Source: a candidate division WOR-3 bacterium (GTDB lineage: Bacteria > Hydrothermota > Tepidihabitantia > SM23-42). From it: a DNA stretch of 63,735 bases. Shown piece by piece: positions 1 through 63,735 of this stretch. The translations under genes and the position numbers were made by a program. The notes under the pieces are model-generated. The model did not search any database and was not told where the DNA came from. It saw only the letters and a program-made list of their open reading frames with translations. The stretch's first letter is position 1. Every line of letters begins with the position of its first letter. The stretch covers positions 1 to 63,735 of the forward strand of contig JAOUFJ010000014.1 in the NCBI GenBank assembly GCA_029858255.1. The letters are read 5' to 3'.

Positions 1-2503
1 CCGCCGCACCACCCTCATTCTCCAATGTAATCGCTAAATCCACCGTCTCACCCGGCTCCAATATCCCATTACCATTACCACCAGTCACTAAATACTCCTG
101 ATACACCAATAACGGCGCATAAACAGTGACATTCACATTGCATGTCCAGGTGGTGTCGACGATGTCGGTGAAGTCAAGGGTGAAGTTTATTGCATGACCA
201 TCCGGACAGTTGTTCGCTACCGTGAAACTGTAGTTCGGCGTGGAGAGTGATGAATCTGACGGAGCAATATTGCCGTACCAGGAGGAATCGGTTCCCAATG
301 AGATATAGGGATCTGATTCACTGATCAATCCGTATACGGAATTCGCAGTAGCGACTCCCAGGTTCTTTGCCCAGACACCGAGTTGAACGGTCTCTCCGGG
401 GTTCGCCTGGCCGTTGTTGCCGTCGTTGATGATCGTGGAACCGGCAGTCACGTAGGGGCCGCTGGGCGCAATGACCATAGCATAGCCCTCATGCGGGATG
501 AAATCGTGTTTTGTCACGGTGACGTACATCGTGTCACCTGGCGTCGTCGGTGAAATACTGAGTGTTGCAATACCCGCGGCATTCGTGTATTCGGAAACAT
601 GCATTTCCGGAGATTGTCCTGGTATCCACGCGCACACCAGAGCGTCTTTCAGCGGGCTTCCATTACCTGTGACCGATACCGTAAAATCGGCAGTCGCCGG
701 TACTACGGCGCCGTCGTAGGTGACGACCATGCTGACCGGCACTTCGGTCCAGAGGTCGAGTGACGGGTCACCGAGAACGTGATAGCCTTCGTAATAATAC
801 TGCTTGAGAGATGTGGAAGACAGGTAGATACCGTCGTACATTCCATCCAGAGTGAAACGGGCGTGTTCAAACATGGAGTCGGCATAGATTGCTCTGTACC
901 ATTCTTTTTGAAGCCAGTCATCCTCGCTCCAATAAGTGGATGGACATGAACCGTAATACGCGACCGCTCCGCCATTCGCTTTTCTGATCCAGGATTCACC
1001 GCCGCACGGACCCGAGCCCCAGCCGAAATTGTTAGCGAGACAGCAGTGACCCGTAGCGATCGTCAATTTATCGCCATTGGTCAACTGGTTCACGTGCGTG
1101 ACCTGGAACGGTGGCCCGTCATACCATCCATCGTCACTCCCGTGTCCAGACATCGTGGTCAGTATCCTTCCTTCGTTGACGTTAGTGAAGACGTCGGCTG
1201 TTGTCGCGCCATAGGTCTGCTCATATACTTTGTATGTCGTGTAGCCGTACGGATCCATGAACATGCTGGTACAGTAATTGTGCGTGCCTTCGGTTATCGA
1301 GTAGTTGTCGTTGCCGGCAAGGAAAGCATCCTTCTTAAACCATGATGCCATATCCGGCAATTGGGCTTTCTCGTACTTCAGTATCTTGTCGACCACCGTT
1401 GTAATATGCGTTGCCGTTTCGACTGACAACCTGCCGTAGAGTATGTCAGGTAGATAACCAGAGCCGTCGGTTTCGGCGTAGTAAAGGTCAGTGACTTTTT
1501 GTGACTGGCTGCCAGTCGGCGCCGGTATGTATCCTCCATTGACATCACCAACCAAAAGAAGATATGTCGGCAGCGGATTTTGCGCGTCGATGTAGTTCTC
1601 AATGCCAGCAATAGTCCAGGAAGTGATTGTATCCTGGTTTGCCACCTTGACCTTGAAACCCTTCTGCTTCAGCCACAATGCGAGGTCGTTTACCTGGGTC
1701 TGGAAGCTGTTGTGAGTGATGATGAGATAATGTATTGGCAGGGGCAAGACGTCCCTTGTGATGTTCTCATACATGGTGTAATTCGCAACGCGGCGTTTGA
1801 TGAAATCTTCGAATAAAGGCGAATAGTCTGTCAGTATTTCTTTTCGCGTTTGTGTCATATCGCCGCCGGTAAAGGTCACCTTCAATTCGAATCTTGTGTA
1901 GCACCGCAGTATCTTCGTGACCGGATTATACTGTAGCGGTGTGATTTCTATGACCGCAAGGCGGTGACCTCGCATCAGGTCTTCGCTTTCAATCCTGGCT
2001 ATGCCTTCAGGGTAGAGTTCGTTCTGTGCATAGAGTTTGCTGTCGATTTCAAAAACCGGCTTCTTGCCCGGCATCTTTTCAACTGGAGCCAGTACCGGCA
2101 TTATTCTTTTGTCGATTCCGACCGATTCCAGTTCGATGTCCCGGTATTCAGCGTTGGTTATCTCGATAGCGATCTCCGCGCCGTAGGGCACACCCACGGT
2201 CTTCTTGATGGCCGGCATTTTTGGTTTACCGAGTTCTCCGGTGTGATAGCCATCTGGTATGCTCAGTAGCGCAAAGATTTCGTTTTGCGTATCGACCATG
2301 CCTTTTGTATCGATATCTTCTGCCGCAATGCCGAAAATATCGATGTCCATCGTCACAGAAAGATCAGTTGCGGAGACGGTATATGTTTCCGCGCCGCGCA
2401 TTGACGCTCCCTGCGTAAATGGTATCCAGTTTGCGCCAAGCATAGCGCAAGACAGGAAAGACAACAGGGCAATGTTCTTCTTGTTAATATGCATGAAATG
2501 CAT
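1..2503 (-). CDS. C25 (gingipain-type) cysteine peptidase, secreted; C-terminal part outside the window
   Basis: This is the 5' part of a large secreted protease; the reading frame is open from the start to the left edge (834 codons). Residues about 1-30 form a signal peptide (start MHFMHINKK). A propeptide-like region follows, then a caspase-fold domain. The catalytic pair is visible as His454 (in MSGHGSDDGW) and Cys487 (in TGHCCLAN); the 33-residue spacing is the one known between His and Cys in gingipain. From about residue 560 onward come Ig/CARDB-like beta domains (GILEPGETVDLAITL near the edge). C25 peptidases are typically exported to the surface, often by the type IX system, but the sorting domain would lie beyond the edge. 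Three in-frame ATGs occur at 2506, 2503 and 2494. AGGAGGT abuts the first, so 2503 is the best-spaced start and 2494 is possible. Confidence 0.88.
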   Translation of the reverse strand, partial: MHFMHINKKNIALLSFLSCAMLGANWIPFTQGASMRGAETYTVSATDLSVTMDIDIFGIAAEDIDTKGMVDTQNEIFALLSIPDGYHTGELGKPKMPAIKKTVGVPYGAEIAIEITNAEYRDIELESVGIDKRIMPVLAPVEKMPGKKPVFEIDSKLYAQNELYPEGIARIESEDLMRGHRLAVIEITPLQYNPVTKILRCYTRFELKVTFTGGDMTQTRKEILTDYSPLFEDFIKRRVANYTMYENITRDVLPLPIHYLIITHNSFQTQVNDLALWLKQKGFKVKVANQDTITSWTIAGIENYIDAQNPLPTYLLLVGDVNGGYIPAPTGSQSQKVTDLYYAETDGSGYLPDILYGRLSVETATHITTVVDKILKYEKAQLPDMASWFKKDAFLAGNDNYSITEGTHNYCTSMFMDPYGYTTYKVYEQTYGATTADVFTNVNEGRILTTMSGHGSDDGWYDGPPFQVTHVNQLTNGDKLTIATGHCCLANNFGWGSGPCGGESWIRKANGGAVAYYGSCPSTYWSEDDWLQKEWYRAIYADSMFEHARFTLDGMYDGIYLSSTSLKQYYYEGYHVLGDPSLDLWTEVPVSMVVTYDGAVVPATADFTVSVTGNGSPLKDALVCAWIPGQSPEMHVSEYTNAAGIATLSISPTTPGDTMYVTVTKHDFIPHEGYAMVIAPSGPYVTAGSTIINDGNNGQANPGETVQLGVWAKNLGVATANSVYGLISESDPYISLGTDSSWYGNIAPSDSSLSTPNYSFTVANNCPDGHAINFTLDFTDIVDTTWTCNVNVTVYAPLLVYQEYLVTGGNGNGILEPGETVDLAITLENEGGAA

Positions 2504-2679
2504 CATACCTCCTGAGTATGTTGTTTCTTATTGCATCTAATTGATAGCTGTGTAGTTGGAAAATCCTGGATCCGTCTTTCAATTTCTTTCACTTTCATAA
2601 AATCTAATTGCCATGTAGCAGCATGATATTTCCGTTGTTTTGCTGCTGTTGATCCCCCGAGACATGTTTCAATAAATGT

Positions 2680-2738
2680 GGAGGGGGGTCCAAAAGGGGG
2701 GTTATTAGCATAGGAGGTGTCTTATTGGACCTCCCTCC
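2680..2738 (-). repeat. Inverted repeat in the peptidase leader
   Basis: GGAGGGGGGTCC (2680-2691) and GGACCTCCCTCC (2727-2738) are complementary with one mismatch, separated by 35 nt. A shorter alternative hairpin, GGAGGT (2713-2718) with ACCTCC (2729-2734), uses the same right arm, so two mutually exclusive foldings are possible. Neither is followed by a T-tract typical of an intrinsic terminator. Confidence 0.55.
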
Positions 2739-2774
2739 TGACATCTTTTAATTCATTTAGTATTATATTATATA

Positions 2775-2802
2775 ATTATAGCGAGATTTCTACACTTGTC
2801 AA
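2775..2802 (-). promoter_or_regulatory. Sigma70-type promoter of the C25 peptidase gene
   Basis: TTGACA (2802-2797), 16-bp spacer, TATAAT (2780-2775) on the minus strand. Transcription would start near 2768 and read through the leader into the peptidase gene. Both hexamers are consensus. Confidence 0.8.
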
Positions 2803-2880
2803 TATTGCTGATAACCTGTTGCCTGGCTGCTCCATGCCAGAAGACTCCTCAATGAGCAATATCCAGGCACCCGGCTCGCA

Positions 2881-3855
2881 TCAGTACCTGAAAAGTACAC
2901 CGCCCCAGGTAAAACCGGCGCCGAACGCGACCATCAGCACGATATCGCCCTTCTCGATCCGTCCGGTCTTTGCTGCTTCATCCAGGGCTAGGGGTATGGA
3001 AGCAGTCGACGTATTGCCGTACCGATCCAGGTTAACAAGGACCCTATCCATGGGCAGGTGGAGCCGTTTTGCGCTTGCTTCAATGATCCGGATATTTGCC
3101 TGGTGCGGGATGAGCAGCTTGACCTCGGAGGCCGATACGTTTGCCTTCTTGAGAGTGATGACCGCGGCTTCGCACATGGCCCTGACCGCCAGTTTGAATA
3201 CTTCATTGCCCTGCATTTTGATGACATGGAGCTTTTGATCCACTGTCTCGTGGCTCGGTGGCATTCTCGAACCGCCTGCCGGCTGGTGCAGGAGTTGCCA
3301 GGAAGAACCATCAGAAGCGAAATGAGATGCGAGTATTCCGGTAGTCGAATCACCTGTCTTTAGCAAAACGGCACCCGCGGCATCGCCGAAGAGTACGCAC
3401 GTTGTACGGTCAGTATAATCGGTAATCCTGGTCAGAGTATCGGCGCCAATGACGAGGACATTATCATAACCATTCATTACGAAATTCTCTCCTATCCCGA
3501 GGGCATAGAGAAAGCCCGTACAACCTGCGGATATATCGAACGCCATTATTGAGGGTGCACCAAGCCTTTTCTGGAGAAGACAAGCCGTTGAAGGAAATGG
3601 CATGTCCGGCGTGGCAGTGCCAACGATTATCGCGCTGAGATTCTTGGCTTTGATGCCTGCAGATTTGAGCGCACGTTGCGAGGCAATGAATGCAAGGTCG
3701 CTCGTTGCCTGGTTATCGGCAGCGACGTGACGTTCCTGGATCCCGGATCTAGTTCTGATCCATTCATCAGATGTGTCGACAATTTTCTCAAAGTCAGCAT
3801 TGTTCAAGATCCTGTCGGGTGTATAGCTACCGATACCCGCAATATATGCTCTCAC
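2881..3855 (-). CDS. fabH: 3-oxoacyl-ACP synthase III
   Basis: The enzyme condenses acetyl-CoA or another acyl-CoA with malonyl-ACP to start type II fatty acid synthesis. At 324 residues it has the normal family length. The thiolase-fold triad is complete: Cys112 (SAGCTGFLYAL), His251 (LIPHQANIR) and Asn281 (RYGNTSTASIPLAL). The start ATG overlaps the plsX stop by 4 nt (ATGA), so translation is probably coupled. Together with plsX and rpmF it makes the widespread ribosome/lipid synthesis cluster. It is the last gene of the long minus-strand operon. Confidence 0.97.
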   Translation of the reverse strand: MRAYIAGIGSYTPDRILNNADFEKIVDTSDEWIRTRSGIQERHVAADNQATSDLAFIASQRALKSAGIKAKNLSAIIVGTATPDMPFPSTACLLQKRLGAPSIMAFDISAGCTGFLYALGIGENFVMNGYDNVLVIGADTLTRITDYTDRTTCVLFGDAAGAVLLKTGDSTTGILASHFASDGSSWQLLHQPAGGSRMPPSHETVDQKLHVIKMQGNEVFKLAVRAMCEAAVITLKKANVSASEVKLLIPHQANIRIIEASAKRLHLPMDRVLVNLDRYGNTSTASIPLALDEAAKTGRIEKGDIVLMVAFGAGFTWGGVLFRY

Positions 3856-4820
3856 GACATCACCCTCTTTCGTATCTCTTCGACAAGATTGTGCTCGGCA
3901 CAGGTCTTGGCCAGCCGAATGGCGTTCTTAAGGGCATGCGGTGAGGAATGGCCGTGGCAGATGATGACAATTCCGTCCACGCCAAGCAGGATACCACCGC
4001 CGTATTCTTCGTAGTTAAATTTCGCTTTCAAATCCTGTACTGCCGGTTTGACGAGAAATTGTCCGAACTTGCGGCGCATCACGGCATCCACGGTATCTTT
4101 CAGCATATGCCAAATGATGTCGATCATTCCTTCTGAAAACTTCAGAACGACGTTTCCGGTGAAACCGTCGCAGACGATCACATCGGCGAATCCCTTCATG
4201 ATATCATTGCCTTCAATATTACCGATGAAATTCAAATCACTCGACTTAAGATTCTGATAAGCTTTCTGCCTTGTTTCATCACCTTTTGCGCTTTCCGCTC
4301 CGATGTTCAGCAAAGCGACACGCGGTCTGTCTTTGGCGAAGACAATTTCGGCGAACGCTGAGCCCATCAGCCCGTAATTGAAATAGTCGATCGTTTTGGG
4401 ATGAATATTGGCACCTACGTCTAGCATTACTGAATAGCCTGATTCAGTAGGTACGGTTATTGCGAGCCCTGCTTTGGGTACACCTTTGATCAGGCCCAGA
4501 TTTATCATGCTGAAACCCAACATCGCACCAGTGTTGCCGGCACTCACAATTGCATCGACCTCGTTCGTCTTTAGTTTTTCGACGAGAATGGACTGTGATG
4601 AGTTTCTCTTCTGACGCACGGCAACGCTGGGTATTTCGTGCATGCCGACGACGTCATCAGCCAGGCGGAAATTGAAACCGAGGTTTTTTACATCATTCTC
4701 ATAGTCACCTTTACCAATGACCAACAGGTCACAAACTGGCTCTTCCTTGAGCATCTCCAGAGCATGTAGTTCGCTTAGCGGGGCCTGATCAGAGCCCATT
4801 AAGTCAAATCCGATTATCAA
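3852..4820 (-). CDS. plsX: Phosphate acyltransferase PlsX
   Basis: PlsX makes acyl-phosphate from acyl-ACP for the PlsY step of phospholipid synthesis. The 322-residue protein begins IIGFDLMGSDQAP, matching the conserved N-terminus of the family (usually MKIAVDAMGGD). It retains family motifs such as AIVSAGNTGAM and the CDGFTGNVVLK segment. It overlaps rpmF upstream and fabH downstream by 4 nt each. Confidence 0.96.
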   Translation of the reverse strand: MIIGFDLMGSDQAPLSELHALEMLKEEPVCDLLVIGKGDYENDVKNLGFNFRLADDVVGMHEIPSVAVRQKRNSSQSILVEKLKTNEVDAIVSAGNTGAMLGFSMINLGLIKGVPKAGLAITVPTESGYSVMLDVGANIHPKTIDYFNYGLMGSAFAEIVFAKDRPRVALLNIGAESAKGDETRQKAYQNLKSSDLNFIGNIEGNDIMKGFADVIVCDGFTGNVVLKFSEGMIDIIWHMLKDTVDAVMRRKFGQFLVKPAVQDLKAKFNYEEYGGGILLGVDGIVIICHGHSSPHALKNAIRLAKTCAEHNLVEEIRKRVMS

Positions 4821-5011
4821 CCTTTCTCCTTCTCTTCTTTCGGCGGAACGACGAGTCTGTTGTTGTAGTTACCGCAGTTCGGGCAGATGCGATGGGGGAG
4901 TTTCGGACTATGGCATTTTGGGCATTCTACATAACTCCTCGGCCGAACCTTCTTCTGGGAACGTCGTTTGTTCTTTCTGGAGTGCGAGTGTCTTCTCTTA
5001 GGTACTGCCAT
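4817..5011 (-). CDS. rpmF: Ribosomal protein bL32
   Basis: This 64-residue basic protein starts MAVPKRRHSHSRKNKRRS, the classic L32 signature. It carries a complete four-cysteine zinc ribbon (CPKC and CPNC), so it is the zinc-binding form. GGAGG precedes the ATG by 4 nt. The DUF177/YceD gene that often precedes rpmF is missing; here mutL lies upstream with a 100-nt gap. Downstream it overlaps plsX. Confidence 0.96.
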   Translation of the reverse strand: MAVPKRRHSHSRKNKRRSQKKVRPRSYVECPKCHSPKLPHRICPNCGNYNNRLVVPPKEEKEKG

Positions 5012-5111
5012 CTAGCCTCCTTGTAAGTCTAAATGCATAAACATAACTCTCACCTGAATCTCGGTATTGCACCGTTAATAAATGCCACATCTATCAGATC
5101 GGCGTCGGTGA

Positions 5112-6908
5112 TTACTGTGGGTAGAGGTCGGTTGCAGTAAACCAATCGTTGATCGATGCAATGCGCTTTCGTTTGTCCTCTGGTAATCTGAACGGTCGCC
5201 CGCGACAGTCCAGCATTATTCCTACCATGCCGCCTTTTATAGTGGTCTGGATTTCCTTGCCCCGGCCGTCCCCGATGTCGAAACCTTTCTCAGGATGGAG
5301 GATAACCGCCGCTTCATCTTGCAGCCCCAATGGAATGAGTTTTATTTCACCATATTTTACCGAGTGTTCCTCGACGTTGCCGTTGCCGTGGTCAATGCTC
5401 ATCTTCAGAACATTGGTACCCTCTTTACCTTCGCCGACGGGTGCAATGCATGTGCCAAGCGGTACGAGACAGTCTTTGTTGAAGACTTCGGTCGCCGATT
5501 TCTCGTGCACCGTCGAAAGAACGCCCAGGTGAGGCATCATGAAGATCGAATCGACCGCCAGCCTTGTTATCCCTTCAGGTAGAAATGCATCAACCATCAT
5601 CAATGTTGCCTGGTTTCGGCGCGGGGCATGGGAGAGTATGCCGCCCGATCCGATAAGCAGGTTAAGACCCATAAGATCGATAAGGGTTTCTCCGGTCATT
5701 GATTGGCTAAACGCATCGGAAATCGTTCTTTCCTGTTGAATACCCTTGAGGCCCACGGCCATCGACTTGTGCTGTTCAAAGGCCAGTCGCAATGCCTCCC
5801 TGGCGATTGCCTGTTCGATCTTCAGGTCTTCCAGGGTGTGAGGTATTGTGGTCGGCCTGATCATCTTGTTCCTTATGCGATTTCGCAGATCCCTTTCATC
5901 CATTTCCATAGGCAACCAGCGCACGATGTTCGCTATGCCGCTTTCGGCGAGTACATTACTGATTGAATAAGACATGCCGAGGTTGGCGCTGACCGTACGG
6001 TTGAAGATCTCCTGGAATACCGAGAACACGTCAGTGGTAGCACCGCCAATATCGACCCCGATCACCGATATTTTTTCTTTCTTTGCGACTATTTCCACAA
6101 GCAATCCGACCGCACCCGGTGTGGGCATGATCGGCACGTCGGTCATGGTCATCAGTGTCTTATAGCCTGGAGCATGTGCCATGACGTGTTCCATGAATTG
6201 ATCGTGAATTTTGTGGCGAGCAGGGTTTAGGTTTTCTCTCTCCAATACCGGCCGGATATTTTCGACAACGACGAGCGCGGTATTTTCTTGCAGCGTTTTC
6301 AGTATTATGCCGCGGGCATCTATGTTGCCTGCATAGATTACCGGGAGTTGATAACCAACGCCGAAGCGCGGCCTCGGATCGGCAGCTTTTATCAGCTCGG
6401 CCAGTTCCACGACGTGCGATACGGTACCGCCATCAATGCCACCCGACAGTAATATCATGTCTGGTCGAAGGTTTCTTATACGTTCTATCTTCTGATGGGG
6501 TAACCGGCCGTCATTCGAGGCGATCACATCCATCACTATCGCTCCAGCACCCAATGCAGCGCGGGCTGCACTCTCCGCGGTCATCGTTAGAACGACGCCG
6601 GCGACCATCATTTGAAGTCCTCCCCCGGCTGAAGAAGTTGAAACATAGAAATCAACACCCTCGCCATCTTTTACGGTCTTGATAATATCTTCTCCGTCCA
6701 GGATTTTGACCTTGGAGAGTTCCTCGACTTCCATCACCGCATTGAGTACACCTTTTGTGACATCCTCATACGGTGCTTCGACCGTTGTCGGCGCTTCTCC
6801 GCGTACGATCAATCGATATTCATCCCCTCTCTTCTCAATTAGAATTGCCTTGGTTGTGGTGCTTCCACAATCAGTGGCCAGAATTCTTTGCGGTTCTTTT
6901 CCTTTCAT
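5112..6908 (-). CDS. MutL/GlmL-type accessory ATPase (glutamate-mutase reactivation family)
   Basis: This 598-residue ASKHA-fold protein belongs to the GlmL/MutL family encoded beside B12-dependent amino-acid mutases such as glutamate mutase and ornithine aminomutase, where it is thought to reactivate the mutase. It is unrelated to mismatch-repair MutL. The N-terminal phosphate-binding loop reads ATDCGSTTTKAIL and a second reads IGVDIGGATTDVFSV. ATG 6908 is preferred to the upstream ATG at 6932 because GAGGAGG lies 6 nt before it. The gene overlaps the end of the 106-residue ORF by 38 nt. No mutase gene is present in the window, so its client is unknown. Confidence 0.88.
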   Translation of the reverse strand: MKGKEPQRILATDCGSTTTKAILIEKRGDEYRLIVRGEAPTTVEAPYEDVTKGVLNAVMEVEELSKVKILDGEDIIKTVKDGEGVDFYVSTSSAGGGLQMMVAGVVLTMTAESAARAALGAGAIVMDVIASNDGRLPHQKIERIRNLRPDMILLSGGIDGGTVSHVVELAELIKAADPRPRFGVGYQLPVIYAGNIDARGIILKTLQENTALVVVENIRPVLERENLNPARHKIHDQFMEHVMAHAPGYKTLMTMTDVPIMPTPGAVGLLVEIVAKKEKISVIGVDIGGATTDVFSVFQEIFNRTVSANLGMSYSISNVLAESGIANIVRWLPMEMDERDLRNRIRNKMIRPTTIPHTLEDLKIEQAIAREALRLAFEQHKSMAVGLKGIQQERTISDAFSQSMTGETLIDLMGLNLLIGSGGILSHAPRRNQATLMMVDAFLPEGITRLAVDSIFMMPHLGVLSTVHEKSATEVFNKDCLVPLGTCIAPVGEGKEGTNVLKMSIDHGNGNVEEHSVKYGEIKLIPLGLQDEAAVILHPEKGFDIGDGRGKEIQTTIKGGMVGIMLDCRGRPFRLPEDKRKRIASINDWFTATDLYPQ

Positions 6909-7191
6909 CCCTTTCCTCCTCAAGACGTTCAATCTCGCAGATCAACGCCTCAACATTACTCCGGTTTTCCAGCATCGCGGCTATCTCTTCGTACTCACGA
7001 AAAGAGAATAAAGCTCGATAGAAGGGTTGCATGAAAATCATGAATTGGTTTCCCAGGAAAGATAGTGGCTTTGATGATTCCAAGAAAATGATCGCCACCG
7101 GTGAAAGACGATAGTCGATTACTTTCTGGGCGATTTTATTGATCAAAAATTTCTTGCGCTCTTCGGTTACTTCGAATTCTATATTTTCCAT
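6871..7191 (-). CDS. Unknown 106-residue protein between gcvPB and mutL
   Basis: I do not recognise this family. The protein begins MENIEFEVTEERKKFL, has a mixed hydrophobic middle (PVAIIFLESSKPLSFLG) and ends in a charged helix rich in Glu and Arg. There is no signal peptide and no cysteine motif. It overlaps gcvPB by 13 nt at its start and mutL by 38 nt at its end, so it is embedded in the operon and probably translated by coupling. The compact packing argues that it is a real gene. A role linked to glycine cleavage or to the mutase accessory protein is possible but is only inferred from position. Confidence 0.7.
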   Translation of the reverse strand: MENIEFEVTEERKKFLINKIAQKVIDYRLSPVAIIFLESSKPLSFLGNQFMIFMQPFYRALFSFREYEEIAAMLENRSNVEALICEIERLEEERDERKRTAKNSGH

Positions 7192-8612
7192 CTTATTTTC
7201 AGTTGTTTGATTGCCTTGACCTCATCGAGACGACGGACCGGCGTATTGTGCGGAGCATTCTTTAACAAGTCAGGATTTTCTCTGGATTCTCCGAGAATAT
7301 CCTTCATCACGGATATAAAATGATCCAGTGTTTCTTTTGATTCGCTATCGGTCGGTTCAATCATGAGCGCTTCGCTGACGATCAACGGGAAATATATTGT
7401 CGGCGCATGCAAACCGTAGTCCAATAAACGCTTTGCCACATCGAGAGTCCTCAGACCTGCGTCTTTAAGTTTCCGTCCGGAAAGAACACCTTCGTGCATG
7501 CAGTAATCAGTATAGGGCAGAAAATAATCATCCTTCAGAGATTGGATAATATAATTCGCATTAAGGATGGAAGATTTCGATATGCTCTTCAACCCATCCC
7601 TGCCCACGAGGCGCAGGTAAGTGTATGCCCTTACCATTACCAGAAAATTGCCGTAGAACGATTGAACCTTGCCGATTGAATCAGGAACATAAAAATCAAA
7701 GCGATAAGTCTTTCCGTCGCTGACGATTACTGGAACTGGCAGAAATGGTCGGAGAACTTTCGTCACGGCCACTGGTCCGGAACCAGGCCCGCCACCGCCG
7801 TGAGGCGTCGAAAAAGTCTTGTGGAGATTAAAATGAACGGCATCGAACCCCATATCGCCGGCTCTGGTGATGCCCAGGAGGGCATTAAGATTTGCGCCGT
7901 CGAGATAAACAAGCCCTCCTTTGTCATGCACGATACCAGTGATCTTCCTGACATTCTTCTCGAATAGTCCGAGGGTATTGGGGTTGGTCAACATGAGGCC
8001 GGCAACTTCAGGTGTCATCAGTGCCGACAATTTCTCCACATCGACCAATCCATTTCCGCTGGACGGCAGGGTCAGGGGTCGGAAACCTGAAAAATTGACG
8101 CTCGCGGGGTTTGTTCCATGTGCTGAGTCTGGTACGAGGATGTATTTCCGGGCTTCATTCTTCTTGTTGAAGTAGGCTTTGAACATGCTGATTGCGGTGA
8201 ATTCGCCCTGGGCACCCGCGGCCGGCTGTAACGTGATAGCATCCAAGTTCACCACTGCCTTGAGATACTCGCCCAGTTCATACATCAAGGCAAGAGCTCC
8301 CTGGGTCGTTTTCTGCGGTTGTAGAGGGTGTATCCTTGTGTATCCGTGCAGGCGAGCCGTTTCTTCGTTGATCTTGGGATTGTATTTCATGGTGCATGAG
8401 CCCAGCGGGTAAAAATTCTTGTCGACATGGTGGTTCAACACTGATAGGTTGACGAAATGCCTCACTACCTGTGGTTCACTCACTTCGGGAAGAGGGGTGA
8501 GCATCTGACGTCTGAAAACACTTGCTAGCTCGTACGTGGGCACATCGGTCGATGGTAGTGAGTAGCCCTTTCGTCCAGTCCTGGTCTGTTCAAATATGAG
8601 CTCCACGATCAC
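7179..8612 (-). CDS. gcvPB: Glycine dehydrogenase (decarboxylating) subunit 2
   Basis: This is the catalytic half of the two-subunit P-protein of the glycine cleavage system, which decarboxylates glycine with PLP and passes aminomethyl to the H-protein. At 477 residues it has the family length. Lys265 in FNLHKTFSTPHGGGGPG is the expected PLP lysine. The start is GTG: its G is the last base of the DUF6485 stop codon TAG, and GGGAG lies just upstream. gcvPA, gcvH and gcvT are not in the window, so the complex must be completed elsewhere. Confidence 0.95.
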   Translation of the reverse strand: MIVELIFEQTRTGRKGYSLPSTDVPTYELASVFRRQMLTPLPEVSEPQVVRHFVNLSVLNHHVDKNFYPLGSCTMKYNPKINEETARLHGYTRIHPLQPQKTTQGALALMYELGEYLKAVVNLDAITLQPAAGAQGEFTAISMFKAYFNKKNEARKYILVPDSAHGTNPASVNFSGFRPLTLPSSGNGLVDVEKLSALMTPEVAGLMLTNPNTLGLFEKNVRKITGIVHDKGGLVYLDGANLNALLGITRAGDMGFDAVHFNLHKTFSTPHGGGGPGSGPVAVTKVLRPFLPVPVIVSDGKTYRFDFYVPDSIGKVQSFYGNFLVMVRAYTYLRLVGRDGLKSISKSSILNANYIIQSLKDDYFLPYTDYCMHEGVLSGRKLKDAGLRTLDVAKRLLDYGLHAPTIYFPLIVSEALMIEPTDSESKETLDHFISVMKDILGESRENPDLLKNAPHNTPVRRLDEVKAIKQLKIRWKI

Positions 8613-8806
8613 TATCTCCCGTGTATTTCGAAGAATTTCTCGAACGACCGGTCGTAAGTTCTCTCAACATCATTGGGGAAGCAGCAGGCCGGTAACTGGC
8701 GCATTCTCAGGTGATAACTCAAACAGTCGCAGCACTTGCCTTTTCTGGAACATGGTTCATAACTGCAATTGCAATTCCTCAAATTGTCGGCAGATTTGCA
8801 TTCCAT
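8612..8806 (-). CDS. DUF6485 small cysteine-rich protein
   Basis: This 64-residue protein is rich in cysteines (CNCSYEPCSRKGKCCDC) and ends in PNDVERTYDRSFEKF, matching the DUF6485 family as I know it. The function is unknown; the clustered Cys suggest metal binding. ATG 8806 is preferred to TTG 8812 because the TTG overlaps the -10 box. Only 5 nt separate TATAAT from the ATG and there is no Shine-Dalgarno, so the mRNA is predicted to be leaderless. It is the first gene of the operon that continues into gcvPB. Confidence 0.85.
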   Translation of the reverse strand: MECKSADNLRNCNCSYEPCSRKGKCCDCLSYHLRMRQLPACCFPNDVERTYDRSFEKFFEIHGR

Positions 8807-8811
8807 CGTCA

Positions 8812-8839
8812 ATTATAGCAAAAAAAAGAGCGGTGTCAA
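8812..8839 (-). promoter_or_regulatory. Consensus promoter with leaderless geometry (DUF6485-gcvPB operon)
   Basis: TTGACA (8839-8834), 16-bp spacer containing a T8 run, TATAAT (8817-8812). The ATG of the first gene begins 5 nt after the -10 box, so transcription should start at or next to the start codon. Confidence 0.85.
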
Positions 8840-8875
8840 CTGGACAGAAGGACTCGTGACCTCTGCTTATTGATG

Positions 8876-8903
8876 TTGACATGTTACAGACGATAAGTAG
8901 AAT
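8876..8903 (+). promoter_or_regulatory. Promoter of the transaldolase gene
   Basis: TTGACA (8876-8881), 16-bp spacer, TAGAAT (8898-8903). It diverges from the DUF6485 promoter. The leader to the GTG start of transaldolase would be about 170 nt and contains a small ORF. Confidence 0.6.
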
Positions 8904-8989
8904 TGACTGCAGGAATCGGCCGGGATGATAAAGCATAGCCGTCTGTACATCCTGTAAGATCTGGTACTGCGCGCCAGAAAGGAGCGGTC

Positions 8990-9058
8990 ATGATGGAGGT
9001 GAGGCGAATCCTGATTCATAGGTTGTGGTGCGTGGTTCATGGAGTAGCTTTGTGTTAG
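8990..9058 (+). CDS. Candidate 22-residue leader peptide upstream of transaldolase
   Basis: The ORF starts ATGATGGAGGTG and ends TAG, coding MMEVRRILIHRLWCVVHGV plus three residues. AAAGGAG lies 5 nt before the ATG, a better ribosome site than chance would usually give. It ends 25 nt before the transaldolase start. There is no run of a single regulatory amino acid, so an attenuation mechanism is not evident. It could be fortuitous. Confidence 0.35.
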   Translation: MMEVRRILIHRLWCVVHGVALC

Positions 9059-9083
9059 ATTTTTCGGTATCTTAGGAGGTGTT

Positions 9084-10208
9084 GTGGCAAAAACAACGGT
9101 GCAGCAACTTGGTGATTTCGGGCAGAGTGTGTGGATAGATCATATAAGCAGGTCGCTACTCAAGACCGGAAGACTAAAAAAGCTCATTGGCCAGGGCGTG
9201 CGTGGTCTGACATCAAACCCGACGATTTTCGATAAGGCAATTAGCAAAAGCTCTGACTATGACCAGTTGATCAGGGCATTGAAGGAAAAACATGCATCCA
9301 CTTTCGAGATCTATGACGACATAACGGTCAAGGATATTCAAGATGCTGCCGATCTCTTTCGGCCGATATACGAAGAAACAGAGGGATCGGATGGCTATGT
9401 CAGCCTTGAGATCGATCCCAGGCTCGCAGATGATACCGAGGGGACGATCACCGAGGGAATGCGTTTGCATACAAAGGTGGCGCGTCCAAATTTGATGCTC
9501 AAGGTGCCAGCAACAGATGAAGGATTTGCCGCGATCTCCGTGCTGCTGGAACAAGGCATAAATGTAAACGCTACTCTTATATTTTCGATGCGGCAGTATG
9601 TGAACACCGCTGTTGCCTACTTGAAGGGGATCGAGAATTTGCTGGCTCGCGGAGGAAACGCCAGACCGGTACATTCCGTCGCCAGTGTCTTCGTGAGCAG
9701 GGTTGATACTTTGATCGATGATATCATCGACAGCGGTCTGAATGAAGTGTCGAACACCGCCAAACGGAGGGAACTGACCAGGCTGAAAGGCATGGCCGCA
9801 GTTGCCAACTCGGTGATAATATATGACAACTACTCTAAAATGTTCTCTGACACGAGGTTTGGAACCCTGCAAAGGCAAAGCGGTAACGTCCAGAGATTAC
9901 TATGGGGTTCAACGAGTACAAAGAATCCCGCCTACAGCGATGTCAAATACGTTACTGAACTCATCGGCAAGGGTACGGTCAACACGATCCCCGAGAAGAC
10001 CCTCGAAGCATTTCTCGAGCATGGTGAGGTAAAGGAGGCATTGCCAGGAGACCTTGAGCAAGCACGAGCGATCATCCAGACGTTCGCCGATCACGGGATC
10101 GACATTGATGACGTATGTAGCAGATTACTGAAGGATGGTGTCGCTGCATTCCAGGATTCCTTTTCGTCCCTTCTGAAGGCCATCGAAGTAAAAGCGGCAA
10201 AGCTCTGA
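9084..10208 (+). CDS. tal: Transaldolase (long, actinobacterial-type)
   Basis: This pentose-phosphate enzyme transfers a dihydroxyacetone unit between sedoheptulose-7-phosphate and glyceraldehyde-3-phosphate. The 374-residue length and the segment GLTSNPTIFDKAI match the long transaldolase class. Lys140 in LMLKVPAT is the expected Schiff-base lysine. The start is GTG, 4 nt after AGGAGG. The gene is monocistronic or leads into the lipoprotein gene, which has its own possible -10 box. Confidence 0.95.
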   Translation: MAKTTVQQLGDFGQSVWIDHISRSLLKTGRLKKLIGQGVRGLTSNPTIFDKAISKSSDYDQLIRALKEKHASTFEIYDDITVKDIQDAADLFRPIYEETEGSDGYVSLEIDPRLADDTEGTITEGMRLHTKVARPNLMLKVPATDEGFAAISVLLEQGINVNATLIFSMRQYVNTAVAYLKGIENLLARGGNARPVHSVASVFVSRVDTLIDDIIDSGLNEVSNTAKRRELTRLKGMAAVANSVIIYDNYSKMFSDTRFGTLQRQSGNVQRLLWGSTSTKNPAYSDVKYVTELIGKGTVNTIPEKTLEAFLEHGEVKEALPGDLEQARAIIQTFADHGIDIDDVCSRLLKDGVAAFQDSFSSLLKAIEVKAAKL

Positions 10209-10266
10209 ATCGATGAATATCTGTTTTATGTAGTTTTCATCTCGGTAGTTTTTTACCAGGAGTTTG

Positions 10267-10298
10267 TATAATATAGCGAATGTAAGAGGGAGGAACAA
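10267..10298 (+). promoter_or_regulatory. Possible -10 box before the 219-residue lipoprotein gene
   Basis: TATAAT lies at 10267-10272 but the matching -35 (GTAGTT at 16 bp) is weak. Seven nt after the box is an ATG-TAA pair; the real gene start at 10298 follows GAGGGAGGAA. Confidence 0.4.
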
Positions 10299-10957
10299 TG
10301 AAAGTAGAGAGGAATGTTGTAGTATATGCCGTCCTCGTATCCTGTATATTGCTGCTCCAATGCGGTACGGTCTCATCGGTCAAACCACTGGGCGTCGGTA
10401 ATAAATCAATCGTTTTTTCAGCCGGCGGTCCTGTGGCGCCGGTTTACGACATGGACGTGCCCCTGCCATATTCTGTGCTCCGTTACCGGCTCGGTTTGAG
10501 CGACAACACCGACATACATGTTGGAATTCATCCTACGATGGCGCTTTTTGGCAATCTCGGAATCGACGCCGGACTTACCAGACATTTCATGCGCAGTCTT
10601 GGAATGCGTCCCGGGATTTCGGCGGGTCTGGCGCTCTATGGTTTTTACGATTTCGGAGATCTGGATCACATGCGGGCTTATCCGGAGCTTTCCATGATTT
10701 TCAGTTACGATATTTTCCGTTCCAGCCATGTAGTATACCTCGGCGGGCAGGGTATGATACAGTTCGCTGAACCTTACATCGTACCTGCCGCCGTTGCGGG
10801 CGGAGAATTTTCTCTAGGCAGAAATTTCGCATTGAGTCTTGAGACGAGGTGGTACGCCCCTACTGAATCCAGCGACGACAGGGTGGTCGACTTCAGACTA
10901 ACACCATTCGGCCAGGGTGCATTGGGTTTTGTCCTGGGGCTCGGATACAAGCTATAA
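10298..10957 (+). CDS. Putative lipoprotein, beta-rich, unknown function
   Basis: The 219-residue protein has a lipoprotein signal peptide with the lipobox LLLQCG (Cys22). The mature part alternates short hydrophobic and glycine-rich segments (SVLRYRLGLSDNTDIHVGI and similar) and ends FGQGALGFVLGLGYKL, suggesting beta strands of a small outer-membrane or periplasmic barrel. I do not recognise a family. Nine nt downstream begins a second lipoprotein gene, so the two are probably cotranscribed. Confidence 0.75.
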   Translation: MKVERNVVVYAVLVSCILLLQCGTVSSVKPLGVGNKSIVFSAGGPVAPVYDMDVPLPYSVLRYRLGLSDNTDIHVGIHPTMALFGNLGIDAGLTRHFMRSLGMRPGISAGLALYGFYDFGDLDHMRAYPELSMIFSYDIFRSSHVVYLGGQGMIQFAEPYIVPAAVAGGEFSLGRNFALSLETRWYAPTESSDDRVVDFRLTPFGQGALGFVLGLGYKL

Positions 10958-10966
10958 GGGGGAGAT

Positions 10967-11830
10967 ATGAAAACGCAAATCATCATTCTTTGTATTATAG
11001 CGCTCTTCGGCTGTGTCCGGATTATCAGCCTTGACGATTTTCTTTATGAACCAACGACGGTCGATGAATACCTCAGGTATGAAGATCTCGTGGAATGGGG
11101 TACCCGATTCATAATTCCTGATTCGCTCGTTGAATCCGTAGTTCTCTCTTCAATGGGCAGCAGGATCTACGGGTTCTTTGTGAAAGGCAATCCCGACTCG
11201 GTTGCCAACAACTCGGTGACGATTCTGTACTGTCACGGCAGAGGTGAGAACATCAACCGCTACTGGGTGCGGGTCGAGTATCTCTGGGAAATGGGATTCA
11301 ATGTTTTCATATTCGACTATCAGGGTTATGGGATGAGCGAAGGTTCACCCTCTGGTGAAGCACTCTTCTCCGATGGCCGTGAAGCACTAACATATGTACG
11401 CACACATCCTGATGTGGACACGGCAAAAATCGTCTACTATGGTTGGTCCCTGGGTACTTTTGTGATAACGTACCTGGCCGCGGAGATCAGCCATCCAGCC
11501 TCAGTAATTCTTGAAGCGGCAATCGCGTCAGCCACTGCACTGCTACGGGATTCTGGGTTGCTCAATCTGACCGGCTCCTATGTTGTCGATGCCGACTTTG
11601 ACAACGAAGGCAGAATCGCAGATATCGGAAGTCCTCTGCTTATGATGCACGGCAGGGCCGACGATTATGTGGTCTTTGACCGCCATGTGCCGCAGATCTG
11701 GGATAATGCTGTAGAACCCAAGGAATTCCTATGGGTCGAGGAAGCAGAACATGACGATATCCCGGAGGTATTGGGCAGTGTTTATCATGGCACGGTGATA
11801 GACTTCTTAGTCCGTCATGTCCTGAACTGA
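10967..11830 (+). CDS. Alpha/beta-hydrolase lipoprotein
   Basis: The 287-residue protein has a lipobox LFGC (Cys16) and an alpha/beta-hydrolase fold related to the BEM46/ABHD-type serine hydrolases. The nucleophile is Ser161 in GWSLG, the oxyanion segment is CHGRGEN (about 89-95), the acid is Asp232 or Asp233 in HGRADDYV, and His262 lies in EAEHDD. The substrate cannot be told; esterase or thioesterase activity in the periplasm is likely. It follows the preceding lipoprotein gene by 9 nt. Confidence 0.85.
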   Translation: MKTQIIILCIIALFGCVRIISLDDFLYEPTTVDEYLRYEDLVEWGTRFIIPDSLVESVVLSSMGSRIYGFFVKGNPDSVANNSVTILYCHGRGENINRYWVRVEYLWEMGFNVFIFDYQGYGMSEGSPSGEALFSDGREALTYVRTHPDVDTAKIVYYGWSLGTFVITYLAAEISHPASVILEAAIASATALLRDSGLLNLTGSYVVDADFDNEGRIADIGSPLLMMHGRADDYVVFDRHVPQIWDNAVEPKEFLWVEEAEHDDIPEVLGSVYHGTVIDFLVRHVLN

Positions 11831-11859
11831 GGAGGTAACACCATAAGCCCCCTAATTTC

Positions 11860-11887
11860 TTGACAAAACTAAACTTCCGGGTATAAT
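11860..11887 (+). promoter_or_regulatory. Promoter of the tRNA-Val / groESL transcription unit
   Basis: TTGACA (11860-11865), 16-bp spacer, TATAAT (11882-11887), 11 nt before the tRNA. The genes that follow (BCAM0308-type, groES, groEL) have no other visible promoter and no CIRCE operator. Confidence 0.85.
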
Positions 11888-11898
11888 AGTTGTCTAAA

Positions 11899-11972
11899 GG
11901 GCGAATAGCTCAGTAGGCGAGAGCGTCTCCCTTACAAGGAGAAGGTCACCCGTTCAAGTCGGGTTTCGCCCA
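11899..11972 (+). tRNA. tRNA-Val (anticodon TAC)
   Basis: The cloverleaf is complete: acceptor GGGCGAA/TTCGCCC, D arm GCTC...GAGC, anticodon arm TCTCC-CTTACAA-GGAGA with anticodon TAC, and T arm ACCCG-TTCAAGT-CGGGT. The discriminator is A. The CCA end is not encoded. Confidence 0.95.
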
Positions 11973-12001
11973 TACACAGCGCATGTAATAAAAAGGAGAG
12001 G

Positions 12002-12507
12002 ATGGTGCTTAGGGGTAAAAGAGGTATTAGAGGGGGGCTCAAGCCCCATCTGGAGGATCCCTACCTTACAAGAAAGAGCTACAAGGAGCCGACCGTGTGT
12101 CCGCGTTGCGGATTGGTTTACCGATACAGACGCTGGCAGAAAATGCCTGGTTTTGATCCGAAGGAAGCGGTGGAACGGCACAAATGCCCTGCGTGTCGGA
12201 AAGAGGAGGATCATTACGTGATGGGGATCGTTTACATATCGGGCGATTTTTTCAGACTGCGGCGTCAGGAAATGGTCAATATGCTCATGAATGAGGAGAA
12301 GAAGATTTTGAACCATAATCCGCTCGACAGGATCATGGGTATTCTGGATGAGGATAAGGGCATAAGGGTAGAGACAACCTCGGAGAATTTGGCAATACAC
12401 TTTGGGCGCACGCTTTATCACGCCTATGGCGGGGATGTTGAATATAAATTTTCTGACGAGCAGAAATTGGCAAGGGTTTTTTGGCATAGAGAAAAAAAGG
12501 AGGAAAG

Positions 12508-12511
<4 letters not shown>
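12002..12511 (+). CDS. BCAM0308-family zinc-ribbon protein
   Basis: The 169-residue protein carries a four-cysteine ribbon (CPRC at about 36-39 and CPAC at about 62-65) and resembles BCAM0308-type proteins, whose C-terminal half recalls RNA-associated NMD3-like proteins. The function is unestablished. It starts at an ATG with GGAGAGG upstream, 30 nt after tRNA-Val. It overlaps groES by 4 nt (ATGA), an unusual partner for the chaperonin operon. Confidence 0.75.
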
Positions 12512-14441
<1,930 letters not shown>

Positions 14442-14460
14442 GAAGAAGGTGTAGGAGGTT

Positions 14461-14499
14461 GGGGTCAAGGAGGCGCAGGCATTCGAGCCTCCTGACCCT
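14461..14499 (+). terminator. Strong stem-loop after groEL
   Basis: GGGTCAAGGAGGC (14462-14474) pairs with GCCTCCTGACCC (14487-14498) with one bulged A and a 12-nt loop. There is no T-tract after it, so it may be an mRNA-stabilising or partial-termination hairpin that lowers expression of the downstream fmdB-type gene. Confidence 0.55.
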
Positions 14500-14518
14500 G
14501 ACTCTCCTTAGCAGCGTT

Positions 14519-14800
14519 ATGCCTACATACGAGTACGAATGTAATGATTGTAGATATCGATTCGAAGAATTCCAGAAGATCACCGATAAGCCGCTGACCC
14601 GATGTCCTAAATGCAGCGGTAAAGTCAGACGGTTGATTAGTGGTGGTGCAGGTTTGATATTCAAAGGTAACGGATTTTACGTCACAGACTACAAGCGTTC
14701 GCATCTGCCGGAAAGGAAGGAAAGAAAGGGTACCCAACTCAAAGAACCCGATGCAAAGCCCAAACCACCTGCAAATGTCCCTAAAGAATCAAAAGACTGA
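14519..14800 (+). CDS. FmdB-family zinc-ribbon regulatory protein
   Basis: The 93-residue protein begins MPTYEYECNDCRYRFE and continues RCPKCSGKVRRLISGG, the typical CxxC...CxxC zinc ribbon of the FmdB family. The C-terminal third is Lys/Pro-rich and probably disordered. The start at 14519 is chosen because the signature begins there; the in-frame upstream extension runs through the hairpin. The precise function is unknown. Confidence 0.85.
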   Translation: MPTYEYECNDCRYRFEEFQKITDKPLTRCPKCSGKVRRLISGGAGLIFKGNGFYVTDYKRSHLPERKERKGTQLKEPDAKPKPPANVPKESKD

Positions 14801-14814
14801 GCTGGTCATTTTCA

Positions 14815-15027
14815 GTGCATAACCCCGCAAGATTTTTACTTATCCTTGGTCTGGTTTTCATCTCTATTGGATGCATCTTTTTGCTGTTCCCGAAACTTTC
14901 TATGTTCAGGCTGCCCGGGGACATTATGTTGAAGAAAGATAATGTGGTTTTTATTTTTCCGATCGCCACAGGAATACTCTTATCCATTATCCTGACCGTA
15001 ATCCTCAATCTTTTGCAGCGCAAATAA
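14815..15027 (+). CDS. DUF2905 small membrane protein
   Basis: The 70-residue protein has two transmembrane segments (about 8-27 and 45-66) separated by the conserved loop FRLPGDIMLKKDN, characteristic of DUF2905. The start codon is GTG. The function is unknown. It sits 14 nt after the FmdB-type gene and 28 nt before lpxB. Confidence 0.8.
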   Translation: MHNPARFLLILGLVFISIGCIFLLFPKLSMFRLPGDIMLKKDNVVFIFPIATGILLSIILTVILNLLQRK

Positions 15028-15055
15028 CGTTCCCTGAGCGAGGGTGATTGTTTAG

Positions 15056-16054
15056 ATGAAAGAACTACAATTCCAGTCGCCCGTATTTTTTTGTGCGGGT
15101 GAACCATCGGGGGACGTCTATGCAGGTCTCTTCGTCAAGCAGCTCAAAGGGCAATTTCCGAATGCAAAAATTTTCGGCGTGGGTGATGGCAACATGCAAA
15201 GGAGTGGTGTAGAAATTGTTGTGGGATACGAACGGCTCACGGCTTTTGGTCTGAGCGACAGCCTATCGTCCCTATTGTCTCATTATTCGTGCTACAGGCA
15301 AATCACGCGGAGATTGTTAGATTCGAATTCCAGGACCTTTGTTGCGGTAGCATATCCCGGTTTGAATATGCTGTTGTGCAGGGCGGCCAAGCGGCACGGC
15401 ATGAGGGTTTATTACATGCTTCCACCGCAGATTTGGGCATGGGGCCGGTTCCGGAAGAATCTTCTGAAAAGATGGGTCGACACGATTATTTCGTTCTTTC
15501 CGTTCGAGGCTGATGTCTACCGCCATCTTGGCCTTGAGACGATCTTGCTTGACAACCCACTCGTTAGAGCATTGAGTACATACAGGAGAGAAAAAAGAGG
15601 TGAACGCATTGGTTTCATGCCGGGGTCCCGGAGGTCCCAAATAGCAAGGAATCTGCCAGTCGTTCTCGAATTGGCGAGCTTCATAGAAGCTCGAAGATCA
15701 GATATCGAGATGTGCTTACTTGCGTTCGATGCACGGAGTGCTGCCGACCTCAGAATCCGTCAAAGCATGTTACCAGTTTTTTATGACAACCGATATCAGA
15801 TGATGAAGGATTGTGATCTGCTTGTTGTCAGTTCAGGCACCGCCTCGCTCGAGGCAGCAGCCATGCGCGTTCCCCAGATTTTCTTTCATCGTGTATCGTC
15901 TCTGGATGACCGGATACTGAGAAAGTTCGTTCACGTGGATGAGTTCAATCTTGCCAATCTATACTACGGTAAGAAGATCGTTCCGTGTTACGTAACTGGC
16001 GACTCTCGCCGGCTCGAGCAGCAATTGAAGGACGCTCTCACCGCATACTTATAG
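15056..16054 (+). CDS. lpxB: Lipid-A-disaccharide synthase
   Basis: This GT19 enzyme joins UDP-2,3-diacylglucosamine and lipid X to make the lipid A disaccharide. The N-terminal segment CAGEPSGDVYAGL and the segments LPPQIWAWG and ISFFPFEADVY are typical. At 332 residues it is shorter than the usual 370-390. The loss is spread over the C-terminal half, where the glycosyltransferase signature SSGTASLEAAA is kept. No other Lpx gene is in the window. It converges with ribF. Confidence 0.88.
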   Translation: MKELQFQSPVFFCAGEPSGDVYAGLFVKQLKGQFPNAKIFGVGDGNMQRSGVEIVVGYERLTAFGLSDSLSSLLSHYSCYRQITRRLLDSNSRTFVAVAYPGLNMLLCRAAKRHGMRVYYMLPPQIWAWGRFRKNLLKRWVDTIISFFPFEADVYRHLGLETILLDNPLVRALSTYRREKRGERIGFMPGSRRSQIARNLPVVLELASFIEARRSDIEMCLLAFDARSAADLRIRQSMLPVFYDNRYQMMKDCDLLVVSSGTASLEAAAMRVPQIFFHRVSSLDDRILRKFVHVDEFNLANLYYGKKIVPCYVTGDSRRLEQQLKDALTAYL

Positions 16055-16133
16055 GTAGAAAAAATCACTCAGAACAATTGTCGGCGGCTAATGTCGCGCG
16101 ATCTGATTTTCCGACCTGGATATCTTACGGGAT

Positions 16134-17012
16134 CTATGTCCGTTGTTTGGTGATTTTGCCTACATCTGCGGCAATTGCCGCCTTCAAGCTGCTATCATCG
16201 GCAAAATGCTCTATGCCGCGGATACGTTCCCTGAACTCTATACGCACGGTCTTCCCATAGAGATCACCTGAGAATTCAACGATATACACTTCCAGCAGAT
16301 CGTGGCGACAAAACATTGCACCGGAGTATTGATGGCCCGAAGCGTTTATTTTTACCATGTATACGCCATCGAGCGGTATCAGCTTGTTTGACGGCGTTTG
16401 GATGTTGATTGTGGGAAATCCAAGTTTCTTGCCCTTGCCCTTTCCTTTGATCACCGTACCTGATACCGAATACGGGCGCCCGAGCAGCCGATTGGCCGCC
16501 TTTATGTTTCCCAATAACAGTAATTCACGTATCCGAGTGCTCGATATTGCTCCTTCATCGCCTACTTTTGCCATGACCTCGACCTTGAATAGACCACGGG
16601 CAAGGTTTGTCAGAATATCTGCATTGCCCTTTCGCATGTTGCCGAAATGAAAGTTCTCGCCGACGACTATGACGGAAGGCCTTATTTGGAGGGCAATTAA
16701 CTGGACAAATCTCTCCGGGCTGTATCGTGAAAAGACATCGGAGAACGTGAAGTAATAGATGAAATCTATGCCGAGTTGTTCGAAGATCTCTTCTTTCTCT
16801 CCGCGCGGGGTCAAACAACATATCGGCGTTTTTTTCAGGATGAAGAATGGCAAGGGTGCGAAGGTGATTATGCCCACTCTTTGGTCTTTGCCAGTTAACT
16901 GCTTCAACCGGTGGACGATTGCCTGATGTCCACGATGAATGCCATCAAAACTCCCGATACCACAAACCGAGTGCTCGGTGATCGGGTCGGTACTATCGGT
17001 TAATACTAACAT
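16134..17012 (-). CDS. ribF: Bifunctional riboflavin kinase / FAD synthetase
   Basis: The 292-residue protein makes FMN and FAD. The N-terminal nucleotidyltransferase motif is GSFDGIHRGHQ (HxGH, His26 and His29), and the C-terminal riboflavin-kinase domain includes GKGKGKKLGFPTINI. ATG 17012 is chosen: it overlaps the end of truB by 7 nt and begins the conserved N-terminus. The longer frame reaching 17099 lies inside truB. It is the last gene of the nine-gene translation operon. Confidence 0.94.
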   Translation of the reverse strand: MLVLTDSTDPITEHSVCGIGSFDGIHRGHQAIVHRLKQLTGKDQRVGIITFAPLPFFILKKTPICCLTPRGEKEEIFEQLGIDFIYYFTFSDVFSRYSPERFVQLIALQIRPSVIVVGENFHFGNMRKGNADILTNLARGLFKVEVMAKVGDEGAISSTRIRELLLLGNIKAANRLLGRPYSVSGTVIKGKGKGKKLGFPTINIQTPSNKLIPLDGVYMVKINASGHQYSGAMFCRHDLLEVYIVEFSGDLYGKTVRIEFRERIRGIEHFADDSSLKAAIAADVGKITKQRT

Positions 17013-17677
17013 GCCATGTCTCGTGCGATCATTCCCAAACTGCACGCCTGCGATACTTTGTGCTTGCCTATCCTCGTTCTCCTCAGAGTAAGCAAACACG
17101 CTCCATAACCGATTGCTTCTCCAAAGTCATGCACGAGAGATCGGATATAGACACCTTTGCCGACAACTGCTTTGAATGTCAGGATGGGCGGGTCAGCGAT
17201 TTCGATGTCAAATGATTTGATGAATACCCCGCGGGGTTTCATAGGCACGAATTCATTCTGCCGGCTAATCTCATAGAGTCTTCGTCCACCACGCTTGAGT
17301 GCAGAGAAGCGGGGCGGTATTTGCTGTACTTCACCGACAAACTGCTGGGCAACCCGGTTCAATGCCTTTAGATCTAAGTCGATCGGTGCATTTATTGTGG
17401 ATTCATCTAGCGACCCCGTGATGTCATAGGTGTCAGCAGTGATGCCCAGGAGCATCTCACCGGTATATTCTTTATCCAGTTTCTGGATCGCATCGAATTG
17501 CTTGGTCGCGCGATTGAACAGAAGTATCAATAAACCACTTGCGAAAGGATCCAGGGTTCCCGCATGCCCAACTTTATTAATTTTTTTCTGCAGCATTCGC
17601 ACGACCTGGAAGGAACTGAAACCAACTGGCTTGTCAACCAGGAGAAATGAGTTTCGATCATCATCAACTGTCGCCAT
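17006..17677 (-). CDS. truB: tRNA pseudouridine(55) synthase
   Basis: This 223-residue enzyme forms pseudouridine 55 in the tRNA T loop. The catalytic Asp43 lies in GHAGTLDPFASGLL. The N-terminus FLLVDKPVGFSSFQVV is typical. It is shorter than E. coli TruB, ending soon after the catalytic domain, so the C-terminal PUA-like part is missing, as in many bacteria. It sits 8 nt after nrnA and overlaps ribF. Confidence 0.95.
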   Translation of the reverse strand: MATVDDDRNSFLLVDKPVGFSSFQVVRMLQKKINKVGHAGTLDPFASGLLILLFNRATKQFDAIQKLDKEYTGEMLLGITADTYDITGSLDESTINAPIDLDLKALNRVAQQFVGEVQQIPPRFSALKRGGRRLYEISRQNEFVPMKPRGVFIKSFDIEIADPPILTFKAVVGKGVYIRSLVHDFGEAIGYGACLLTLRRTRIGKHKVSQACSLGMIARDMAC

Positions 17678-17685
17678 TATTGTGA

Positions 17686-18642
17686 TCAGGATTTTTCCTT
17701 GATCTCGCGTAGTATAGCGGTGAGTATTTCTTTTTTTGCCTCGGGGATTGTTTTTTGCAGCCGAAGTCCGGCAGCGAGGCGATGCCCGCCACCTCCATAT
17801 CGACGGGCAAGCTGATCGACGTCGATGACACCGTCGCTCCGAAGACTTATTCTCGTGCCACCTTTTTCTTCGCGCAGGAACATCGAAACCCTGACTCCCT
17901 TTATGGCCTCGAGAAAAGAGATGAAATTTTCCGAGTCAGACATCTCGGCACTGCTTCTTTCGAGCATGTCCTGGAAAAGATACATCATGGCCACGCCGTC
18001 CTTGACTTCGATCGTGCTCAAGACTTTCGTCAGCAGGGCTGTGCCACTGAGTGTCTTCGCATTCAATTTCTTAACCAGGAGGTCAGGTCGTACACCGAAC
18101 CCGACCAGTTCGCTGGCGATCTGCAATGATTCCCTTGTCGTGTTAGCGTACACGAAACCGCCAGTTTCGTTGTATATACCGCAGTAGAAAATATCGGCAA
18201 GATGTTTATTGGTCTTTATCTTGAGACGTTTGAAGATGAAATAGATGATCTCACATGCAGACGAAGCGGTTTCATCGATGATCCGCAATGCTCCGAAGGA
18301 ATTGTTACTCCGATGATGATCTATATTGATGATGGTTTTATCGCGCAGTTGCTGGTCAGTGACTTCCGGAAAAATTCTTGAAATCCCTGCCGAATCGACC
18401 GCAATCAACAGATCGAAATCAGGAACCTTGCGCGTGAACTGCCAATTACCTAAAAGGAATTGATATTTGACCGGGATGCGCGAGTGGCAGAAGAGAACAG
18501 GCTTTTTCCTGTGATAGTGCTTGACGAGATATGCTGCCGCTAGGGCAGCGGCGATACCGTCGCCATCCGGATCTCGGTGTGTGGCGATTACGATTCGGTT
18601 ACTGGTCTTTATTATCCTTACTAATTTGGTTAATGAGTGCAT
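17686..18642 (-). CDS. nrnA: DHH-family bifunctional oligoribonuclease / pAp phosphatase
   Basis: The 318-residue protein degrades nano-RNA and 3'-phosphoadenosine 5'-phosphate. The DHH signatures are THRDPDGDG (about 21-29) and NIDHHRSN; the C-terminal DHHA1 segment is RRYGGGGHRLAAGL. The start at 18642 gives the expected N-terminus and overlaps rbfA by 44 nt. An upstream in-frame ATG at 18687 would overlap further and add an unlikely tail. Confidence 0.92.
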   Translation of the reverse strand: MHSLTKLVRIIKTSNRIVIATHRDPDGDGIAAALAAAYLVKHYHRKKPVLFCHSRIPVKYQFLLGNWQFTRKVPDFDLLIAVDSAGISRIFPEVTDQQLRDKTIINIDHHRSNNSFGALRIIDETASSACEIIYFIFKRLKIKTNKHLADIFYCGIYNETGGFVYANTTRESLQIASELVGFGVRPDLLVKKLNAKTLSGTALLTKVLSTIEVKDGVAMMYLFQDMLERSSAEMSDSENFISFLEAIKGVRVSMFLREEKGGTRISLRSDGVIDVDQLARRYGGGGHRLAAGLRLQKTIPEAKKEILTAILREIKEKS

Positions 18643-18937
18643 CAATTTTCTTCCCGTATTCATAACTGTTATCAATCTTGAATTCAATATCGGGTATATG
18701 TCTCATTCTTACTCGGTTAGCTAATTCTGTGCGTATGTAGCCTTTTGCACGGTTGAGAGTGGCCAGCCCCTCATTTTTGTCATTCAGACTTGAGAAATAT
18801 ACGATTGCCTTCTTCAGGTCACTGCTGACATCCACCGTGGTGATCGTTACCAGCCCCAGTCTGGGGTCTTTGATCTTGTGTTCGATTATTTCGGATACCG
18901 CGCGGATCAAAACGGAAGCGATTCTATCTTTTCTCAT
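18599..18937 (-). CDS. rbfA: Ribosome-binding factor A
   Basis: This 112-residue KH-type protein helps mature the 30S subunit. It begins MRKDRIASVLIRAVSEII and has the typical segment DPRLGLVTITTVDVSSDLK. The start codon overlaps the stop of the DUF503 gene by one base. Its position between infB and the nrnA/truB genes is the classic order. Confidence 0.95.
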   Translation of the reverse strand: MRKDRIASVLIRAVSEIIEHKIKDPRLGLVTITTVDVSSDLKKAIVYFSSLNDKNEGLATLNRAKGYIRTELANRVRMRHIPDIEFKIDNSYEYGKKIDALINQISKDNKDQ

Positions 18938-19230
18938 TAGGTTATTTCAATGTCGTAATTCAACAGGGATACATCGTGGAATCTATCTATATAATCCAGC
19001 GCCGTTCTCAGCGACGAATCAACGTGTTGTCTGCTGTTACCGCAGGTTACCAGTCCCAGCTGAGTACGCTGCCATAATGACAGGTCTCCGAATTCGCAAA
19101 TTGCCACGTTATATCGATTCTTCAATTTTTCTTTCAGGCTGGCGACAATCCGTCTCTTTTCCTTCAGTGAATGGCAGTTATCGATGTGCAGGTCCAGGTC
19201 ACAACGACCGACGAAAAATCTATCTGACAT
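18937..19230 (-). CDS. DUF503 (YlxP-type) protein
   Basis: The 97-residue protein matches DUF503/YlxP: an N-terminal segment ending in the conserved HSLKEKRRIVASLKEKLKNR. It is found between infB and rbfA in many bacteria, and B. subtilis YlxP has been linked to ribosome biogenesis. It overlaps infB by 11 nt and rbfA by 1 nt. Confidence 0.9.
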   Translation of the reverse strand: MSDRFFVGRCDLDLHIDNCHSLKEKRRIVASLKEKLKNRYNVAICEFGDLSLWQRTQLGLVTCGNSRQHVDSSLRTALDYIDRFHDVSLLNYDIEIT

Positions 19231-21307
19231 CCTTGCTGGTTTGTTCTTCGATTTTATAGAATTGCATCACATCATCTTTCTGGATATCGGATATATCTTC
19301 AAGACCAATGCCACATTCATAGCCAGCGGTCACTTCTTTAGCGTCTTCTTTGAATCTTTTCAAGGAAACTACCTTGGCGGTGGCTATTTCTTTTTTCTCG
19401 CGCATCAGGTGGGCGATACAATTCCTTAAGACCTTACCGTCTTTAACGTAACAGCCGGCGATGACACCAGCGCGCGGGATGTTGAATACTTCGCGCACCT
19501 CAGCTTCACCGATGAGGATCTCCTGTAATTTTGGTTCCAGCATTCCGAGCATCGCGGCTCTCAAATCGTCGATCGCTTCGTATATCAATCGGTAAGTCCT
19601 GATTTCGACACCTTCACGTTCGGCGCTTTCTAGTGCGTTTGTGTCGGGACCGACATGAAAACCGACGCATATTGCGCCGGTCACCTCGGCGAGCAAGATA
19701 TCTGAGACGTTTATCTTACCTACGCCTTTGTGCACAACTCTCACCGATGCCTCGTCAGTAGTCAGTTCCTGGAGTTTCTCGTCGAGCGCTTCGGCAGAGC
19801 CTGCTGTGTCAGCTTTGAGCAGAATCTTGAGTTCCTTAGTTTCCCCTGCCTGGATTTTTTCTTGGAGGTTGAGCAACGTGAGTTTTGATTTAGGTGCCAG
19901 CCGCCGGCTGCGATCCCTCAATTCACGCTGCGCCGCGAGTTCACGCGCCCGGTGTTCATTGTCCACGGCAAGGAATATTTCACCTGCTTGCGGCAGCCCA
20001 CTGAAACCTAGGACGAGAACCGGTGCAGATGGTCCTGCTTCACTCACTTTGTCATATTTCTCATCGAACAGTTCCCTGACCCTTCCGAAATGAGGTCCGC
20101 ACACAAAGGGATTGCTCTTACGCAGAGTACCCTCCTGAACCAGGATGGTTGATACATTACCTTTACCGCGGTCCAGGCGTGCTTCAAGGACTACTCCCTT
20201 TGCGCTTTTGTTCACAGGTGCTTTCAAGTTCAATTCTTCCGATTTGACCAAGATCGCGTCGAGCACATCGGGTATGCCTTTGCCTTTGAGCGCCGAAACC
20301 TCGACACAGATTGATTTGCCGCCGAAATCTTCGATAACCACGTTTGCTTTTGCGAGTTGTGTCTTGACGAGATTGATATTCGAATTCGGCAGATCGATCT
20401 TGTTGATGCAAACTATTATCGGAACACCGGCCGCCCGCGCATGATCAATGGCCTCTACGGTTTGCGGCATGACCCCATCATCGGCGGCAACGACCAGGAT
20501 GACGATGTCTGTTACCTGAGCGCCCCTTGCCCTCATTGCCGTGAATGCTTCGTGACCGGGTGTATCAAGGAACGTGATGATCTTATCGTGGTAAGCGACT
20601 TGATAGGCAGCCATCTTCTGCGTAATCTTGCCGTATTCTTTCTCTGCGACTTTAAGTTTTGTGATCGCATCAAGCAACGTGGTCTTGCCATGATCAACAT
20701 GGCCCATGACGGTGACAACTGGCGGCCGCTCGGTCGATTCGGTTTTTTCTTCAGTCTTCACCTGTTCTTCGATCGATACCGTTTTGACTTTGCAGCTCAA
20801 TTCGTCGCAAATGATGGAGATCGAATCGATGTCGAGACGCTGATTTACACTGACCATTAGCCCGAGGTCCATGCATTTCTTGATCACTTCGCTGACCGGT
20901 TTGCCCAGCGCCTGGGCCAGCTCGGCAACGGTCATGAAATCCGTAACCTCAACGACTTTCTCTTCAGGTGTGGCTTCGATTTTTTGCGGGATTTCCCGTT
21001 TGTAGTGTTTCTTTGTTTCACGCTTCTCGAGCTTGGCAAGCGTTGATTTCACTTTTTCTTTGATCTCTTCTTTGTTGATCTTCTTCTTTTTCTCTTTTGC
21101 CCTTGGTTTTGACCAGCGTCGGGTGAATTCCTTCCTGACGCGTTTTTTCTCCTCCGATATCTTCGTCTTGATCTTCTTTATCTCTTCGTCGGTGAGAGCA
21201 GACATGTGCCCCTTGGCCTTGATCCCGATCTCTTCAAGCATTTTTATTAGAGCCGCGCTTGATAATCCCAGACTCTTCGCGACGCTATGAACCTTGTTGG
21301 CCGGCAT
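19220..21307 (-). CDS. infB: Translation initiation factor IF-2
   Basis: This 695-residue GTPase brings fMet-tRNA to the 30S subunit. The N-terminal IF2_N helix (PANKVHSVAKSLGL) is followed by a Lys/Glu-rich linker (about 50-110) and a second IF2_N module. The G domain shows G1 GHVDHGKT (202-209), G3 DTPGHEAF and G4 NKID. The N-terminus overlaps the end of nusA by 23 nt. Confidence 0.97.
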   Translation of the reverse strand: MPANKVHSVAKSLGLSSAALIKMLEEIGIKAKGHMSALTDEEIKKIKTKISEEKKRVRKEFTRRWSKPRAKEKKKKINKEEIKEKVKSTLAKLEKRETKKHYKREIPQKIEATPEEKVVEVTDFMTVAELAQALGKPVSEVIKKCMDLGLMVSVNQRLDIDSISIICDELSCKVKTVSIEEQVKTEEKTESTERPPVVTVMGHVDHGKTTLLDAITKLKVAEKEYGKITQKMAAYQVAYHDKIITFLDTPGHEAFTAMRARGAQVTDIVILVVAADDGVMPQTVEAIDHARAAGVPIIVCINKIDLPNSNINLVKTQLAKANVVIEDFGGKSICVEVSALKGKGIPDVLDAILVKSEELNLKAPVNKSAKGVVLEARLDRGKGNVSTILVQEGTLRKSNPFVCGPHFGRVRELFDEKYDKVSEAGPSAPVLVLGFSGLPQAGEIFLAVDNEHRARELAAQRELRDRSRRLAPKSKLTLLNLQEKIQAGETKELKILLKADTAGSAEALDEKLQELTTDEASVRVVHKGVGKINVSDILLAEVTGAICVGFHVGPDTNALESAEREGVEIRTYRLIYEAIDDLRAAMLGMLEPKLQEILIGEAEVREVFNIPRAGVIAGCYVKDGKVLRNCIAHLMREKKEIATAKVVSLKRFKEDAKEVTAGYECGIGLEDISDIQKDDVMQFYKIEEQTSKDVR

Positions 21308-22565
21308 CTTCTGGCTCCTTTTCGTCCTTGGGTCTCAGGGTTTCCAGCAATTCCTGCACCGCATCATCTTCCAGTGAGAGGAGAAATTTCAGTTCATCGA
21401 CCGGTGCGTTGATGACCGCGAGTATGTTCGTATATCCTTTCTCGATGAGCGCTTTCTTAAGGCTCTTCTTCAACTGTTCGACGTCTTCGATTTTCATATC
21501 GGCGAGTTCCTTCTCCTTCATCTCCTTTTCGTATTCGGATACTTTCTTTATTTCGATATCCACTTCGCATAATCTCGACGCCAGGTCAACGTTCACGCCG
21601 TTCTTGCCGATTGCTTTCGAGTAGTCATCGTCTGGCACGATCGCCAGCACATGTCCTTCGGCAAGGGAGATTACCTCTTTCACTTTGGCCGGCGAAAGGC
21701 TGCGCGAAACCTGTATTGTTGGTTCCTTGCTCCACTGAATGACATCGATGCGTTCTCCAGAAAGCTCTTTGACCACCGATTGAATGCGGCTGCCACGATA
21801 TCCGACACAGGCGCCGATCGGGTCAACCTTTGGATCAAGTGTCTGAACTGCAAGCTTTGCGCGCACACCTGGTTCGCGTACGATTTTCGCAACCTGAATG
21901 ATGCCATCTTTGATTTCTGGGATTTCGTAGAAAAGCAGGCGTTCGAGAAACTTGGGATCGGTTCTTGAAAGAATGATCTTAGGCCCCCATTGTGCCCGGT
22001 CAACACGATGGACCACTGCGCGAATTGGTGAGTCCAGCCGGTAATGCTCTGCTCTCATCATTCCGTAGCCGGGTATTACCGCTTCCACGGGACCAAGGTC
22101 AACGAGTATTTCGTTGCGGCTTACCACCTTCACTATGCCCTTAACGATCTCGCCGATTTTTTTCTCGTACTCGACGAGGATTCGGTTCCGTTCTGCCTCG
22201 CTGACTTTTTGAGTCAACGTCTGCTTGACCATTTCAATGGCAGTCCTACCCAGATCTCCAATGGAAAGCGGGGTGCGGAAGACATCACCAACCTTGTAGC
22301 TTTCTTTTACTTGCCTCGCCTCCTCCAAAGAAATTTCCGTCTCGGCGTCGGTAACTTCCTCGACAACCTTCTTTGTTACGAAGATCTTTATGTCACCGGT
22401 CGACTTGTTAACCGTGACTTCGGATTCCGTATTCTTCCCGAATTTTCTCTTCACCCCAGTAGAAATTGCTTCGGCCAGTGACTGCATTACATAGTCGAAT
22501 TTTACCCCCCGAGCGCGGGCTACGGCTTTCATGTTCTCGATTATCATTTTAGCATCATTTGTCAT
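21285..22565 (-). CDS. nusA: Transcription termination/antitermination protein NusA
   Basis: The 426-residue protein has the N-terminal RNAP-binding domain, S1, and two KH domains (VGYRGSRIQSVVKEL and AIGKNGVNVDLASRL), followed by one short helical repeat. The start at 22565, 4 nt after the rimP stop and with GAGGAG upstream, is preferred. The frame extends upstream to 22643 but only inside rimP. Confidence 0.96.
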   Translation of the reverse strand: MTNDAKMIIENMKAVARARGVKFDYVMQSLAEAISTGVKRKFGKNTESEVTVNKSTGDIKIFVTKKVVEEVTDAETEISLEEARQVKESYKVGDVFRTPLSIGDLGRTAIEMVKQTLTQKVSEAERNRILVEYEKKIGEIVKGIVKVVSRNEILVDLGPVEAVIPGYGMMRAEHYRLDSPIRAVVHRVDRAQWGPKIILSRTDPKFLERLLFYEIPEIKDGIIQVAKIVREPGVRAKLAVQTLDPKVDPIGACVGYRGSRIQSVVKELSGERIDVIQWSKEPTIQVSRSLSPAKVKEVISLAEGHVLAIVPDDDYSKAIGKNGVNVDLASRLCEVDIEIKKVSEYEKEMKEKELADMKIEDVEQLKKSLKKALIEKGYTNILAVINAPVDELKFLLSLEDDAVQELLETLRPKDEKEPEDAGQQGS

Positions 22566-22569
22566 ATAT

Positions 22570-23010
22570 TCACTCCTCGACCACATTGGCTCGCTTGATT
22601 GAAGCATAGGGTATAGTACGTTCATCTTTTCCTGATGCCACAATGACTCCGTTTTTCTTTGTGCCTCTCAAATATCCCCTGATTTTTTCATTTCCCGTGT
22701 CGATTTCCACAACGTTACCGACAGCCCAGGCGTAGTGCTCGGGTTTCTTGAGAACGCGTTCGACGCCAGGTGATGATACCTCAAGTGTATAAGGAAAATT
22801 CATCAGATCCCTTTCATCGAGTTCGCGTGATATGATGTTGCTCGTCTTCTGACAGTCTCCGATCGTAACGCTTCCTTTCTCCTTATCAATGTAAACCCGT
22901 AATGTTCGTGATACATCATTGTAATCAAAGTCATAGAACCTCAAACCCATATTTTTGGTTATCTCGTCAATGGTCCGCGCGATCTGATTCAAGTCCAAAT
23001 TCCTATCCAT
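22570..23010 (-). CDS. rimP: Ribosome maturation factor RimP
   Basis: This 146-residue protein, needed for 30S maturation, carries the conserved stretches VRVYIDKEKG-like (RTLRVYIDKEKGSVTIGDC) and YTLEVSSPGVERVLKKPEH. It overlaps the end of proS by 8 nt and precedes nusA by 4 nt, the usual rimP-nusA-infB order. Confidence 0.95.
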   Translation of the reverse strand: MDRNLDLNQIARTIDEITKNMGLRFYDFDYNDVSRTLRVYIDKEKGSVTIGDCQKTSNIISRELDERDLMNFPYTLEVSSPGVERVLKKPEHYAWAVGNVVEIDTGNEKIRGYLRGTKKNGVIVASGKDERTIPYASIKRANVVEE

Positions 23011-24721
23011 TAATTCTCCGATAAAGAAGTTCTTTTATCTCGGCGCATTTCGTCACCATTTCGGACTGGCTCGCCGTGAATACTTCACCAGTTTCTCTTA
23101 TGTAGATATCGAGCCGATTATTCTTGATGCCCCTTGGGCCAATTGTAATACGTATCGGGATGCCAATTAGATCTGCATCGTTGAACTTGATTCCGGCCGA
23201 TATGTCCCGGTCGTCTATAATAACCGAGAATCCCGCCTTAGTCAACAACTGGATCACTTCATCGCTCGTCCTCATGACGATCTCTTCATGCGGATTCAGG
23301 ATCGTCAGGTGTATTTCAAAGGGTGCGATCGAAATAGGCCAGACGGCACCGCGGTCATCACTTTTTTGCTCGCAGGCACAGGCCATTATACGTTCGAGCC
23401 CGATGCCGTAGCTGCCCATTATTATAGGTTTTGAGTTGCCTTGTTCATCCAGGAAATTTGCCCCGAGACTGATTGAATACTTGGTGCCGAGCTTGAAGAT
23501 ATGACCAAGTTCCAGCGCGCTTTCGATATGCATCTCTCCACCGCACTTCGGACATCGATCACCAGATTTTACTTTCCTGAAATTGTCGTACTTGCCAACC
23601 TTCACATCGCGGCTCAAATTCAACCCCTTGACATGATAGCCATCGCGGTTTGCGCCGGTTATCATGCCTTGTGCATCACGTAACAGATCATCCGCATATA
23701 CCGTCAGGTTATCCATGCCTGCTGGTCCAATATATCCTGGTTGGGCCCCGAATGTTGATTGTATCTCTTCGGCGCTTGCCGGTTCGTAGCTATGTCCGAG
23801 CTGGCGCTTGATCTTATCTTCACTGATCTCGTAATCACCTCGGATCAGTACTAGTACTGGGTCCTTTCCGGTCGCCGTGAAGAAGATGCTTTTTACGAGA
23901 TTCTGCGGGGCGACATTGAGGAATTGAGTCACTTCCTCGACGGTGCGTTTTTCAGGGGTGGGGATCTGTTCTATCGGTGTATCCTGGAAAGACATATGTT
24001 CCCCGTCTCCGTCGGCGACCTGAATGTTCGCGCGGTAATCACATTGCTGACAAATTGCCAGTTGATCTTCGCCGCCGGAAACGATTGCCATGAATTCCTT
24101 CGATTCTCCTGTACCCATTAACCCGCCGGATGCGTCGACGACTACAAAATCCAGACCACACCTTTTGAAGATCTTTCCGTAAGCCTGCTTGTGCAGGTCG
24201 AAACTCTGGTCCAATCCTGCCTCGTCGTAGTCGAGGCTATATGAATCTTTCATGATGAACTGCCTGGACCTGAGCACTCCAGAGCGTGGTCTGGGTTCGT
24301 CTCGAAATTTTGTCTGTATCTGGTACCAGATCTGCGGCAGATCCCTGTAGGAACGGATCTTGTTACGCGCGGTGTCGGCAACAATTTCCTCGTGCGTAGG
24401 GCAGAGGCAATATTCGCGGTCCTTACGGTCTTTCAGCCGAAACATGTCATCTCCGTATTCTTGCCAGCGACCGGATTCTTCCCACAGTTCCTTGGGGGAA
24501 ATTGCGGGCATCAGCAGTTCCTGGCCGTTGATCCTGTCCATCTCCTCCCTGATGATGTTGCTGATCTTCAGGAGAATACGCCAGCCTAGTGGTAAATAAG
24601 TGTGAATACCTGACGCGAGCTGTCTGATGAAACCACCGCGAAGCAGGATGCGGTGGCTTTTTGATTCAGCCTCTTTAGGATCTTCACGCAAGGTAGCTAT
24701 TAGCGATTTGTCAAATTTCAT
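23003..24721 (-). CDS. proS: Prolyl-tRNA synthetase
   Basis: This 572-residue class II synthetase is of the bacterial type with the editing (INS/YbaK-like) domain inserted at about residues 225-380. Motif 2/3-like segments include FRDEPRPRSGVLRSRQF and GSYGIGLERIMA. ATG 24721 (MKFDKSLIATLRE) is chosen: it is 7 nt after a clear -10 box and has no Shine-Dalgarno, so the transcript is predicted leaderless. The frame extends upstream to 24784, but that part overlaps the promoter. Confidence 0.95.
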   Translation of the reverse strand: MKFDKSLIATLREDPKEAESKSHRILLRGGFIRQLASGIHTYLPLGWRILLKISNIIREEMDRINGQELLMPAISPKELWEESGRWQEYGDDMFRLKDRKDREYCLCPTHEEIVADTARNKIRSYRDLPQIWYQIQTKFRDEPRPRSGVLRSRQFIMKDSYSLDYDEAGLDQSFDLHKQAYGKIFKRCGLDFVVVDASGGLMGTGESKEFMAIVSGGEDQLAICQQCDYRANIQVADGDGEHMSFQDTPIEQIPTPEKRTVEEVTQFLNVAPQNLVKSIFFTATGKDPVLVLIRGDYEISEDKIKRQLGHSYEPASAEEIQSTFGAQPGYIGPAGMDNLTVYADDLLRDAQGMITGANRDGYHVKGLNLSRDVKVGKYDNFRKVKSGDRCPKCGGEMHIESALELGHIFKLGTKYSISLGANFLDEQGNSKPIIMGSYGIGLERIMACACEQKSDDRGAVWPISIAPFEIHLTILNPHEEIVMRTSDEVIQLLTKAGFSVIIDDRDISAGIKFNDADLIGIPIRITIGPRGIKNNRLDIYIRETGEVFTASQSEMVTKCAEIKELLYRRING

Positions 24722-24728
24722 AACTTGT

Positions 24729-24757
24729 AGTATACTATATATTAAGAGATATGTCAA
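24729..24757 (-). promoter_or_regulatory. Promoter of the proS-ribF operon, leaderless geometry
   Basis: TTGACA (24757-24752), 17-bp spacer, TATACT (24734-24729), then 7 nt to the proS ATG. The start site therefore coincides with the A of ATG. Confidence 0.8.
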
Positions 24758-24804
24758 TACCAGTAGGTTTTGGCTGATCCTCATGGAGGCGACGGCGCAG
24801 GGTC

Positions 24805-24833
24805 TTGACTTATCAAATCATAGCCGTTATATT
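24805..24833 (+). promoter_or_regulatory. Promoter of deoC, leaderless geometry
   Basis: TTGACT (24805-24810), 17-bp spacer, TATATT (24828-24833), then 5 nt to the deoC ATG at 24839. It diverges from the proS promoter; about 47 bp separate the two -35 boxes. Confidence 0.65.
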
Positions 24834-24838
24834 GACCA

Positions 24839-25507
24839 ATGGATAAAATAAACAAGATTATTGACCAGACGATCCTGAGACCGGATGCGACGAGTGAAGA
24901 TATCAGGATGTTTCTGAAAGACTTTGCAGAATACGGTTTCTATGCCGCGGTCGTCAATCCCTGTTGGGTTCCGAGCGTTGTCAACAACCTTCCTGAGGGC
25001 ATCAAGGTCTGCAGTGTCGTCGGGTTTCCTTTTGGCGCCTCGACCACTCGGGCCAAAGTGTATGCGGCCGAGGACCTGGTCAGAATGGGATGTGATGAGA
25101 TTGATATGGTCATGAATATCGGCAGGTTCAAGGAGAAAGATTTCAAGTATGCCGGAAAAGAGATAAAGATGGTCAATGATGCCTGTTCGGGCAGGATCCT
25201 CAAGGTGATCATCGAAACGTGTTTGCTGACCAGGGATGAAAAAATAGCGGCGGCGAACCTCATCAGGGAAAGCGGGGCGCATTTTGTCAAGACATCGACC
25301 GGCTATTCTCGTGGGGGCGCTGAAGTCGAGGACGTTGAGTTATTACGTTCGGTTGTCGGTCCTGATTTTGGCGTGAAGGCATCGGGTGGCATCCGGACCT
25401 TTGAACAGGCCCGGACCTTCATTGCAGCCGGAGCCAGTCGTCTTGGCACATCAAGCGGTGTGGCGATCGTTCAGGGAGCGATTCAGGCAGCAGACCTGGA
25501 CCGGTGA
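24839..25507 (+). CDS. deoC: Deoxyribose-phosphate aldolase
   Basis: This 222-residue TIM-barrel enzyme cleaves 2-deoxyribose-5-phosphate to acetaldehyde and glyceraldehyde-3-phosphate. Lys151 (FVKTSTGY) is the Schiff-base lysine; Asp89 (EIDMVMNIG) and Lys180 (GVKASGGIR) complete the relay. There is no Shine-Dalgarno; the ATG lies 5 nt after the -10 box. No other nucleoside catabolic gene is adjacent. Confidence 0.96.
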   Translation: MDKINKIIDQTILRPDATSEDIRMFLKDFAEYGFYAAVVNPCWVPSVVNNLPEGIKVCSVVGFPFGASTTRAKVYAAEDLVRMGCDEIDMVMNIGRFKEKDFKYAGKEIKMVNDACSGRILKVIIETCLLTRDEKIAAANLIRESGAHFVKTSTGYSRGGAEVEDVELLRSVVGPDFGVKASGGIRTFEQARTFIAAGASRLGTSSGVAIVQGAIQAADLDR

Positions 25508-25620
25508 TTTAAGCTAATACACACGATATTTAGAGATTTTATCAAATGCATTAAAGAAAATTCTCTCTGGCTCGTTTAAGAAATAAATCCTGAAATATCG
25601 GAACTTTTCCAAATGACCCC

Positions 25621-25648
25621 TTGACAAATCACGATTTTTCAATATAAT
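25621..25648 (+). promoter_or_regulatory. Promoter of the rpsU-mutS2-dnaG-rpoD operon
   Basis: TTGACA (25621-25626), 16-bp spacer, TATAAT (25643-25648), preceded by about 100 bp of A/T-rich DNA that could act as an UP element. The leader is about 37 nt and ends in AAAGGAGGTG. Confidence 0.85.
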
Positions 25649-25691
25649 TAGGTGACACACAACGAATACCCTGAAAGGAGGTGCCAATTTA

Positions 25692-25886
25692 ATGACAAAA
25701 GTCACAGTTTACGATGGTGAATCTTTTGACAATGCCTTGCGTCGTTTCCGTAAGTCAGTGGAGCGAGCCGGTATCTTGAGGGACGTCAAGCGACATGAAG
25801 TGTACGAAAAACCGAGTGAAAAACGTAAGAGACGTCTTATTTCGGCGCGTAAGAAGGAATGGAAGCGACAAAGGGAGGAGATATAA
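25692..25886 (+). CDS. rpsU: Ribosomal protein bS21
   Basis: This 64-residue, very basic protein starts MTKVTVYDGESFDNALRRF and continues with the S21 signature (KSVERAGILRDVKRHEVYEK). AAAGGAGGTG lies 7 nt upstream of the ATG. It heads the macromolecular synthesis operon. Confidence 0.97.
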   Translation: MTKVTVYDGESFDNALRRFRKSVERAGILRDVKRHEVYEKPSEKRKRRLISARKKEWKRQREEI

Positions 25887-27850
25887 GCCGAACCCATGCC
25901 GAGGATGTTTTAGAACTGCCTAAGATCCTCAAATCACTCTCCAATTTCTGTTGTACCGACCCAGGCAAGAGAAGGGCGCAAGATTTATGCCCTCTGAATA
26001 CGCGGGAGGCGGTTGAATCCGAGTTGGAGAAAGTCCAGAAAATAGAGCGAACAGGAGAATCGGCCGATTTTTCCGTGCCGTTTGAGCCTGGAGAGTTAAA
26101 GACCCGGGTGAAAACAGAGGTTTTCCTCTCCCTTGAGGATTTTTTTCATTTGAGGAGATTTTTCAGTTCTGTTCATGCTTTGCAGAGGAAGTTCAAGTCC
26201 AGCCAGCTGCAGGAGTTCTTTGCCGGTCTGCACGACCATAGCACCCTGCAGCGCGAACTGGATGCACGGATCGATGACACCGGGGCAATAAAGGACGATG
26301 CGAGCCCCAAACTCGCGCAAATCCGCAACAGTAAGAAACGCGTAAACCAGCGGTTGCGGGAGTTTCTTAACGGCATGCTCAGAGCCCAGCCAAACATGTT
26401 CACTGAAAGCATGGTCGTGGAGCGGGCGGGCCATTTCGTACTCCCGGTGAGATGCAATTTCAAAAAGCAGGTCAGGGGAATAATCCATTCTTTTTCTAAC
26501 TCAGGTGAGACGGTGTTCATTGAGCCTGAGGCCGTTGCTGAGGATGCAGCCCTTCTTATGGAACTTGACGAGGAAGAGCGCATTGAGATCGAGGTGATCC
26601 TTCGACACCTTACCGATTCGGTACGCGATAACATAGGTACCATCGAAAATGATATTGAGTCTGTCGTAAGCCTGGACCTGCTTTTCGCCAAGGTCCGGTT
26701 TGCCAGAGAGTTGCATGCCAACCGTCCTGTTTTTGACAAGCGGCTGCGCATTTTGAATGCTTTTCATCCGGTGCTCAAGCGCATTAACGAGCGGGTGGTA
26801 CCCCTCGATCTCCAGTTGAATTCAGGCAAGCGCGTGCTGCTCATTTCAGGCCCGAATGCAGGCGGTAAGACGGTTGTGCTCAAGACAGTTGGTCTTGCCG
26901 CGTTGATGGCAAAGTGCGGTCTTTTCATTGCTGCTGATGAGGGTAGTTCGCTGCCTTTCTTTGATGAGATCTACGCCGATATTGGTGATGAACAGAGCAT
27001 TGAATCACAGCTGTCCACTTTTGCTGCACATCTGAAACAGATCAAGACCGCACTCGAAGGCAATGGCAATGCACTGGTGCTGCTCGACGAACTGATGAGC
27101 CAGACCTCGGTGGAAGAGGGCTCGGCATTGGCTTCTGCGGTCCTTGATGAATTGAGCAAGGCAGAAAACGTGGTTCTGGCCACGACGCATAATGAGAATC
27201 TTAAGATATTTGTCAGCAACCGAGCCGATATGCTCAATGCCGGGATGGAGTATACTGACCGGCCAACGTACCGGCTCATTCTTGGCGTACCCCAGCCTAG
27301 CAATGCACTGCGCTTGGCGCGTACCCTCGGGATCAAGGAAGTCGTTTTGGATAGGGCATCGTCTTACCTTGATGAGGATAAAGTCTCTTTGAACAAACTC
27401 TTTGAGGATCTTTCAAGAGAACACAAGATTGTTGAGGAAGAGCGTAAGAAATTGGCCGACCTCGTAGTGAGTTATGAGACGAAGCTCTCTGCATTCAATG
27501 CCAAGAAAAAGCAGGAATCTGATGAGATGAGGACAAAGTACCGGAATGAATTGAAGAAGGCAAAGAGAGACATAGAACGGTTGATAAAAACGCTGAGGAA
27601 GGAAGGTCCAAAGCCGGACATGATACGGAAGACGCGTGACTTCTTCAACGACAAGATAGATAACGAAAGACATGCTGCTCCGTATCACCCTGGTGTCGGT
27701 GAATTGGTGAGGATAAGGGAGCTCCAAAGGATCGGCCAGGTTGTTGCCGAAAGGGGTGGCAAGTACAAGATAAGTCTGGAGAATATTTATTACTGGGTAG
27801 AGCCAACCGACATTGAATCGCTGAGAGAAAAGGGAGAAGCGCGGAATTGA
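25859..27850 (+). CDS. mutS2: MutS2-type ATPase without Smr domain
   Basis: This 663-residue protein has the MutS2 lever/clamp region, Walker A ISGPNAGGKTVVLKT (about 328-342), Walker B NALVLLDELMS and the signature EEGSALASAVLDEL. A coiled coil of about 80 residues follows (about 500-580). The sequence ends after the KOW-like part (GVGELVRIRELQRIGQVV), so the C-terminal Smr nuclease domain of typical 780-residue MutS2 is absent. MutS2 acts in ribosome rescue or anti-recombination elsewhere. ATG 25859 lies inside the end of rpsU (28-nt overlap); GGAGG occurs just after it, so the exact start is uncertain. Confidence 0.88.
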   Translation: MEATKGGDISRTHAEDVLELPKILKSLSNFCCTDPGKRRAQDLCPLNTREAVESELEKVQKIERTGESADFSVPFEPGELKTRVKTEVFLSLEDFFHLRRFFSSVHALQRKFKSSQLQEFFAGLHDHSTLQRELDARIDDTGAIKDDASPKLAQIRNSKKRVNQRLREFLNGMLRAQPNMFTESMVVERAGHFVLPVRCNFKKQVRGIIHSFSNSGETVFIEPEAVAEDAALLMELDEEERIEIEVILRHLTDSVRDNIGTIENDIESVVSLDLLFAKVRFARELHANRPVFDKRLRILNAFHPVLKRINERVVPLDLQLNSGKRVLLISGPNAGGKTVVLKTVGLAALMAKCGLFIAADEGSSLPFFDEIYADIGDEQSIESQLSTFAAHLKQIKTALEGNGNALVLLDELMSQTSVEEGSALASAVLDELSKAENVVLATTHNENLKIFVSNRADMLNAGMEYTDRPTYRLILGVPQPSNALRLARTLGIKEVVLDRASSYLDEDKVSLNKLFEDLSREHKIVEEERKKLADLVVSYETKLSAFNAKKKQESDEMRTKYRNELKKAKRDIERLIKTLRKEGPKPDMIRKTRDFFNDKIDNERHAAPYHPGVGELVRIRELQRIGQVVAERGGKYKISLENIYYWVEPTDIESLREKGEARN

Positions 27851-29532
27851 TCGAACAAGAGAAGATAGAAGAGATTAAGCGCCAGACCGATATTGTCGAT
27901 GTCGTGGGCAGATACGTGCAATTGAAGAAAATGGGGAAGAATTACCGCGGTCTCTGTCCGTTTCACAGCGAAAAGAATCCATCATTCTACGTAAATCCCG
28001 AAAAGGGTATCTATTATTGTTTCGGCTGCAAAAAGGGCGGTAACGCCATCAATTTCTTGATGGAATATGAAAAACTCGATTTCCCCGACGCAATTAAACG
28101 GCTGGCTGCGAATTTGGGTATCGAGATCGATACTACAAAGGGACTGAGATACAAGGAACTATACGAAGCGAATGAACAGGCCTGCCAGTTCTATGTTCAG
28201 TGTTTATCGAGAGACATTGGCCGTCGAGGCCAGGAATACTTGGTCAGAAGGAACATACAGCTGGACAAACTCCAGGATTTCCGTATCGGATATGCTCCGG
28301 CATCGGGTGGCCTCACAACGTTCATGAGACAGAAAGGTTTTTCTGGCGCACGCCTCCAGCAGGCCGGGCTCATATCGACGAATCGGGAGCATTTCCGAGA
28401 CCGCCTCATTTTTCCCATATTCAATCTCTCGGGACGGATAATCGGTTTTGGCGGACGCGGTATCGACGACCATATCCAGCCGAAGTATCTGAACTCTCCG
28501 GAAACACCGATATTCAAAAAGGGTGAGGGTCTTTACGGCCTCTTTCAGTCCAGGGAGCAGATAAGGTCAACGGGTGAAGTGATGCTCGTCGAGGGTTATT
28601 TCGATTTGCTCAGTGTTTATCAGCATGGGTTTGACAATATATGCGCACCCCTGGGGACTTCACTGACGGAACAACAAGCACTGCTCCTTTCGCGTTTCGC
28701 CCGCAAGGGGATAATACTTTTTGACGGCGACCTATCAGGGATAAAAGCCGCCCTTCGTGCTATCGGCCTACTCATCGACGCACAGGTCGATGTTTTTGTG
28801 GTTCTCCTGCCCGAGGACTCGGACCCGGATACCTACATCAATGTCAATGGTGCCGAATCACTGCGCGAATTGGTCGGGAACGCCGTCGATTTCTTCCATT
28901 TTTACAAAGGTGTCGTGAAGACCGATACTGTTGCGCAAGAGGTCGGATTGATAAAGGATTTGATCCAGATCATCGGGCGAATCAAAGACCCGATACGGTA
29001 CGACCGCTATTTGAAATATGCCGCCCATGTTTTTGATATCCCGGTCGAGACGATACAGAAAGAGATTGAGGGCAAACCCAAAGCACCGAAGCGACCGGTC
29101 CAGACTACCAGGGTTTCTCAAGAAGAAGAGCTCCTGGCGATGATTTTGAGCGGTTACGAGCATTTTGCGTTGGTTAAGAAATATTTGAAACCAGATGATT
29201 TTGTCGAAGATGGGACTAAAAGGTTGTACAAGAAACTGTTGAAAGATGAGAATTTTGACATCACTGATTTGTCAGAAATCGTTGATGAGACTCTGAGAGA
29301 AAAACTGCTGGCCGGGATAATGCGGGGCGAACCAGTATCCAGGGAAAGTATACTGGGAGCAATAAAGAGGTACAAAGGTCAGATCATGGAAAAGAGGCTT
29401 ATCGTGAAACAGAACGAAGCCTACAAGCGCGGCGATGAAGCGGCGGGGGAACAATATAACAGGGAACTTCTGGCATTGAAGAGAGAATTGTTGAATATCA
29501 ATGCTGAAGAAACCGCTGACGGCGAGCAGTGA
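27847..29532 (+). CDS. dnaG: DNA primase
   Basis: This 561-residue primase starts at TTG, overlapping the mutS2 stop (TTGA). The CHC2 zinc ribbon is complete: Cys37, His40, Cys58 and Cys61. The catalytic Toprim segment is MLVEGYFDLLSVYQHG, with GIILFDGDLSGIKAA. The C-terminal helicase-interaction domain is short. It is followed 58 nt later by rpoD. Confidence 0.96.
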   Translation: MIEQEKIEEIKRQTDIVDVVGRYVQLKKMGKNYRGLCPFHSEKNPSFYVNPEKGIYYCFGCKKGGNAINFLMEYEKLDFPDAIKRLAANLGIEIDTTKGLRYKELYEANEQACQFYVQCLSRDIGRRGQEYLVRRNIQLDKLQDFRIGYAPASGGLTTFMRQKGFSGARLQQAGLISTNREHFRDRLIFPIFNLSGRIIGFGGRGIDDHIQPKYLNSPETPIFKKGEGLYGLFQSREQIRSTGEVMLVEGYFDLLSVYQHGFDNICAPLGTSLTEQQALLLSRFARKGIILFDGDLSGIKAALRAIGLLIDAQVDVFVVLLPEDSDPDTYINVNGAESLRELVGNAVDFFHFYKGVVKTDTVAQEVGLIKDLIQIIGRIKDPIRYDRYLKYAAHVFDIPVETIQKEIEGKPKAPKRPVQTTRVSQEEELLAMILSGYEHFALVKKYLKPDDFVEDGTKRLYKKLLKDENFDITDLSEIVDETLREKLLAGIMRGEPVSRESILGAIKRYKGQIMEKRLIVKQNEAYKRGDEAAGEQYNRELLALKRELLNINAEETADGEQ

Positions 29533-29590
29533 GGTGTCGGTAAACATATTTTGTTATGATTGGTCAAAATAGTGTTCAGAAAGGGAGATT

Positions 29591-31174
29591 ATGAAAGTCA
29601 AAAAAGAGCTTTTGAAGACGAAGGATTCTACGAAAATAATTGAAAAGGCAAAATCTGAAGGGAGCATTTCGCTCAATGAGGTCGATAAACTCATTCCAGA
29701 AGGCGCGACGGCCAAAGATATCGACCAGATCCTTGATACGCTGTCAAATTACGGCATTACTATTGTGCAGGAAGGAAAGGAGCATGTTGGACGTCGACGC
29801 CCGAAGACCACGCTAAGACCGGAAGAGCCGATTCGCGCATATTTCAAAGAACTTGCCAAGTATGATCTTCTGACCAAGGAGGAGGAATACGAGCTCGCGG
29901 TGAAGATCGAAACGGGTTATCGCATGATCGAACGGCAATTCTTGCCTTACCCGTGCACAATCAACAAATTGATCGAAGTGTGCAAGCAGGTCGAGAATTG
30001 CCATCGTAGCCTTGATCAGATCTCCAGGGTCGAAATTGAAGCCATGATGGACAAACGTGCTTTCTGGGCCGAGCGGCAACGATTTGTGCGACGGGTAAAA
30101 TCGATTGAGCGAGATTATAACTCACTGCTTCAACTCTATAGAAAGACAAAGCGCGACAAATCCAAGACCCTGGGGTGGCGGATTTTCGAGAAGGAAGAAA
30201 GAATATTGCGCAAGGTCAATGTTCTTTCACTACAACATGCCGTGGTCAATGCTGCGATCCTGGAATTCAAGGAGAATATTGAGCGTCTGGGAAAAGTGGT
30301 CCGCACCCTGCCCAGGCTACGAAATCCGGATGAGATAAAACAGTTTAAGAAGGACAAGAAGCTGCTCACGGCGACGCTGGGTGGTGATCATGATCATCTT
30401 TATGAGACTTCGCGGATCGTCCAGGCATGGGAAGATTTGATAAATCGTGCACGCCAACGTATGATCGAAGGTAACATGCGTCTGGTCATATCGATCGCCA
30501 AGAAATACGTCAACCGGGGATTGGAATTTGCCGATCTCGTTGGCGAGGGTAATAACGGTCTGATAAAGGCGGTTGAGAAATTCGATTACCGTAAGGGATA
30601 TAAATTCTCGACGTATGCCACGTGGTGGATCCGCCAGGCAATAACACGTGCGATAGGTGACCAGGCGCGAACGGTCAGGGTACCTGCTCATATTCTGGAT
30701 ACGATGAACAAGGTCGCGCGTGCACAGCGTGATATGATTCAGGACCTGGGGAGGGATCCGACCGTTGAGGAGATTGCAGCCCGTTTGGATATACCAACTG
30801 ATAAGGTGAGAATGGCACACAACATCGCGTTGATACCGATTTCCCTTGACAAGCCCATTGATGACGAAGAGTCAAGTTTTGTTGGTGATTTCATCAGTGA
30901 TCCAATGGGTGATTCGCCATCACGGCGTGCTGCGATTTCAATTCTCAAAGATCGTTTTAATGATATACTAAGGGATCTGCCAAAAAGGGAAGAGAAAATC
31001 ATCCGTCTGCGTTTCGGTCTCAACGATGGTTTGCCCAGGACTCTTGAAGAGGTAGGCAGGATGTTCAACATAACACGCGAGAGAGTCAGGCAGATCGAAG
31101 CAAAAGCGTTGAAGAAACTGCGCCACCCGACACGATTGCGCAAGCTTCAGATGTATAAAGACCTGATCAATTGA
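29591..31174 (+). CDS. rpoD: Primary sigma factor RpoD
   Basis: The 527-residue sigma70 begins with a region 1.1-like domain (about 1-75), then region 1.2 ([20 protein letters not shown]), a large non-conserved region, regions 2.3-2.4 ([19 protein letters not shown]), region 3 and region 4.2 ([20 protein letters not shown]). GGGAGATT precedes the ATG. The protein is the expected reader of the TTGACA/TATAAT promoters found throughout the window. Confidence 0.97.
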
Positions 31175-31246
31175 TCGGGGACAGGCTTTTTTCCTTTCGC
31201 TTTGGCATTGTGTTTCGGAGCACTCTTCTATGTGCATCAAAGTCGC

Positions 31247-31274
31247 TTGACATGGTTGTGATTCTGTATATAAT
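31247..31274 (+). promoter_or_regulatory. Promoter of rpsT, leaderless geometry
   Basis: TTGACA (31247-31252), 16-bp spacer, TATAAT (31269-31274), then 6 nt to the rpsT ATG. Both hexamers are consensus. Confidence 0.85.
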
Positions 31275-31280
31275 TGCTCC

Positions 31281-31535
31281 ATGAAAAGGTCAATAAGCGT
31301 CCTAAAGAACATCCGTAAGTCAACTAAGAGGCGGGTCGTCAACCGTAACAAGAAGAAGAAGTTAAAAGAAGCTCTCAAGAAAATAAGAAAGGTCAGTACA
31401 AAGAAATCCGCCATGAAGGCCTATCCTGGAGTCCAGGCGATCATTGATAAGTCAGTTCAGGATAGGATCATTACTAAGAATACGGCTGCGCGACATAAGG
31501 CGCAGTTGATGAAACATATAAGCACCCTTAAATAA
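31281..31535 (+). CDS. rpsT: Ribosomal protein bS20
   Basis: This 84-residue, Lys/Arg-rich helical protein has the S20 pattern (MKRSISVLKNIRKSTKRR... and AARHKAQLMKHIS at the end). There is no Shine-Dalgarno; the ATG begins 6 nt after the -10 box, so initiation is predicted on a leaderless mRNA. It is monocistronic. Confidence 0.93.
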   Translation: MKRSISVLKNIRKSTKRRVVNRNKKKKLKEALKKIRKVSTKKSAMKAYPGVQAIIDKSVQDRIITKNTAARHKAQLMKHISTLK

Positions 31536-31615
31536 CCTCAGGGGTCAGACCTGGCTCCAAGTTCAAGGGAATATTTTCCCTACGCATTTGTATTTTATTT
31601 CAGAAGGAGGTTAGA
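31536..31615. other. Short spacer between rpsT and the alpha-2-macroglobulin gene
   Basis: The spacer contains AGGGGTCAGACCTGGCTCC, a phrase that resembles dispersed REP-like sequence in other bacteria, but only one copy is seen here. AGAAGGAGG precedes the next start. Confidence 0.3.
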
Positions 31616-34600
31616 ATGAAAAAGACCATACTCATCATCATAATAATAGTGACTTCACTCGGTATCGTTTCAGGAGTGAACCTGGACCGGCAGCCCGATG
31701 TCCTTCGCATCGAAGTTCCGATTGAGGACATGAAGGGAACGTTTGGCAGGATTGACGTCGATATTGTCGATATTAATGATGAAGTGATCGGCGATGCCTA
31801 TAAATATGTGTACATTGCCGCAGATTACTACTCAGTGACTTTCAAGGTAGAATTGAGAAAAGAACCGCGTGATAGGGATTTGCTGCGGGTCGCGGTGAAA
31901 TTCAAGGGGGAAGAGAACATTTATTCTTTATACCAACTCGAGGACCGGATGATAGTGCAGGTTCTGGGCCAGAACGAATTCATCCGCGGCATGCCGGTCA
32001 ATTACCGGATTATCGTGCACAATCAGAGAAATAGTGCTCCTATTGATGGCGCCCGCGTGAAAGTGACCATGAAGACCAGCGCAAAAGAAAAAGTGGTTTT
32101 CGAGGGCATGACAGACCGGGCTGGTTCGTGCGAGACGAATTTCAAGCTGCCTGAGGATGTGAATGAGGCAGATCTTCGTTTCGACGTAGCGTCCGCTTAT
32201 GGCAAGGATCAGTACGATGTGAGCGTCCGCGTATTGAGTGGTAACATGACCTACCTGGTGACCGACAAACCCGTGTATCAACCTGGTCAGACTATTCATA
32301 TGAGATCACTATCTCTGCGCCGTCCAGACCTGAACCCAGTGGATGGGGCCGTTGTTCTTTTCGAGGTTGAAGATAGCAAGGGCAACAAGGTCTACAAAGA
32401 GGAGATCAAAACAGATGACTTCGGTGTCGCGTATTCCAAATTCGTTCTTGCCGATGAAGTCAATTTCGGAGATTACACGATAAGAACAGTTCTCGAGAGC
32501 GATAAAGTGGAGAAGATAGTCAACGTCAAGAAATATGTCTTACCGAAGTTCAAAATCGAACTGACGACGGAGAAGGATTACTACATGCCAGGCGAGCAGA
32601 TTACGGGTGATATAGTGGCAGAATATTTTTTTGGCAAACCAGTTGTTGAAGGAAAAGTAAGGATCACAACCTACAAGTTCGACATCGGTTTCCAACAAGA
32701 ATCTGTGGTTGAGGGCCGTACCGACGAGGAAGGACGTTACCACTTCACCTACCGTTTGCCTGATTACTTCGTCGGCCAACCACTGGAACAGGGAGACGCC
32801 TTTGTACGCCTCGATGTTGAGGTAATCGACCCGGCGAATCACAGCGAAAAGATTTCAGCGAAGAAGAAGATTGTCGATGATGTCATTAGCCTTGCTGTCA
32901 TACCCGAGGGCGGTTTCTTGCGACCGAATCTCGAGAACCGTGTGTATGTTCTCGCAACATATCCTGATGGTACACCTTGTTTTGCCAAGATACAGTTGCT
33001 TGCTGGTACCCGGCGATTCGATGCTCGAACCGACGCCTATGGAATTGCCGAATTCAGTATAACCCCGCGTGAAGCGAAAACGCTGATCGAGGTCAAAGCA
33101 ACTGATGACAAGGGCGAGACCGCTGGTATTGAAAGAACTTTTGAATTGGATACGGCTCAGGATCAGCTCATAATAAGGATGGCTCGTGGCATATACAGTG
33201 TCGGTGAGGCACTCGATCTAACCTTCCTGACCACCAAGCGGTCAGGGCGCGTCTATTTTGACGTCATCAAAGACAACCAGACGGTCATGACAAAGTCCGT
33301 TGACATCAGGAATTACAGAGGACGGTACAAGTTGAACCTGACTCCGGAACTCAGCGGTTCGATCTGGCTACATGCATACATCGTTACCCGGGCAAGTGAT
33401 ATAGTGCGTGATACACGTTTCTGCTATGTCAATGCAGCCGATGACCTGCATATCAAAGTGAGCAAGAGCCAGGAAGAATATGCTCCAGGTCAGGACGGTG
33501 AGATAGTATTCACCGTGACCGGTCAGGATGGCCGCCCGAGGATCGCTGCCTTGTGCGTCGCGGTAGTCGATGAGGCGGTCTTCGCCGTGTCTGAACTTCA
33601 ACCGGGTCTGGAAAAGGTATACTTCAAACTTGAAGAAGAGATAATGAAGCCGCGTTATGAAATACACGGTTTCACACCGGTCAGCATTGTGGAGATGAAG
33701 GCGAGGGAAGCGCGGGCCGAGAATGTGATGTTTTCGACCCTCGTTCCCAGGGATCACTATCCGGTAAGTTACACCACGCCCCAACTCGTTACCGAGAAGA
33801 TACAGGAGGCGTTCTACACAAAACTAGAAGGGGTCAGATTCAAGATATATGAAGCGCAGACCGAGTATTTCCAGAAGCACGGCGAGTATCCGAGAAGCGA
33901 AGATGCCATTGGTTTGTTCATAAAAGAAGGCATGCTGCAGGAGGAGGAAATTCTTGATCCTTGGGGCAGGAGGTACCATGTACGCTCGCCTGAAGAATAT
34001 TTTCAGTACTTTACCATTGCTTCGGCCGGACCAGATGGCATTATCGACAATGATGATGATGTAAACGAAATGATGTGGGACGAGGGAATTCTGTTCGCCG
34101 AGGAGATGGATGCAATGATGCCGGCAGCGGCAGGTGTACACAGCCGTATGGCCTTGCAAGCCAAGAAATCGGAGACGAGCATCCAACAGCCGGAGAAGGA
34201 ACCGCGGGTGCGTGAATTCTTCCCGGAGACCTTCGTGTTTGAACCGGCGCTCATCACCGATTATGACGGTACGGCAAGGCTCAGTGTGACCATGCCTGAT
34301 GCAATAACGACCTGGCGCATAACGACGTTTGCCTCGTCTTCACGCGGTGAGCTGGGCTCGGTCCTCGCTCAGCTGCGGGTATTTCAGGATTTCTTTGTCG
34401 ACGTTGACCTACCGGTTGCTTTGACCGAAGGTGACGAGATCTCAATACCGGTTGCCCTCTACAACTATCTGCCCAGGGATCAGGAGATCAGATTGGTGCT
34501 GCAGAACGAGGATTGGTTCGATATCCTTGAAGGGTCCGAAATCGTCAGGCAGCTCGCGAGGGATGAGGTTAGCGTTGTGTATTTCCCGATCCGGGTCAAG

Positions 34601-36298
34601 AAACTGGGTTACCATTCGATTCTGGTGAGGGCCTACGGTGAGGTGAAATCTGACGCGATTAAACGCAACGTCGCCGTCCTGCCGGACGGGAAACTCTACG
34701 AAGGTATTGTCTCAGACCGGCTTATGGACCGGGTGGTGAAAAAGATCTCATTTCCTGCGAACTCGATCGAAGGAGCTAACTGGTTGGGTTTGAAGATTTT
34801 CCCGGGTATTTTTTCACAGGTCGTTGAGGGTCTCGATAAATTATTGGGGGTGCCGTTTGGCTGCTTTGAACAGACAACATCGGTTACCTATCCCAACATA
34901 CTTATCCTCAACTATCTCGGGCAGACCGGACAGATCAAGCCGGAGACCGAAATGACGGCTGAAGAATACATCAGTCTGGGTTATCAGCGCCTCGTGACGT
35001 TTGAAGTGCAGGGTGGAGGTTTTTCCTGGTTTGGTGATGCACCTGCGAACAAGATATTGACTGCTTATGGTTTGATGGAATTCAACGATATGGCTCGTGT
35101 ATACGACATTGACCAGCGAATCATAGACCGCACGGCTCAATGGTTGAAGAGCCAGCAGAACAAAGATGGTTCCTGGTCGCCAGATGCTCAGTACCTGCAT
35201 GCTGAATCATGGGGGAACATTCAGAAAAACGAGATTTTACCGACCGCGTATATCTGCTGGGCACTCGGTGAGATCGGTGAACGCGGTACTGCGGTGCAGA
35301 ATGGACTAAACTATTTAAAAAAGAACTTGAATGCTGTCAAGGATCCCTATATGCTTGCGCTCGTTGCGAATGCGTTCGTTTCCGTTGAACCGAATTCGGC
35401 CACCACGCTCGACATATTGAAACGCCTCATAGGCATGGCCAAAAGGGATCAAGATGCGGTCTACTGGGAATCGGGTATGGCTTCAATAACTTTCACACGC
35501 GGTATTGGGGCAGATATTGAGGCGACCGGACTCGCCGCGTACGCGTTGATAAGGTCCGGTAAGTACACGGACGTCGTAAGCGAGGCATTGACCTATCTGA
35601 TCCGCGCCAAGGACAAATCGGGTATATGGTACACAACGCAGGGCACGATCATCGCGTTGCGTGCGTTCGTTGCTGCATTGGGCAGCACGAGCGAGGATGT
35701 TGATGCTCAGCTGACAATTATTGTCAACGGGCAGAAAGTCTCGGAATTCAGGGTGGATAGAAGCAATGCTGATCTCATGCACCAGGTAGATTTGGGCGGA
35801 AATATCGGCGCTCAGAACACCATCGAGGTCGTTGTAAAAGGAGAAGGTAGTTTCCTCTACGAGATCGTGAGTAGGTACTACCTGCCGTGGGAAATCGTAC
35901 CCAAAGGTGACAATCCTCCTTTTGTTATCGACGTAAAGTATGACCGCACAGATCTCCGTATAAATGATATCGTCGATGTCGATGTCGATGCCAAATTGAC
36001 CCGGCCAGGTCGCGCCCAGATGGTGATGGTTGATCTTGGGATTCCTCCTGGTTTTGAGGTTCTGACGCCGACCCTCGATGAACTCGTGGGCAAGAAGATA
36101 CAGAAATACAGCATCACGCCGCGACAGATCATCATTTATCTTGATGAGGTTGTATTCGGTTCACCGGTCAAGATATCATATCAGCTCCAGGCAAAATACC
36201 CTATTCGTGCCAAAGTGCGGGCTTCACAGGTTTACGAATACTATAATATCGAAGATGGAGCATTCAAGCCGCCCATTGAAATACAAGTTGCCATGTAA
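31616..36298 (+). CDS. Bacterial alpha-2-macroglobulin with inserted pseudopilin-like segment
   Basis: The 1560-residue exported protein has a signal peptide (about 1-20) and then repeated MG domains. The complement-like thioester domain carries Cys1083-Phe-Glu-Gln1086 (PFGCFEQTTS), so the thioester is intact and the alpha/alpha barrel follows. Such proteins trap proteases in the periplasm or on the surface. At about 730-816, in the bait-region position, a segment ending in DPWG (781-784) and SAGPDGIIDNDDDV closely resembles the C-terminal domain of the type II secretion pseudopilin GspG. No lipobox is seen. The frequent partner gene for penicillin-binding protein 1C is absent. Confidence 0.9.
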   Translation: MKKTILIIIIIVTSLGIVSGVNLDRQPDVLRIEVPIEDMKGTFGRIDVDIVDINDEVIGDAYKYVYIAADYYSVTFKVELRKEPRDRDLLRVAVKFKGEENIYSLYQLEDRMIVQVLGQNEFIRGMPVNYRIIVHNQRNSAPIDGARVKVTMKTSAKEKVVFEGMTDRAGSCETNFKLPEDVNEADLRFDVASAYGKDQYDVSVRVLSGNMTYLVTDKPVYQPGQTIHMRSLSLRRPDLNPVDGAVVLFEVEDSKGNKVYKEEIKTDDFGVAYSKFVLADEVNFGDYTIRTVLESDKVEKIVNVKKYVLPKFKIELTTEKDYYMPGEQITGDIVAEYFFGKPVVEGKVRITTYKFDIGFQQESVVEGRTDEEGRYHFTYRLPDYFVGQPLEQGDAFVRLDVEVIDPANHSEKISAKKKIVDDVISLAVIPEGGFLRPNLENRVYVLATYPDGTPCFAKIQLLAGTRRFDARTDAYGIAEFSITPREAKTLIEVKATDDKGETAGIERTFELDTAQDQLIIRMARGIYSVGEALDLTFLTTKRSGRVYFDVIKDNQTVMTKSVDIRNYRGRYKLNLTPELSGSIWLHAYIVTRASDIVRDTRFCYVNAADDLHIKVSKSQEEYAPGQDGEIVFTVTGQDGRPRIAALCVAVVDEAVFAVSELQPGLEKVYFKLEEEIMKPRYEIHGFTPVSIVEMKAREARAENVMFSTLVPRDHYPVSYTTPQLVTEKIQEAFYTKLEGVRFKIYEAQTEYFQKHGEYPRSEDAIGLFIKEGMLQEEEILDPWGRRYHVRSPEEYFQYFTIASAGPDGIIDNDDDVNEMMWDEGILFAEEMDAMMPAAAGVHSRMALQAKKSETSIQQPEKEPRVREFFPETFVFEPALITDYDGTARLSVTMPDAITTWRITTFASSSRGELGSVLAQLRVFQDFFVDVDLPVALTEGDEISIPVALYNYLPRDQEIRLVLQNEDWFDILEGSEIVRQLARDEVSVVYFPIRVKKLGYHSILVRAYGEVKSDAIKRNVAVLPDGKLYEGIVSDRLMDRVVKKISFPANSIEGANWLGLKIFPGIFSQVVEGLDKLLGVPFGCFEQTTSVTYPNILILNYLGQTGQIKPETEMTAEEYISLGYQRLVTFEVQGGGFSWFGDAPANKILTAYGLMEFNDMARVYDIDQRIIDRTAQWLKSQQNKDGSWSPDAQYLHAESWGNIQKNEILPTAYICWALGEIGERGTAVQNGLNYLKKNLNAVKDPYMLALVANAFVSVEPNSATTLDILKRLIGMAKRDQDAVYWESGMASITFTRGIGADIEATGLAAYALIRSGKYTDVVSEALTYLIRAKDKSGIWYTTQGTIIALRAFVAALGSTSEDVDAQLTIIVNGQKVSEFRVDRSNADLMHQVDLGGNIGAQNTIEVVVKGEGSFLYEIVSRYYLPWEIVPKGDNPPFVIDVKYDRTDLRINDIVDVDVDAKLTRPGRAQMVMVDLGIPPGFEVLTPTLDELVGKKIQKYSITPRQIIIYLDEVVFGSPVKISYQLQAKYPIRAKVRASQVYEYYNIEDGAFKPPIEIQVAM

Positions 36299-36309
36299 CA
36301 GGGAGATAA

Positions 36310-36345
36310 GAGGGGCCGAGCCTGTTTAGTCGGCCCCTCCATATT
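36310..36345 (+). terminator. Hairpin terminator after the alpha-2-macroglobulin gene
   Basis: GGGGCCGA (36312-36319) pairs with TCGGCCCC (36330-36337) over a 10-nt loop, followed by the T-rich sequence ATATTTTCCTT. It separates this gene from the rpsF operon. Confidence 0.75.
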
Positions 36346-36349
36346 TTCC

Positions 36350-36377
36350 TTGACGCCACGCAATATCTAGATATAAT
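36350..36377 (+). promoter_or_regulatory. Promoter of the rpsF operon
   Basis: TTGACG (36350-36355), 16-bp spacer, TATAAT (36372-36377). An ATG begins 6 nt further, opening a small ORF that overlaps rpsF. Confidence 0.8.
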
Positions 36378-36383
36378 TGAGGA

Positions 36384-36467
36384 ATGGGTTTTTGCGTTAG
36401 CGGAGTGTGCGACGCATATTTTATGTTGGTTACAATCAAAGGATATATAAAAGGACGAAGACTATGA
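36384..36467 (+). CDS. Leaderless small ORF relaying into rpsF
   Basis: This 27-codon ORF starts with MGFCVSGVCDAYF and ends at TGA, which overlaps the rpsF start as ATGA. Its ATG lies 6 nt after the -10 box, so it would be the first codon of the mRNA. rpsF itself has only a modest AAAGGA site, so coupling from this ORF could deliver ribosomes to rpsF. Whether the peptide has a function is unknown. Confidence 0.5.
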   Translation: MGFCVSGVCDAYFMLVTIKGYIKGRRL

Positions 36468-36757
36468 GAAATTACGAAGCAATGTTCATTTTTCATCCAG
36501 ATTTACCTGATGAGAAACTGGAACAGAGCGTCCAGGCGGTCGAAAAAATCATCAAGGATAATACGCAGGGCCAGTTGAAGACCGAAAACCTGGGCAAGAA
36601 GACACTTGCCTATCCGATCAGAAAATTGAACGAAGGATACTACGTGAATTATGTCTTTGAGGCACAACCTGTCGCTATCAACAAAGTCAAGGAAGAATTA
36701 AAACACAGCGAAGATATTTTACGTTTCATTATCTTTGTAAAGGATTCAAAAAAATGA
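36464..36757 (+). CDS. rpsF: Ribosomal protein bS6
   Basis: The 97-residue protein begins MRNYEAMFIFHPDL and contains the typical GKKTLAYPIRKLNEGYYVNY stretch. The start is fixed at 36464 by homology. An in-frame GTG/ATG extension further upstream belongs to the leader. It overlaps ssb by 4 nt. Confidence 0.96.
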   Translation: MRNYEAMFIFHPDLPDEKLEQSVQAVEKIIKDNTQGQLKTENLGKKTLAYPIRKLNEGYYVNYVFEAQPVAINKVKEELKHSEDILRFIIFVKDSKK

Positions 36758-37182
36758 GCGATCTTCGATTAGGATATCTTAACTCGGTTCAGCTGATCGG
36801 AAGGCTGGTTGCTGATCCTGAATTACGTTATACGCAGAAGGGCGCGCCGGTTTGTGATTTTCGTATTGCCTCGAGCCGGCGATACAAGAATCGAGAGACC
36901 GGCGAGCAGCAGGAGGAGACATTATTCATCAACGTTGTTGCGTGGCGGCGGCAGGCCGAACTGGCAAATGATTTTCTGAAAAAAGGTAGTGCGGTTCTGA
37001 TCGAAGGCAGACTTCGATCGCGCCAATGGGAGTCGGCTCAGGGAGAGAAACGTTCGGCGATCGAGGTTGTCGCGCGCCGTATTCAGTTCCTTGATCTGCC
37101 GCAAGCAGGCACAACGACGGAACCAACGTCCGAGTCGGAGGAAGATTTCAAGGACGATGGTGCGGTTGATACGCCGTTCTAA
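36754..37182 (+). CDS. ssb: Single-stranded DNA-binding protein
   Basis: This 142-residue OB-fold protein (VQLIGRLVADPELRYTQKG) ends in an acidic tail with the tip DTPF, which recruits repair and replication partners. It is placed between rpsF and rpsR, the common arrangement. Confidence 0.96.
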   Translation: MSDLRLGYLNSVQLIGRLVADPELRYTQKGAPVCDFRIASSRRYKNRETGEQQEETLFINVVAWRRQAELANDFLKKGSAVLIEGRLRSRQWESAQGEKRSAIEVVARRIQFLDLPQAGTTTEPTSESEEDFKDDGAVDTPF

Positions 37183-37197
37183 TGCGAAAGGAGAGAA

Positions 37198-37401
37198 ATG
37201 CGGAAGAGATGTCGTTTCTGTAAGGAACATATTGACGAGATCAACTACAAAGATACATCGGTATTGAAGGGTTTTATCAATGAGCGTGGCAAAATATTGT
37301 CATCAAGGATCACCGGTGTGTGCTCTTTTCACCAGCGCAGGCTTTCTCAGGCCATCAAGAGGGCACGCGAGATCGCTTTACTGCCGTACGAGACAAGATG
37401 A
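37198..37401 (+). CDS. rpsR: Ribosomal protein bS18
   Basis: The 67-residue protein begins [19 protein letters not shown], keeping CxxC of the zinc-binding form plus a later Cys ([10 protein letters not shown]). AAAGGAGAG precedes the ATG. It overlaps rplI by 4 nt. Confidence 0.96.
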
Positions 37402-37847
37402 AAGTAATACTCCTTAAACCAATGGATAGAGTCGGTAAGCCCTTTGACGTGGTCGAGGTCAGGGATGGCTATGCGCGGAACTATCTCATTCCCAGAAAAA
37501 TCGCCATGGAAGCCACCCCTGGTAATCTAAGAGGCCTGGAAAAATCCAAGAAGAGATTCTCTAAACAGATGGACAAGATTCGATTGCTGAGTATGGATCT
37601 TGCCGAGCGGATAAACAATCTTTCGGTGAAAACCACGATCAAGACAGGCATGGATGGGAAGGCATTCGGCAGTGTCACGTCCGCTGACCTTGCATCGCTG
37701 CTGCAGGCCGAGGGGGTCGAGGTCGACAAGAAAGATATCATGCTGAAAGAACCCTTGAAGCAACCGGGGGTCTATGACATAAAGGTCCACCTTGGAGAGA
37801 ATATAGAAGCGGTATTCAAGCTGGCACTGTTAGAAGAAGAGGTGTAG
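37398..37847 (+). CDS. rplI: Ribosomal protein bL9
   Basis: The 149-residue protein starts [19 protein letters not shown] and has the two-domain form with the long connecting helix. The ATG overlaps the rpsR stop; the upstream in-frame extension is not real. Confidence 0.95.
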
Positions 37848-37848
37848 A

Positions 37849-38331
37849 ATTCTCGAGGTTTTCGTAAACGCGGTCATCGAAGACCAGCAATGGCACACTT
37901 ATGTAGTACTCCTGAAGGAAAAATTCGGCGAACGAACTCTACCAATATGGATCGGCGAGAGCGAGGCAATGGCAATAGCCTTGACCCTGGAGGGGGTGAA
38001 ACCCAAGCGCCCGTTGACACATGACCTGTTGAAGTCGATCCTCGATGCATTCCAGGCAAAGGTATCGAAGATCGGTATCGTTGATCTAAGGGAAGAAACA
38101 TACTATGCAAAAATATTTGTCGAACTTGATTCAAAAGTCTTCGCGATCGACGCCCGTCCTTCCGACTCGATCGCCCTTGCACTGCGCACAAAGAGCAGCA
38201 TATGGGTCAACGACGACATAATAAACCACAACGGCATTGTTCTGCAGGGCGATAAGACGGTGGACGAGTTGAAGAGGCGCCTGCGCAACACTAAACCCGA
38301 GTCGTTTGGTGAGATCGATTTCAATAAGTAG
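37849..38331 (+). CDS. Bifunctional nuclease (BFN/DUF151) family protein, apparent ATT start
   Basis: The 160-residue protein matches the BFN/DUF151 family in full: LEVFVNAVIED at the start, PIWIGESEAMAIALTLEGV and PLTHDLLKSILDA. Homology extends well upstream of the first ATG (37969). In the frame back to a stop at 37831 there is no ATG, GTG or TTG. The codon ATT at 37849 lies 4 nt after the GAGGTG site and begins exactly where the family begins. It is 1 nt after the rplI stop. Confidence 0.85.
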   Translation: MLEVFVNAVIEDQQWHTYVVLLKEKFGERTLPIWIGESEAMAIALTLEGVKPKRPLTHDLLKSILDAFQAKVSKIGIVDLREETYYAKIFVELDSKVFAIDARPSDSIALALRTKSSIWVNDDIINHNGIVLQGDKTVDELKRRLRNTKPESFGEIDFNK

Positions 38332-38345
38332 CATCAGATAGAGAT

Positions 38346-39080
38346 TTGAAAATCAGAAAAAACATCATCGACCTCGGTATTCTATCGGCTACCGAGCGAA
38401 AGATGGTCAACGAAATACTCCAGATCAAAGAAAGGGAAGTTAACAAGGTGATGATACCAAAGAATGAGGTCATTTCCTTGTCATACGATACGCAGCTCCA
38501 TGAGGTGGTTGCGACATACAAGAAACACCATTACTCCAGGTACCCGATCTACTTTGACAATCTCGACCAGATGGTTGGTATTCTTCACATAAAGGATATT
38601 ATTTCCTTCTGGAATGATTTTCGGGACTATCCCGTTGTCGAATTCGTCCGTTTGCCGCACTTCGTATACGAGGACAAATCCGCTTTGAGTGTTTTCCTGG
38701 AATTGCAGAGGCTGAGATTATCACTTGCGGTCGTGATCGACGAATTCGGCGGTGTCTCAGGGATCATCACGGTCGAGGACCTGATCGAGGAGATCGTCGG
38801 GGACATCGAGGATGAATTCGATAAGAAGAAGAAGCCTCTGTTAGAGAAGATATCCGACAGTGAGTATTATTTGAATACCAGGATGGAAATAGACGACTTC
38901 GCAGAGAAGTTCGGTGTATCCATAGATGAAGATGATGTTTCGACAGTCGGTGGTTTGATCATTAAGTATGCCGACCGGATACCAAGGGTGGGCGAGGAGA
39001 TCGAGTACAGGAATTTCACATTCAAGATAATCGAAGCAACCCGCAGGAAGATAAGCAAGGTCCGACTCAAGATACGCTGA
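38346..39080 (+). CDS. CBS-domain / CorC_HlyC protein
   Basis: The 244-residue protein has two CBS domains (about 35-155; VMIPKNEVISLSYDT, VGILHIKDIIS, SGIITVEDLIEEIVGDIEDEF) and a C-terminal CorC_HlyC domain (about 165-244). The DUF21 membrane part of full-length transporters is absent, as in E. coli CorC/YbeX. The start is TTG with GATAGAG upstream. A short hairpin spans the stop codon (TGAGTC-TTC-GACTCA). Confidence 0.85.
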   Translation: MKIRKNIIDLGILSATERKMVNEILQIKEREVNKVMIPKNEVISLSYDTQLHEVVATYKKHHYSRYPIYFDNLDQMVGILHIKDIISFWNDFRDYPVVEFVRLPHFVYEDKSALSVFLELQRLRLSLAVVIDEFGGVSGIITVEDLIEEIVGDIEDEFDKKKKPLLEKISDSEYYLNTRMEIDDFAEKFGVSIDEDDVSTVGGLIIKYADRIPRVGEEIEYRNFTFKIIEATRRKISKVRLKIR

Positions 39081-39467
39081 GTCTTCGACTCATCGATTAC
39101 GCATCTCTCCCGCGTCATTGCGAGGAGTGAAGCGACGAACCAATCTCGGTTTCATCATATTTCACCCTCACCTTTTTCCTTTCCCATCAAGGGGGAGGAC
39201 TCGAAGGAATGGTATTTCTCGTCAAGGGAGGGGATTGATATAGGAACAGGCATTCAGAAAGGACCCAACGTCATTTGTCTGCAGCTTGCATGTGCCATTG
39301 TAACAATCTTGTTTTGTCAACGGCACTGACGCAATTAACGGTAATAACGATCCCAACGTTTTTTTTATTTGTTTCGATCATTTGTGCTTTGAGTTTTGGT
39401 ATTGTTTCGTATTTCGATATTCGGATTTCCTCGCAGAAAATGTGGCAATTCTTATACGGTGAATGTT
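39081..39467. repeat. Intergenic repeat island between the CBS gene and uvrC
   Basis: This 387-bp convergent gap holds two recognisable dispersed elements and no gene. At 39113-39148 is a variant of the widespread CGTCATTGCGAGGAGTGAAGC palindromic element. At 39161-39240 is a CCCTCACC...TCAAGGG type element with partial inverted symmetry. The remainder (39241-39467) is A/T-rich with GTATTTCGATATTCGG-like tracts that also resemble dispersed intergenic sequence. Confidence 0.55.
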
Positions 39468-41225
39468 CTAGGTATGCAGGCTTTCGTAGATACGCTTCGC
39501 AATATTCGTCCCGATACCTGGTACTTTAGCTATCTCTGTTTCGCTTGCCTTACGTAAAGCCTCGACACTACCGAAGTATTTCAGTATCATCAGTTTACGA
39601 AATTTGCCGACACCGCTGATACTGTCGAGCAATGATTTCGTTACCTGCTTGCCGCGCAACTTACGGTGGTAGCCGATCGCGAAGCGGTGTGCTTCATCGC
39701 GCAGCCTCTTGAGCAAGTAGAAGCCTTTTGAGGTCGGGGGTATGGAAATAGTATTTCCGCCTGTGTTGAAGAGCTCGTCGCTGCGCTTGGCCAGGGCAAA
39801 GGTTGGAATTTCCGTATCTAATTCTTTTATAACGCGCAGGGCTGAGCTGAGTTGTCCCTTGCCGCCGTCAATGAGCAAGAGACCTGGTTTGGTTTTGCGC
39901 CGTTTCAAGCCCTTGAGCCGGCGGCTGACGATCTGTTTGATCATGGCAAAATCATCCTGGCCGGCAATCCTTTTTATGCGGTATCTTCGATAGTACTGCT
40001 TGTATGGTTTGCCATCTTTGAATGCTACAGAGGAACCTACCGCGAACTTATTCCCCAGATTTGAAACATCAAATCCTTCGATCCAGCGTGGCGGAGTATC
40101 CAGATGCAGTGTTTCCTGTATTTCGATGAGTGCCGGCGAGATGGATGAGTGTGCCAATTTCGTCGATATTTCATGCTCGGCATTCTTCACAGCCCATTTC
40201 AAGAGGGTTTTGCTCTCACCCCTGGGATTGACCATTAGCCGCACTGTGAATCCCTTCTTTTCAAACCATCTCTGCTGGATATCCCAGTCGTCTGGCATGG
40301 ACGCGATTATGATTTGCTCGGGCAGAAAGGAGATGTGAGTATATATTAATCTGATGAAAGCGCTTGCGACCTCTTCGCTGCTGCTCTGGGGGTTGATCTT
40401 CAGATCGTATATTTCCTTGGAGAGCAGTCTGTTCTCGCGTATCCTGAACAAACATGCTACGCAATGGAAACGGGTGCGCGCCGTGCCGATAATATCCCTG
40501 CTGATATTATCTTCGGTCACTATCTGCTGACGTTGCGATATTTTGCGGATCGCGAATAACTGATCCCGTAATGTCCTGGCAGCTTCGAAATTTTCAGAGT
40601 CGGCATGTGACCACATTTGTTTTTCGATGGTCTTTTCGAGTTCATTTGAATTGCCGCGCAGGAACTTTATTCCTTTTTTTACTAAAGCCGCGTACTCGGA
40701 TTTTGTGATGCTATCGGTGCAGGGAGCGCTGCACCTGCCGAGATAGAATTCAAGGCAGGCACGTGAATATTTCCTGGAAAGGTCTTTGGTGCAGGAGACC
40801 AGCTTGAATATCCGGCATAAAGCATCGCGCGTTCTGCGAAGCGCCCGGGCATTCGCATAGGGGCCGAAGACAAGGGAACCGTCGTCGGTCAGGTCGCGCG
40901 TGAACAGAATGCGCGGGAAATCTTCGTTGATAGTGACCTTGAGATAAGGGAATTTCTTGTCGTCCTTAAGACGAATATTGTATTTCGGCTTGTGCATTTT
41001 TATCAAGGATTCTTCAAGGGTGAGTGCTTCGACATCGGAATTTGTCACGATCGTGTCGATGTCAAGGACCTGCTTTATGATGCTTGAATTGATGTAGGAT
41101 GTCAGTCGGTTTCTCAGGTTAGCAGCCTTACCGATATATATTACTTTGTTTCTTCTATCCTTGAAGAGATATACACCTGGTAAAAGTGGTGCGTGAGCGA
41201 TCTTTTCTTTCGGTGGATTTTTCAT
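39468..41225 (-). CDS. uvrC: Excinuclease ABC subunit C
   Basis: This 585-residue repair nuclease has an N-terminal GIY-YIG domain (LLPGVYLFKDRRNKVIYIGKA), a UVR motif (about 205-240), the RNase H-like C-terminal nuclease (FDVSNLGNKFAVGSSVAF) and the final helix-hairpin-helix (LDSISGVGKFRKLMILKYFG). The Cys-rich segment at about 145-175 (CTKDLSRKYSRACLEFYLGRC) is typical. It lies downstream of rtcB, with a 66-nt gap. Confidence 0.95.
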   Translation of the reverse strand: MKNPPKEKIAHAPLLPGVYLFKDRRNKVIYIGKAANLRNRLTSYINSSIIKQVLDIDTIVTNSDVEALTLEESLIKMHKPKYNIRLKDDKKFPYLKVTINEDFPRILFTRDLTDDGSLVFGPYANARALRRTRDALCRIFKLVSCTKDLSRKYSRACLEFYLGRCSAPCTDSITKSEYAALVKKGIKFLRGNSNELEKTIEKQMWSHADSENFEAARTLRDQLFAIRKISQRQQIVTEDNISRDIIGTARTRFHCVACLFRIRENRLLSKEIYDLKINPQSSSEEVASAFIRLIYTHISFLPEQIIIASMPDDWDIQQRWFEKKGFTVRLMVNPRGESKTLLKWAVKNAEHEISTKLAHSSISPALIEIQETLHLDTPPRWIEGFDVSNLGNKFAVGSSVAFKDGKPYKQYYRRYRIKRIAGQDDFAMIKQIVSRRLKGLKRRKTKPGLLLIDGGKGQLSSALRVIKELDTEIPTFALAKRSDELFNTGGNTISIPPTSKGFYLLKRLRDEAHRFAIGYHRKLRGKQVTKSLLDSISGVGKFRKLMILKYFGSVEALRKASETEIAKVPGIGTNIAKRIYESLHT

Positions 41226-41291
41226 TATGTGGCGAGCAGCATATGGTGCTCGCAGCTTATCAGCGAAAACGCGGAGCTTCCGGCAGCAAGT

Positions 41292-42746
41292 TTATCCCTT
41301 GACCACGCCCAACGGTCTCATGCGAGCGACTTTGCGCGATATGCCTGCCTGATGCACGGCATCAACGACCATATCTATATCCTTATACGCTTCGGGTACT
41401 TCCTCTCTCAGCACCTCGCTGCTTGCGGACAGAACATAAATGCCTTTTTCCGCGAGCTCTTTGCTGATGCTCCGGCCGCGTGTTCTGTCCAGTGCTTTGG
41501 TCCGGGACATCACCCGGCCCGCACCGTGGCAGGTCGAACCAAAGGTTTCTTTCATTGCCAGGTCTGTTCCGAGCAGGAGATATGAATTTGTGCCCATGTC
41601 GCCAGGTATGAGCACGGGCTGGCCAATGCCCTTGTATGCGTCAGGCACTTCTTCATGCCCTGCCGGGAATGCCCGTGTTGCACCTTTCCGGTGTATGCAT
41701 AATTCCTTTGTTTGGCCACCGACTACGTGTTTTTCGAACTTGGCGATATTGTGGGCCACGTCATAGATCAGATGCATGCTCAGCGCTTCTGATGATTTAC
41801 CGAGCACTTTTTCAAATGATTCTCTGACCCAGTGCATTATGCATTGGCGATTTGCCCACGCGTAATTCGCCGCACACGCCATCTGTGCAAAATAGGATTT
41901 TCCTTCAGGTGATGTTATCGGAGCGCATGCCAGCTGCCGGTCAGGGATCTGTATTCCATACTCATGAGTGGTTCGGCCGAGTATTTTGACGTTGTCATCA
42001 CATACCTGATAGCCAAGACCGCGCGAACCGGTGTGTATCATAACGGTTATTTGACCGACATCATCGATGCCCATGGTTTTTGCGGCTTCCCGGTCATAGA
42101 TATCCTGCACGACCTGTATTTCGAGAAAATGATTTCCAGCGCCAAGCGTGCCGAGCTGGGGCCTTCCCCGCTGGAGCGCTCGTTTAGACACCATGTCCGG
42201 ATTTGCGCCCGCTAGCGCACCGCGCGCCTCGATATGGTCGATGTCCTCTTCCCATCCATAACCCTTTTTCAATGCCCATTGCGCACCGTGAATCAGCACG
42301 TCCTTGACTTCGCGTTCGTCGATTCGGATCTTGCCGGTTGAGCCAACGCCGGAAGGAACGTTGTTAAATAAAGCGTGAACCAGTTCCTTGATCTTGCCCT
42401 TTATTTCTTTGTCGGTGAGGTCAGTACGCAGCAGGCGTACGCCGCAATTGATATCATAACCTACGCCACCGGGTGAAATAATACCCGTGTCGATTTCAAA
42501 AGCCGCGACACCGCCGATCGGGAATCCATAACCCCAGTGGATGTCCGGCATGGCCATCGCGCATCCGACAATACCCGGTAGAGTGGCAACATTTGCCACT
42601 TGTTCTGGAGCCTGGTCAGAGACTATCTGCGGCAGCATTCTTTCTGAAGCGTAGATCAACCCGTCAGTTTTCATTCCGGATTTATAACTGCGAGGAATTT
42701 TGTATCTATAATTATCGATCTTTTCCAGCTTGCCTTGCCAGGACAT
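41292..42746 (-). CDS. rtcB: RNA-splicing ligase RtcB
   Basis: This 484-residue enzyme ligates 2',3'-cyclic phosphate or 3'-phosphate RNA ends to 5'-OH ends with GTP and Mn2+. Conserved segments include SPGGVGYDINCGVRLLRT (metal Cys), GTLGAGNHFLEI, HTGSRGLG, CIHRKGATRAFPAGH and GSTCHGAGRVMSR. ATG 42746 follows GGAGG by 6 nt; the long upstream frame reaching 42938 overlaps the promoter. No archease gene is present nearby. Confidence 0.96.
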   Translation of the reverse strand: MSWQGKLEKIDNYRYKIPRSYKSGMKTDGLIYASERMLPQIVSDQAPEQVANVATLPGIVGCAMAMPDIHWGYGFPIGGVAAFEIDTGIISPGGVGYDINCGVRLLRTDLTDKEIKGKIKELVHALFNNVPSGVGSTGKIRIDEREVKDVLIHGAQWALKKGYGWEEDIDHIEARGALAGANPDMVSKRALQRGRPQLGTLGAGNHFLEIQVVQDIYDREAAKTMGIDDVGQITVMIHTGSRGLGYQVCDDNVKILGRTTHEYGIQIPDRQLACAPITSPEGKSYFAQMACAANYAWANRQCIMHWVRESFEKVLGKSSEALSMHLIYDVAHNIAKFEKHVVGGQTKELCIHRKGATRAFPAGHEEVPDAYKGIGQPVLIPGDMGTNSYLLLGTDLAMKETFGSTCHGAGRVMSRTKALDRTRGRSISKELAEKGIYVLSASSEVLREEVPEAYKDIDMVVDAVHQAGISRKVARMRPLGVVKG

Positions 42747-42768
42747 GTACAGCCTCCTTCCTATTATG

Positions 42769-42796
42769 ATTATAAAGCATTTGCTGGAATTGTCAA
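42769..42796 (-). promoter_or_regulatory. Promoter of rtcB
   Basis: TTGACA (42796-42791), 16-bp spacer, TATAAT (42774-42769). The leader is about 16-20 nt and contains GGAGG. Confidence 0.85.
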
Positions 42797-42815
42797 TTGT
42801 ACGCGTAACCAAAAG

Positions 42816-42901
42816 ACGTATTCGTTGTTCGTAAATCGTATTCGCAACCATGATGGAGTGACCCGCAAAACACGAGTACGAGCCGCGAAAAACGAATACG
42901 T
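42816..42901. repeat. Inverted repeat in the rtcB/carA intergenic region
   Basis: ACGTATTCGTT (42816-42826) and AACGAATACGT (42891-42901) are perfect 11-bp complements around 64 nt of CGTATTCG-rich sequence. The right arm is followed by TTTTATTTTT on the plus strand. It resembles dispersed intergenic sequence more than an operator. Confidence 0.45.
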
Positions 42902-42931
42902 TTTTATTTTTATCCAGCGACACATTAAATA

Positions 42932-42959
42932 TTGACAAGTTCCCATATGTATGTATACT
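42932..42959 (+). promoter_or_regulatory. Promoter of carAB, near-leaderless
   Basis: TTGACA (42932-42937), 16-bp spacer, TATACT (42954-42959); the carA ATG begins 11 nt later, so the leader is at most about 4 nt and no Shine-Dalgarno is possible on it. Confidence 0.8.
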
Positions 42960-42970
42960 TCTATTTTAGA

Positions 42971-44035
42971 ATGCAGGATACAATCCTTGTCCTTGAGGAT
43001 GGAACAGTCTTCAAAGGCAGGGGTTTTTTTGTCGGCGGAGAGGTTTTTGGCGAGGTGGTTTTTAACACGTCAATGACCGGGTATGAAGAGGCATTCACCG
43101 ACCCGTCATATGCAGGTCAGATACTCGTCATGACCTATCCGCTTATTGGTAATTACGGATTTCACAAGAGACATCGTGAGTCAGAGAAGACTCAAATTAG
43201 AGGGCTCGTTGTCAAAGAGCCCTATTTTTTTTCAACCCGTGGAACGCGTATGGCGCGTTTCCTCAAAGCAGAACGTTTGCCGTGTCTATATGACATAGAC
43301 ACGCGTGCGTTGACGCTGAAGATCAGAAATCGCGGCACGATGAAAGGGATGCTCGTCGGCAATGCACAAAATGTCGACATCCCTCAATTGGCCAGCAGGA
43401 TCCAGCAGACTCCACACCCTGACAAAGAGAATCTTGTTGCCAGTGTTTCATGCAAGAATGCGACAATACACAGAAGCCGCGGCAGGAAGAAAGTCGTTTT
43501 GATCGACTGCGGTGTTAAGAAGAGCATTGTCGATAACCTGCTACGCTACGCTACAGTTATCCAGGTACCATATGACGTTGATATGAAAACAATAGATGAA
43601 TTTCATCCCGATGCGGTCGTCATATCCAACGGACCGGGTAATCCTGAGCATCCTGACATCATGGGTTCCACTGTCAGGACGATAAAGAATACGCTGGAGA
43701 AATATCCTACTCTTGGAATATGCCTGGGGAATCAGCTATTGAGTATCGCACTCGGCTTCAAGACCTACAAAATGAAGTTCGGCCACCGCGGCAGCAATCA
43801 TGGTGTGAAAGATCTTGCGAGCAACAAGGTGTACATAACATCTCAGAACCACGGATATGCGATCAAGGAAGAGGATATCCCTGAAGTCCGGATATCCTGG
43901 ATGAACGTCAACGATCACACAATCGAGGGCATCCGGCACAAGAGATTACCAGTATCCTCTGTTCAATTTCATCCAGAGGCAGGTCCTGGTCCTTATGATA
44001 CCACGTTCATTTTCCGGGATTTTCTAAATGCCTAA
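42971..44035 (+). CDS. carA: Carbamoyl-phosphate synthase small subunit
   Basis: This 354-residue glutaminase subunit supplies ammonia to CarB. The N-terminal domain keeps FNTSMTGYEEAFTDPSYAGQ. The class I amidotransferase domain has GICLGNQLL, the nucleophile Cys being intact, and HPEAGPGP with the His/Glu pair. The motif usually reads GICLGHQ, so one residue after the Cys segment is changed. ATG 42971 is chosen because the conserved start MQDTILVLEDG follows; the frame extends to 42932. It overlaps carB by 8 nt. Confidence 0.95.
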   Translation: MQDTILVLEDGTVFKGRGFFVGGEVFGEVVFNTSMTGYEEAFTDPSYAGQILVMTYPLIGNYGFHKRHRESEKTQIRGLVVKEPYFFSTRGTRMARFLKAERLPCLYDIDTRALTLKIRNRGTMKGMLVGNAQNVDIPQLASRIQQTPHPDKENLVASVSCKNATIHRSRGRKKVVLIDCGVKKSIVDNLLRYATVIQVPYDVDMKTIDEFHPDAVVISNGPGNPEHPDIMGSTVRTIKNTLEKYPTLGICLGNQLLSIALGFKTYKMKFGHRGSNHGVKDLASNKVYITSQNHGYAIKEEDIPEVRISWMNVNDHTIEGIRHKRLPVSSVQFHPEAGPGPYDTTFIFRDFLNA

Positions 44036-47000
44036 ACGCAAAGATATCAAGAAGTTGATGATAATCGGTTCGGGGCCGATCGTTATCGGTCAGGCCGCGG
44101 AATTTGATTTCTCGGGCTCGCAGGCGAGCAGGTCGTTGAGGGAGGAAGGCTATCAGACGGTGGTCGTGAATTCCAACCCGGCAACGATCCAGACCGATTC
44201 TCAAATTGCTGACGTTATTTACATCGAGCCTTTGAATATCGAAACTCTGGCTAAGATAATCGAGATCGAGAGACCGGATGGTTTGCTGCCAAGCTTTGGC
44301 GGCCAGACAGCCTTGAACCTTTCGTTCCGTCTTGCACAGGAAGGGATACTGGACAGATATGGTATCGAACTCCTGGGGTCGGATCGGGAAACGATCGAGG
44401 CGGCCGAGAACCGGGAGAGTTTTCGCAGATTGATGTCCGAACTCGATGAGCCGATCCCCCAGAGCGTGGCATGTCACAGCATTGAGCAAATAAGAGAAGC
44501 CATGCTCACGCTGTCATACCCAGTCCTGGTCCGCCCCGCGTACACTTTGGGTGGCACCGGAAGCGGCGTTGCATACAACTGGCAGGAGCTTCAGGAAGTC
44601 GCCAGTGCCGGGATCAGGCAGTCGCAGATCGGGCAGGTGCTCATCGAGGAAAGTGTATTGGGCTGGAAAGAATTCGAGTACGAGGTCATGCGCGATGGCA
44701 ATGATAACTGCATTACGATTTGTAGTATGGAAAACTTGAATCCAATGGGTGTGCATACGGGTGAGAGCATAGTCTTTGCGCCGGTCCAGACCTTGACCGA
44801 TAAGGAAAACCAGATTCTCAGAAGTGTGAGTCTGAAGATCATAAGAGCGCTCAAGATCTGCGGAGGGTGTAATATCCAATTCGCAGTGGACCAAAAACGC
44901 TGGGCTTACCGCATCATTGAAGTGAACCCCCGGGTATCTCGCTCATCGGCACTGGCATCGAAGGCGACGGGGTATCCCATCGCCCGGGTCAGCGCCAAGA
45001 TCGCGGTGGGCATGAACCTTGATGAGATCCCGAACGCGGTGACCAAGAAAACAACGGCGGCATTTGAGCCCGCACTCGATTACGTTATCGCCAAGATACC
45101 GCGCTGGCCTTTCGACAAATTCCCGACTGTCGACCGACGCATAACCACGCAGATGAAATCGACCGGTGAAGTGATGGCGATCGGCAGCACCATTGAGGAA
45201 GCAATGCTCAAAGCGATAAGATCGCTGGAAATAAATCAAATGGGACTAGAACCCGAGGCGATCAAAGAACACGAGCTCATACAGCAACTCGAAGAACCCA
45301 CCGACCGTTTGCTTTTCTGTATCGCAGAATCATTGCGCAGGGGCTACACGGTCAAGAAGATCTCTGAACTCAGCAAGGTTGATCCCTTTTTCATTACCAA
45401 GATCGCGAATATTATTAACGTCGAAAGGAGATTGCAGAAATGTCCCCTGGATCCTGAACTGCTGAGTGACGCAAAGAGATTTGGTTTTGCAGATGATGAG
45501 ATCGGCCGTATCTTGAGTAAACCGGCCGAAGAAATCAGGGCACTTCGTGAATCGCTGGGCATAGTGCCGCGCTTCAATATGGTCGACACTTGCGCCGGAG
45601 AATTCGAAGCGGTAACACCGTATTACTATTCCACGTATATGGCGACGGGTGGTATCAGAACCCGTGAAAAGAGCAAACGGCGCATTCTCATTATCGGCTC
45701 AGGACCGATTCGGATCGGCCAGGGCATTGAGTTTGACTACTGCTGCGTGCACGCTGCGCTTGCACTCAAGGATGCCGGGTTCGAGGCGATAATGATGAAC
45801 AATAACCCGGAGACGGTTTCGACCGATTTTGATGTATCGAGCCGCCTCTATTTTGAGCCACTCGTGTTTGAGGATGTTTTGAATGTTATTGAGCGGGAAA
45901 GGCCCGGTGGTGTCATTCTGCAGTTCGGCGGCCAGACTTCAATAAATCTGGCGATTCCTCTGGCCGAGTTGATCACGAGCGGCAAGTTGGATGTTGAAAT
46001 CCTGGGGACGCAGCCAATTGATATACACCGCGCCGAAGACCGGGAGCAATTTTCAACCCTCTTGGGGAGTATGGGAATCAAGCAGCCGCCTTTCGGAACA
46101 GGCTATACTTTCAACGATGTGAAGAACGTTGCCGCTTCCATAGGCTATCCGGTCATCGTACGCCCCAGTTATGTGCTGGGCGGACGTGCTATGGAGATCG
46201 TCTATGAAGAACGTGGGCTCGAGCAATACATGGACGCGGCGGTGCGCGTTTCAAGAAAACATCCCGTTCTCGTCGACAAGTACGTGGCCAATGCAACTGA
46301 GGTCGACGTTGACGCGATCTGTGATGGTGAGGAGGTCTTCATCGGCGGTGTCATGGAACATATCGAACAGGCAGGCGTGCACTCGGGCGATTCGTATTGC
46401 GTGATTCCGCCAAGAACGCTATCAGATGACAGGGTATACAAAATAGAGAGCACAACGAGGGATATCGCGCGTTCGCTAAACACCAGGGGATTGATCAATA
46501 TTCAGTTCGCAGTGCAGAATGGCGAGATCTATGTGCTCGAAGCAAATCCACGCGCCTCGAGGACAATTCCTTTTGTCTCCAAAACGATTGGCGTTCCGCT
46601 CGCAAAACTCGCAACGTTGATCTTGATCGGGCAGAGTATAGAAGATCTCAGACGGTCACGTGTTCTGCCGAATCTTGCCAGACGTAGATTCGTTTCTGTA
46701 AAGGGCCCGGTATTCCCGTTCAAGAAACTGACTGGCGTCGATCCGATCCTTGGTCCGGAGATGAAATCGACCGGTGAGGTCATGGCAATCGACCGGACCT
46801 TTGGCGCCGCATATTACAAGGCGATACTGAGCGATGAGAGGTTCAGTAACAAGGGAACGGTCTACGTCACGGTACGTGATGATGATAAACCCAGGATACT
46901 CGAGCTGGTGAGATCATTCGCTGAACTTGGTTTCAAATTCGTGGCGACCCGGGGGACGGCGGATTATCTTCGCCAACACGGAATCGAAGTCCAGACGGTA

Positions 47001-47261
47001 TACCGCATCAGCGAACATAAATCACCGAACGCTGTGGATCTGATGCGCCAGCGGAGCATTGATCTTATCATCAATACACCAAGCATGACCCACAGTGCAA
47101 AACGTGACGGCTATGCGATGAGGCGTTTGGCAGTAGAACTCGGTATCCCGTTCATTACCGCGCTGACGTCGGCCGAGGCTGAGGTGGAGGCAATAAAGTT
47201 CGCGCAGCGGCACAGCCTTGTCACCCGCCCCTTGCATGAATACCACAACCGTCCAGGTTGA
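44028..47261 (+). CDS. carB: Carbamoyl-phosphate synthase large subunit
   Basis: The 1077-residue protein has the duplicated ATP-grasp architecture (SGPIVIGQAAEFDFSG at the start and SGPIRIGQGIEFDYC at about 560) and a C-terminal allosteric MGS-type domain (RDDDKPRILELVRSFAELGF). It makes carbamoyl phosphate for pyrimidine and arginine synthesis. It is the normal family length. Confidence 0.97.
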   Translation: MPKRKDIKKLMIIGSGPIVIGQAAEFDFSGSQASRSLREEGYQTVVVNSNPATIQTDSQIADVIYIEPLNIETLAKIIEIERPDGLLPSFGGQTALNLSFRLAQEGILDRYGIELLGSDRETIEAAENRESFRRLMSELDEPIPQSVACHSIEQIREAMLTLSYPVLVRPAYTLGGTGSGVAYNWQELQEVASAGIRQSQIGQVLIEESVLGWKEFEYEVMRDGNDNCITICSMENLNPMGVHTGESIVFAPVQTLTDKENQILRSVSLKIIRALKICGGCNIQFAVDQKRWAYRIIEVNPRVSRSSALASKATGYPIARVSAKIAVGMNLDEIPNAVTKKTTAAFEPALDYVIAKIPRWPFDKFPTVDRRITTQMKSTGEVMAIGSTIEEAMLKAIRSLEINQMGLEPEAIKEHELIQQLEEPTDRLLFCIAESLRRGYTVKKISELSKVDPFFITKIANIINVERRLQKCPLDPELLSDAKRFGFADDEIGRILSKPAEEIRALRESLGIVPRFNMVDTCAGEFEAVTPYYYSTYMATGGIRTREKSKRRILIIGSGPIRIGQGIEFDYCCVHAALALKDAGFEAIMMNNNPETVSTDFDVSSRLYFEPLVFEDVLNVIERERPGGVILQFGGQTSINLAIPLAELITSGKLDVEILGTQPIDIHRAEDREQFSTLLGSMGIKQPPFGTGYTFNDVKNVAASIGYPVIVRPSYVLGGRAMEIVYEERGLEQYMDAAVRVSRKHPVLVDKYVANATEVDVDAICDGEEVFIGGVMEHIEQAGVHSGDSYCVIPPRTLSDDRVYKIESTTRDIARSLNTRGLINIQFAVQNGEIYVLEANPRASRTIPFVSKTIGVPLAKLATLILIGQSIEDLRRSRVLPNLARRRFVSVKGPVFPFKKLTGVDPILGPEMKSTGEVMAIDRTFGAAYYKAILSDERFSNKGTVYVTVRDDDKPRILELVRSFAELGFKFVATRGTADYLRQHGIEVQTVYRISEHKSPNAVDLMRQRSIDLIINTPSMTHSAKRDGYAMRRLAVELGIPFITALTSAEAEVEAIKFAQRHSLVTRPLHEYHNRPG

Positions 47262-47320
47262 GCAGAAGAACCGATTCCCTGCTGAATTCTGAATTGTACT
47301 ACTCACGATGATGCCATTTG

Positions 47321-47348
47321 TTGACACATATGACATCTCGTCTATAAT
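47321..47348 (+). promoter_or_regulatory. Promoter of cstA
   Basis: TTGACA (47321-47326), 16-bp spacer, TATAAT (47343-47348), then a short leader with AAGGAGG 5 nt before the ATG. Confidence 0.85.
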
Positions 47349-47363
47349 CGTTAAGGAGGTTTC

Positions 47364-48989
47364 ATGAACGCTATTTTCCTCGCGATCATTGCCTTTATTG
47401 TTTTTCTGTTCGGCTATCTATTCTACGGGCGCGTGTTGAGCCGACTGTTCGATGTCGATCCACGGCAGAAGACACCCGCTCATTCATTGTATGACGGTCG
47501 TGATTACGTGCCAGCGAAGCATTGGATGATACTCTTCGGCCATCATTTCGCGTCGATCGCAGGCGCCGGTCCAATTCTCGGTCCAGTCATCGCGGTTGTG
47601 ATCTGGGGATGGGGTCCAGCAGTGCTTTGGATTTTTTTGGGTTCGATATTTGTGGGCGGAGTACATGATTTCTCTAGTCTGATGATATCGATAAGGGAAA
47701 AGGGGAAATCGATCGCCACCGTTTCCGAACATGTGCTCAGCCGGCGTGCAAAGATTTTCTTTTCAATATTCTTGTGGTTAACCCTCGTGCTTGTTATCGC
47801 GGTGTTTGCTGCTTCCGCGGCGAAGACCTTGAGTACTACACCCCAGGTGGTTATCCCGACATTCGGCCTTATTATTGTCGCCTCCGTTGTCGGGATCCTG
47901 ACCTACAGACTCAACTTCAACCTGATTGTATCAACCACCATCGGCATCGTTCTGCTCTTTGGCTTGATCATAGCCGGTTATCACTTGCCGATCAACGCTT
48001 CATTCCATTTCTGGCTCTTCTGCCTTTTGGGTTATGCTTTCATCGCTTCAGTATTACCGGTCAATATCCTTTTGCAGCCAAGAGATTACATAGCCAGTTT
48101 TGTGCTCTTCTTCGGTCTTTCGGTCGGCTATGTGGGTTTGTTCATAGTGCATCCTCAGATAAAAGCACCTCTGGTAATTCAGTGGCATGGGGCGCAGGGT
48201 GGTCTCTGGCCTATGATGTTTGTCGTTATTGCCTGCGGTGCTATATCGGGATTCCACTCACTGGTTGCCAGCGGCACGACCGCAAAGCAGCTGTCCAATG
48301 AGAGGGACGCAAAAAAAATAGGCTATGGCGCAATGCTCGCCGAGGGCCTTTTGGCCATACTCGCCGTGGTGGCAGTTGCGGCAGGGCTTTATTGGAAGGG
48401 CGGTCCATCGGGCCTCGTGTATCCAGACCTGATGAGAGGAGGCAACTGGATCGGCACGTTCGGTGCCGGTTATGGTGAGATCGCCAAACCGATATTGGGC
48501 GCGTTCGGCATGTTGATCGGTATTACCATGCTCAAGACGTTCATCATGACAACGCTCGATTCGGCGACAAGAATAACGCGCTATATCAGCGAAGAACTGT
48601 TCGGCGAGACTTTAGGAATCAGCATCTTCAGAAATTGCTACTTCAATACCTTCGTGGTCATAATTGCTGCATTATGGTTATCGCTGGGCTCCTGGCAGTC
48701 CATCTGGCCCGTATTCGGCGCGGCGAATCAGCTCGTTGCATCGCTTGCCCTTTTTGTAGTTACGGCATGGCTGTTAAGCCGAAACAAACCTGTCAAACAC
48801 GCTTTATATCCGGCACTTTTTATGCTTTTTACAACCGTCGCAGCGCTCCTTTACCAATTACTTCAGTTCATCAATCAGGGCAAATATGGATTGGCTCTCG
48901 TCGCGGTCTTACTGCTGGTCCTATCGCTGTTCATGCTGGTGGAGGCGATACAGGTTGTACGGCACCGGCACAAGCGCGCCAAGTCATAG
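47364..48989 (+). CDS. cstA: CstA-family carbon starvation transporter
   Basis: The 541-residue polytopic membrane protein (about 15-16 helices) matches CstA/BtsT pyruvate or peptide symporters: YDGRDYVPAKHWMILFGHHFASIAGAGPILGP near the start and TMLKTFIMTTLDSATRITRY later. It is shorter than E. coli CstA (about 700) but of normal length for the shorter family branch. It has its own promoter. The substrate, pyruvate or peptides, is not determined. Confidence 0.9.
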   Translation: MNAIFLAIIAFIVFLFGYLFYGRVLSRLFDVDPRQKTPAHSLYDGRDYVPAKHWMILFGHHFASIAGAGPILGPVIAVVIWGWGPAVLWIFLGSIFVGGVHDFSSLMISIREKGKSIATVSEHVLSRRAKIFFSIFLWLTLVLVIAVFAASAAKTLSTTPQVVIPTFGLIIVASVVGILTYRLNFNLIVSTTIGIVLLFGLIIAGYHLPINASFHFWLFCLLGYAFIASVLPVNILLQPRDYIASFVLFFGLSVGYVGLFIVHPQIKAPLVIQWHGAQGGLWPMMFVVIACGAISGFHSLVASGTTAKQLSNERDAKKIGYGAMLAEGLLAILAVVAVAAGLYWKGGPSGLVYPDLMRGGNWIGTFGAGYGEIAKPILGAFGMLIGITMLKTFIMTTLDSATRITRYISEELFGETLGISIFRNCYFNTFVVIIAALWLSLGSWQSIWPVFGAANQLVASLALFVVTAWLLSRNKPVKHALYPALFMLFTTVAALLYQLLQFINQGKYGLALVAVLLLVLSLFMLVEAIQVVRHRHKRAKS

Positions 48990-49038
48990 AAATTGCGCTG
49001 AATTGATTGAAATTGAATGTTCTCTTGCTGGGTCAATC

Positions 49039-49066
49039 TTGACATAGATATTTTTTTGTATAGAAT
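49039..49066 (+). promoter_or_regulatory. Promoter of tRNA-Phe
   Basis: TTGACA (49039-49044), 16-bp spacer, TAGAAT (49061-49066), 10 nt before the tRNA. Confidence 0.75.
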
Positions 49067-49076
49067 CATTCATTGA

Positions 49077-49149
49077 GCCAGGGTAGCTCAGTTGGTAGAG
49101 CACCGGACTGAAAATCCGGGTGTCCGCAGTTCGATTCTGCGCCCTGGCA
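49077..49149 (+). tRNA. tRNA-Phe (anticodon GAA)
   Basis: Acceptor GCCAGGG/CCCTGGC, D arm GCTC...GAGC, anticodon arm CCGGA-CTGAAAA-TCCGG with GAA, and T arm CGCAG-TTCGATT-CTGCG. Discriminator A, CCA not encoded. A T6 run follows directly. Confidence 0.95.
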
Positions 49150-49189
49150 TTTTTTGTCATACGGGAAACGCAGAAGTCACAAGATTTTC

Positions 49190-49217
49190 TTGACATTTTA
49201 GCGGATTTTAGTAAAAT
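49190..49217 (+). promoter_or_regulatory. Promoter of the TPR-roadblock cluster
   Basis: TTGACA (49190-49195), 16-bp spacer, TAAAAT (49212-49217), then 7 nt to an ATG that opens a small ORF. Confidence 0.75.
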
Positions 49218-49224
49218 ATTGTAT

Positions 49225-49308
49225 ATGGCACGGGGTAGCTTTTTCATTATTTTGCGGCATCTAATAGCCGAAATTAGCATCGGGCATATTGTATGCAGAG
49301 TGCATTGA
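49225..49308 (+). CDS. Leaderless small ORF before the TPR gene
   Basis: This 27-codon ORF (start MARGSFFIILRHLI) begins 7 nt after the -10 box, so its ATG would be at the 5' end of the mRNA. It stops with TGA 4 nt before the ATG of the TPR gene, which has no Shine-Dalgarno of its own. Termination followed by reinitiation is the simplest reading. The peptide has no recognisable family. Confidence 0.5.
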   Translation: MARGSFFIILRHLIAEISIGHIVCRVH

Positions 49309-49312
49309 AACC

Positions 49313-51691
49313 ATGATATCACCAGATGAGCAGAAGGTATTGAGCAGCTTTGCCCAGAGGATTCCTCAGGATGATCCTGGAGCGCATAACAATCTTGCGA
49401 TTGTCTATTACAACAAAGGGCTGTACACCGAGGCGATTGCGGAGCTCGAAAAAGCTCTCAAACTCAATCCCAACTTTGTTCTGGCGCGCAATAATCTGGA
49501 GATAATACTCAGAAAAACGGGCAAACTCGAGGAAAAAGTTGAACACTTGACCCAGGGTATCGAGAGTGATCCTCACGATGAGAACAAGATCCTTGAGCTC
49601 GCAGATACTTATGCCAAATTACAGAAATACTCACACGCTATCGTCTACTACAAGAAGGTCCTCGATGCAAATCCAGATTCATATCATGCCCATTTTGGTT
49701 TCAGTAACACGCTGAAATACCTTGGAAAATATGATGATGCCCTTGAAGAGATGAAACAAGCACTGAAAATAAGGGAAGCGCACGAAGGCTACCGGGCGAT
49801 CGGTGAAATATATTTACGAAAAGGCGTGATCGATATGGCGATAAAGAACCTTGAAGAGGCGTTGAAATTTGACGAGAACTCGGCGGAGACTCATTTTCTT
49901 ATGGGTTTAGCACTCAGTGAGAAGGGACGCACACAAGACAGCATCAAAGCCGTGAAGAAGGCGATATCACTGAATCCATCACTGGCCACGGAAGATACCG
50001 GTTTGCCGGTCGACATCGAATCCCACCGCGATCAGTGGGAATCCCTGAAGGAACAACTCGGTATTCCCAAGGTTACGGGAGATTCATATAAAATTCACTT
50101 TAATATGGGGATGTCCTATCGAAACAAAGGATTATTTGATGAGGCAGAGCGGGAGTTCAACGAATGTCTGAAATTGAAGGAAGGCGCCGCTGAAGTGTAT
50201 TACGCTGTTGCCGAGGCAAATATCTATCTGAGTAGATTTGACGAGGCGATCCGCAATTTGCAGCAGGCAATAAAACGCGATTTCGATGCCGTCAGGTGCG
50301 CAAACGCGCTTGGTGTCGCACATATCATGCAGGGACAGATAGGTAGTGCCCTGGAGTGGTTTGAAAAGGTGCTGGTTCAGGATGAAGATGAACCAATGGC
50401 ATTGAATAACGTGGCAGTGGCACAGTATGTCCTTGGCGACGTGGATAAGGCATTGAGTAACTATGCGAGATCAATGGCTGCAGGGAATAGCGATGCCCGA
50501 TTCAATTTGGCTATGCATTACTTGAAAAATGACGACTACGACAGGACGCTCGAGCTGCTGGATTATAAAGGTATAGACGTTGATTTCTTATACGGCCTTG
50601 TGTACATGGAAAAAGGCGAAGACGAAAAAGCCATGGATGCTTTCAATCGAGTTTTGGAGGTCGCTCCTCATCACGCCGGTGCCTACTATAATATGGGTTT
50701 CATAGCGACACGACTTGGCAGGTACGAAGAGGGCCTGGTGCATATCAGAAAAGGCATGGAGATAGAACCAAATTACGACAATGAGAAGTATCATCTTTCA
50801 CTTGACCCCGCAATTTCCGAGTTCGGTCCTTATTACGTATCGCGATCCCATCCTGTGGCTGCGGAAGTGATTGATGATGTATTGGCTCCGCAGGCTACTA
50901 CTCCCGATGAGTTGCTTGCTGAGGCAGAAGAATCTCTGGGTAAGAATGATGCGGTTCATGCCCTGGAGAATGCTGGCAGAGCTCTTGCAATCGATCCGCA
51001 ATATTACAAGGCAGCTTTGTTGAAGGCGGATATTCTTTTCAATCGTGGTGATGTTAACGATGCAATTGAGCTTCTCGAAAACCAGCACAAGATCCAACCG
51101 GGTGTCGTCGACCTGCTCGCTGCTCTGTCACTTATGTTGAAGAAAGAGGGTAGGGTTGAAGAGGCAAGAGTGAAGTATCAGGAGTTGGTGGAAATTCAAC
51201 CGGATAACATGACCTGGTCGAATGAACTTGCCGATCTTGCATACGGTTTAGGCAAGGAGGATGAGGCTCTGGAATCATACCTCAGGGTTTATGAGAAGGA
51301 CAGGGAAAACATTGGAGTAAACCTCAGGCTTCTAAGAATCTACATTAACAAAAAAGACTATGATAATGCGCATCAGCATATCGATTTTCTTTCTGATGCG
51401 ACTCCTGAAAATTACGAATACAATATACTTGCCGGGATCTACTGGGCGGAGAAGCAGGAGTATGATAGGGCGAGAGGGCATTTTGACAAAGCGATCGAGG
51501 TCGATGCTTCGAAACCGCTACCCTATTACCATCGCGGATTACTGAACATCCACAGAGGTGCTTTTGATGATGCTTGTGAGAGTTGGAAGAAGGCGCTCTT
51601 ATTGAGCCCACCTCAGGATTTAGCCGATAAGATAAAGCATTGTCTAACACTAACAATAGAACTTTCTGAAATTTTGGAGAAAGAAATATGA
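49313..51691 (+). CDS. Large TPR-repeat protein
   Basis: The 792-residue protein consists almost wholly of tetratricopeptide repeats (first at about 20-50: AHNNLAIVYYNKGLYTEAIA; last near 750). A less repetitive segment at about 490-540 may be a linker. There is no signal peptide or membrane helix, so it is a cytoplasmic scaffold. ATG 49313 is chosen; the in-frame TTG at 49289 overlaps the leader ORF. Its neighbours encode roadblock proteins, which suggests a role in a polarity or surface machine. Confidence 0.85.
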   Translation: MISPDEQKVLSSFAQRIPQDDPGAHNNLAIVYYNKGLYTEAIAELEKALKLNPNFVLARNNLEIILRKTGKLEEKVEHLTQGIESDPHDENKILELADTYAKLQKYSHAIVYYKKVLDANPDSYHAHFGFSNTLKYLGKYDDALEEMKQALKIREAHEGYRAIGEIYLRKGVIDMAIKNLEEALKFDENSAETHFLMGLALSEKGRTQDSIKAVKKAISLNPSLATEDTGLPVDIESHRDQWESLKEQLGIPKVTGDSYKIHFNMGMSYRNKGLFDEAEREFNECLKLKEGAAEVYYAVAEANIYLSRFDEAIRNLQQAIKRDFDAVRCANALGVAHIMQGQIGSALEWFEKVLVQDEDEPMALNNVAVAQYVLGDVDKALSNYARSMAAGNSDARFNLAMHYLKNDDYDRTLELLDYKGIDVDFLYGLVYMEKGEDEKAMDAFNRVLEVAPHHAGAYYNMGFIATRLGRYEEGLVHIRKGMEIEPNYDNEKYHLSLDPAISEFGPYYVSRSHPVAAEVIDDVLAPQATTPDELLAEAEESLGKNDAVHALENAGRALAIDPQYYKAALLKADILFNRGDVNDAIELLENQHKIQPGVVDLLAALSLMLKKEGRVEEARVKYQELVEIQPDNMTWSNELADLAYGLGKEDEALESYLRVYEKDRENIGVNLRLLRIYINKKDYDNAHQHIDFLSDATPENYEYNILAGIYWAEKQEYDRARGHFDKAIEVDASKPLPYYHRGLLNIHRGAFDDACESWKKALLLSPPQDLADKIKHCLTLTIELSEILEKEI

Positions 51692-51706
51692 AATTGAGGA
51701 GATGAG

Positions 51707-52720
51707 ATGGCTGATGAATTGAGGGTTGATTCGGGAGCTTTGATTTTCGCCACGCTTGCTGATGTATACATTTCATCAGGTATGATCGACGAGGCGATCT
51801 CAATATTGAAGGATGGCCTCCTGCGTAACCCGAATTACCAACTGGCGAAAGTAATACTCGGTCGTGCATATTACCTGAAGGGCGAATTTGATAAAGCCGT
51901 CGAAACCCTTGAGATGATATATGAAGACATCAAGGATGATGAGAGCGCAAATCTCTACCTTGGGCATAGTTACTTCAAAATGGGCGATAATGTTAAGGCA
52001 AAGAAATTCTACGAAGCAGCGTTGAAGATCAATGATGGGAACACCGAGGCTCTGCAGGCCTTGGAGAAATTGATCCCCGATTTCACGCCCAAGGCCGAAG
52101 TTCAACCGGCCGTGCCAGCCGAGTCAGGAGAACCAGAGGCTATTGAGGTCGAAGAGGTTATTCATGAAGTTATTTTGCCCTCGGAACCGGAAGCGGCCAC
52201 GCAGGATGAAGTGTCAATTTCGGAACCGATCGGGGCAGAGCGTGAAGTAGAATTGCCGACTGAGCCTCCGGAAGTTGTTCCAGAAAAAGAGACTGGCGAA
52301 GAACTCACCATTGAATCTTTCGTTCAAGAACTTCCCGAGAAAAAAACCAGGACCGAAAGCGTTCCGCTAGAAGCACTTGATAAACCGGTTGAGAGACTAC
52401 TGGCTCTCGATAATGTAAAGAGCGTCTTCATTGCAACCAAGGATGGTTTGCTGATCAAGAACTACACCAGAGATGACAGCGATGTAGAGGTAATATGTGC
52501 TTCAATAGCAGGGATTTGTCTCGATGTTGACGAAGCTTTTCGAATGTTAAAACGGGGTGGTCTGACTCGGTGCATCATAGAAAAACCAGATGAAACAATA
52601 TGCGTCATGGCGGTAGGAGATTCTTTGTTGATCGTCATCACAAAAGTTGAGGCAAAACCAGGCTTGGTTTTTGTCTATGCCCGTAAGATCATCGAAGAGA
52701 TTGAGGAGATATTAGGATGA
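51707..52720 (+). CDS. TPR protein with C-terminal roadblock/LC7 domain
   Basis: This 337-residue protein has an N-terminal TPR module (about 1-125), an acidic Glu/Pro-rich linker (about 130-215) and a C-terminal roadblock/LC7 domain (about 225-337; VKSVFIATKDGLLIKNYT... and LIVITKVEAKPGLVFVYARK). Roadblock domains of the MglB type regulate small Ras-like GTPases. It overlaps the next roadblock gene by 4 nt, and the two products may dimerise. No MglA-type GTPase is in the window. Confidence 0.85.
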   Translation: MADELRVDSGALIFATLADVYISSGMIDEAISILKDGLLRNPNYQLAKVILGRAYYLKGEFDKAVETLEMIYEDIKDDESANLYLGHSYFKMGDNVKAKKFYEAALKINDGNTEALQALEKLIPDFTPKAEVQPAVPAESGEPEAIEVEEVIHEVILPSEPEAATQDEVSISEPIGAEREVELPTEPPEVVPEKETGEELTIESFVQELPEKKTRTESVPLEALDKPVERLLALDNVKSVFIATKDGLLIKNYTRDDSDVEVICASIAGICLDVDEAFRMLKRGGLTRCIIEKPDETICVMAVGDSLLIVITKVEAKPGLVFVYARKIIEEIEEILG

Positions 52721-53019
52721 AACTAGAAGAGTTCACGAAAATACCCAAGGTGCTCGGTGTTGGATTGGTCGGTGAGGATGGTTTTATCATTGAGGGGCAG
52801 TCGACGTATGAGTATGATACAGAGAGACTCGGTGCCATTGCTGCACGGGTAGTCAACCGAATAAAGAACAATCTCAGCGTGGAAGAGGCATCTGCCGTGA
52901 TCTATACCAAGGACAATGTTCTTTTTCTGAAAGAGATCGGGGAGGGTATTGTATTTGTCATATGTCACAAAGATGCTAATGTTGGCCTGGTGAAAATCAG
53001 GTTGAACAAAATGACTTGA
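52717..53019 (+). CDS. Small roadblock/LC7 domain protein
   Basis: The 100-residue protein is a single roadblock domain ([19 protein letters not shown], and [18 protein letters not shown] near the end). Its ATG overlaps the stop of the TPR-roadblock gene. It probably pairs with the roadblock domain of that gene product. Confidence 0.85.
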
Positions 53020-53056
53020 ACGGGGAGTTTTCTGCGGTCATCATAAGAATTTGCCT

Positions 53057-53791
53057 ATGCAGGTTTTAGTACGCACTAATATCTTTGCTACAGTTCTCAT
53101 TTTCATTATCCTTAGTGTGATCGATTGTGCTGCAAAAAGCAACAAGAAGGAAGTCTCCTGGGACGTACTCGCAAGAAAGGATATGGTCTACAACCAGATC
53201 AAGGGTCGTGGTATCAAGGATGATCGACTGGTCAATGCCATGCTCGAAGTTGAGCGCCACAAATTTGTGCCAGAGAGTCTTGAGAAATTAGCTTACGGAG
53301 ATTATCCTTTGCCGATCGGCGAAGATCAGACAATATCACAGCCTTACGTTGTTGCGTTGATGACGGATGAACTGCAATTGAAGGCAACCGATCGGGTTCT
53401 TGAAATCGGTACCGGGTCAGGATATCAGGCGGCTATTCTGTCACTGATGGTCAAAGATGTGTTTACAATAGAGATCATCGCTTCTCTCGCGGATTCGGCG
53501 GCACGCCGGTTGGCCTCGTTAGGATATAGGAATGTTCATGTAAGACACGGTGATGGTTTTCTTGGCTGGCCTGAAGAGGCACCTTTTGATGCGATCATCA
53601 TCACCTGCGCACCGTCTGAACTGCCCGAACCTTTGGTTCTGCAACTCGCTGAAGGCGGCAGATTGATCCTGCCGCTGGGTGATGATTTTCAGATGTTGAC
53701 TCTTTACAGGAAAATGGCTGGTGCTCTTGAAAAGAGGGAAATCATACCGGTACGGTTTGTTCCAATGAAGGGTTTGATCGAAGAACAGTAA
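53057..53791 (+). CDS. Protein-L-isoaspartate O-methyltransferase with lipoprotein signal
   Basis: The 244-residue enzyme repairs isoaspartyl residues using AdoMet. The catalytic region starts after about residue 35 and carries [18 protein letters not shown] and the AdoMet motif [15 protein letters not shown]. The N-terminus has a hydrophobic segment ending in VIDC (Cys24), which looks like a lipobox or a signal anchor, unlike the usual cytoplasmic PCMT. ATG 53057 is chosen; TTG 53051 is also in frame. Confidence 0.85.
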
Positions 53792-53800
53792 TTCCTGAGT

Positions 53801-53826
53801 GCCAGCTCCGAACATTACCGGCTGGC
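53801..53826. terminator. Inverted repeat between convergent pcm and accC
   Basis: GCCAGC (53801-53806) pairs with GCTGGC (53821-53826) over 14 nt. It lies between convergent genes and could end transcription from both sides, but no T-tract is present. Confidence 0.35.
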
Positions 53827-53860
53827 GGGTCTGATTCCAGCAGCGCAAAGAGGATAAAGA

Positions 53861-55198
53861 CTACATTTCATCGATAAAATTCGTGGAGATATCGCCAGAC
53901 AGATATTTTGGGTGATTCATTATTTTGCGGTGAAACGGAATTGTCGTCTTGATGCCTTCGATGACGATTTCTTCAAGTGCCCGTTTCATCCTCGCAATTG
54001 CTTCTTCCCTTGAATTACCGTGACAAATGAGCTTACCGATAAGACTATCGTAATGGCTCGGGATTACATGTCCGGCATATATATGGGTGTCGAACCGGAT
54101 TCCAATGCCCTGTGGCATATGGAAAAAAGTTATCTTGCCCGGGACGGGCACAAAGTTACGTTCCGGGTCTTCAGCATTGATACGACATTCGATCGCGTGG
54201 CCGCGTAATTCGACATCCTGCTGATTGAAAGCGATTTCTTCTCCATTCGCGATCTTGATTTGCTCTTTGACGATATCTATGCCGGTTACCATTTCGGTAA
54301 CTGGATGCTCAACCTGTATTCTAGTATTCATTTCCATGAAGTAGTAGTTTTTTTCCTGGTCCATAAGGAATTCGATCGTTCCTGCAGATCGGTACCCGAT
54401 ACTCTGAGCCGCATGCAGAGTTGAAGATTGAAGTCTCTCCCGCAGTTGTACATCGACCACCGGAGACGGAGATTCTTCAACCAGTTTCTGATGGCGCCGT
54501 TGAATCGAACACTCGCGCTCCCCGAGCGCAACCACTTTGCCGCGGTTGTCACCAAGAATCTGTACCTCTATGTGCCTTGGTTTTTGTATGAATTTTTCCA
54601 GATAGACTCGGCTGTCGCCAAACGCAGCTTTGGCTTCCGCCTGGGCGATACGAAAGCCTGCATCGAGTTCTTCCTCATCACGGGCAATCCGCATACCCTT
54701 TCCTCCACCTCCTGCTGCGGCCTTCAATATCACCGGAAAACCAAGACCCTTGCATAATTTGCGTGCATCCTTCACACTTTCTATGCTACCGTGGCTGCCG
54801 GGAATGCCAGGGAGCCCGGCTTTTTCCATTGTTTCTTTGGCTTTGATCTTGTCTCCCATGGCTCTGATGTGATCGGCCTTAGGACCGATAAAGGTAATAC
54901 CACAGGATTCACATATTTCTGCGAACTCAGGATTTTCGGCAAGAAAACCATAACCTGGGTGTATGGCTTTTGCTCCGGTAATCTCGGCAGCGCTGATGAT
55001 TCTAGTGATGTTCAAGTAGCTGTCTCTGCTTGGCGGAGGCCCAATACATACTGCCTCGTCGGCCAGGCGGGCGTGCAGCGATTCGCTGTCTATCTCAGAA
55101 TATACGGCAACCGTCTTGAGATCAAGCTCGTGTGCTGCCCGTATGATGCGCAGCGCTATTTCGCCCCGATTAGCAACGACAATTTTTTCGAATCTCAT
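53861..55198 (-). CDS. accC: Acetyl-CoA carboxylase, biotin carboxylase subunit
   Basis: This 445-residue ATP-grasp enzyme carboxylates the biotin of AccB. Conserved segments include [26 protein letters not shown] and [20 protein letters not shown]. It is the last gene of a minus-strand operon TPR-accB-pilT-accC. The start ATG ([12 protein letters not shown]) lacks a strong Shine-Dalgarno. accA and accD are not in the window. Confidence 0.96.
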
Positions 55199-55232
55199 CT
55201 ATTTGTACTCAGGAGTTGCCGATGATAAATGC

Positions 55233-56351
55233 TTATTTGCTTTTGTCTTTTTTCTCGAACTGTCCCCAGCCCCGTTCTGCAGTCTGTTCGATGCCGACGA
55301 GCCGAAGTTTGAATTCATCAGGATTTGTGACGGCTTGTATGGCATCGTCGTACGAGATCAAGCCATCTTTATACAATTTGAATATTGCCTGGTCAAAAGT
55401 CTGCATACCGTACTGGCCGACTCCATCTTCGATTACTGACTGGATGAGTAGGGTCTTGACCGGATCCATCAGATAATCTTTCACCGTGGGTGTCGCGACG
55501 AGGACTTCGACGGCAGGAATACGGCCTTTGCCGTCGGCCCGTGGCAGCAGCCTGAGGGAAATCACGCCGATAAGGGTTGCCGCAAGTAAGACCCTTACGT
55601 GCTGGTGCTGATGGGGTGGATAGAAAGAAATGATACGGTTGATTGTCTCTGTCGCGTTCAGAGTGTGAAGCGTGGAAAGGACGAGATGCCCTGTGTCGGC
55701 AGCTTTTAAAGCAACATCCATTGTCTCCCGGTCACGTATTTCACCGATCAGTATCACATCTGGATCCTGGCGCATGATGTGCTTCAGGGCTACCGAGAAC
55801 GATACGGTATCCATTAAAACTTCACGCTGGCAGACTATCGAGAGATTATCCCGGAAAAGGTATTCGATAGGGTCTTCGATCGTGATGATATGTCTTGCGA
55901 CATTTTCATTGACATGTTCGATCATCGCCGCCAGAGTTGTTGACTTACCGCTTCCGGTTGTACCCGTGCAGAGTATCATACCTCGCGGCTTGAGTGATAG
56001 GTCTTTCAAGATCGAAGGCAGATTCAATTCCTCGATCCTCCTGACCGACATAGGAATTGCACGCATCGCTATGGCAATACTTCCTCTTTGCAGGAAGACA
56101 TTCACCCTGAATCGACCGACGCCACGGACGCCGATTGCGAAATCCATCTCCTTCATCCGTTCGAACATCTGTTGTTGTGTTGGCGTCATGATCTGGTATG
56201 CCATTGCCTTCAAGCTTTCGGGAGTGAGGGATTCACCCTTTTCCTCCGCAAGTTTGCCGTCAACTCTGAACACCGGAGGCGAGCCGGCTTTCAGATGAAT
56301 ATCTGAAGCGTTCACCTTGACCATCTTTTCAAGCAGCGTTTTTAGTTCCAT
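55233..56351 (-). CDS. pilT: PilT-family twitching ATPase (third paralogue)
   Basis: The 372-residue AAA-type ATPase belongs to the PilT/PilU retraction family. It has Walker A GTTGSGKSTT, Asp box/Walker B LIGEIRDRETMDVALKAA and the His box GHLVLSTLHTLNA. Its C-terminus carries a Gln/Lys-rich tail (WGQFEKKDKSK). It lies between accB and accC, which is unusual. GAGGGAG precedes the ATG. Confidence 0.92.
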   Translation of the reverse strand: MELKTLLEKMVKVNASDIHLKAGSPPVFRVDGKLAEEKGESLTPESLKAMAYQIMTPTQQQMFERMKEMDFAIGVRGVGRFRVNVFLQRGSIAIAMRAIPMSVRRIEELNLPSILKDLSLKPRGMILCTGTTGSGKSTTLAAMIEHVNENVARHIITIEDPIEYLFRDNLSIVCQREVLMDTVSFSVALKHIMRQDPDVILIGEIRDRETMDVALKAADTGHLVLSTLHTLNATETINRIISFYPPHQHQHVRVLLAATLIGVISLRLLPRADGKGRIPAVEVLVATPTVKDYLMDPVKTLLIQSVIEDGVGQYGMQTFDQAIFKLYKDGLISYDDAIQAVTNPDEFKLRLVGIEQTAERGWGQFEKKDKSK

Positions 56352-56370
56352 GATAATCTCCCTCGGTATA

Positions 56371-56811
56371 CTATAACGGTTCGATCAGCATTATTTCCTG
56401 ATTATATTCAACCGGGTCCTCATTCTTTACAAGTATTTGCACCACCTTACCGGCCAGATCTGATTCGATCTCATTCATTAGTTTCATTGCCTCGACGATG
56501 CAGACAATCTGCCCTGGTTTTATGATATCACCTACCTCGACATATGGCGGCGCGTCGGGTGCCGGGGAACGGTAGAACGTACCAACGATCGGCGACCGGA
56601 TAGACGCGAATTCTTTTCCTGCGGGCTCCGCTTTTTGCTCCAATTCTGTTTTTTGGTCACGGACCAGTGGTTGTGCTGATTTCACTGTGGCACTTTCCTC
56701 ACCGGTTTTTTTTATCTTCGTCTTTCTGCCCCAGAAATCAACTATTTCAATCTCGGAGACGATACTGTTTTCGAGAATTCTCACCAGTTTTTCGATTTCC
56801 TTTAGTCTCAT
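56371..56811 (-). CDS. accB: Biotin carboxyl carrier protein
   Basis: The 146-residue carrier has the biotin attachment motif EAMKLMN with Lys110, a flexible Ala/Lys/Glu linker (about 40-70) and the N-terminal helix. Its ATG overlaps the stop of the TPR gene (ATGA). Confidence 0.95.
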   Translation of the reverse strand: MRLKEIEKLVRILENSIVSEIEIVDFWGRKTKIKKTGEESATVKSAQPLVRDQKTELEQKAEPAGKEFASIRSPIVGTFYRSPAPDAPPYVEVGDIIKPGQIVCIVEAMKLMNEIESDLAGKVVQILVKNEDPVEYNQEIMLIEPL

Positions 56812-58082
56812 TTAAGCAATCCTGAAAGCCATTCCTGGAATGACTTGAAGTCTTCTTCCTTAGGTTTCTTTGGTTCTTCGATTTTCTCTTCGCGTTCTTC
56901 GGCTTTTTCCGGCGGCACGGTTTCCTGTGTTGGTTTCTCATCTTTCTTTTCCAAAACCGGCTCCGTGGATGCCGTAGTCTGGGATTCCATAGTTTCGTCG
57001 GGCTTTGCTGGCTCTTCGGCCGCCGTTGGCGGTTCGATTTCTTCTTCGAATATTGCGGGTTCTTTTTCCGGTGTCGTGTTCTTTTCTAGCATGATTTCGC
57101 CAAAAGACATTTCAACCGCCTTGTCAGTGTCATCCTGTCTTTCTTCAGCTGCGGGAGGTCCTGCGGTATCCTGCACGGGCTCTCTGGCTACGCTTTTCGA
57201 ATCTTCAGTCGATACGACAGGTTCTGGCTCGGGCATCTCCTGGGCGGGCAATGTTGACTCTTCGCTGGGAGGTAGTTCCGTAGTATCCTTGGCTGCCACT
57301 TTCTCAGCAGCTTGTTCTAGCTCCTCCACCAAGAAGTCCTCCAGACTCTGGATTCCTTCTTCTGTGCCCGAGACTGAATCTTGTTGCTTCTGTTCCTCGG
57401 ACGGCAGTGCTTTTTCTGGCTCAGCGACACTTTCATCCGTCAGATCCGTGGCTTTGAAGACTGGCTCAACCTGCATTTCTTCAATTTTTTCTTCTTCGAT
57501 TTTTATTTTTTTCTCGCTGATCGTTTTCTTTAGTTCGGCGACCTTCTGCTTCAGCATTAGATCGCTCGGATCGGTATAGAGGAGATTCTCATATATCTTC
57601 AGGGATTCGTCGAGATCCCCCTGCTTTTCGTACTCCTCGGCCATGGCGACTGTGTAGAGCGGTTCCTTACGCTGCAAAGCCTCGAGCATGGTAAGCTTTT
57701 CTTTCGCGTTCGTATCGAGGGGGTCAATACCGATGATGTTCTTATATGCGTTAATTTGGCCCTTTTCGTCTTTCAGTATCTCGCATGTTTTTGCCAGCAT
57801 GCGCAGAGCAACGATATTATTCGGGTCGAAGGCAATTGTTTTCTCAAATGCATCTCTAGCCTGGATGTAAGCCCGTTTGTCAAAATAACACTTACCCTGC
57901 ACAAGGTGGGCGACCGGATATTGCGGGTGATATTCAAGCCCTTTGTTCAATACATCCAGAGCTTCATCGATCATGTTATTCTTCCGATAGCAGTCCGCCA
58001 GCTGTACGAAAATCCTGGATCTTGGATCCTTGTTGTATTTTTCGTTCAGCTTTGCTATTTCAGAAAAATCCAGTTCATTCAT
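56808..58082 (-). CDS. TPR protein with long acidic low-complexity tail
   Basis: The 424-residue protein has TPR repeats over about residues 1-200 (first FVQLADCYRKNNMIDEALDV) and then about 210 residues rich in Glu, Pro, Ala, Ser and Thr. The TPR part resembles that of the TPR-roadblock gene at 51707 and the tail matches its acidic linker, but there is no roadblock domain. A short hydrophobic/basic end (FKSFQEWLSGLLK) may be a docking peptide. AAGGA precedes the ATG. Confidence 0.8.
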   Translation of the reverse strand: MNELDFSEIAKLNEKYNKDPRSRIFVQLADCYRKNNMIDEALDVLNKGLEYHPQYPVAHLVQGKCYFDKRAYIQARDAFEKTIAFDPNNIVALRMLAKTCEILKDEKGQINAYKNIIGIDPLDTNAKEKLTMLEALQRKEPLYTVAMAEEYEKQGDLDESLKIYENLLYTDPSDLMLKQKVAELKKTISEKKIKIEEEKIEEMQVEPVFKATDLTDESVAEPEKALPSEEQKQQDSVSGTEEGIQSLEDFLVEELEQAAEKVAAKDTTELPPSEESTLPAQEMPEPEPVVSTEDSKSVAREPVQDTAGPPAAEERQDDTDKAVEMSFGEIMLEKNTTPEKEPAIFEEEIEPPTAAEEPAKPDETMESQTTASTEPVLEKKDEKPTQETVPPEKAEEREEKIEEPKKPKEEDFKSFQEWLSGLLK

Positions 58083-58102
58083 CTCTTTCCTTAGTATAAC
58101 TT

Positions 58103-58130
58103 ATCTTATACATAATAAATAATTTGTCAA
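58103..58130 (-). promoter_or_regulatory. Promoter of the TPR-accB-pilT-accC operon
   Basis: TTGACA (58130-58125), 16-bp spacer, TAAGAT (58108-58103). The -35 box overlaps the stop region of the upstream DUF4837 gene. Confidence 0.6.
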
Positions 58131-59092
58131 GAACGAATTAGATTAAAGGAGTTCATTATTACCTCCATTTTGGTGAGGTAATCTGTTTTGCGTTCCCCTG
58201 GATTGAAAACTATACCATCAATCACATAGAGAGTGTCTTTGTCGGCGAGAAAGTATGTTAGAAAGGGTCCGCCCGCGACCAGGGAATCATTCTGCCAGAC
58301 ACCCCTGAGTCGTATACCCTTGAATCCAGCGAATTCTATCGGTTCGGACACTGTGAGCTCTTTTAGTATGTAGTCGCCGTTATAGTATTTATTTGCGAGC
58401 GAATCACGTTTTGCCAGTGCAAATGAGCCATCCAGGATTTGGGGTCTTGTTTCTTTATAGACAAATAGACTTCGGTCTGGGAAATGTGTATGGACGAAGA
58501 TAAAATTCTCATCCTGGTGGGTCGAATCGATGAGCCATGAATCACTTATGTCGATCGAAATACCGTATTTCTTTAGCCTGTCTTTCATCTTTTCACTCAC
58601 GCCGGCGATATAGTGATTTGTCTTGACGCGCAGGTAATAGTTCTCCTCCAGAGTCTGTGCGATCAATTGTCCGTACTTTGCATAAGCTTCTTCAAAATAT
58701 TCGATATCGCGAACGGCAAGGATTACCGTTAGCTGGCCCCTTGCCCAGATGTCGGGTTTCTTAAAGAGTATGAAGGTATCTTTCTCGGTCTGGAGACGGG
58801 CTTCTTCGTTGAGCATTATCTGTATGAATTCATCTTCAAGCGTGCCGCAGAGCAAGATGGAATGATGATACTTATAGGCGTCCAGCATAGTGTCACTTAC
58901 AAAAATGAAATCAAATACACCTTCCTTCTGGGGTACGTAGTTATACAATTGAACGTTTTCGGTAACTAGTTCTTTTTGAATCTTTGGCGATATGACGATC
59001 ACTTCATTGCTCTTGCCGATGCTCCGTTTCAATCGTACGCACATCAGGCTCATTAGAATTATTACAATAACAAGAAAACACCTCTGTTTCAT
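58127..59092 (-). CDS. DUF4837-family protein
   Basis: This 321-residue exported protein begins with a hydrophobic signal segment (MKQRCFLVIVIILMSLM) and matches DUF4837, a family known mainly from FCB bacteria. The body contains a repeated alternating pattern and the segment FAGFKGIRLRGVWQNDS. The function is unknown; envelope location is likely. AGGAGG precedes the ATG, which is 11 nt after the recG stop. Confidence 0.8.
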   Translation of the reverse strand: MKQRCFLVIVIILMSLMCVRLKRSIGKSNEVIVISPKIQKELVTENVQLYNYVPQKEGVFDFIFVSDTMLDAYKYHHSILLCGTLEDEFIQIMLNEEARLQTEKDTFILFKKPDIWARGQLTVILAVRDIEYFEEAYAKYGQLIAQTLEENYYLRVKTNHYIAGVSEKMKDRLKKYGISIDISDSWLIDSTHQDENFIFVHTHFPDRSLFVYKETRPQILDGSFALAKRDSLANKYYNGDYILKELTVSEPIEFAGFKGIRLRGVWQNDSLVAGGPFLTYFLADKDTLYVIDGIVFNPGERKTDYLTKMEVIMNSFNLIRS

Positions 59093-59103
59093 AATTACCT
59101 CCT

Positions 59104-61182
59104 CTAGCCGATGCGGAGAAGCTCGGCTTTCTTTGCCAGATCCTCTAATTGTGTCCTGGCTACCTGGTTTTCAGCAAGTGCCAGCTCAGGGTCTTGTCTT
59201 ATCAGCTCGAAGGCATCGTCGCGGGATTTGAATAGGAGATCTCGGTCATCCTCCAGATCGCCGATATTGATATCGGGGAGGCCGTGCTGCCTTTTACCGA
59301 GGACTTCTCCGGGGCCGCGCAGTTTAATGTCCTTCTGAGCAAGGGCAAATCCGTCGTTATTATTTGCGAAGAACTCAACGCGTTCGTAAGTATCCGTCTG
59401 TAAATACCGGCTCAGTATGAGGAAACAGTAGGATTGCTGTGCGCCTCTACCAATGCGCCCTCTGAGTTGGTGCAGTTGGGCAAGTCCGAAGCGCTCCGGG
59501 TGCTCGATTATCATGATCGTAGCATTGGGAATATCTACGCCAACCTCGACGACGGTCGTTGCCACGAGTATCGCAATCCTGCCGAGCCTGTAATCGTTCA
59601 TGATCTGCATTCTGTCCGGCGTATTCAGACGGCCGTGGATGATGCCCACCGAGAAATCAGGGAATGCCGCTCTTATCTCCTCGGTTGCTTCCTGCACCGA
59701 CCTCAGTTCAGTTGCAGTAGATTTCTCGATTATCGGACAAATAACAAAAGCCTGGTAGCCCTGTGCCAGGATTTTTCTTATGAAGGCAAATGTTGAACGT
59801 TTTTCCTTGGACTTCACAATCCTGGTGATTACTTCACCTCTTTTTGGCGGTTTGTCTTTTATGATCGATATATCGAGGTCGCCGTATAGCGTCAGTGCAA
59901 GAGTTCTCGGGATGGGCGTGGCAGAGAGGATAAGAAAATCGGGATTAGCACCTTTGCTTACGAGCGCGGCGCGTTGCATAACGCCGAATCTGTGCTGTTC
60001 ATCGACAACCACCAGTCCCAATTTTTTGAATGCGATCTCTTCTTCGATCAGTGCGTGCGTTCCCAACACCAATTCTGCCTTGCCGCTGGCGATGTCATTA
60101 AGGATGAGGTCACGGTCCTTCCCTTTTATGCTTCCGGTCAAGAGATATGGTTTTATACCGATGCACGCGAGTAGCTCCTGCAGAACAAGATAGTGTTGTT
60201 CTGCCAATATCTCGGTCGGTGCCATGAGCACTGCCTGATATTTGTTCTCGATGGCTACGAGTATCGCATATAGTGAAACAACTGTTTTTCCTGATCCCAC
60301 ATCTCCCTGCAGTAATCGATTCATTGGTTTGCCACGTCGCATGTCGGCAACGATTTCCTGCAGAACCTTAGCCTGCCCCGGTGTCATCGTAAACGGCAGA
60401 CCTTGCATGAACTTCTTGGTTAATATACCTTTTTCCTCAAACGAAATACCCGTCCGGTCATGCGATTTTGCCTTCCGCTGCGCGAGTGTCAATTCAAAGA
60501 AGAAGAATTCGTCGTATACGAGCCGCTTGCGTGCTGCCTTTGCTTCTTCTAAGTCATCTGGAAAATGCAGGCATCTCATCGCGCGGTGAAGTTGCAGCAG
60601 CTCATTTCTCTCGATCAAAAATAGGGGCAAAGTCTCCTTGACTTCGTTGAGGCATTCATCCAGCGCTACCCTTGCTGCCCTGCGGATATCCCAGATGCTC
60701 AATCCTTCAGTCAGGGGATAGATGGGGATTATTGCTCCTTTTTTCTGCTGTTCGTTTTCTTCCTCACCGATGATTTCATATAGAGGGTTGATGAGTTGAT
60801 GGGAACGGTAGAAAGTGATCTTGCCTGATACCAGTATCGAATCGCCGACCTTGAATCTTTTTCTCAAATCTGGACGGTTGAACCATTTTATGACGATGGA
60901 ACCGGTCGAGTCACGAAGCAGAACCGTCATCAAATTCATCCGTCTTCTGGTCCGGCGGGCTTCGATCGCCTGGATCTTGCCGATGAAAGTAGCATCATCA
61001 TTGATCTTTGCATCACGGATATTCATGACGGTGGAATAGTCGACATATCTGCGGGGTACCAGCCGCATTAGATCTTGAACCGTTTCGACGCCGATCTTGG
61101 TAAAATAGAGGGCGCGCTTGGGTCCAATGCCCTTTATGTATTGGACAGGACTGTCGAGATGGAGGTATGTTTTCTTAGCCAC
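59104..61182 (-). CDS. recG: ATP-dependent DNA helicase RecG
   Basis: The 692-residue branch-migrating helicase has the N-terminal wedge/OB domain (GKITFYRSHQLINPLYEI), Walker A GDVGSGKT, DEQH (VVDEQHRFGVMQ), SATPIPRTLA and the C-terminal QLRGRIGRGAQQSYC. The start is GTG, 2 nt after the pilT2 stop. It is slightly shorter than usual at the C-terminus. Confidence 0.96.
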   Translation of the reverse strand: MAKKTYLHLDSPVQYIKGIGPKRALYFTKIGVETVQDLMRLVPRRYVDYSTVMNIRDAKINDDATFIGKIQAIEARRTRRRMNLMTVLLRDSTGSIVIKWFNRPDLRKRFKVGDSILVSGKITFYRSHQLINPLYEIIGEEENEQQKKGAIIPIYPLTEGLSIWDIRRAARVALDECLNEVKETLPLFLIERNELLQLHRAMRCLHFPDDLEEAKAARKRLVYDEFFFFELTLAQRKAKSHDRTGISFEEKGILTKKFMQGLPFTMTPGQAKVLQEIVADMRRGKPMNRLLQGDVGSGKTVVSLYAILVAIENKYQAVLMAPTEILAEQHYLVLQELLACIGIKPYLLTGSIKGKDRDLILNDIASGKAELVLGTHALIEEEIAFKKLGLVVVDEQHRFGVMQRAALVSKGANPDFLILSATPIPRTLALTLYGDLDISIIKDKPPKRGEVITRIVKSKEKRSTFAFIRKILAQGYQAFVICPIIEKSTATELRSVQEATEEIRAAFPDFSVGIIHGRLNTPDRMQIMNDYRLGRIAILVATTVVEVGVDIPNATIMIIEHPERFGLAQLHQLRGRIGRGAQQSYCFLILSRYLQTDTYERVEFFANNNDGFALAQKDIKLRGPGEVLGKRQHGLPDINIGDLEDDRDLLFKSRDDAFELIRQDPELALAENQVARTQLEDLAKKAELLRIG

Positions 61183-61184
61183 TA

Positions 61185-62252
61185 TTATTTAGAGAGCGAT
61201 TCTACTTCTTTCATGAAGGTGTCGAATTTCAGAGCCTTGAGTAACGCCTCCTCTTTTGTTACTACTCTTCTTTTTACGAAATTTGCCAGGCAGGTATCGA
61301 ATGCGATCATGCCTTGTTGTTGTGATATTTGAAGTGTCGATGCTATTTGATGCGTTTTGGCTTCGCGTATTAGATTTCTGACCGACGGTGTGGCGATCAG
61401 TATTTCATAGGCAGCGACCCTGCCATTATTGTCGGAACGTTTCAGGAGATTCTGTGATACTACACACAGCAGGTTCAGTGATAACTGCATTCTTATCTGT
61501 GATTGTTGGTGAGGTGGGAAAACATCAATCATGCGGTCGATCGTCGAAACCGAATCTGAGGTGTGCAGCGTTGTTACAACGATATGGCCGGTTTCCGCGG
61601 CAGTAATGGCGAGTGCGATTGTTTCAAGGTCCCTCATCTCACCGACGAGTATGACGTCAGGGTCCTGTCGCAATACGAACTTCAGCGCATTAGCGAACGA
61701 GTGCGTGTCGCGTCCAACCTCGCGCTGGGTGACCAACGCTTTCTTATTCTTATGGATGAATTCGATGGGGTCTTCAACGGTTACGATGTGGCACGGATCA
61801 TTATTATTCCGGTAGTCAATCAGCGCGGCTTGAGTGGTTGACTTTCCGCATCCGGAAGGGCCGGTAACTATGATCAGTCCCCGTGGACGCAGTACGAGGT
61901 TGTTGAGGACCGACGGAAAACCCAATTCCTCGAGTGTTGGTATGCGAGATGGTATCGCTCGAAGGACCATGCCGGCTGCACCCTGTTGCCGAAAGACATT
62001 GATCCTGAATCGTGCACCACCGGGTTGTTCATACGAGATATCAATTTCCTTGTGTTCCTGAAATTCCTTCTGCTGTGCTTCAGTGAGGATTTCGGAGATA
62101 CTGTGTTCGATCTCTGAAGCGGTCATGGCCGCGTGTTTTAGATTGAGGAGGTCCCCGTTGGCGCGTATGATCGGAGGCGTGTCGACCTTTAGGATCAGAT
62201 CAGAAGCATCCTGCTGCGTTTGTACGTTCATCAATTCATGTATTGAGGCCAT
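61185..62252 (-). CDS. PilT/PilU-family twitching ATPase (second paralogue)
   Basis: The 355-residue ATPase has the Walker A GPSGCGKSTTQA, VILVGEMRDLETIALAITAA and the His box GHIVVTTLHTSDS. Its N-terminal PAS-like domain (SDLILKVDTPPIIRANGDL) is more diverged than those of the other two copies, and the sequence leans toward PilU. It follows the next pilT by 2 nt and precedes recG by 2 nt. Confidence 0.9.
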   Translation of the reverse strand: MASIHELMNVQTQQDASDLILKVDTPPIIRANGDLLNLKHAAMTASEIEHSISEILTEAQQKEFQEHKEIDISYEQPGGARFRINVFRQQGAAGMVLRAIPSRIPTLEELGFPSVLNNLVLRPRGLIIVTGPSGCGKSTTQAALIDYRNNNDPCHIVTVEDPIEFIHKNKKALVTQREVGRDTHSFANALKFVLRQDPDVILVGEMRDLETIALAITAAETGHIVVTTLHTSDSVSTIDRMIDVFPPHQQSQIRMQLSLNLLCVVSQNLLKRSDNNGRVAAYEILIATPSVRNLIREAKTHQIASTLQISQQQGMIAFDTCLANFVKRRVVTKEEALLKALKFDTFMKEVESLSK

Positions 62253-62254
62253 CT

Positions 62255-63316
62255 TCAGATTCCCGTGTTGAATTCTTCGGGTCGAGTTGAGTGCGCGAGA
62301 GCTTCTTCACGGTCGATTAGTCCATCGCGGTAAAGATTCTTGAGGAATTGATCCATGGTAATCATTCCCATACGAGCACCGGTTTGAATTGCGGTGAATA
62401 TTTGATGCGTCTTTGATTCCCTGATCGCACTTCTGATCGCGGGTGTGCAAACCATGACCTCGAATGCCGGTATCCTGCCGGCATTATCTCTCCGGCGGAG
62501 CAGGGTTTCGGTAACTACCGCCTGCAGAGTCATGGAAAGCTGAAGGCGTATCTGTTGCTGGTGCGTGGGTGGAAAAACGTCGATGATTCGGTCTACGGTC
62601 TGGACGGCATCAATTGTGTGAAGTGTTGAGAACACCAGGTGCCCGGTTTCCGCTGCCGTGATCGTCTCGGCAGCGGTTTCGAGGTCACGCATCTCACCGA
62701 CAAGGATGATGTCCGGATTCTGTCTGATTATTCTGCGCAGGGCTTCACTGTAGGAGTTGGTGTCAATGCCAACTTCACGTTGTTCTATTACTGAGTTCTT
62801 GTCTCGATGCTGGAATTCAATGGGGTCTTCGACAGTGATGATATGTTTCCGGAAATTTTGGTTGATATATTCGATGATCGCGGCCAGTGTCGTCGATTTC
62901 CCGCTTCCGGTGGGACCGGTTACCAGCACAAGTCCCCGCGGTAGCTGTGCAATCCTTTTGAAGACATTCGGCAAGTTGAGTTCATCGATTGTCTTGATCT
63001 TAATGGGTATTGTCCGCATGACGGCGGCGATATGTTTCATTTGCTTGAAGCAGTTGACTCGGAAGCGCGCGACACCTGGTATCTCATATGCCATGTCATA
63101 TTCGAGTTGTTCCGCGAATATCTTCTGCTGCACCGGGTTCATTATGCCCATGATAAGCATCTCCAGATCTTTGTCAGCGAGATTAGGGTAGTCTGTCTTC
63201 ACTAGGGCACCGTTGATACGATAAAGGGGTGGCTCTCCATGCCGCAGGTGTAGATCAGAGCCCTCTTGAAGGACCAGCTGTTCCAGGAGTGTGTTGATAT
63301 CGAGCTTGCCGGTCAT
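62255..63316 (-). CDS. pilT: PilT-family twitching ATPase (first paralogue)
   Basis: The 353-residue retraction ATPase has the canonical Walker A GPTGSGKSTT, ILVGEMRDLETAAETITAA and the His box GHLVFSTLHTIDA. Its ATG is overlapped by the stop of an 17-residue ORF (ATGA); its own Shine-Dalgarno is weak (AAGG 8 nt or more upstream). It heads the pilT-pilT-recG-DUF4837 operon. Confidence 0.94.
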   Translation of the reverse strand: MTGKLDINTLLEQLVLQEGSDLHLRHGEPPLYRINGALVKTDYPNLADKDLEMLIMGIMNPVQQKIFAEQLEYDMAYEIPGVARFRVNCFKQMKHIAAVMRTIPIKIKTIDELNLPNVFKRIAQLPRGLVLVTGPTGSGKSTTLAAIIEYINQNFRKHIITVEDPIEFQHRDKNSVIEQREVGIDTNSYSEALRRIIRQNPDIILVGEMRDLETAAETITAAETGHLVFSTLHTIDAVQTVDRIIDVFPPTHQQQIRLQLSMTLQAVVTETLLRRRDNAGRIPAFEVMVCTPAIRSAIRESKTHQIFTAIQTGARMGMITMDQFLKNLYRDGLIDREEALAHSTRPEEFNTGI

Positions 63317-63366
63317 GGATTCGTTGACCTTGATGTAGCTTCCGTGATATTTGTAGTCAGATTCAT
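63313..63366 (-). CDS. Small ORF overlapping the pilT start
   Basis: The 17-residue ORF (MNLTTNITEATSRSTNP) starts at an ATG preceded by AATAGGAGC, a good ribosome site, and ends with a TGA inside the pilT start as ATGA. The arrangement would couple pilT translation to it. No peptide family is recognised. Confidence 0.5.
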   Translation of the reverse strand: MNLTTNITEATSRSTNP

Positions 63367-63401
63367 GCTCCTATTGTAGATCATATTGATATATTTCCAC
63401 A

Positions 63402-63430
63402 ATAATAGTCGATTTACCATATTCTGTCAA
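63402..63430 (-). promoter_or_regulatory. Promoter of the pilT operon
   Basis: TTGACA (63430-63425), 17-bp spacer, TATTAT (63407-63402), giving a leader of about 30 nt to the small ORF. Confidence 0.75.
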
Positions 63431-63512
63431 GAAAAATCTCTGTAATTCTTACGAGAGTATCGACATTAAGCAAGTAGCATGAATCCATTCACCGGAGGTC
63501 TTAATTGAAAAC

Positions 63513-63735
63513 TTAGTAGGCCATCTTGGTTTTTGAGATTGAGAGACATATACCGATCGCCATGAAACACGCGAGAAGGGCAGAACCGCCCGAGCTTATG
63601 AATGGTAACGGTACTCCGGTAACCGGTAGCAGACCCATGGTCACGCCGATATTGATGAATGTCTGGTAGGCGATCCAGATCATGACCCCGCTAACAAATA
63701 TGTTCGAGAATCGGTTGCGCGTTTCTTTTGCCAGG
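63513..63735 (-). CDS. RodA/FtsW-family protein, C-terminal end only
   Basis: The last 73 codons of a SEDS glycosyltransferase are present, entering from the right edge and ending with TAA at 63515-63513. The sequence includes NIGVTMGLLPVTGVPLPFISS and SALLACFMAIGICLSIS, closest to RodA. It is the peptidoglycan polymerase of cell elongation. The segment fits the conserved last two membrane helices. Confidence 0.85.
   Translation of the reverse strand, partial: LAKETRNRFSNIFVSGVMIWIAYQTFINIGVTMGLLPVTGVPLPFISSGGSALLACFMAIGICLSISKTKMAY

What the first reader, a model, noticed from the sequence alone, without database searches (positions are those of the whole stretch)
33800..34070. Pseudopilin-type (GspG C-terminal) domain inserted into the alpha-2-macroglobulin bait region
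Residues about 730-816 read as a GspG-like C-terminal domain: an amphipathic helix with YFQKHGEYPRSEDAIGLF, then DPWGRRYHV, then SAGPDGIIDNDDDV, the Asp-rich calcium-binding-like end. This segment lies between the MG domains and the thioester domain, where the protease bait loop is expected. If real, protease attack on a secretion-type domain would trigger the trap; it could also anchor the inhibitor to a pilus-like fibre. The thioester CFEQ is intact.
Basis: partly seen in the sequence, partly recalled or inferred. Interest (0 to 1): 0.65.

Follow-up and report, generated by a model that had tools for sequence, protein, structure and literature searches.

The report
Pseudopilin-like domain inside bacterial alpha-2-macroglobulin
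A bacterial protease trap related to the animal inhibitor alpha-2-macroglobulin carries, exactly where complement C3 carries its anaphylatoxin, a folded calcium-site domain borrowed from a secretion-system pilin, and this arrangement is inherited in several bacterial phyla.

Summary
Residues 722-817 of a 1560-residue, CD109/A2M-like, thioester protein (window 31616-36298) form a GspG-type (T2SSG, PF08334) domain: above Pfam's cut-off alone, matched in 37 of 52 homologous slots, hits to GspG crystal sequences, and a confident AlphaFold domain whose best structural matches are GspG/EpsG/PulG. The calcium ligand positions are kept. It is not a stray insert: the same domain sits in the same slot in relatives from WOR-3, Armatimonadota, Poribacteria, Planctomycetota and, with an added CarboxypepD_reg domain, Acidobacteriota, and it diverges in step with the protein core.

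The slot is the MG6 insert, the anaphylatoxin position of C3. The likely bait is not the domain but the disordered, fast-changing stretch just after it (818-863), followed by the invariant 'plug' R-x-F-F-P. I propose a folded, calcium-held stopper that keeps the plug threaded until the bait is cut. Pilus anchoring is not supported: no prepilin signal or hydrophobic N-helix.

In passing: a related clade in Chloroflexota has UGA exactly at the thioester cysteine, with a conserved hairpin after it: a candidate selenocysteine (selenoester) macroglobulin.

The parts
31616..36298 (+). Alpha-2-macroglobulin-like protein, 1560 aa, eukaryote-like (CD109/A2M/TEP) type
   Evidence: ORF; Pfam MG2, MG3, MG4, BRD, A2M, TED, A2M_recep all over cut-off; best PDB sequence matches CD109 E 6.5e-72 and human A2M E 1e-66
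31616..31675 (+). Likely signal peptide MKKTILIIIIIVTSLGIVSG (secreted/periplasmic)
   Evidence: sequence as read; inference, no predictor run
32534..32551 (+). MG2-MG3 linker motif YVLPKF (residues 307-312), wall of the plug channel in A2M proteins
   Evidence: position; YVLPK[FY] found in 52 of 58 long relatives; role from PMC9352918 and PMC9156758
33179..33586 (+). A2M_BRD Pfam match (residues 522-657; MG5 to first half of MG6)
   Evidence: E 7.6e-9
33572..33667 (+). Conserved stretch incl. helix QPGLEKVYFKLEEEIMKPRYEIHG (residues 653-684), likely equivalent of the LNK helix
   Evidence: mean major-residue frequency 0.92 in WOR-3, 0.77 in all 52
33668..33778 (+). Upstream linker (residues 685-721), low-confidence in both models
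   Evidence: pLDDT about 54-63 and mostly 33-69
33779..34066 (+). Pseudopilin-type (T2SSG/GspG) domain, residues 722-817: long helix 722-755, DPWG motif 781-784, small sheet, calcium-type loop
   Evidence: AlphaFold pLDDT mostly 85-98 alone and 78-91 in context; Foldseek top hits 3g20, 4lw9, 5o2y; Z 8.5 to 3g20 over 98 residues
34028..34060 (+). Calcium-type loop GPDGIIDNDDD (residues 805-815); ligand positions D807, N812, D815
   Evidence: D807 50/52, T/N812 45/52, D815 49/52; ligands of 3g20 D117, T122, D125 from PMC3396595
34067..34204 (+). Proposed true bait region, residues 818-863: disordered, A/G/P/E/M-rich, length-variable
   Evidence: pLDDT 42-60, 27-35; WOR-3 major-residue frequency 0.46 against 0.67 for the T2SSG core; length 45-61 in WOR-3 against 96-98 for the domain
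34205..34225 (+). Plug (BR-C / alpha'NT) RVREFFP, residues 864-870
   Evidence: R866, F869, P870, E871 invariant in 41 of 41 and 52 of 52 for R, F, P, E; role
34229..34498 (+). A2M Pfam match (residues 872-961)
   Evidence: E 1e-22
34811..35668 (+). Thioester (TED) domain, residues 1066-1351
   Evidence: E 3.4e-48
34862..34873 (+). Thioester motif CFEQ (C1083, Q1086)
   Evidence: C and Q invariant in 41 of 41
36014..36262 (+). A2M receptor-binding (MG8) domain, residues 1467-1549
   Evidence: E 1.1e-11

Best explanation
This is a secreted thioester protease trap in which the MG6 insert, the place taken by the bait in animal A2M and by the anaphylatoxin domain in C3/C4/C5, contains three pieces in order: a folded GspG-type domain with a calcium-binding-type loop (722-817), a disordered bait (818-863) and the conserved plug (864-870). 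Shown here: domain identity, position, order, conservation, common descent with the rest of the protein. Inferred from the A2M family: a protease cuts the disordered bait, the plug slips back through the MG2-MG3-LNK channel, MG7/CUB/TED swing, and the exposed thioester bonds the protease. Proposed role of the domain: a rigid, calcium-held stopper on the N-terminal side of the bait. A folded 95-residue domain could not pass the channel, so the plug stays threaded unless the cut falls between domain and plug; the domain also spaces the bait outwards. It stays on the N-terminal fragment after the cut. No part in a pilus is needed.
For: Domain and fold. Whole protein is A2M-like by sequence and fold: (CD109 E 6.5e-58, A2ML1 4.1e-56). 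Calcium ligand positions conserved. Disordered, fast-changing stretch directly before an invariant plug. Channel motif YVLPKF kept. LNK and bait form one insert in MG6 and the anaphylatoxin replaces the bait in complement: PMC9156758; plug retraction as trigger: PMC9352918. Inherited, not sporadic: the tree needs few label changes for slot type; distances of domain and core correlate, r 0.82, 0 of 2000 permutations as high.
Against: No biochemistry: cleavage site, calcium binding, protease trapping and the stopper role are all untested. The calcium loop is degenerate in some Acidobacteriota members and lost in L027, yet those keep the A2M core, so the domain is not strictly needed. Foldseek E for the domain is modest (2e-3) and pTM of the models 0.51-0.55. 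Low pLDDT suggests but does not prove disorder. Related proteins fill the same slot with membrane segments, so the slot may simply tolerate many modules.
Confidence: 0.6

Rival explanations
1. Passive spacer: the domain only lengthens or positions the bait and could be any folded module; related clades use membrane segments or add CarboxypepD_reg domains.
For: Variety of slot contents; degenerate domain in L027.
Against: Calcium-loop aspartates are kept in 94-96% and the DPWG aspartate in 100% of 52 sequences across phyla, more than spacing alone would need.
Confidence: 0.2
2. Anaphylatoxin-like release: proteases cut both flexible linkers and set the compact calcium domain free as a soluble signal or danger fragment, as C3a is freed from C3.
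For: Same topological slot as ANA; flexible linkers on both sides.
Against: The upstream linker is much better conserved (0.79 against 0.46 in WOR-3) and of fixed length (37) in WOR-3, unlike a second bait; no receptor is known; ANA itself is unrelated in sequence.
Confidence: 0.1
3. The GspG domain is itself the bait: its cleavage is the trigger.
For: It lies in the bait slot.
Against: High confidence, compact in prediction (pLDDT 78-98); the adjoining stretch has the marks of a bait.
Confidence: 0.06
4. Pilus or type II secretion docking: the GspG domain lets the inhibitor join or bind a pseudopilus, or be exported by a type II system.
For: GspG fold; a secretin is encoded in all five genomes tested.
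Against: No prepilin signal or hydrophobic N-helix, which GspG needs to polymerise (general knowledge); sits mid-chain; below the GspG equivalog cut-off; the window genome has only a partial pilin-like match besides this one; an Acidobacteriota genome with a slot of this kind had no T2SSG match at E<=0.01.
Confidence: 0.04

Closest known systems
GspG/EpsG/PulG major pseudopilin (T2SSG, PF08334; PDB 3g20, 3fu1, 1t92, 5o2y)
   Same: Soluble half: long helix, DPWG motif, small sheet, calcium loop with the same ligand spacing
   Different: No prepilin leader or hydrophobic helix; embedded in a 1560-aa inhibitor; far below the GspG equivalog score
Complement C3/C4/C5 with anaphylatoxin domain in the MG6 insert
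   Same: A folded domain between LNK and the plug, with the trigger cut expected just after it
   Different: Domain is of pilin ancestry, not ANA; no anaphylatoxin or C-terminal netrin-type domain among the Pfam matches; no furin processing expected in bacteria
Human CD109 / A2M / A2ML1 and insect TEP1
   Same: Overall sequence and fold, thioester, YVLP channel and R-x-F-F-P plug
   Different: These have a bait without a folded domain in front; here a folded domain precedes it; motif CFEQ rather than CGEQ
E. coli / Salmonella A2M (ECAM, YfhM type)
   Same: Bacterial thioester inhibitor; also matched by fold, lower (5a42 E 2.8e-42, 4u48 1.3e-41)
   Different: Not among the 60 best sequence matches; has additional N-terminal domains; no such domain in the bait slot described in the papers read
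PERCAL calcium motif of bacterial animal-peroxidase domains (PMC3396595)
   Same: G-x-D-G-x-x-[GN]-[TN]-x-D-D loop; some relatives match it exactly, e.g. GPDGRWNTSDDL
   Different: Here the whole GspG domain is present, not just the eleven-residue loop

Membership tests
Alpha-2-macroglobulin superfamily | MG domains, TED and receptor-binding domain in the right order | tested here: met
   Pfam matches all over cut-off; PDB sequence and fold matches to CD109, A2M, A2ML1
Alpha-2-macroglobulin superfamily | Thioester C-x-E-Q | tested here: met
   C1083-F-E-Q1086, invariant C and Q in 41 sequences
Alpha-2-macroglobulin superfamily | Protease-labile bait whose cleavage triggers trapping | not testable with these tools
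   only indirect: low pLDDT and fast change of 818-863
T2SSG domain (PF08334) | Profile match above gathering score | tested here: met
   27 bits against 21; 25.7 bits in genome search
T2SSG domain (PF08334) | Pseudopilin fold | tested here: met
   predicted model: Foldseek ranks 1-5 all GspG; Z 8.5, 7.8, 7.8 to GspG, other pilins 5.5 or less
T2SSG domain (PF08334) | Calcium ligands D117, T122, D125 (3g20 numbering) | tested here: met
   sequence only: D807, N812, D815 and their conservation; binding not measured
GspG, functional major pseudopilin (TIGR01710) | Prepilin signal and hydrophobic N-terminal helix | tested here: not met
   domain is mid-chain, preceded by linker and MG6; no such motif
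GspG, functional major pseudopilin (TIGR01710) | Equivalog score of 88.85 bits | tested here: not met
   18.4 and 23.6 bits
Complement C3/C4/C5 | Anaphylatoxin domain in the MG6 insert | tested here: not met
   slot holds a T2SSG domain; no anaphylatoxin match in Pfam

The most novel reading that the evidence does not exclude
Bacteria evolved, independently of animal complement, a macroglobulin trap whose trigger slot holds a folded, calcium-locked module (here a domesticated pseudopilin), which gates triggering by calcium and by cut position and may be released like C3a. The slot is a general exchange site: T2SSG, T2SSG plus CarboxypepD_reg, or a multi-helix membrane segment in related clades.
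Probability: 0.3. Interest if true: 0.75.

Novelty: new variant of a known kind. Interest (0 to 1): 0.58.

Why it matters
The MG6 insert is where A2M inhibitors and complement factors part ways: bait or anaphylatoxin. A large bacterial family, close to the animal proteins in sequence, that has put its own folded domain there gives an independent case of the C3-like layout, and a direct way to test what a folded module does to triggering. It also shows that bacterial A2M-like proteins are far more varied than the E. coli and Salmonella examples studied so far. The related clade with UGA at the thioester cysteine, if confirmed, would be a new use of selenocysteine: a protein selenoester.

Tried and rejected
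Chance match: rejected by independent T2SSG hits in 37 of 52 slots and none in 10 control slots. A first set of control references was mistyped and was redone from computed coordinates. A plain MG domain at 729-818: rejected (helix-rich, GspG fold). Link with a full type II system: the own genome has one secretin match but no full GspG; left as unsupported. The structural list for the short model covers only model residues 58-175, so the flanks were not tested for known folds there. Literature searches for A2M with T2SSG, Armatimonadetes or selenocysteine gave no report of either feature; subscription papers are not covered.

Full report
WHAT IS THERE. The ORF at 31616-36298 (+) encodes 1560 residues with MG2, MG3, MG4, BRD, A2M, TED and A2M_recep matches above cut-off. 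Against PDB sequences the best matches are CD109 (E 6.5e-72), human A2M (1e-66), A2ML1 and insect TEP1; a model of residues 440-1560 is closest to CD109, A2ML1 and A2M by Foldseek, with E. coli and Salmonella A2M lower. So this is an animal-like thioester macroglobulin in a bacterium. The nearest named relatives are labelled candidate division WOR-3, placed in Caldifarciminota. Neighbours are housekeeping genes: dnaG and rpoD upstream, ssb and rplI downstream.

THE DOMAIN. Residues 722-817 are a GspG-type domain. Pfam T2SSG scores 27 bits (cut-off 21) on a 138-aa piece, NCBIfam GspG 23.6 bits (equivalog cut-off 88.85), phmmer finds five GspG structures. An AlphaFold model of the slot (52 sequences) gives pLDDT mostly 85-98 over the domain; its five best Foldseek matches are GspG, EpsG and PulG and the second look gives Z 8.5 over 98 residues to 3g20 and 7.8 to two others, against 5.5 or less for other pilins. 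In the longer model the domain again stands out (pLDDT 78-91) between two weak stretches.

CALCIUM SITE. PMC3396595 reports that in 3g20 calcium is held by main-chain P114 and V119 and side chains D117, T122, D125, and defines the motif G-x-D-G-x-x-[GN]-[TN]-x-D-D. The window protein reads GPDGIIDNDDD; the equivalents D807, N812, D815 are D in 50, T/N in 45 and D in 49 of 52 sequences. Several relatives fit the motif exactly. Binding itself is not shown.

DISTRIBUTION AND DESCENT. Close relatives were found in all eight genomes of the genus that were held, and through most of the family and order, in 77 of 251 Armatimonadota, 22 of 247 Acidobacteriota and 1 of 3 Poribacteria genomes at E<=1e-80, and in a Gemmataceae contig. 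The Acidobacteriota count includes other A2M types. Slot sequences show the domain in all members of the window's family and order with a complete slot and in the Armatimonadota loci of this type, and in degenerate form in L027; in Acidobacteriota most keep it, followed by a CarboxypepD_reg domain. A tree of the C-terminal core needs few label changes (all five labels: 6, minimum 4; shuffled mean 23.9), with the domain-bearing rows together apart from the long-branched Gemmataceae row, and a membrane-segment group (Chloroflexota, a contig labelled Nanohalarchaeota) beside them (midpoint root and several low or open forks, so sister relations are tentative). Domain and core distances correlate (r 0.82). 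The domain thus probably came in once, or very few times, and was inherited with the protein.

HOW IT PROBABLY WORKS. In A2M proteins LNK and bait are one insert in MG6; in complement the bait is replaced by the anaphylatoxin domain (PMC9156758). The stretch after it, with conserved R and F, threads a channel of MG2, MG3, their linker and the first LNK helix, and slips back when the bait is cut; that triggers the collapse (PMC9352918). The window protein keeps a conserved LNK-like helix, the linker motif YVLPKF, and R866/F869/P870/E871 without exception in 41 sequences. Between domain and plug lies a 46-residue stretch with the lowest confidence of the whole model (27-35), the lowest conservation in the slot (0.46 in WOR-3) and variable length (45-61, against 96-98 for the domain), rich in A, G, P, E and M. 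This is the natural bait. The folded domain in front of it is in the anaphylatoxin place. My proposal, inferred and not shown, is that it acts as a stopper held folded by calcium, so that only a cut between it and the plug can release the trap. A passive spacer is the main rival.

Domain identity and place: right. Protease attack on the domain itself: unlikely. Pilus anchoring: not supported, as the polymerising N-helix and leader are absent and the genome has no full GspG, though a secretin is present.

A SIDE FINDING THAT MAY MATTER MORE. In some Chloroflexota relatives the thioester motif reads G-UGA-F-E-Q. Three loci came with the first scan; a search of the two orders found one in-frame TGA in every copy that covers the motif, and it is at that codon in all of them: six genomes (G061 with two copies, G062, G063, G967, G981, G984). 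The next relative, L077, has cysteine there. TGA is an ordinary stop elsewhere on these contigs. Directly downstream lies a hairpin TACGTC-G[GT]C-GACGTA; its codons +5 to +8 keep the same third base (G) in all seven distinct sequences, while synonymous codons nearby vary. tRNA-Sec is called by ARAGORN in G061 and G062 and SelB passes the profile cut-off in G061 and G063; in G062 only a fragment matches. The papers on prokaryotic selenoproteomes that could be read do not mention macroglobulins or thioesters. This suggests a selenocysteine at the thioester position, that is, a selenoester. It is a prediction from DNA only. These same proteins carry a membrane segment, not the GspG domain, in the bait slot.

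LIMITS. Genomes are mostly metagenome assemblies; phylum tallies are samples. Structure models have moderate pTM. No experiment was run, and subscription literature was not searched.

Noticed in passing
L045:9343-9345, L044:9349-9351, L049:468-470; also L167, L168, L170, L173, L174: In-frame TGA exactly at the thioester cysteine (G-UGA-FEQ) of Chloroflexota macroglobulins in six genomes (seven distinct sequences), followed by a conserved hairpin TACGTC-G[GT]C-GACGTA with frozen synonymous sites; tRNA-Sec and SelB found in several of these genomes. Candidate selenocysteine, hence selenoester, macroglobulin; no report found in the papers searched.
   Followed up: partly
L045/L076, L044, L077 (Chloroflexota) and L046 (contig labelled Nanohalarchaeota), bait slot: The same slot holds a hydrophobic multi-helix segment (about six likely membrane helices by eye in L045) in place of the GspG domain: an A2M with a membrane anchor in its bait insert.
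   Followed up: partly
L047, L048, L051, L052, L140-L146, L159 bait slots: Acidobacteriota members carry a CarboxypepD_reg domain after the GspG-like domain; ten members have Pfam matches.
   Followed up: partly
G000:C2:196852-198732 (selB) and G000:C2:200492-200581 (tRNA-Sec): The window's own genome has SelB and tRNA-Sec, so it probably makes selenoproteins; its macroglobulin keeps cysteine.
   Followed up: no
G000:C2:10330-12984 (-): A second, larger (open frame 1929 aa), distant macroglobulin in the same genome (23-25% identity), with counterparts across the family.
   Followed up: no
L104, 168-aa open frame (G467): A short protein with an N-terminal hydrophobic stretch and a GspG-like DPWG..GPNG segment but no prepilin motif: GspG-like domains occur in other non-pilin proteins.
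   Followed up: no
L079, L083, L085, L087 and others (Chloroflexota): Another Chloroflexota macroglobulin type with GCGEQN thioester motif and R-x-R-Q-[FY]-F-P-E-T plug, like animal A2M, with a plain 125-140 residue slot.
   Followed up: no
G542 (L117) and G522:C860:5288-7540: Two Armatimonadota copies also show one in-frame TGA. In L117 it lies outside the frame that covers the thioester; G522 was not examined. May be sequencing error.
   Followed up: no
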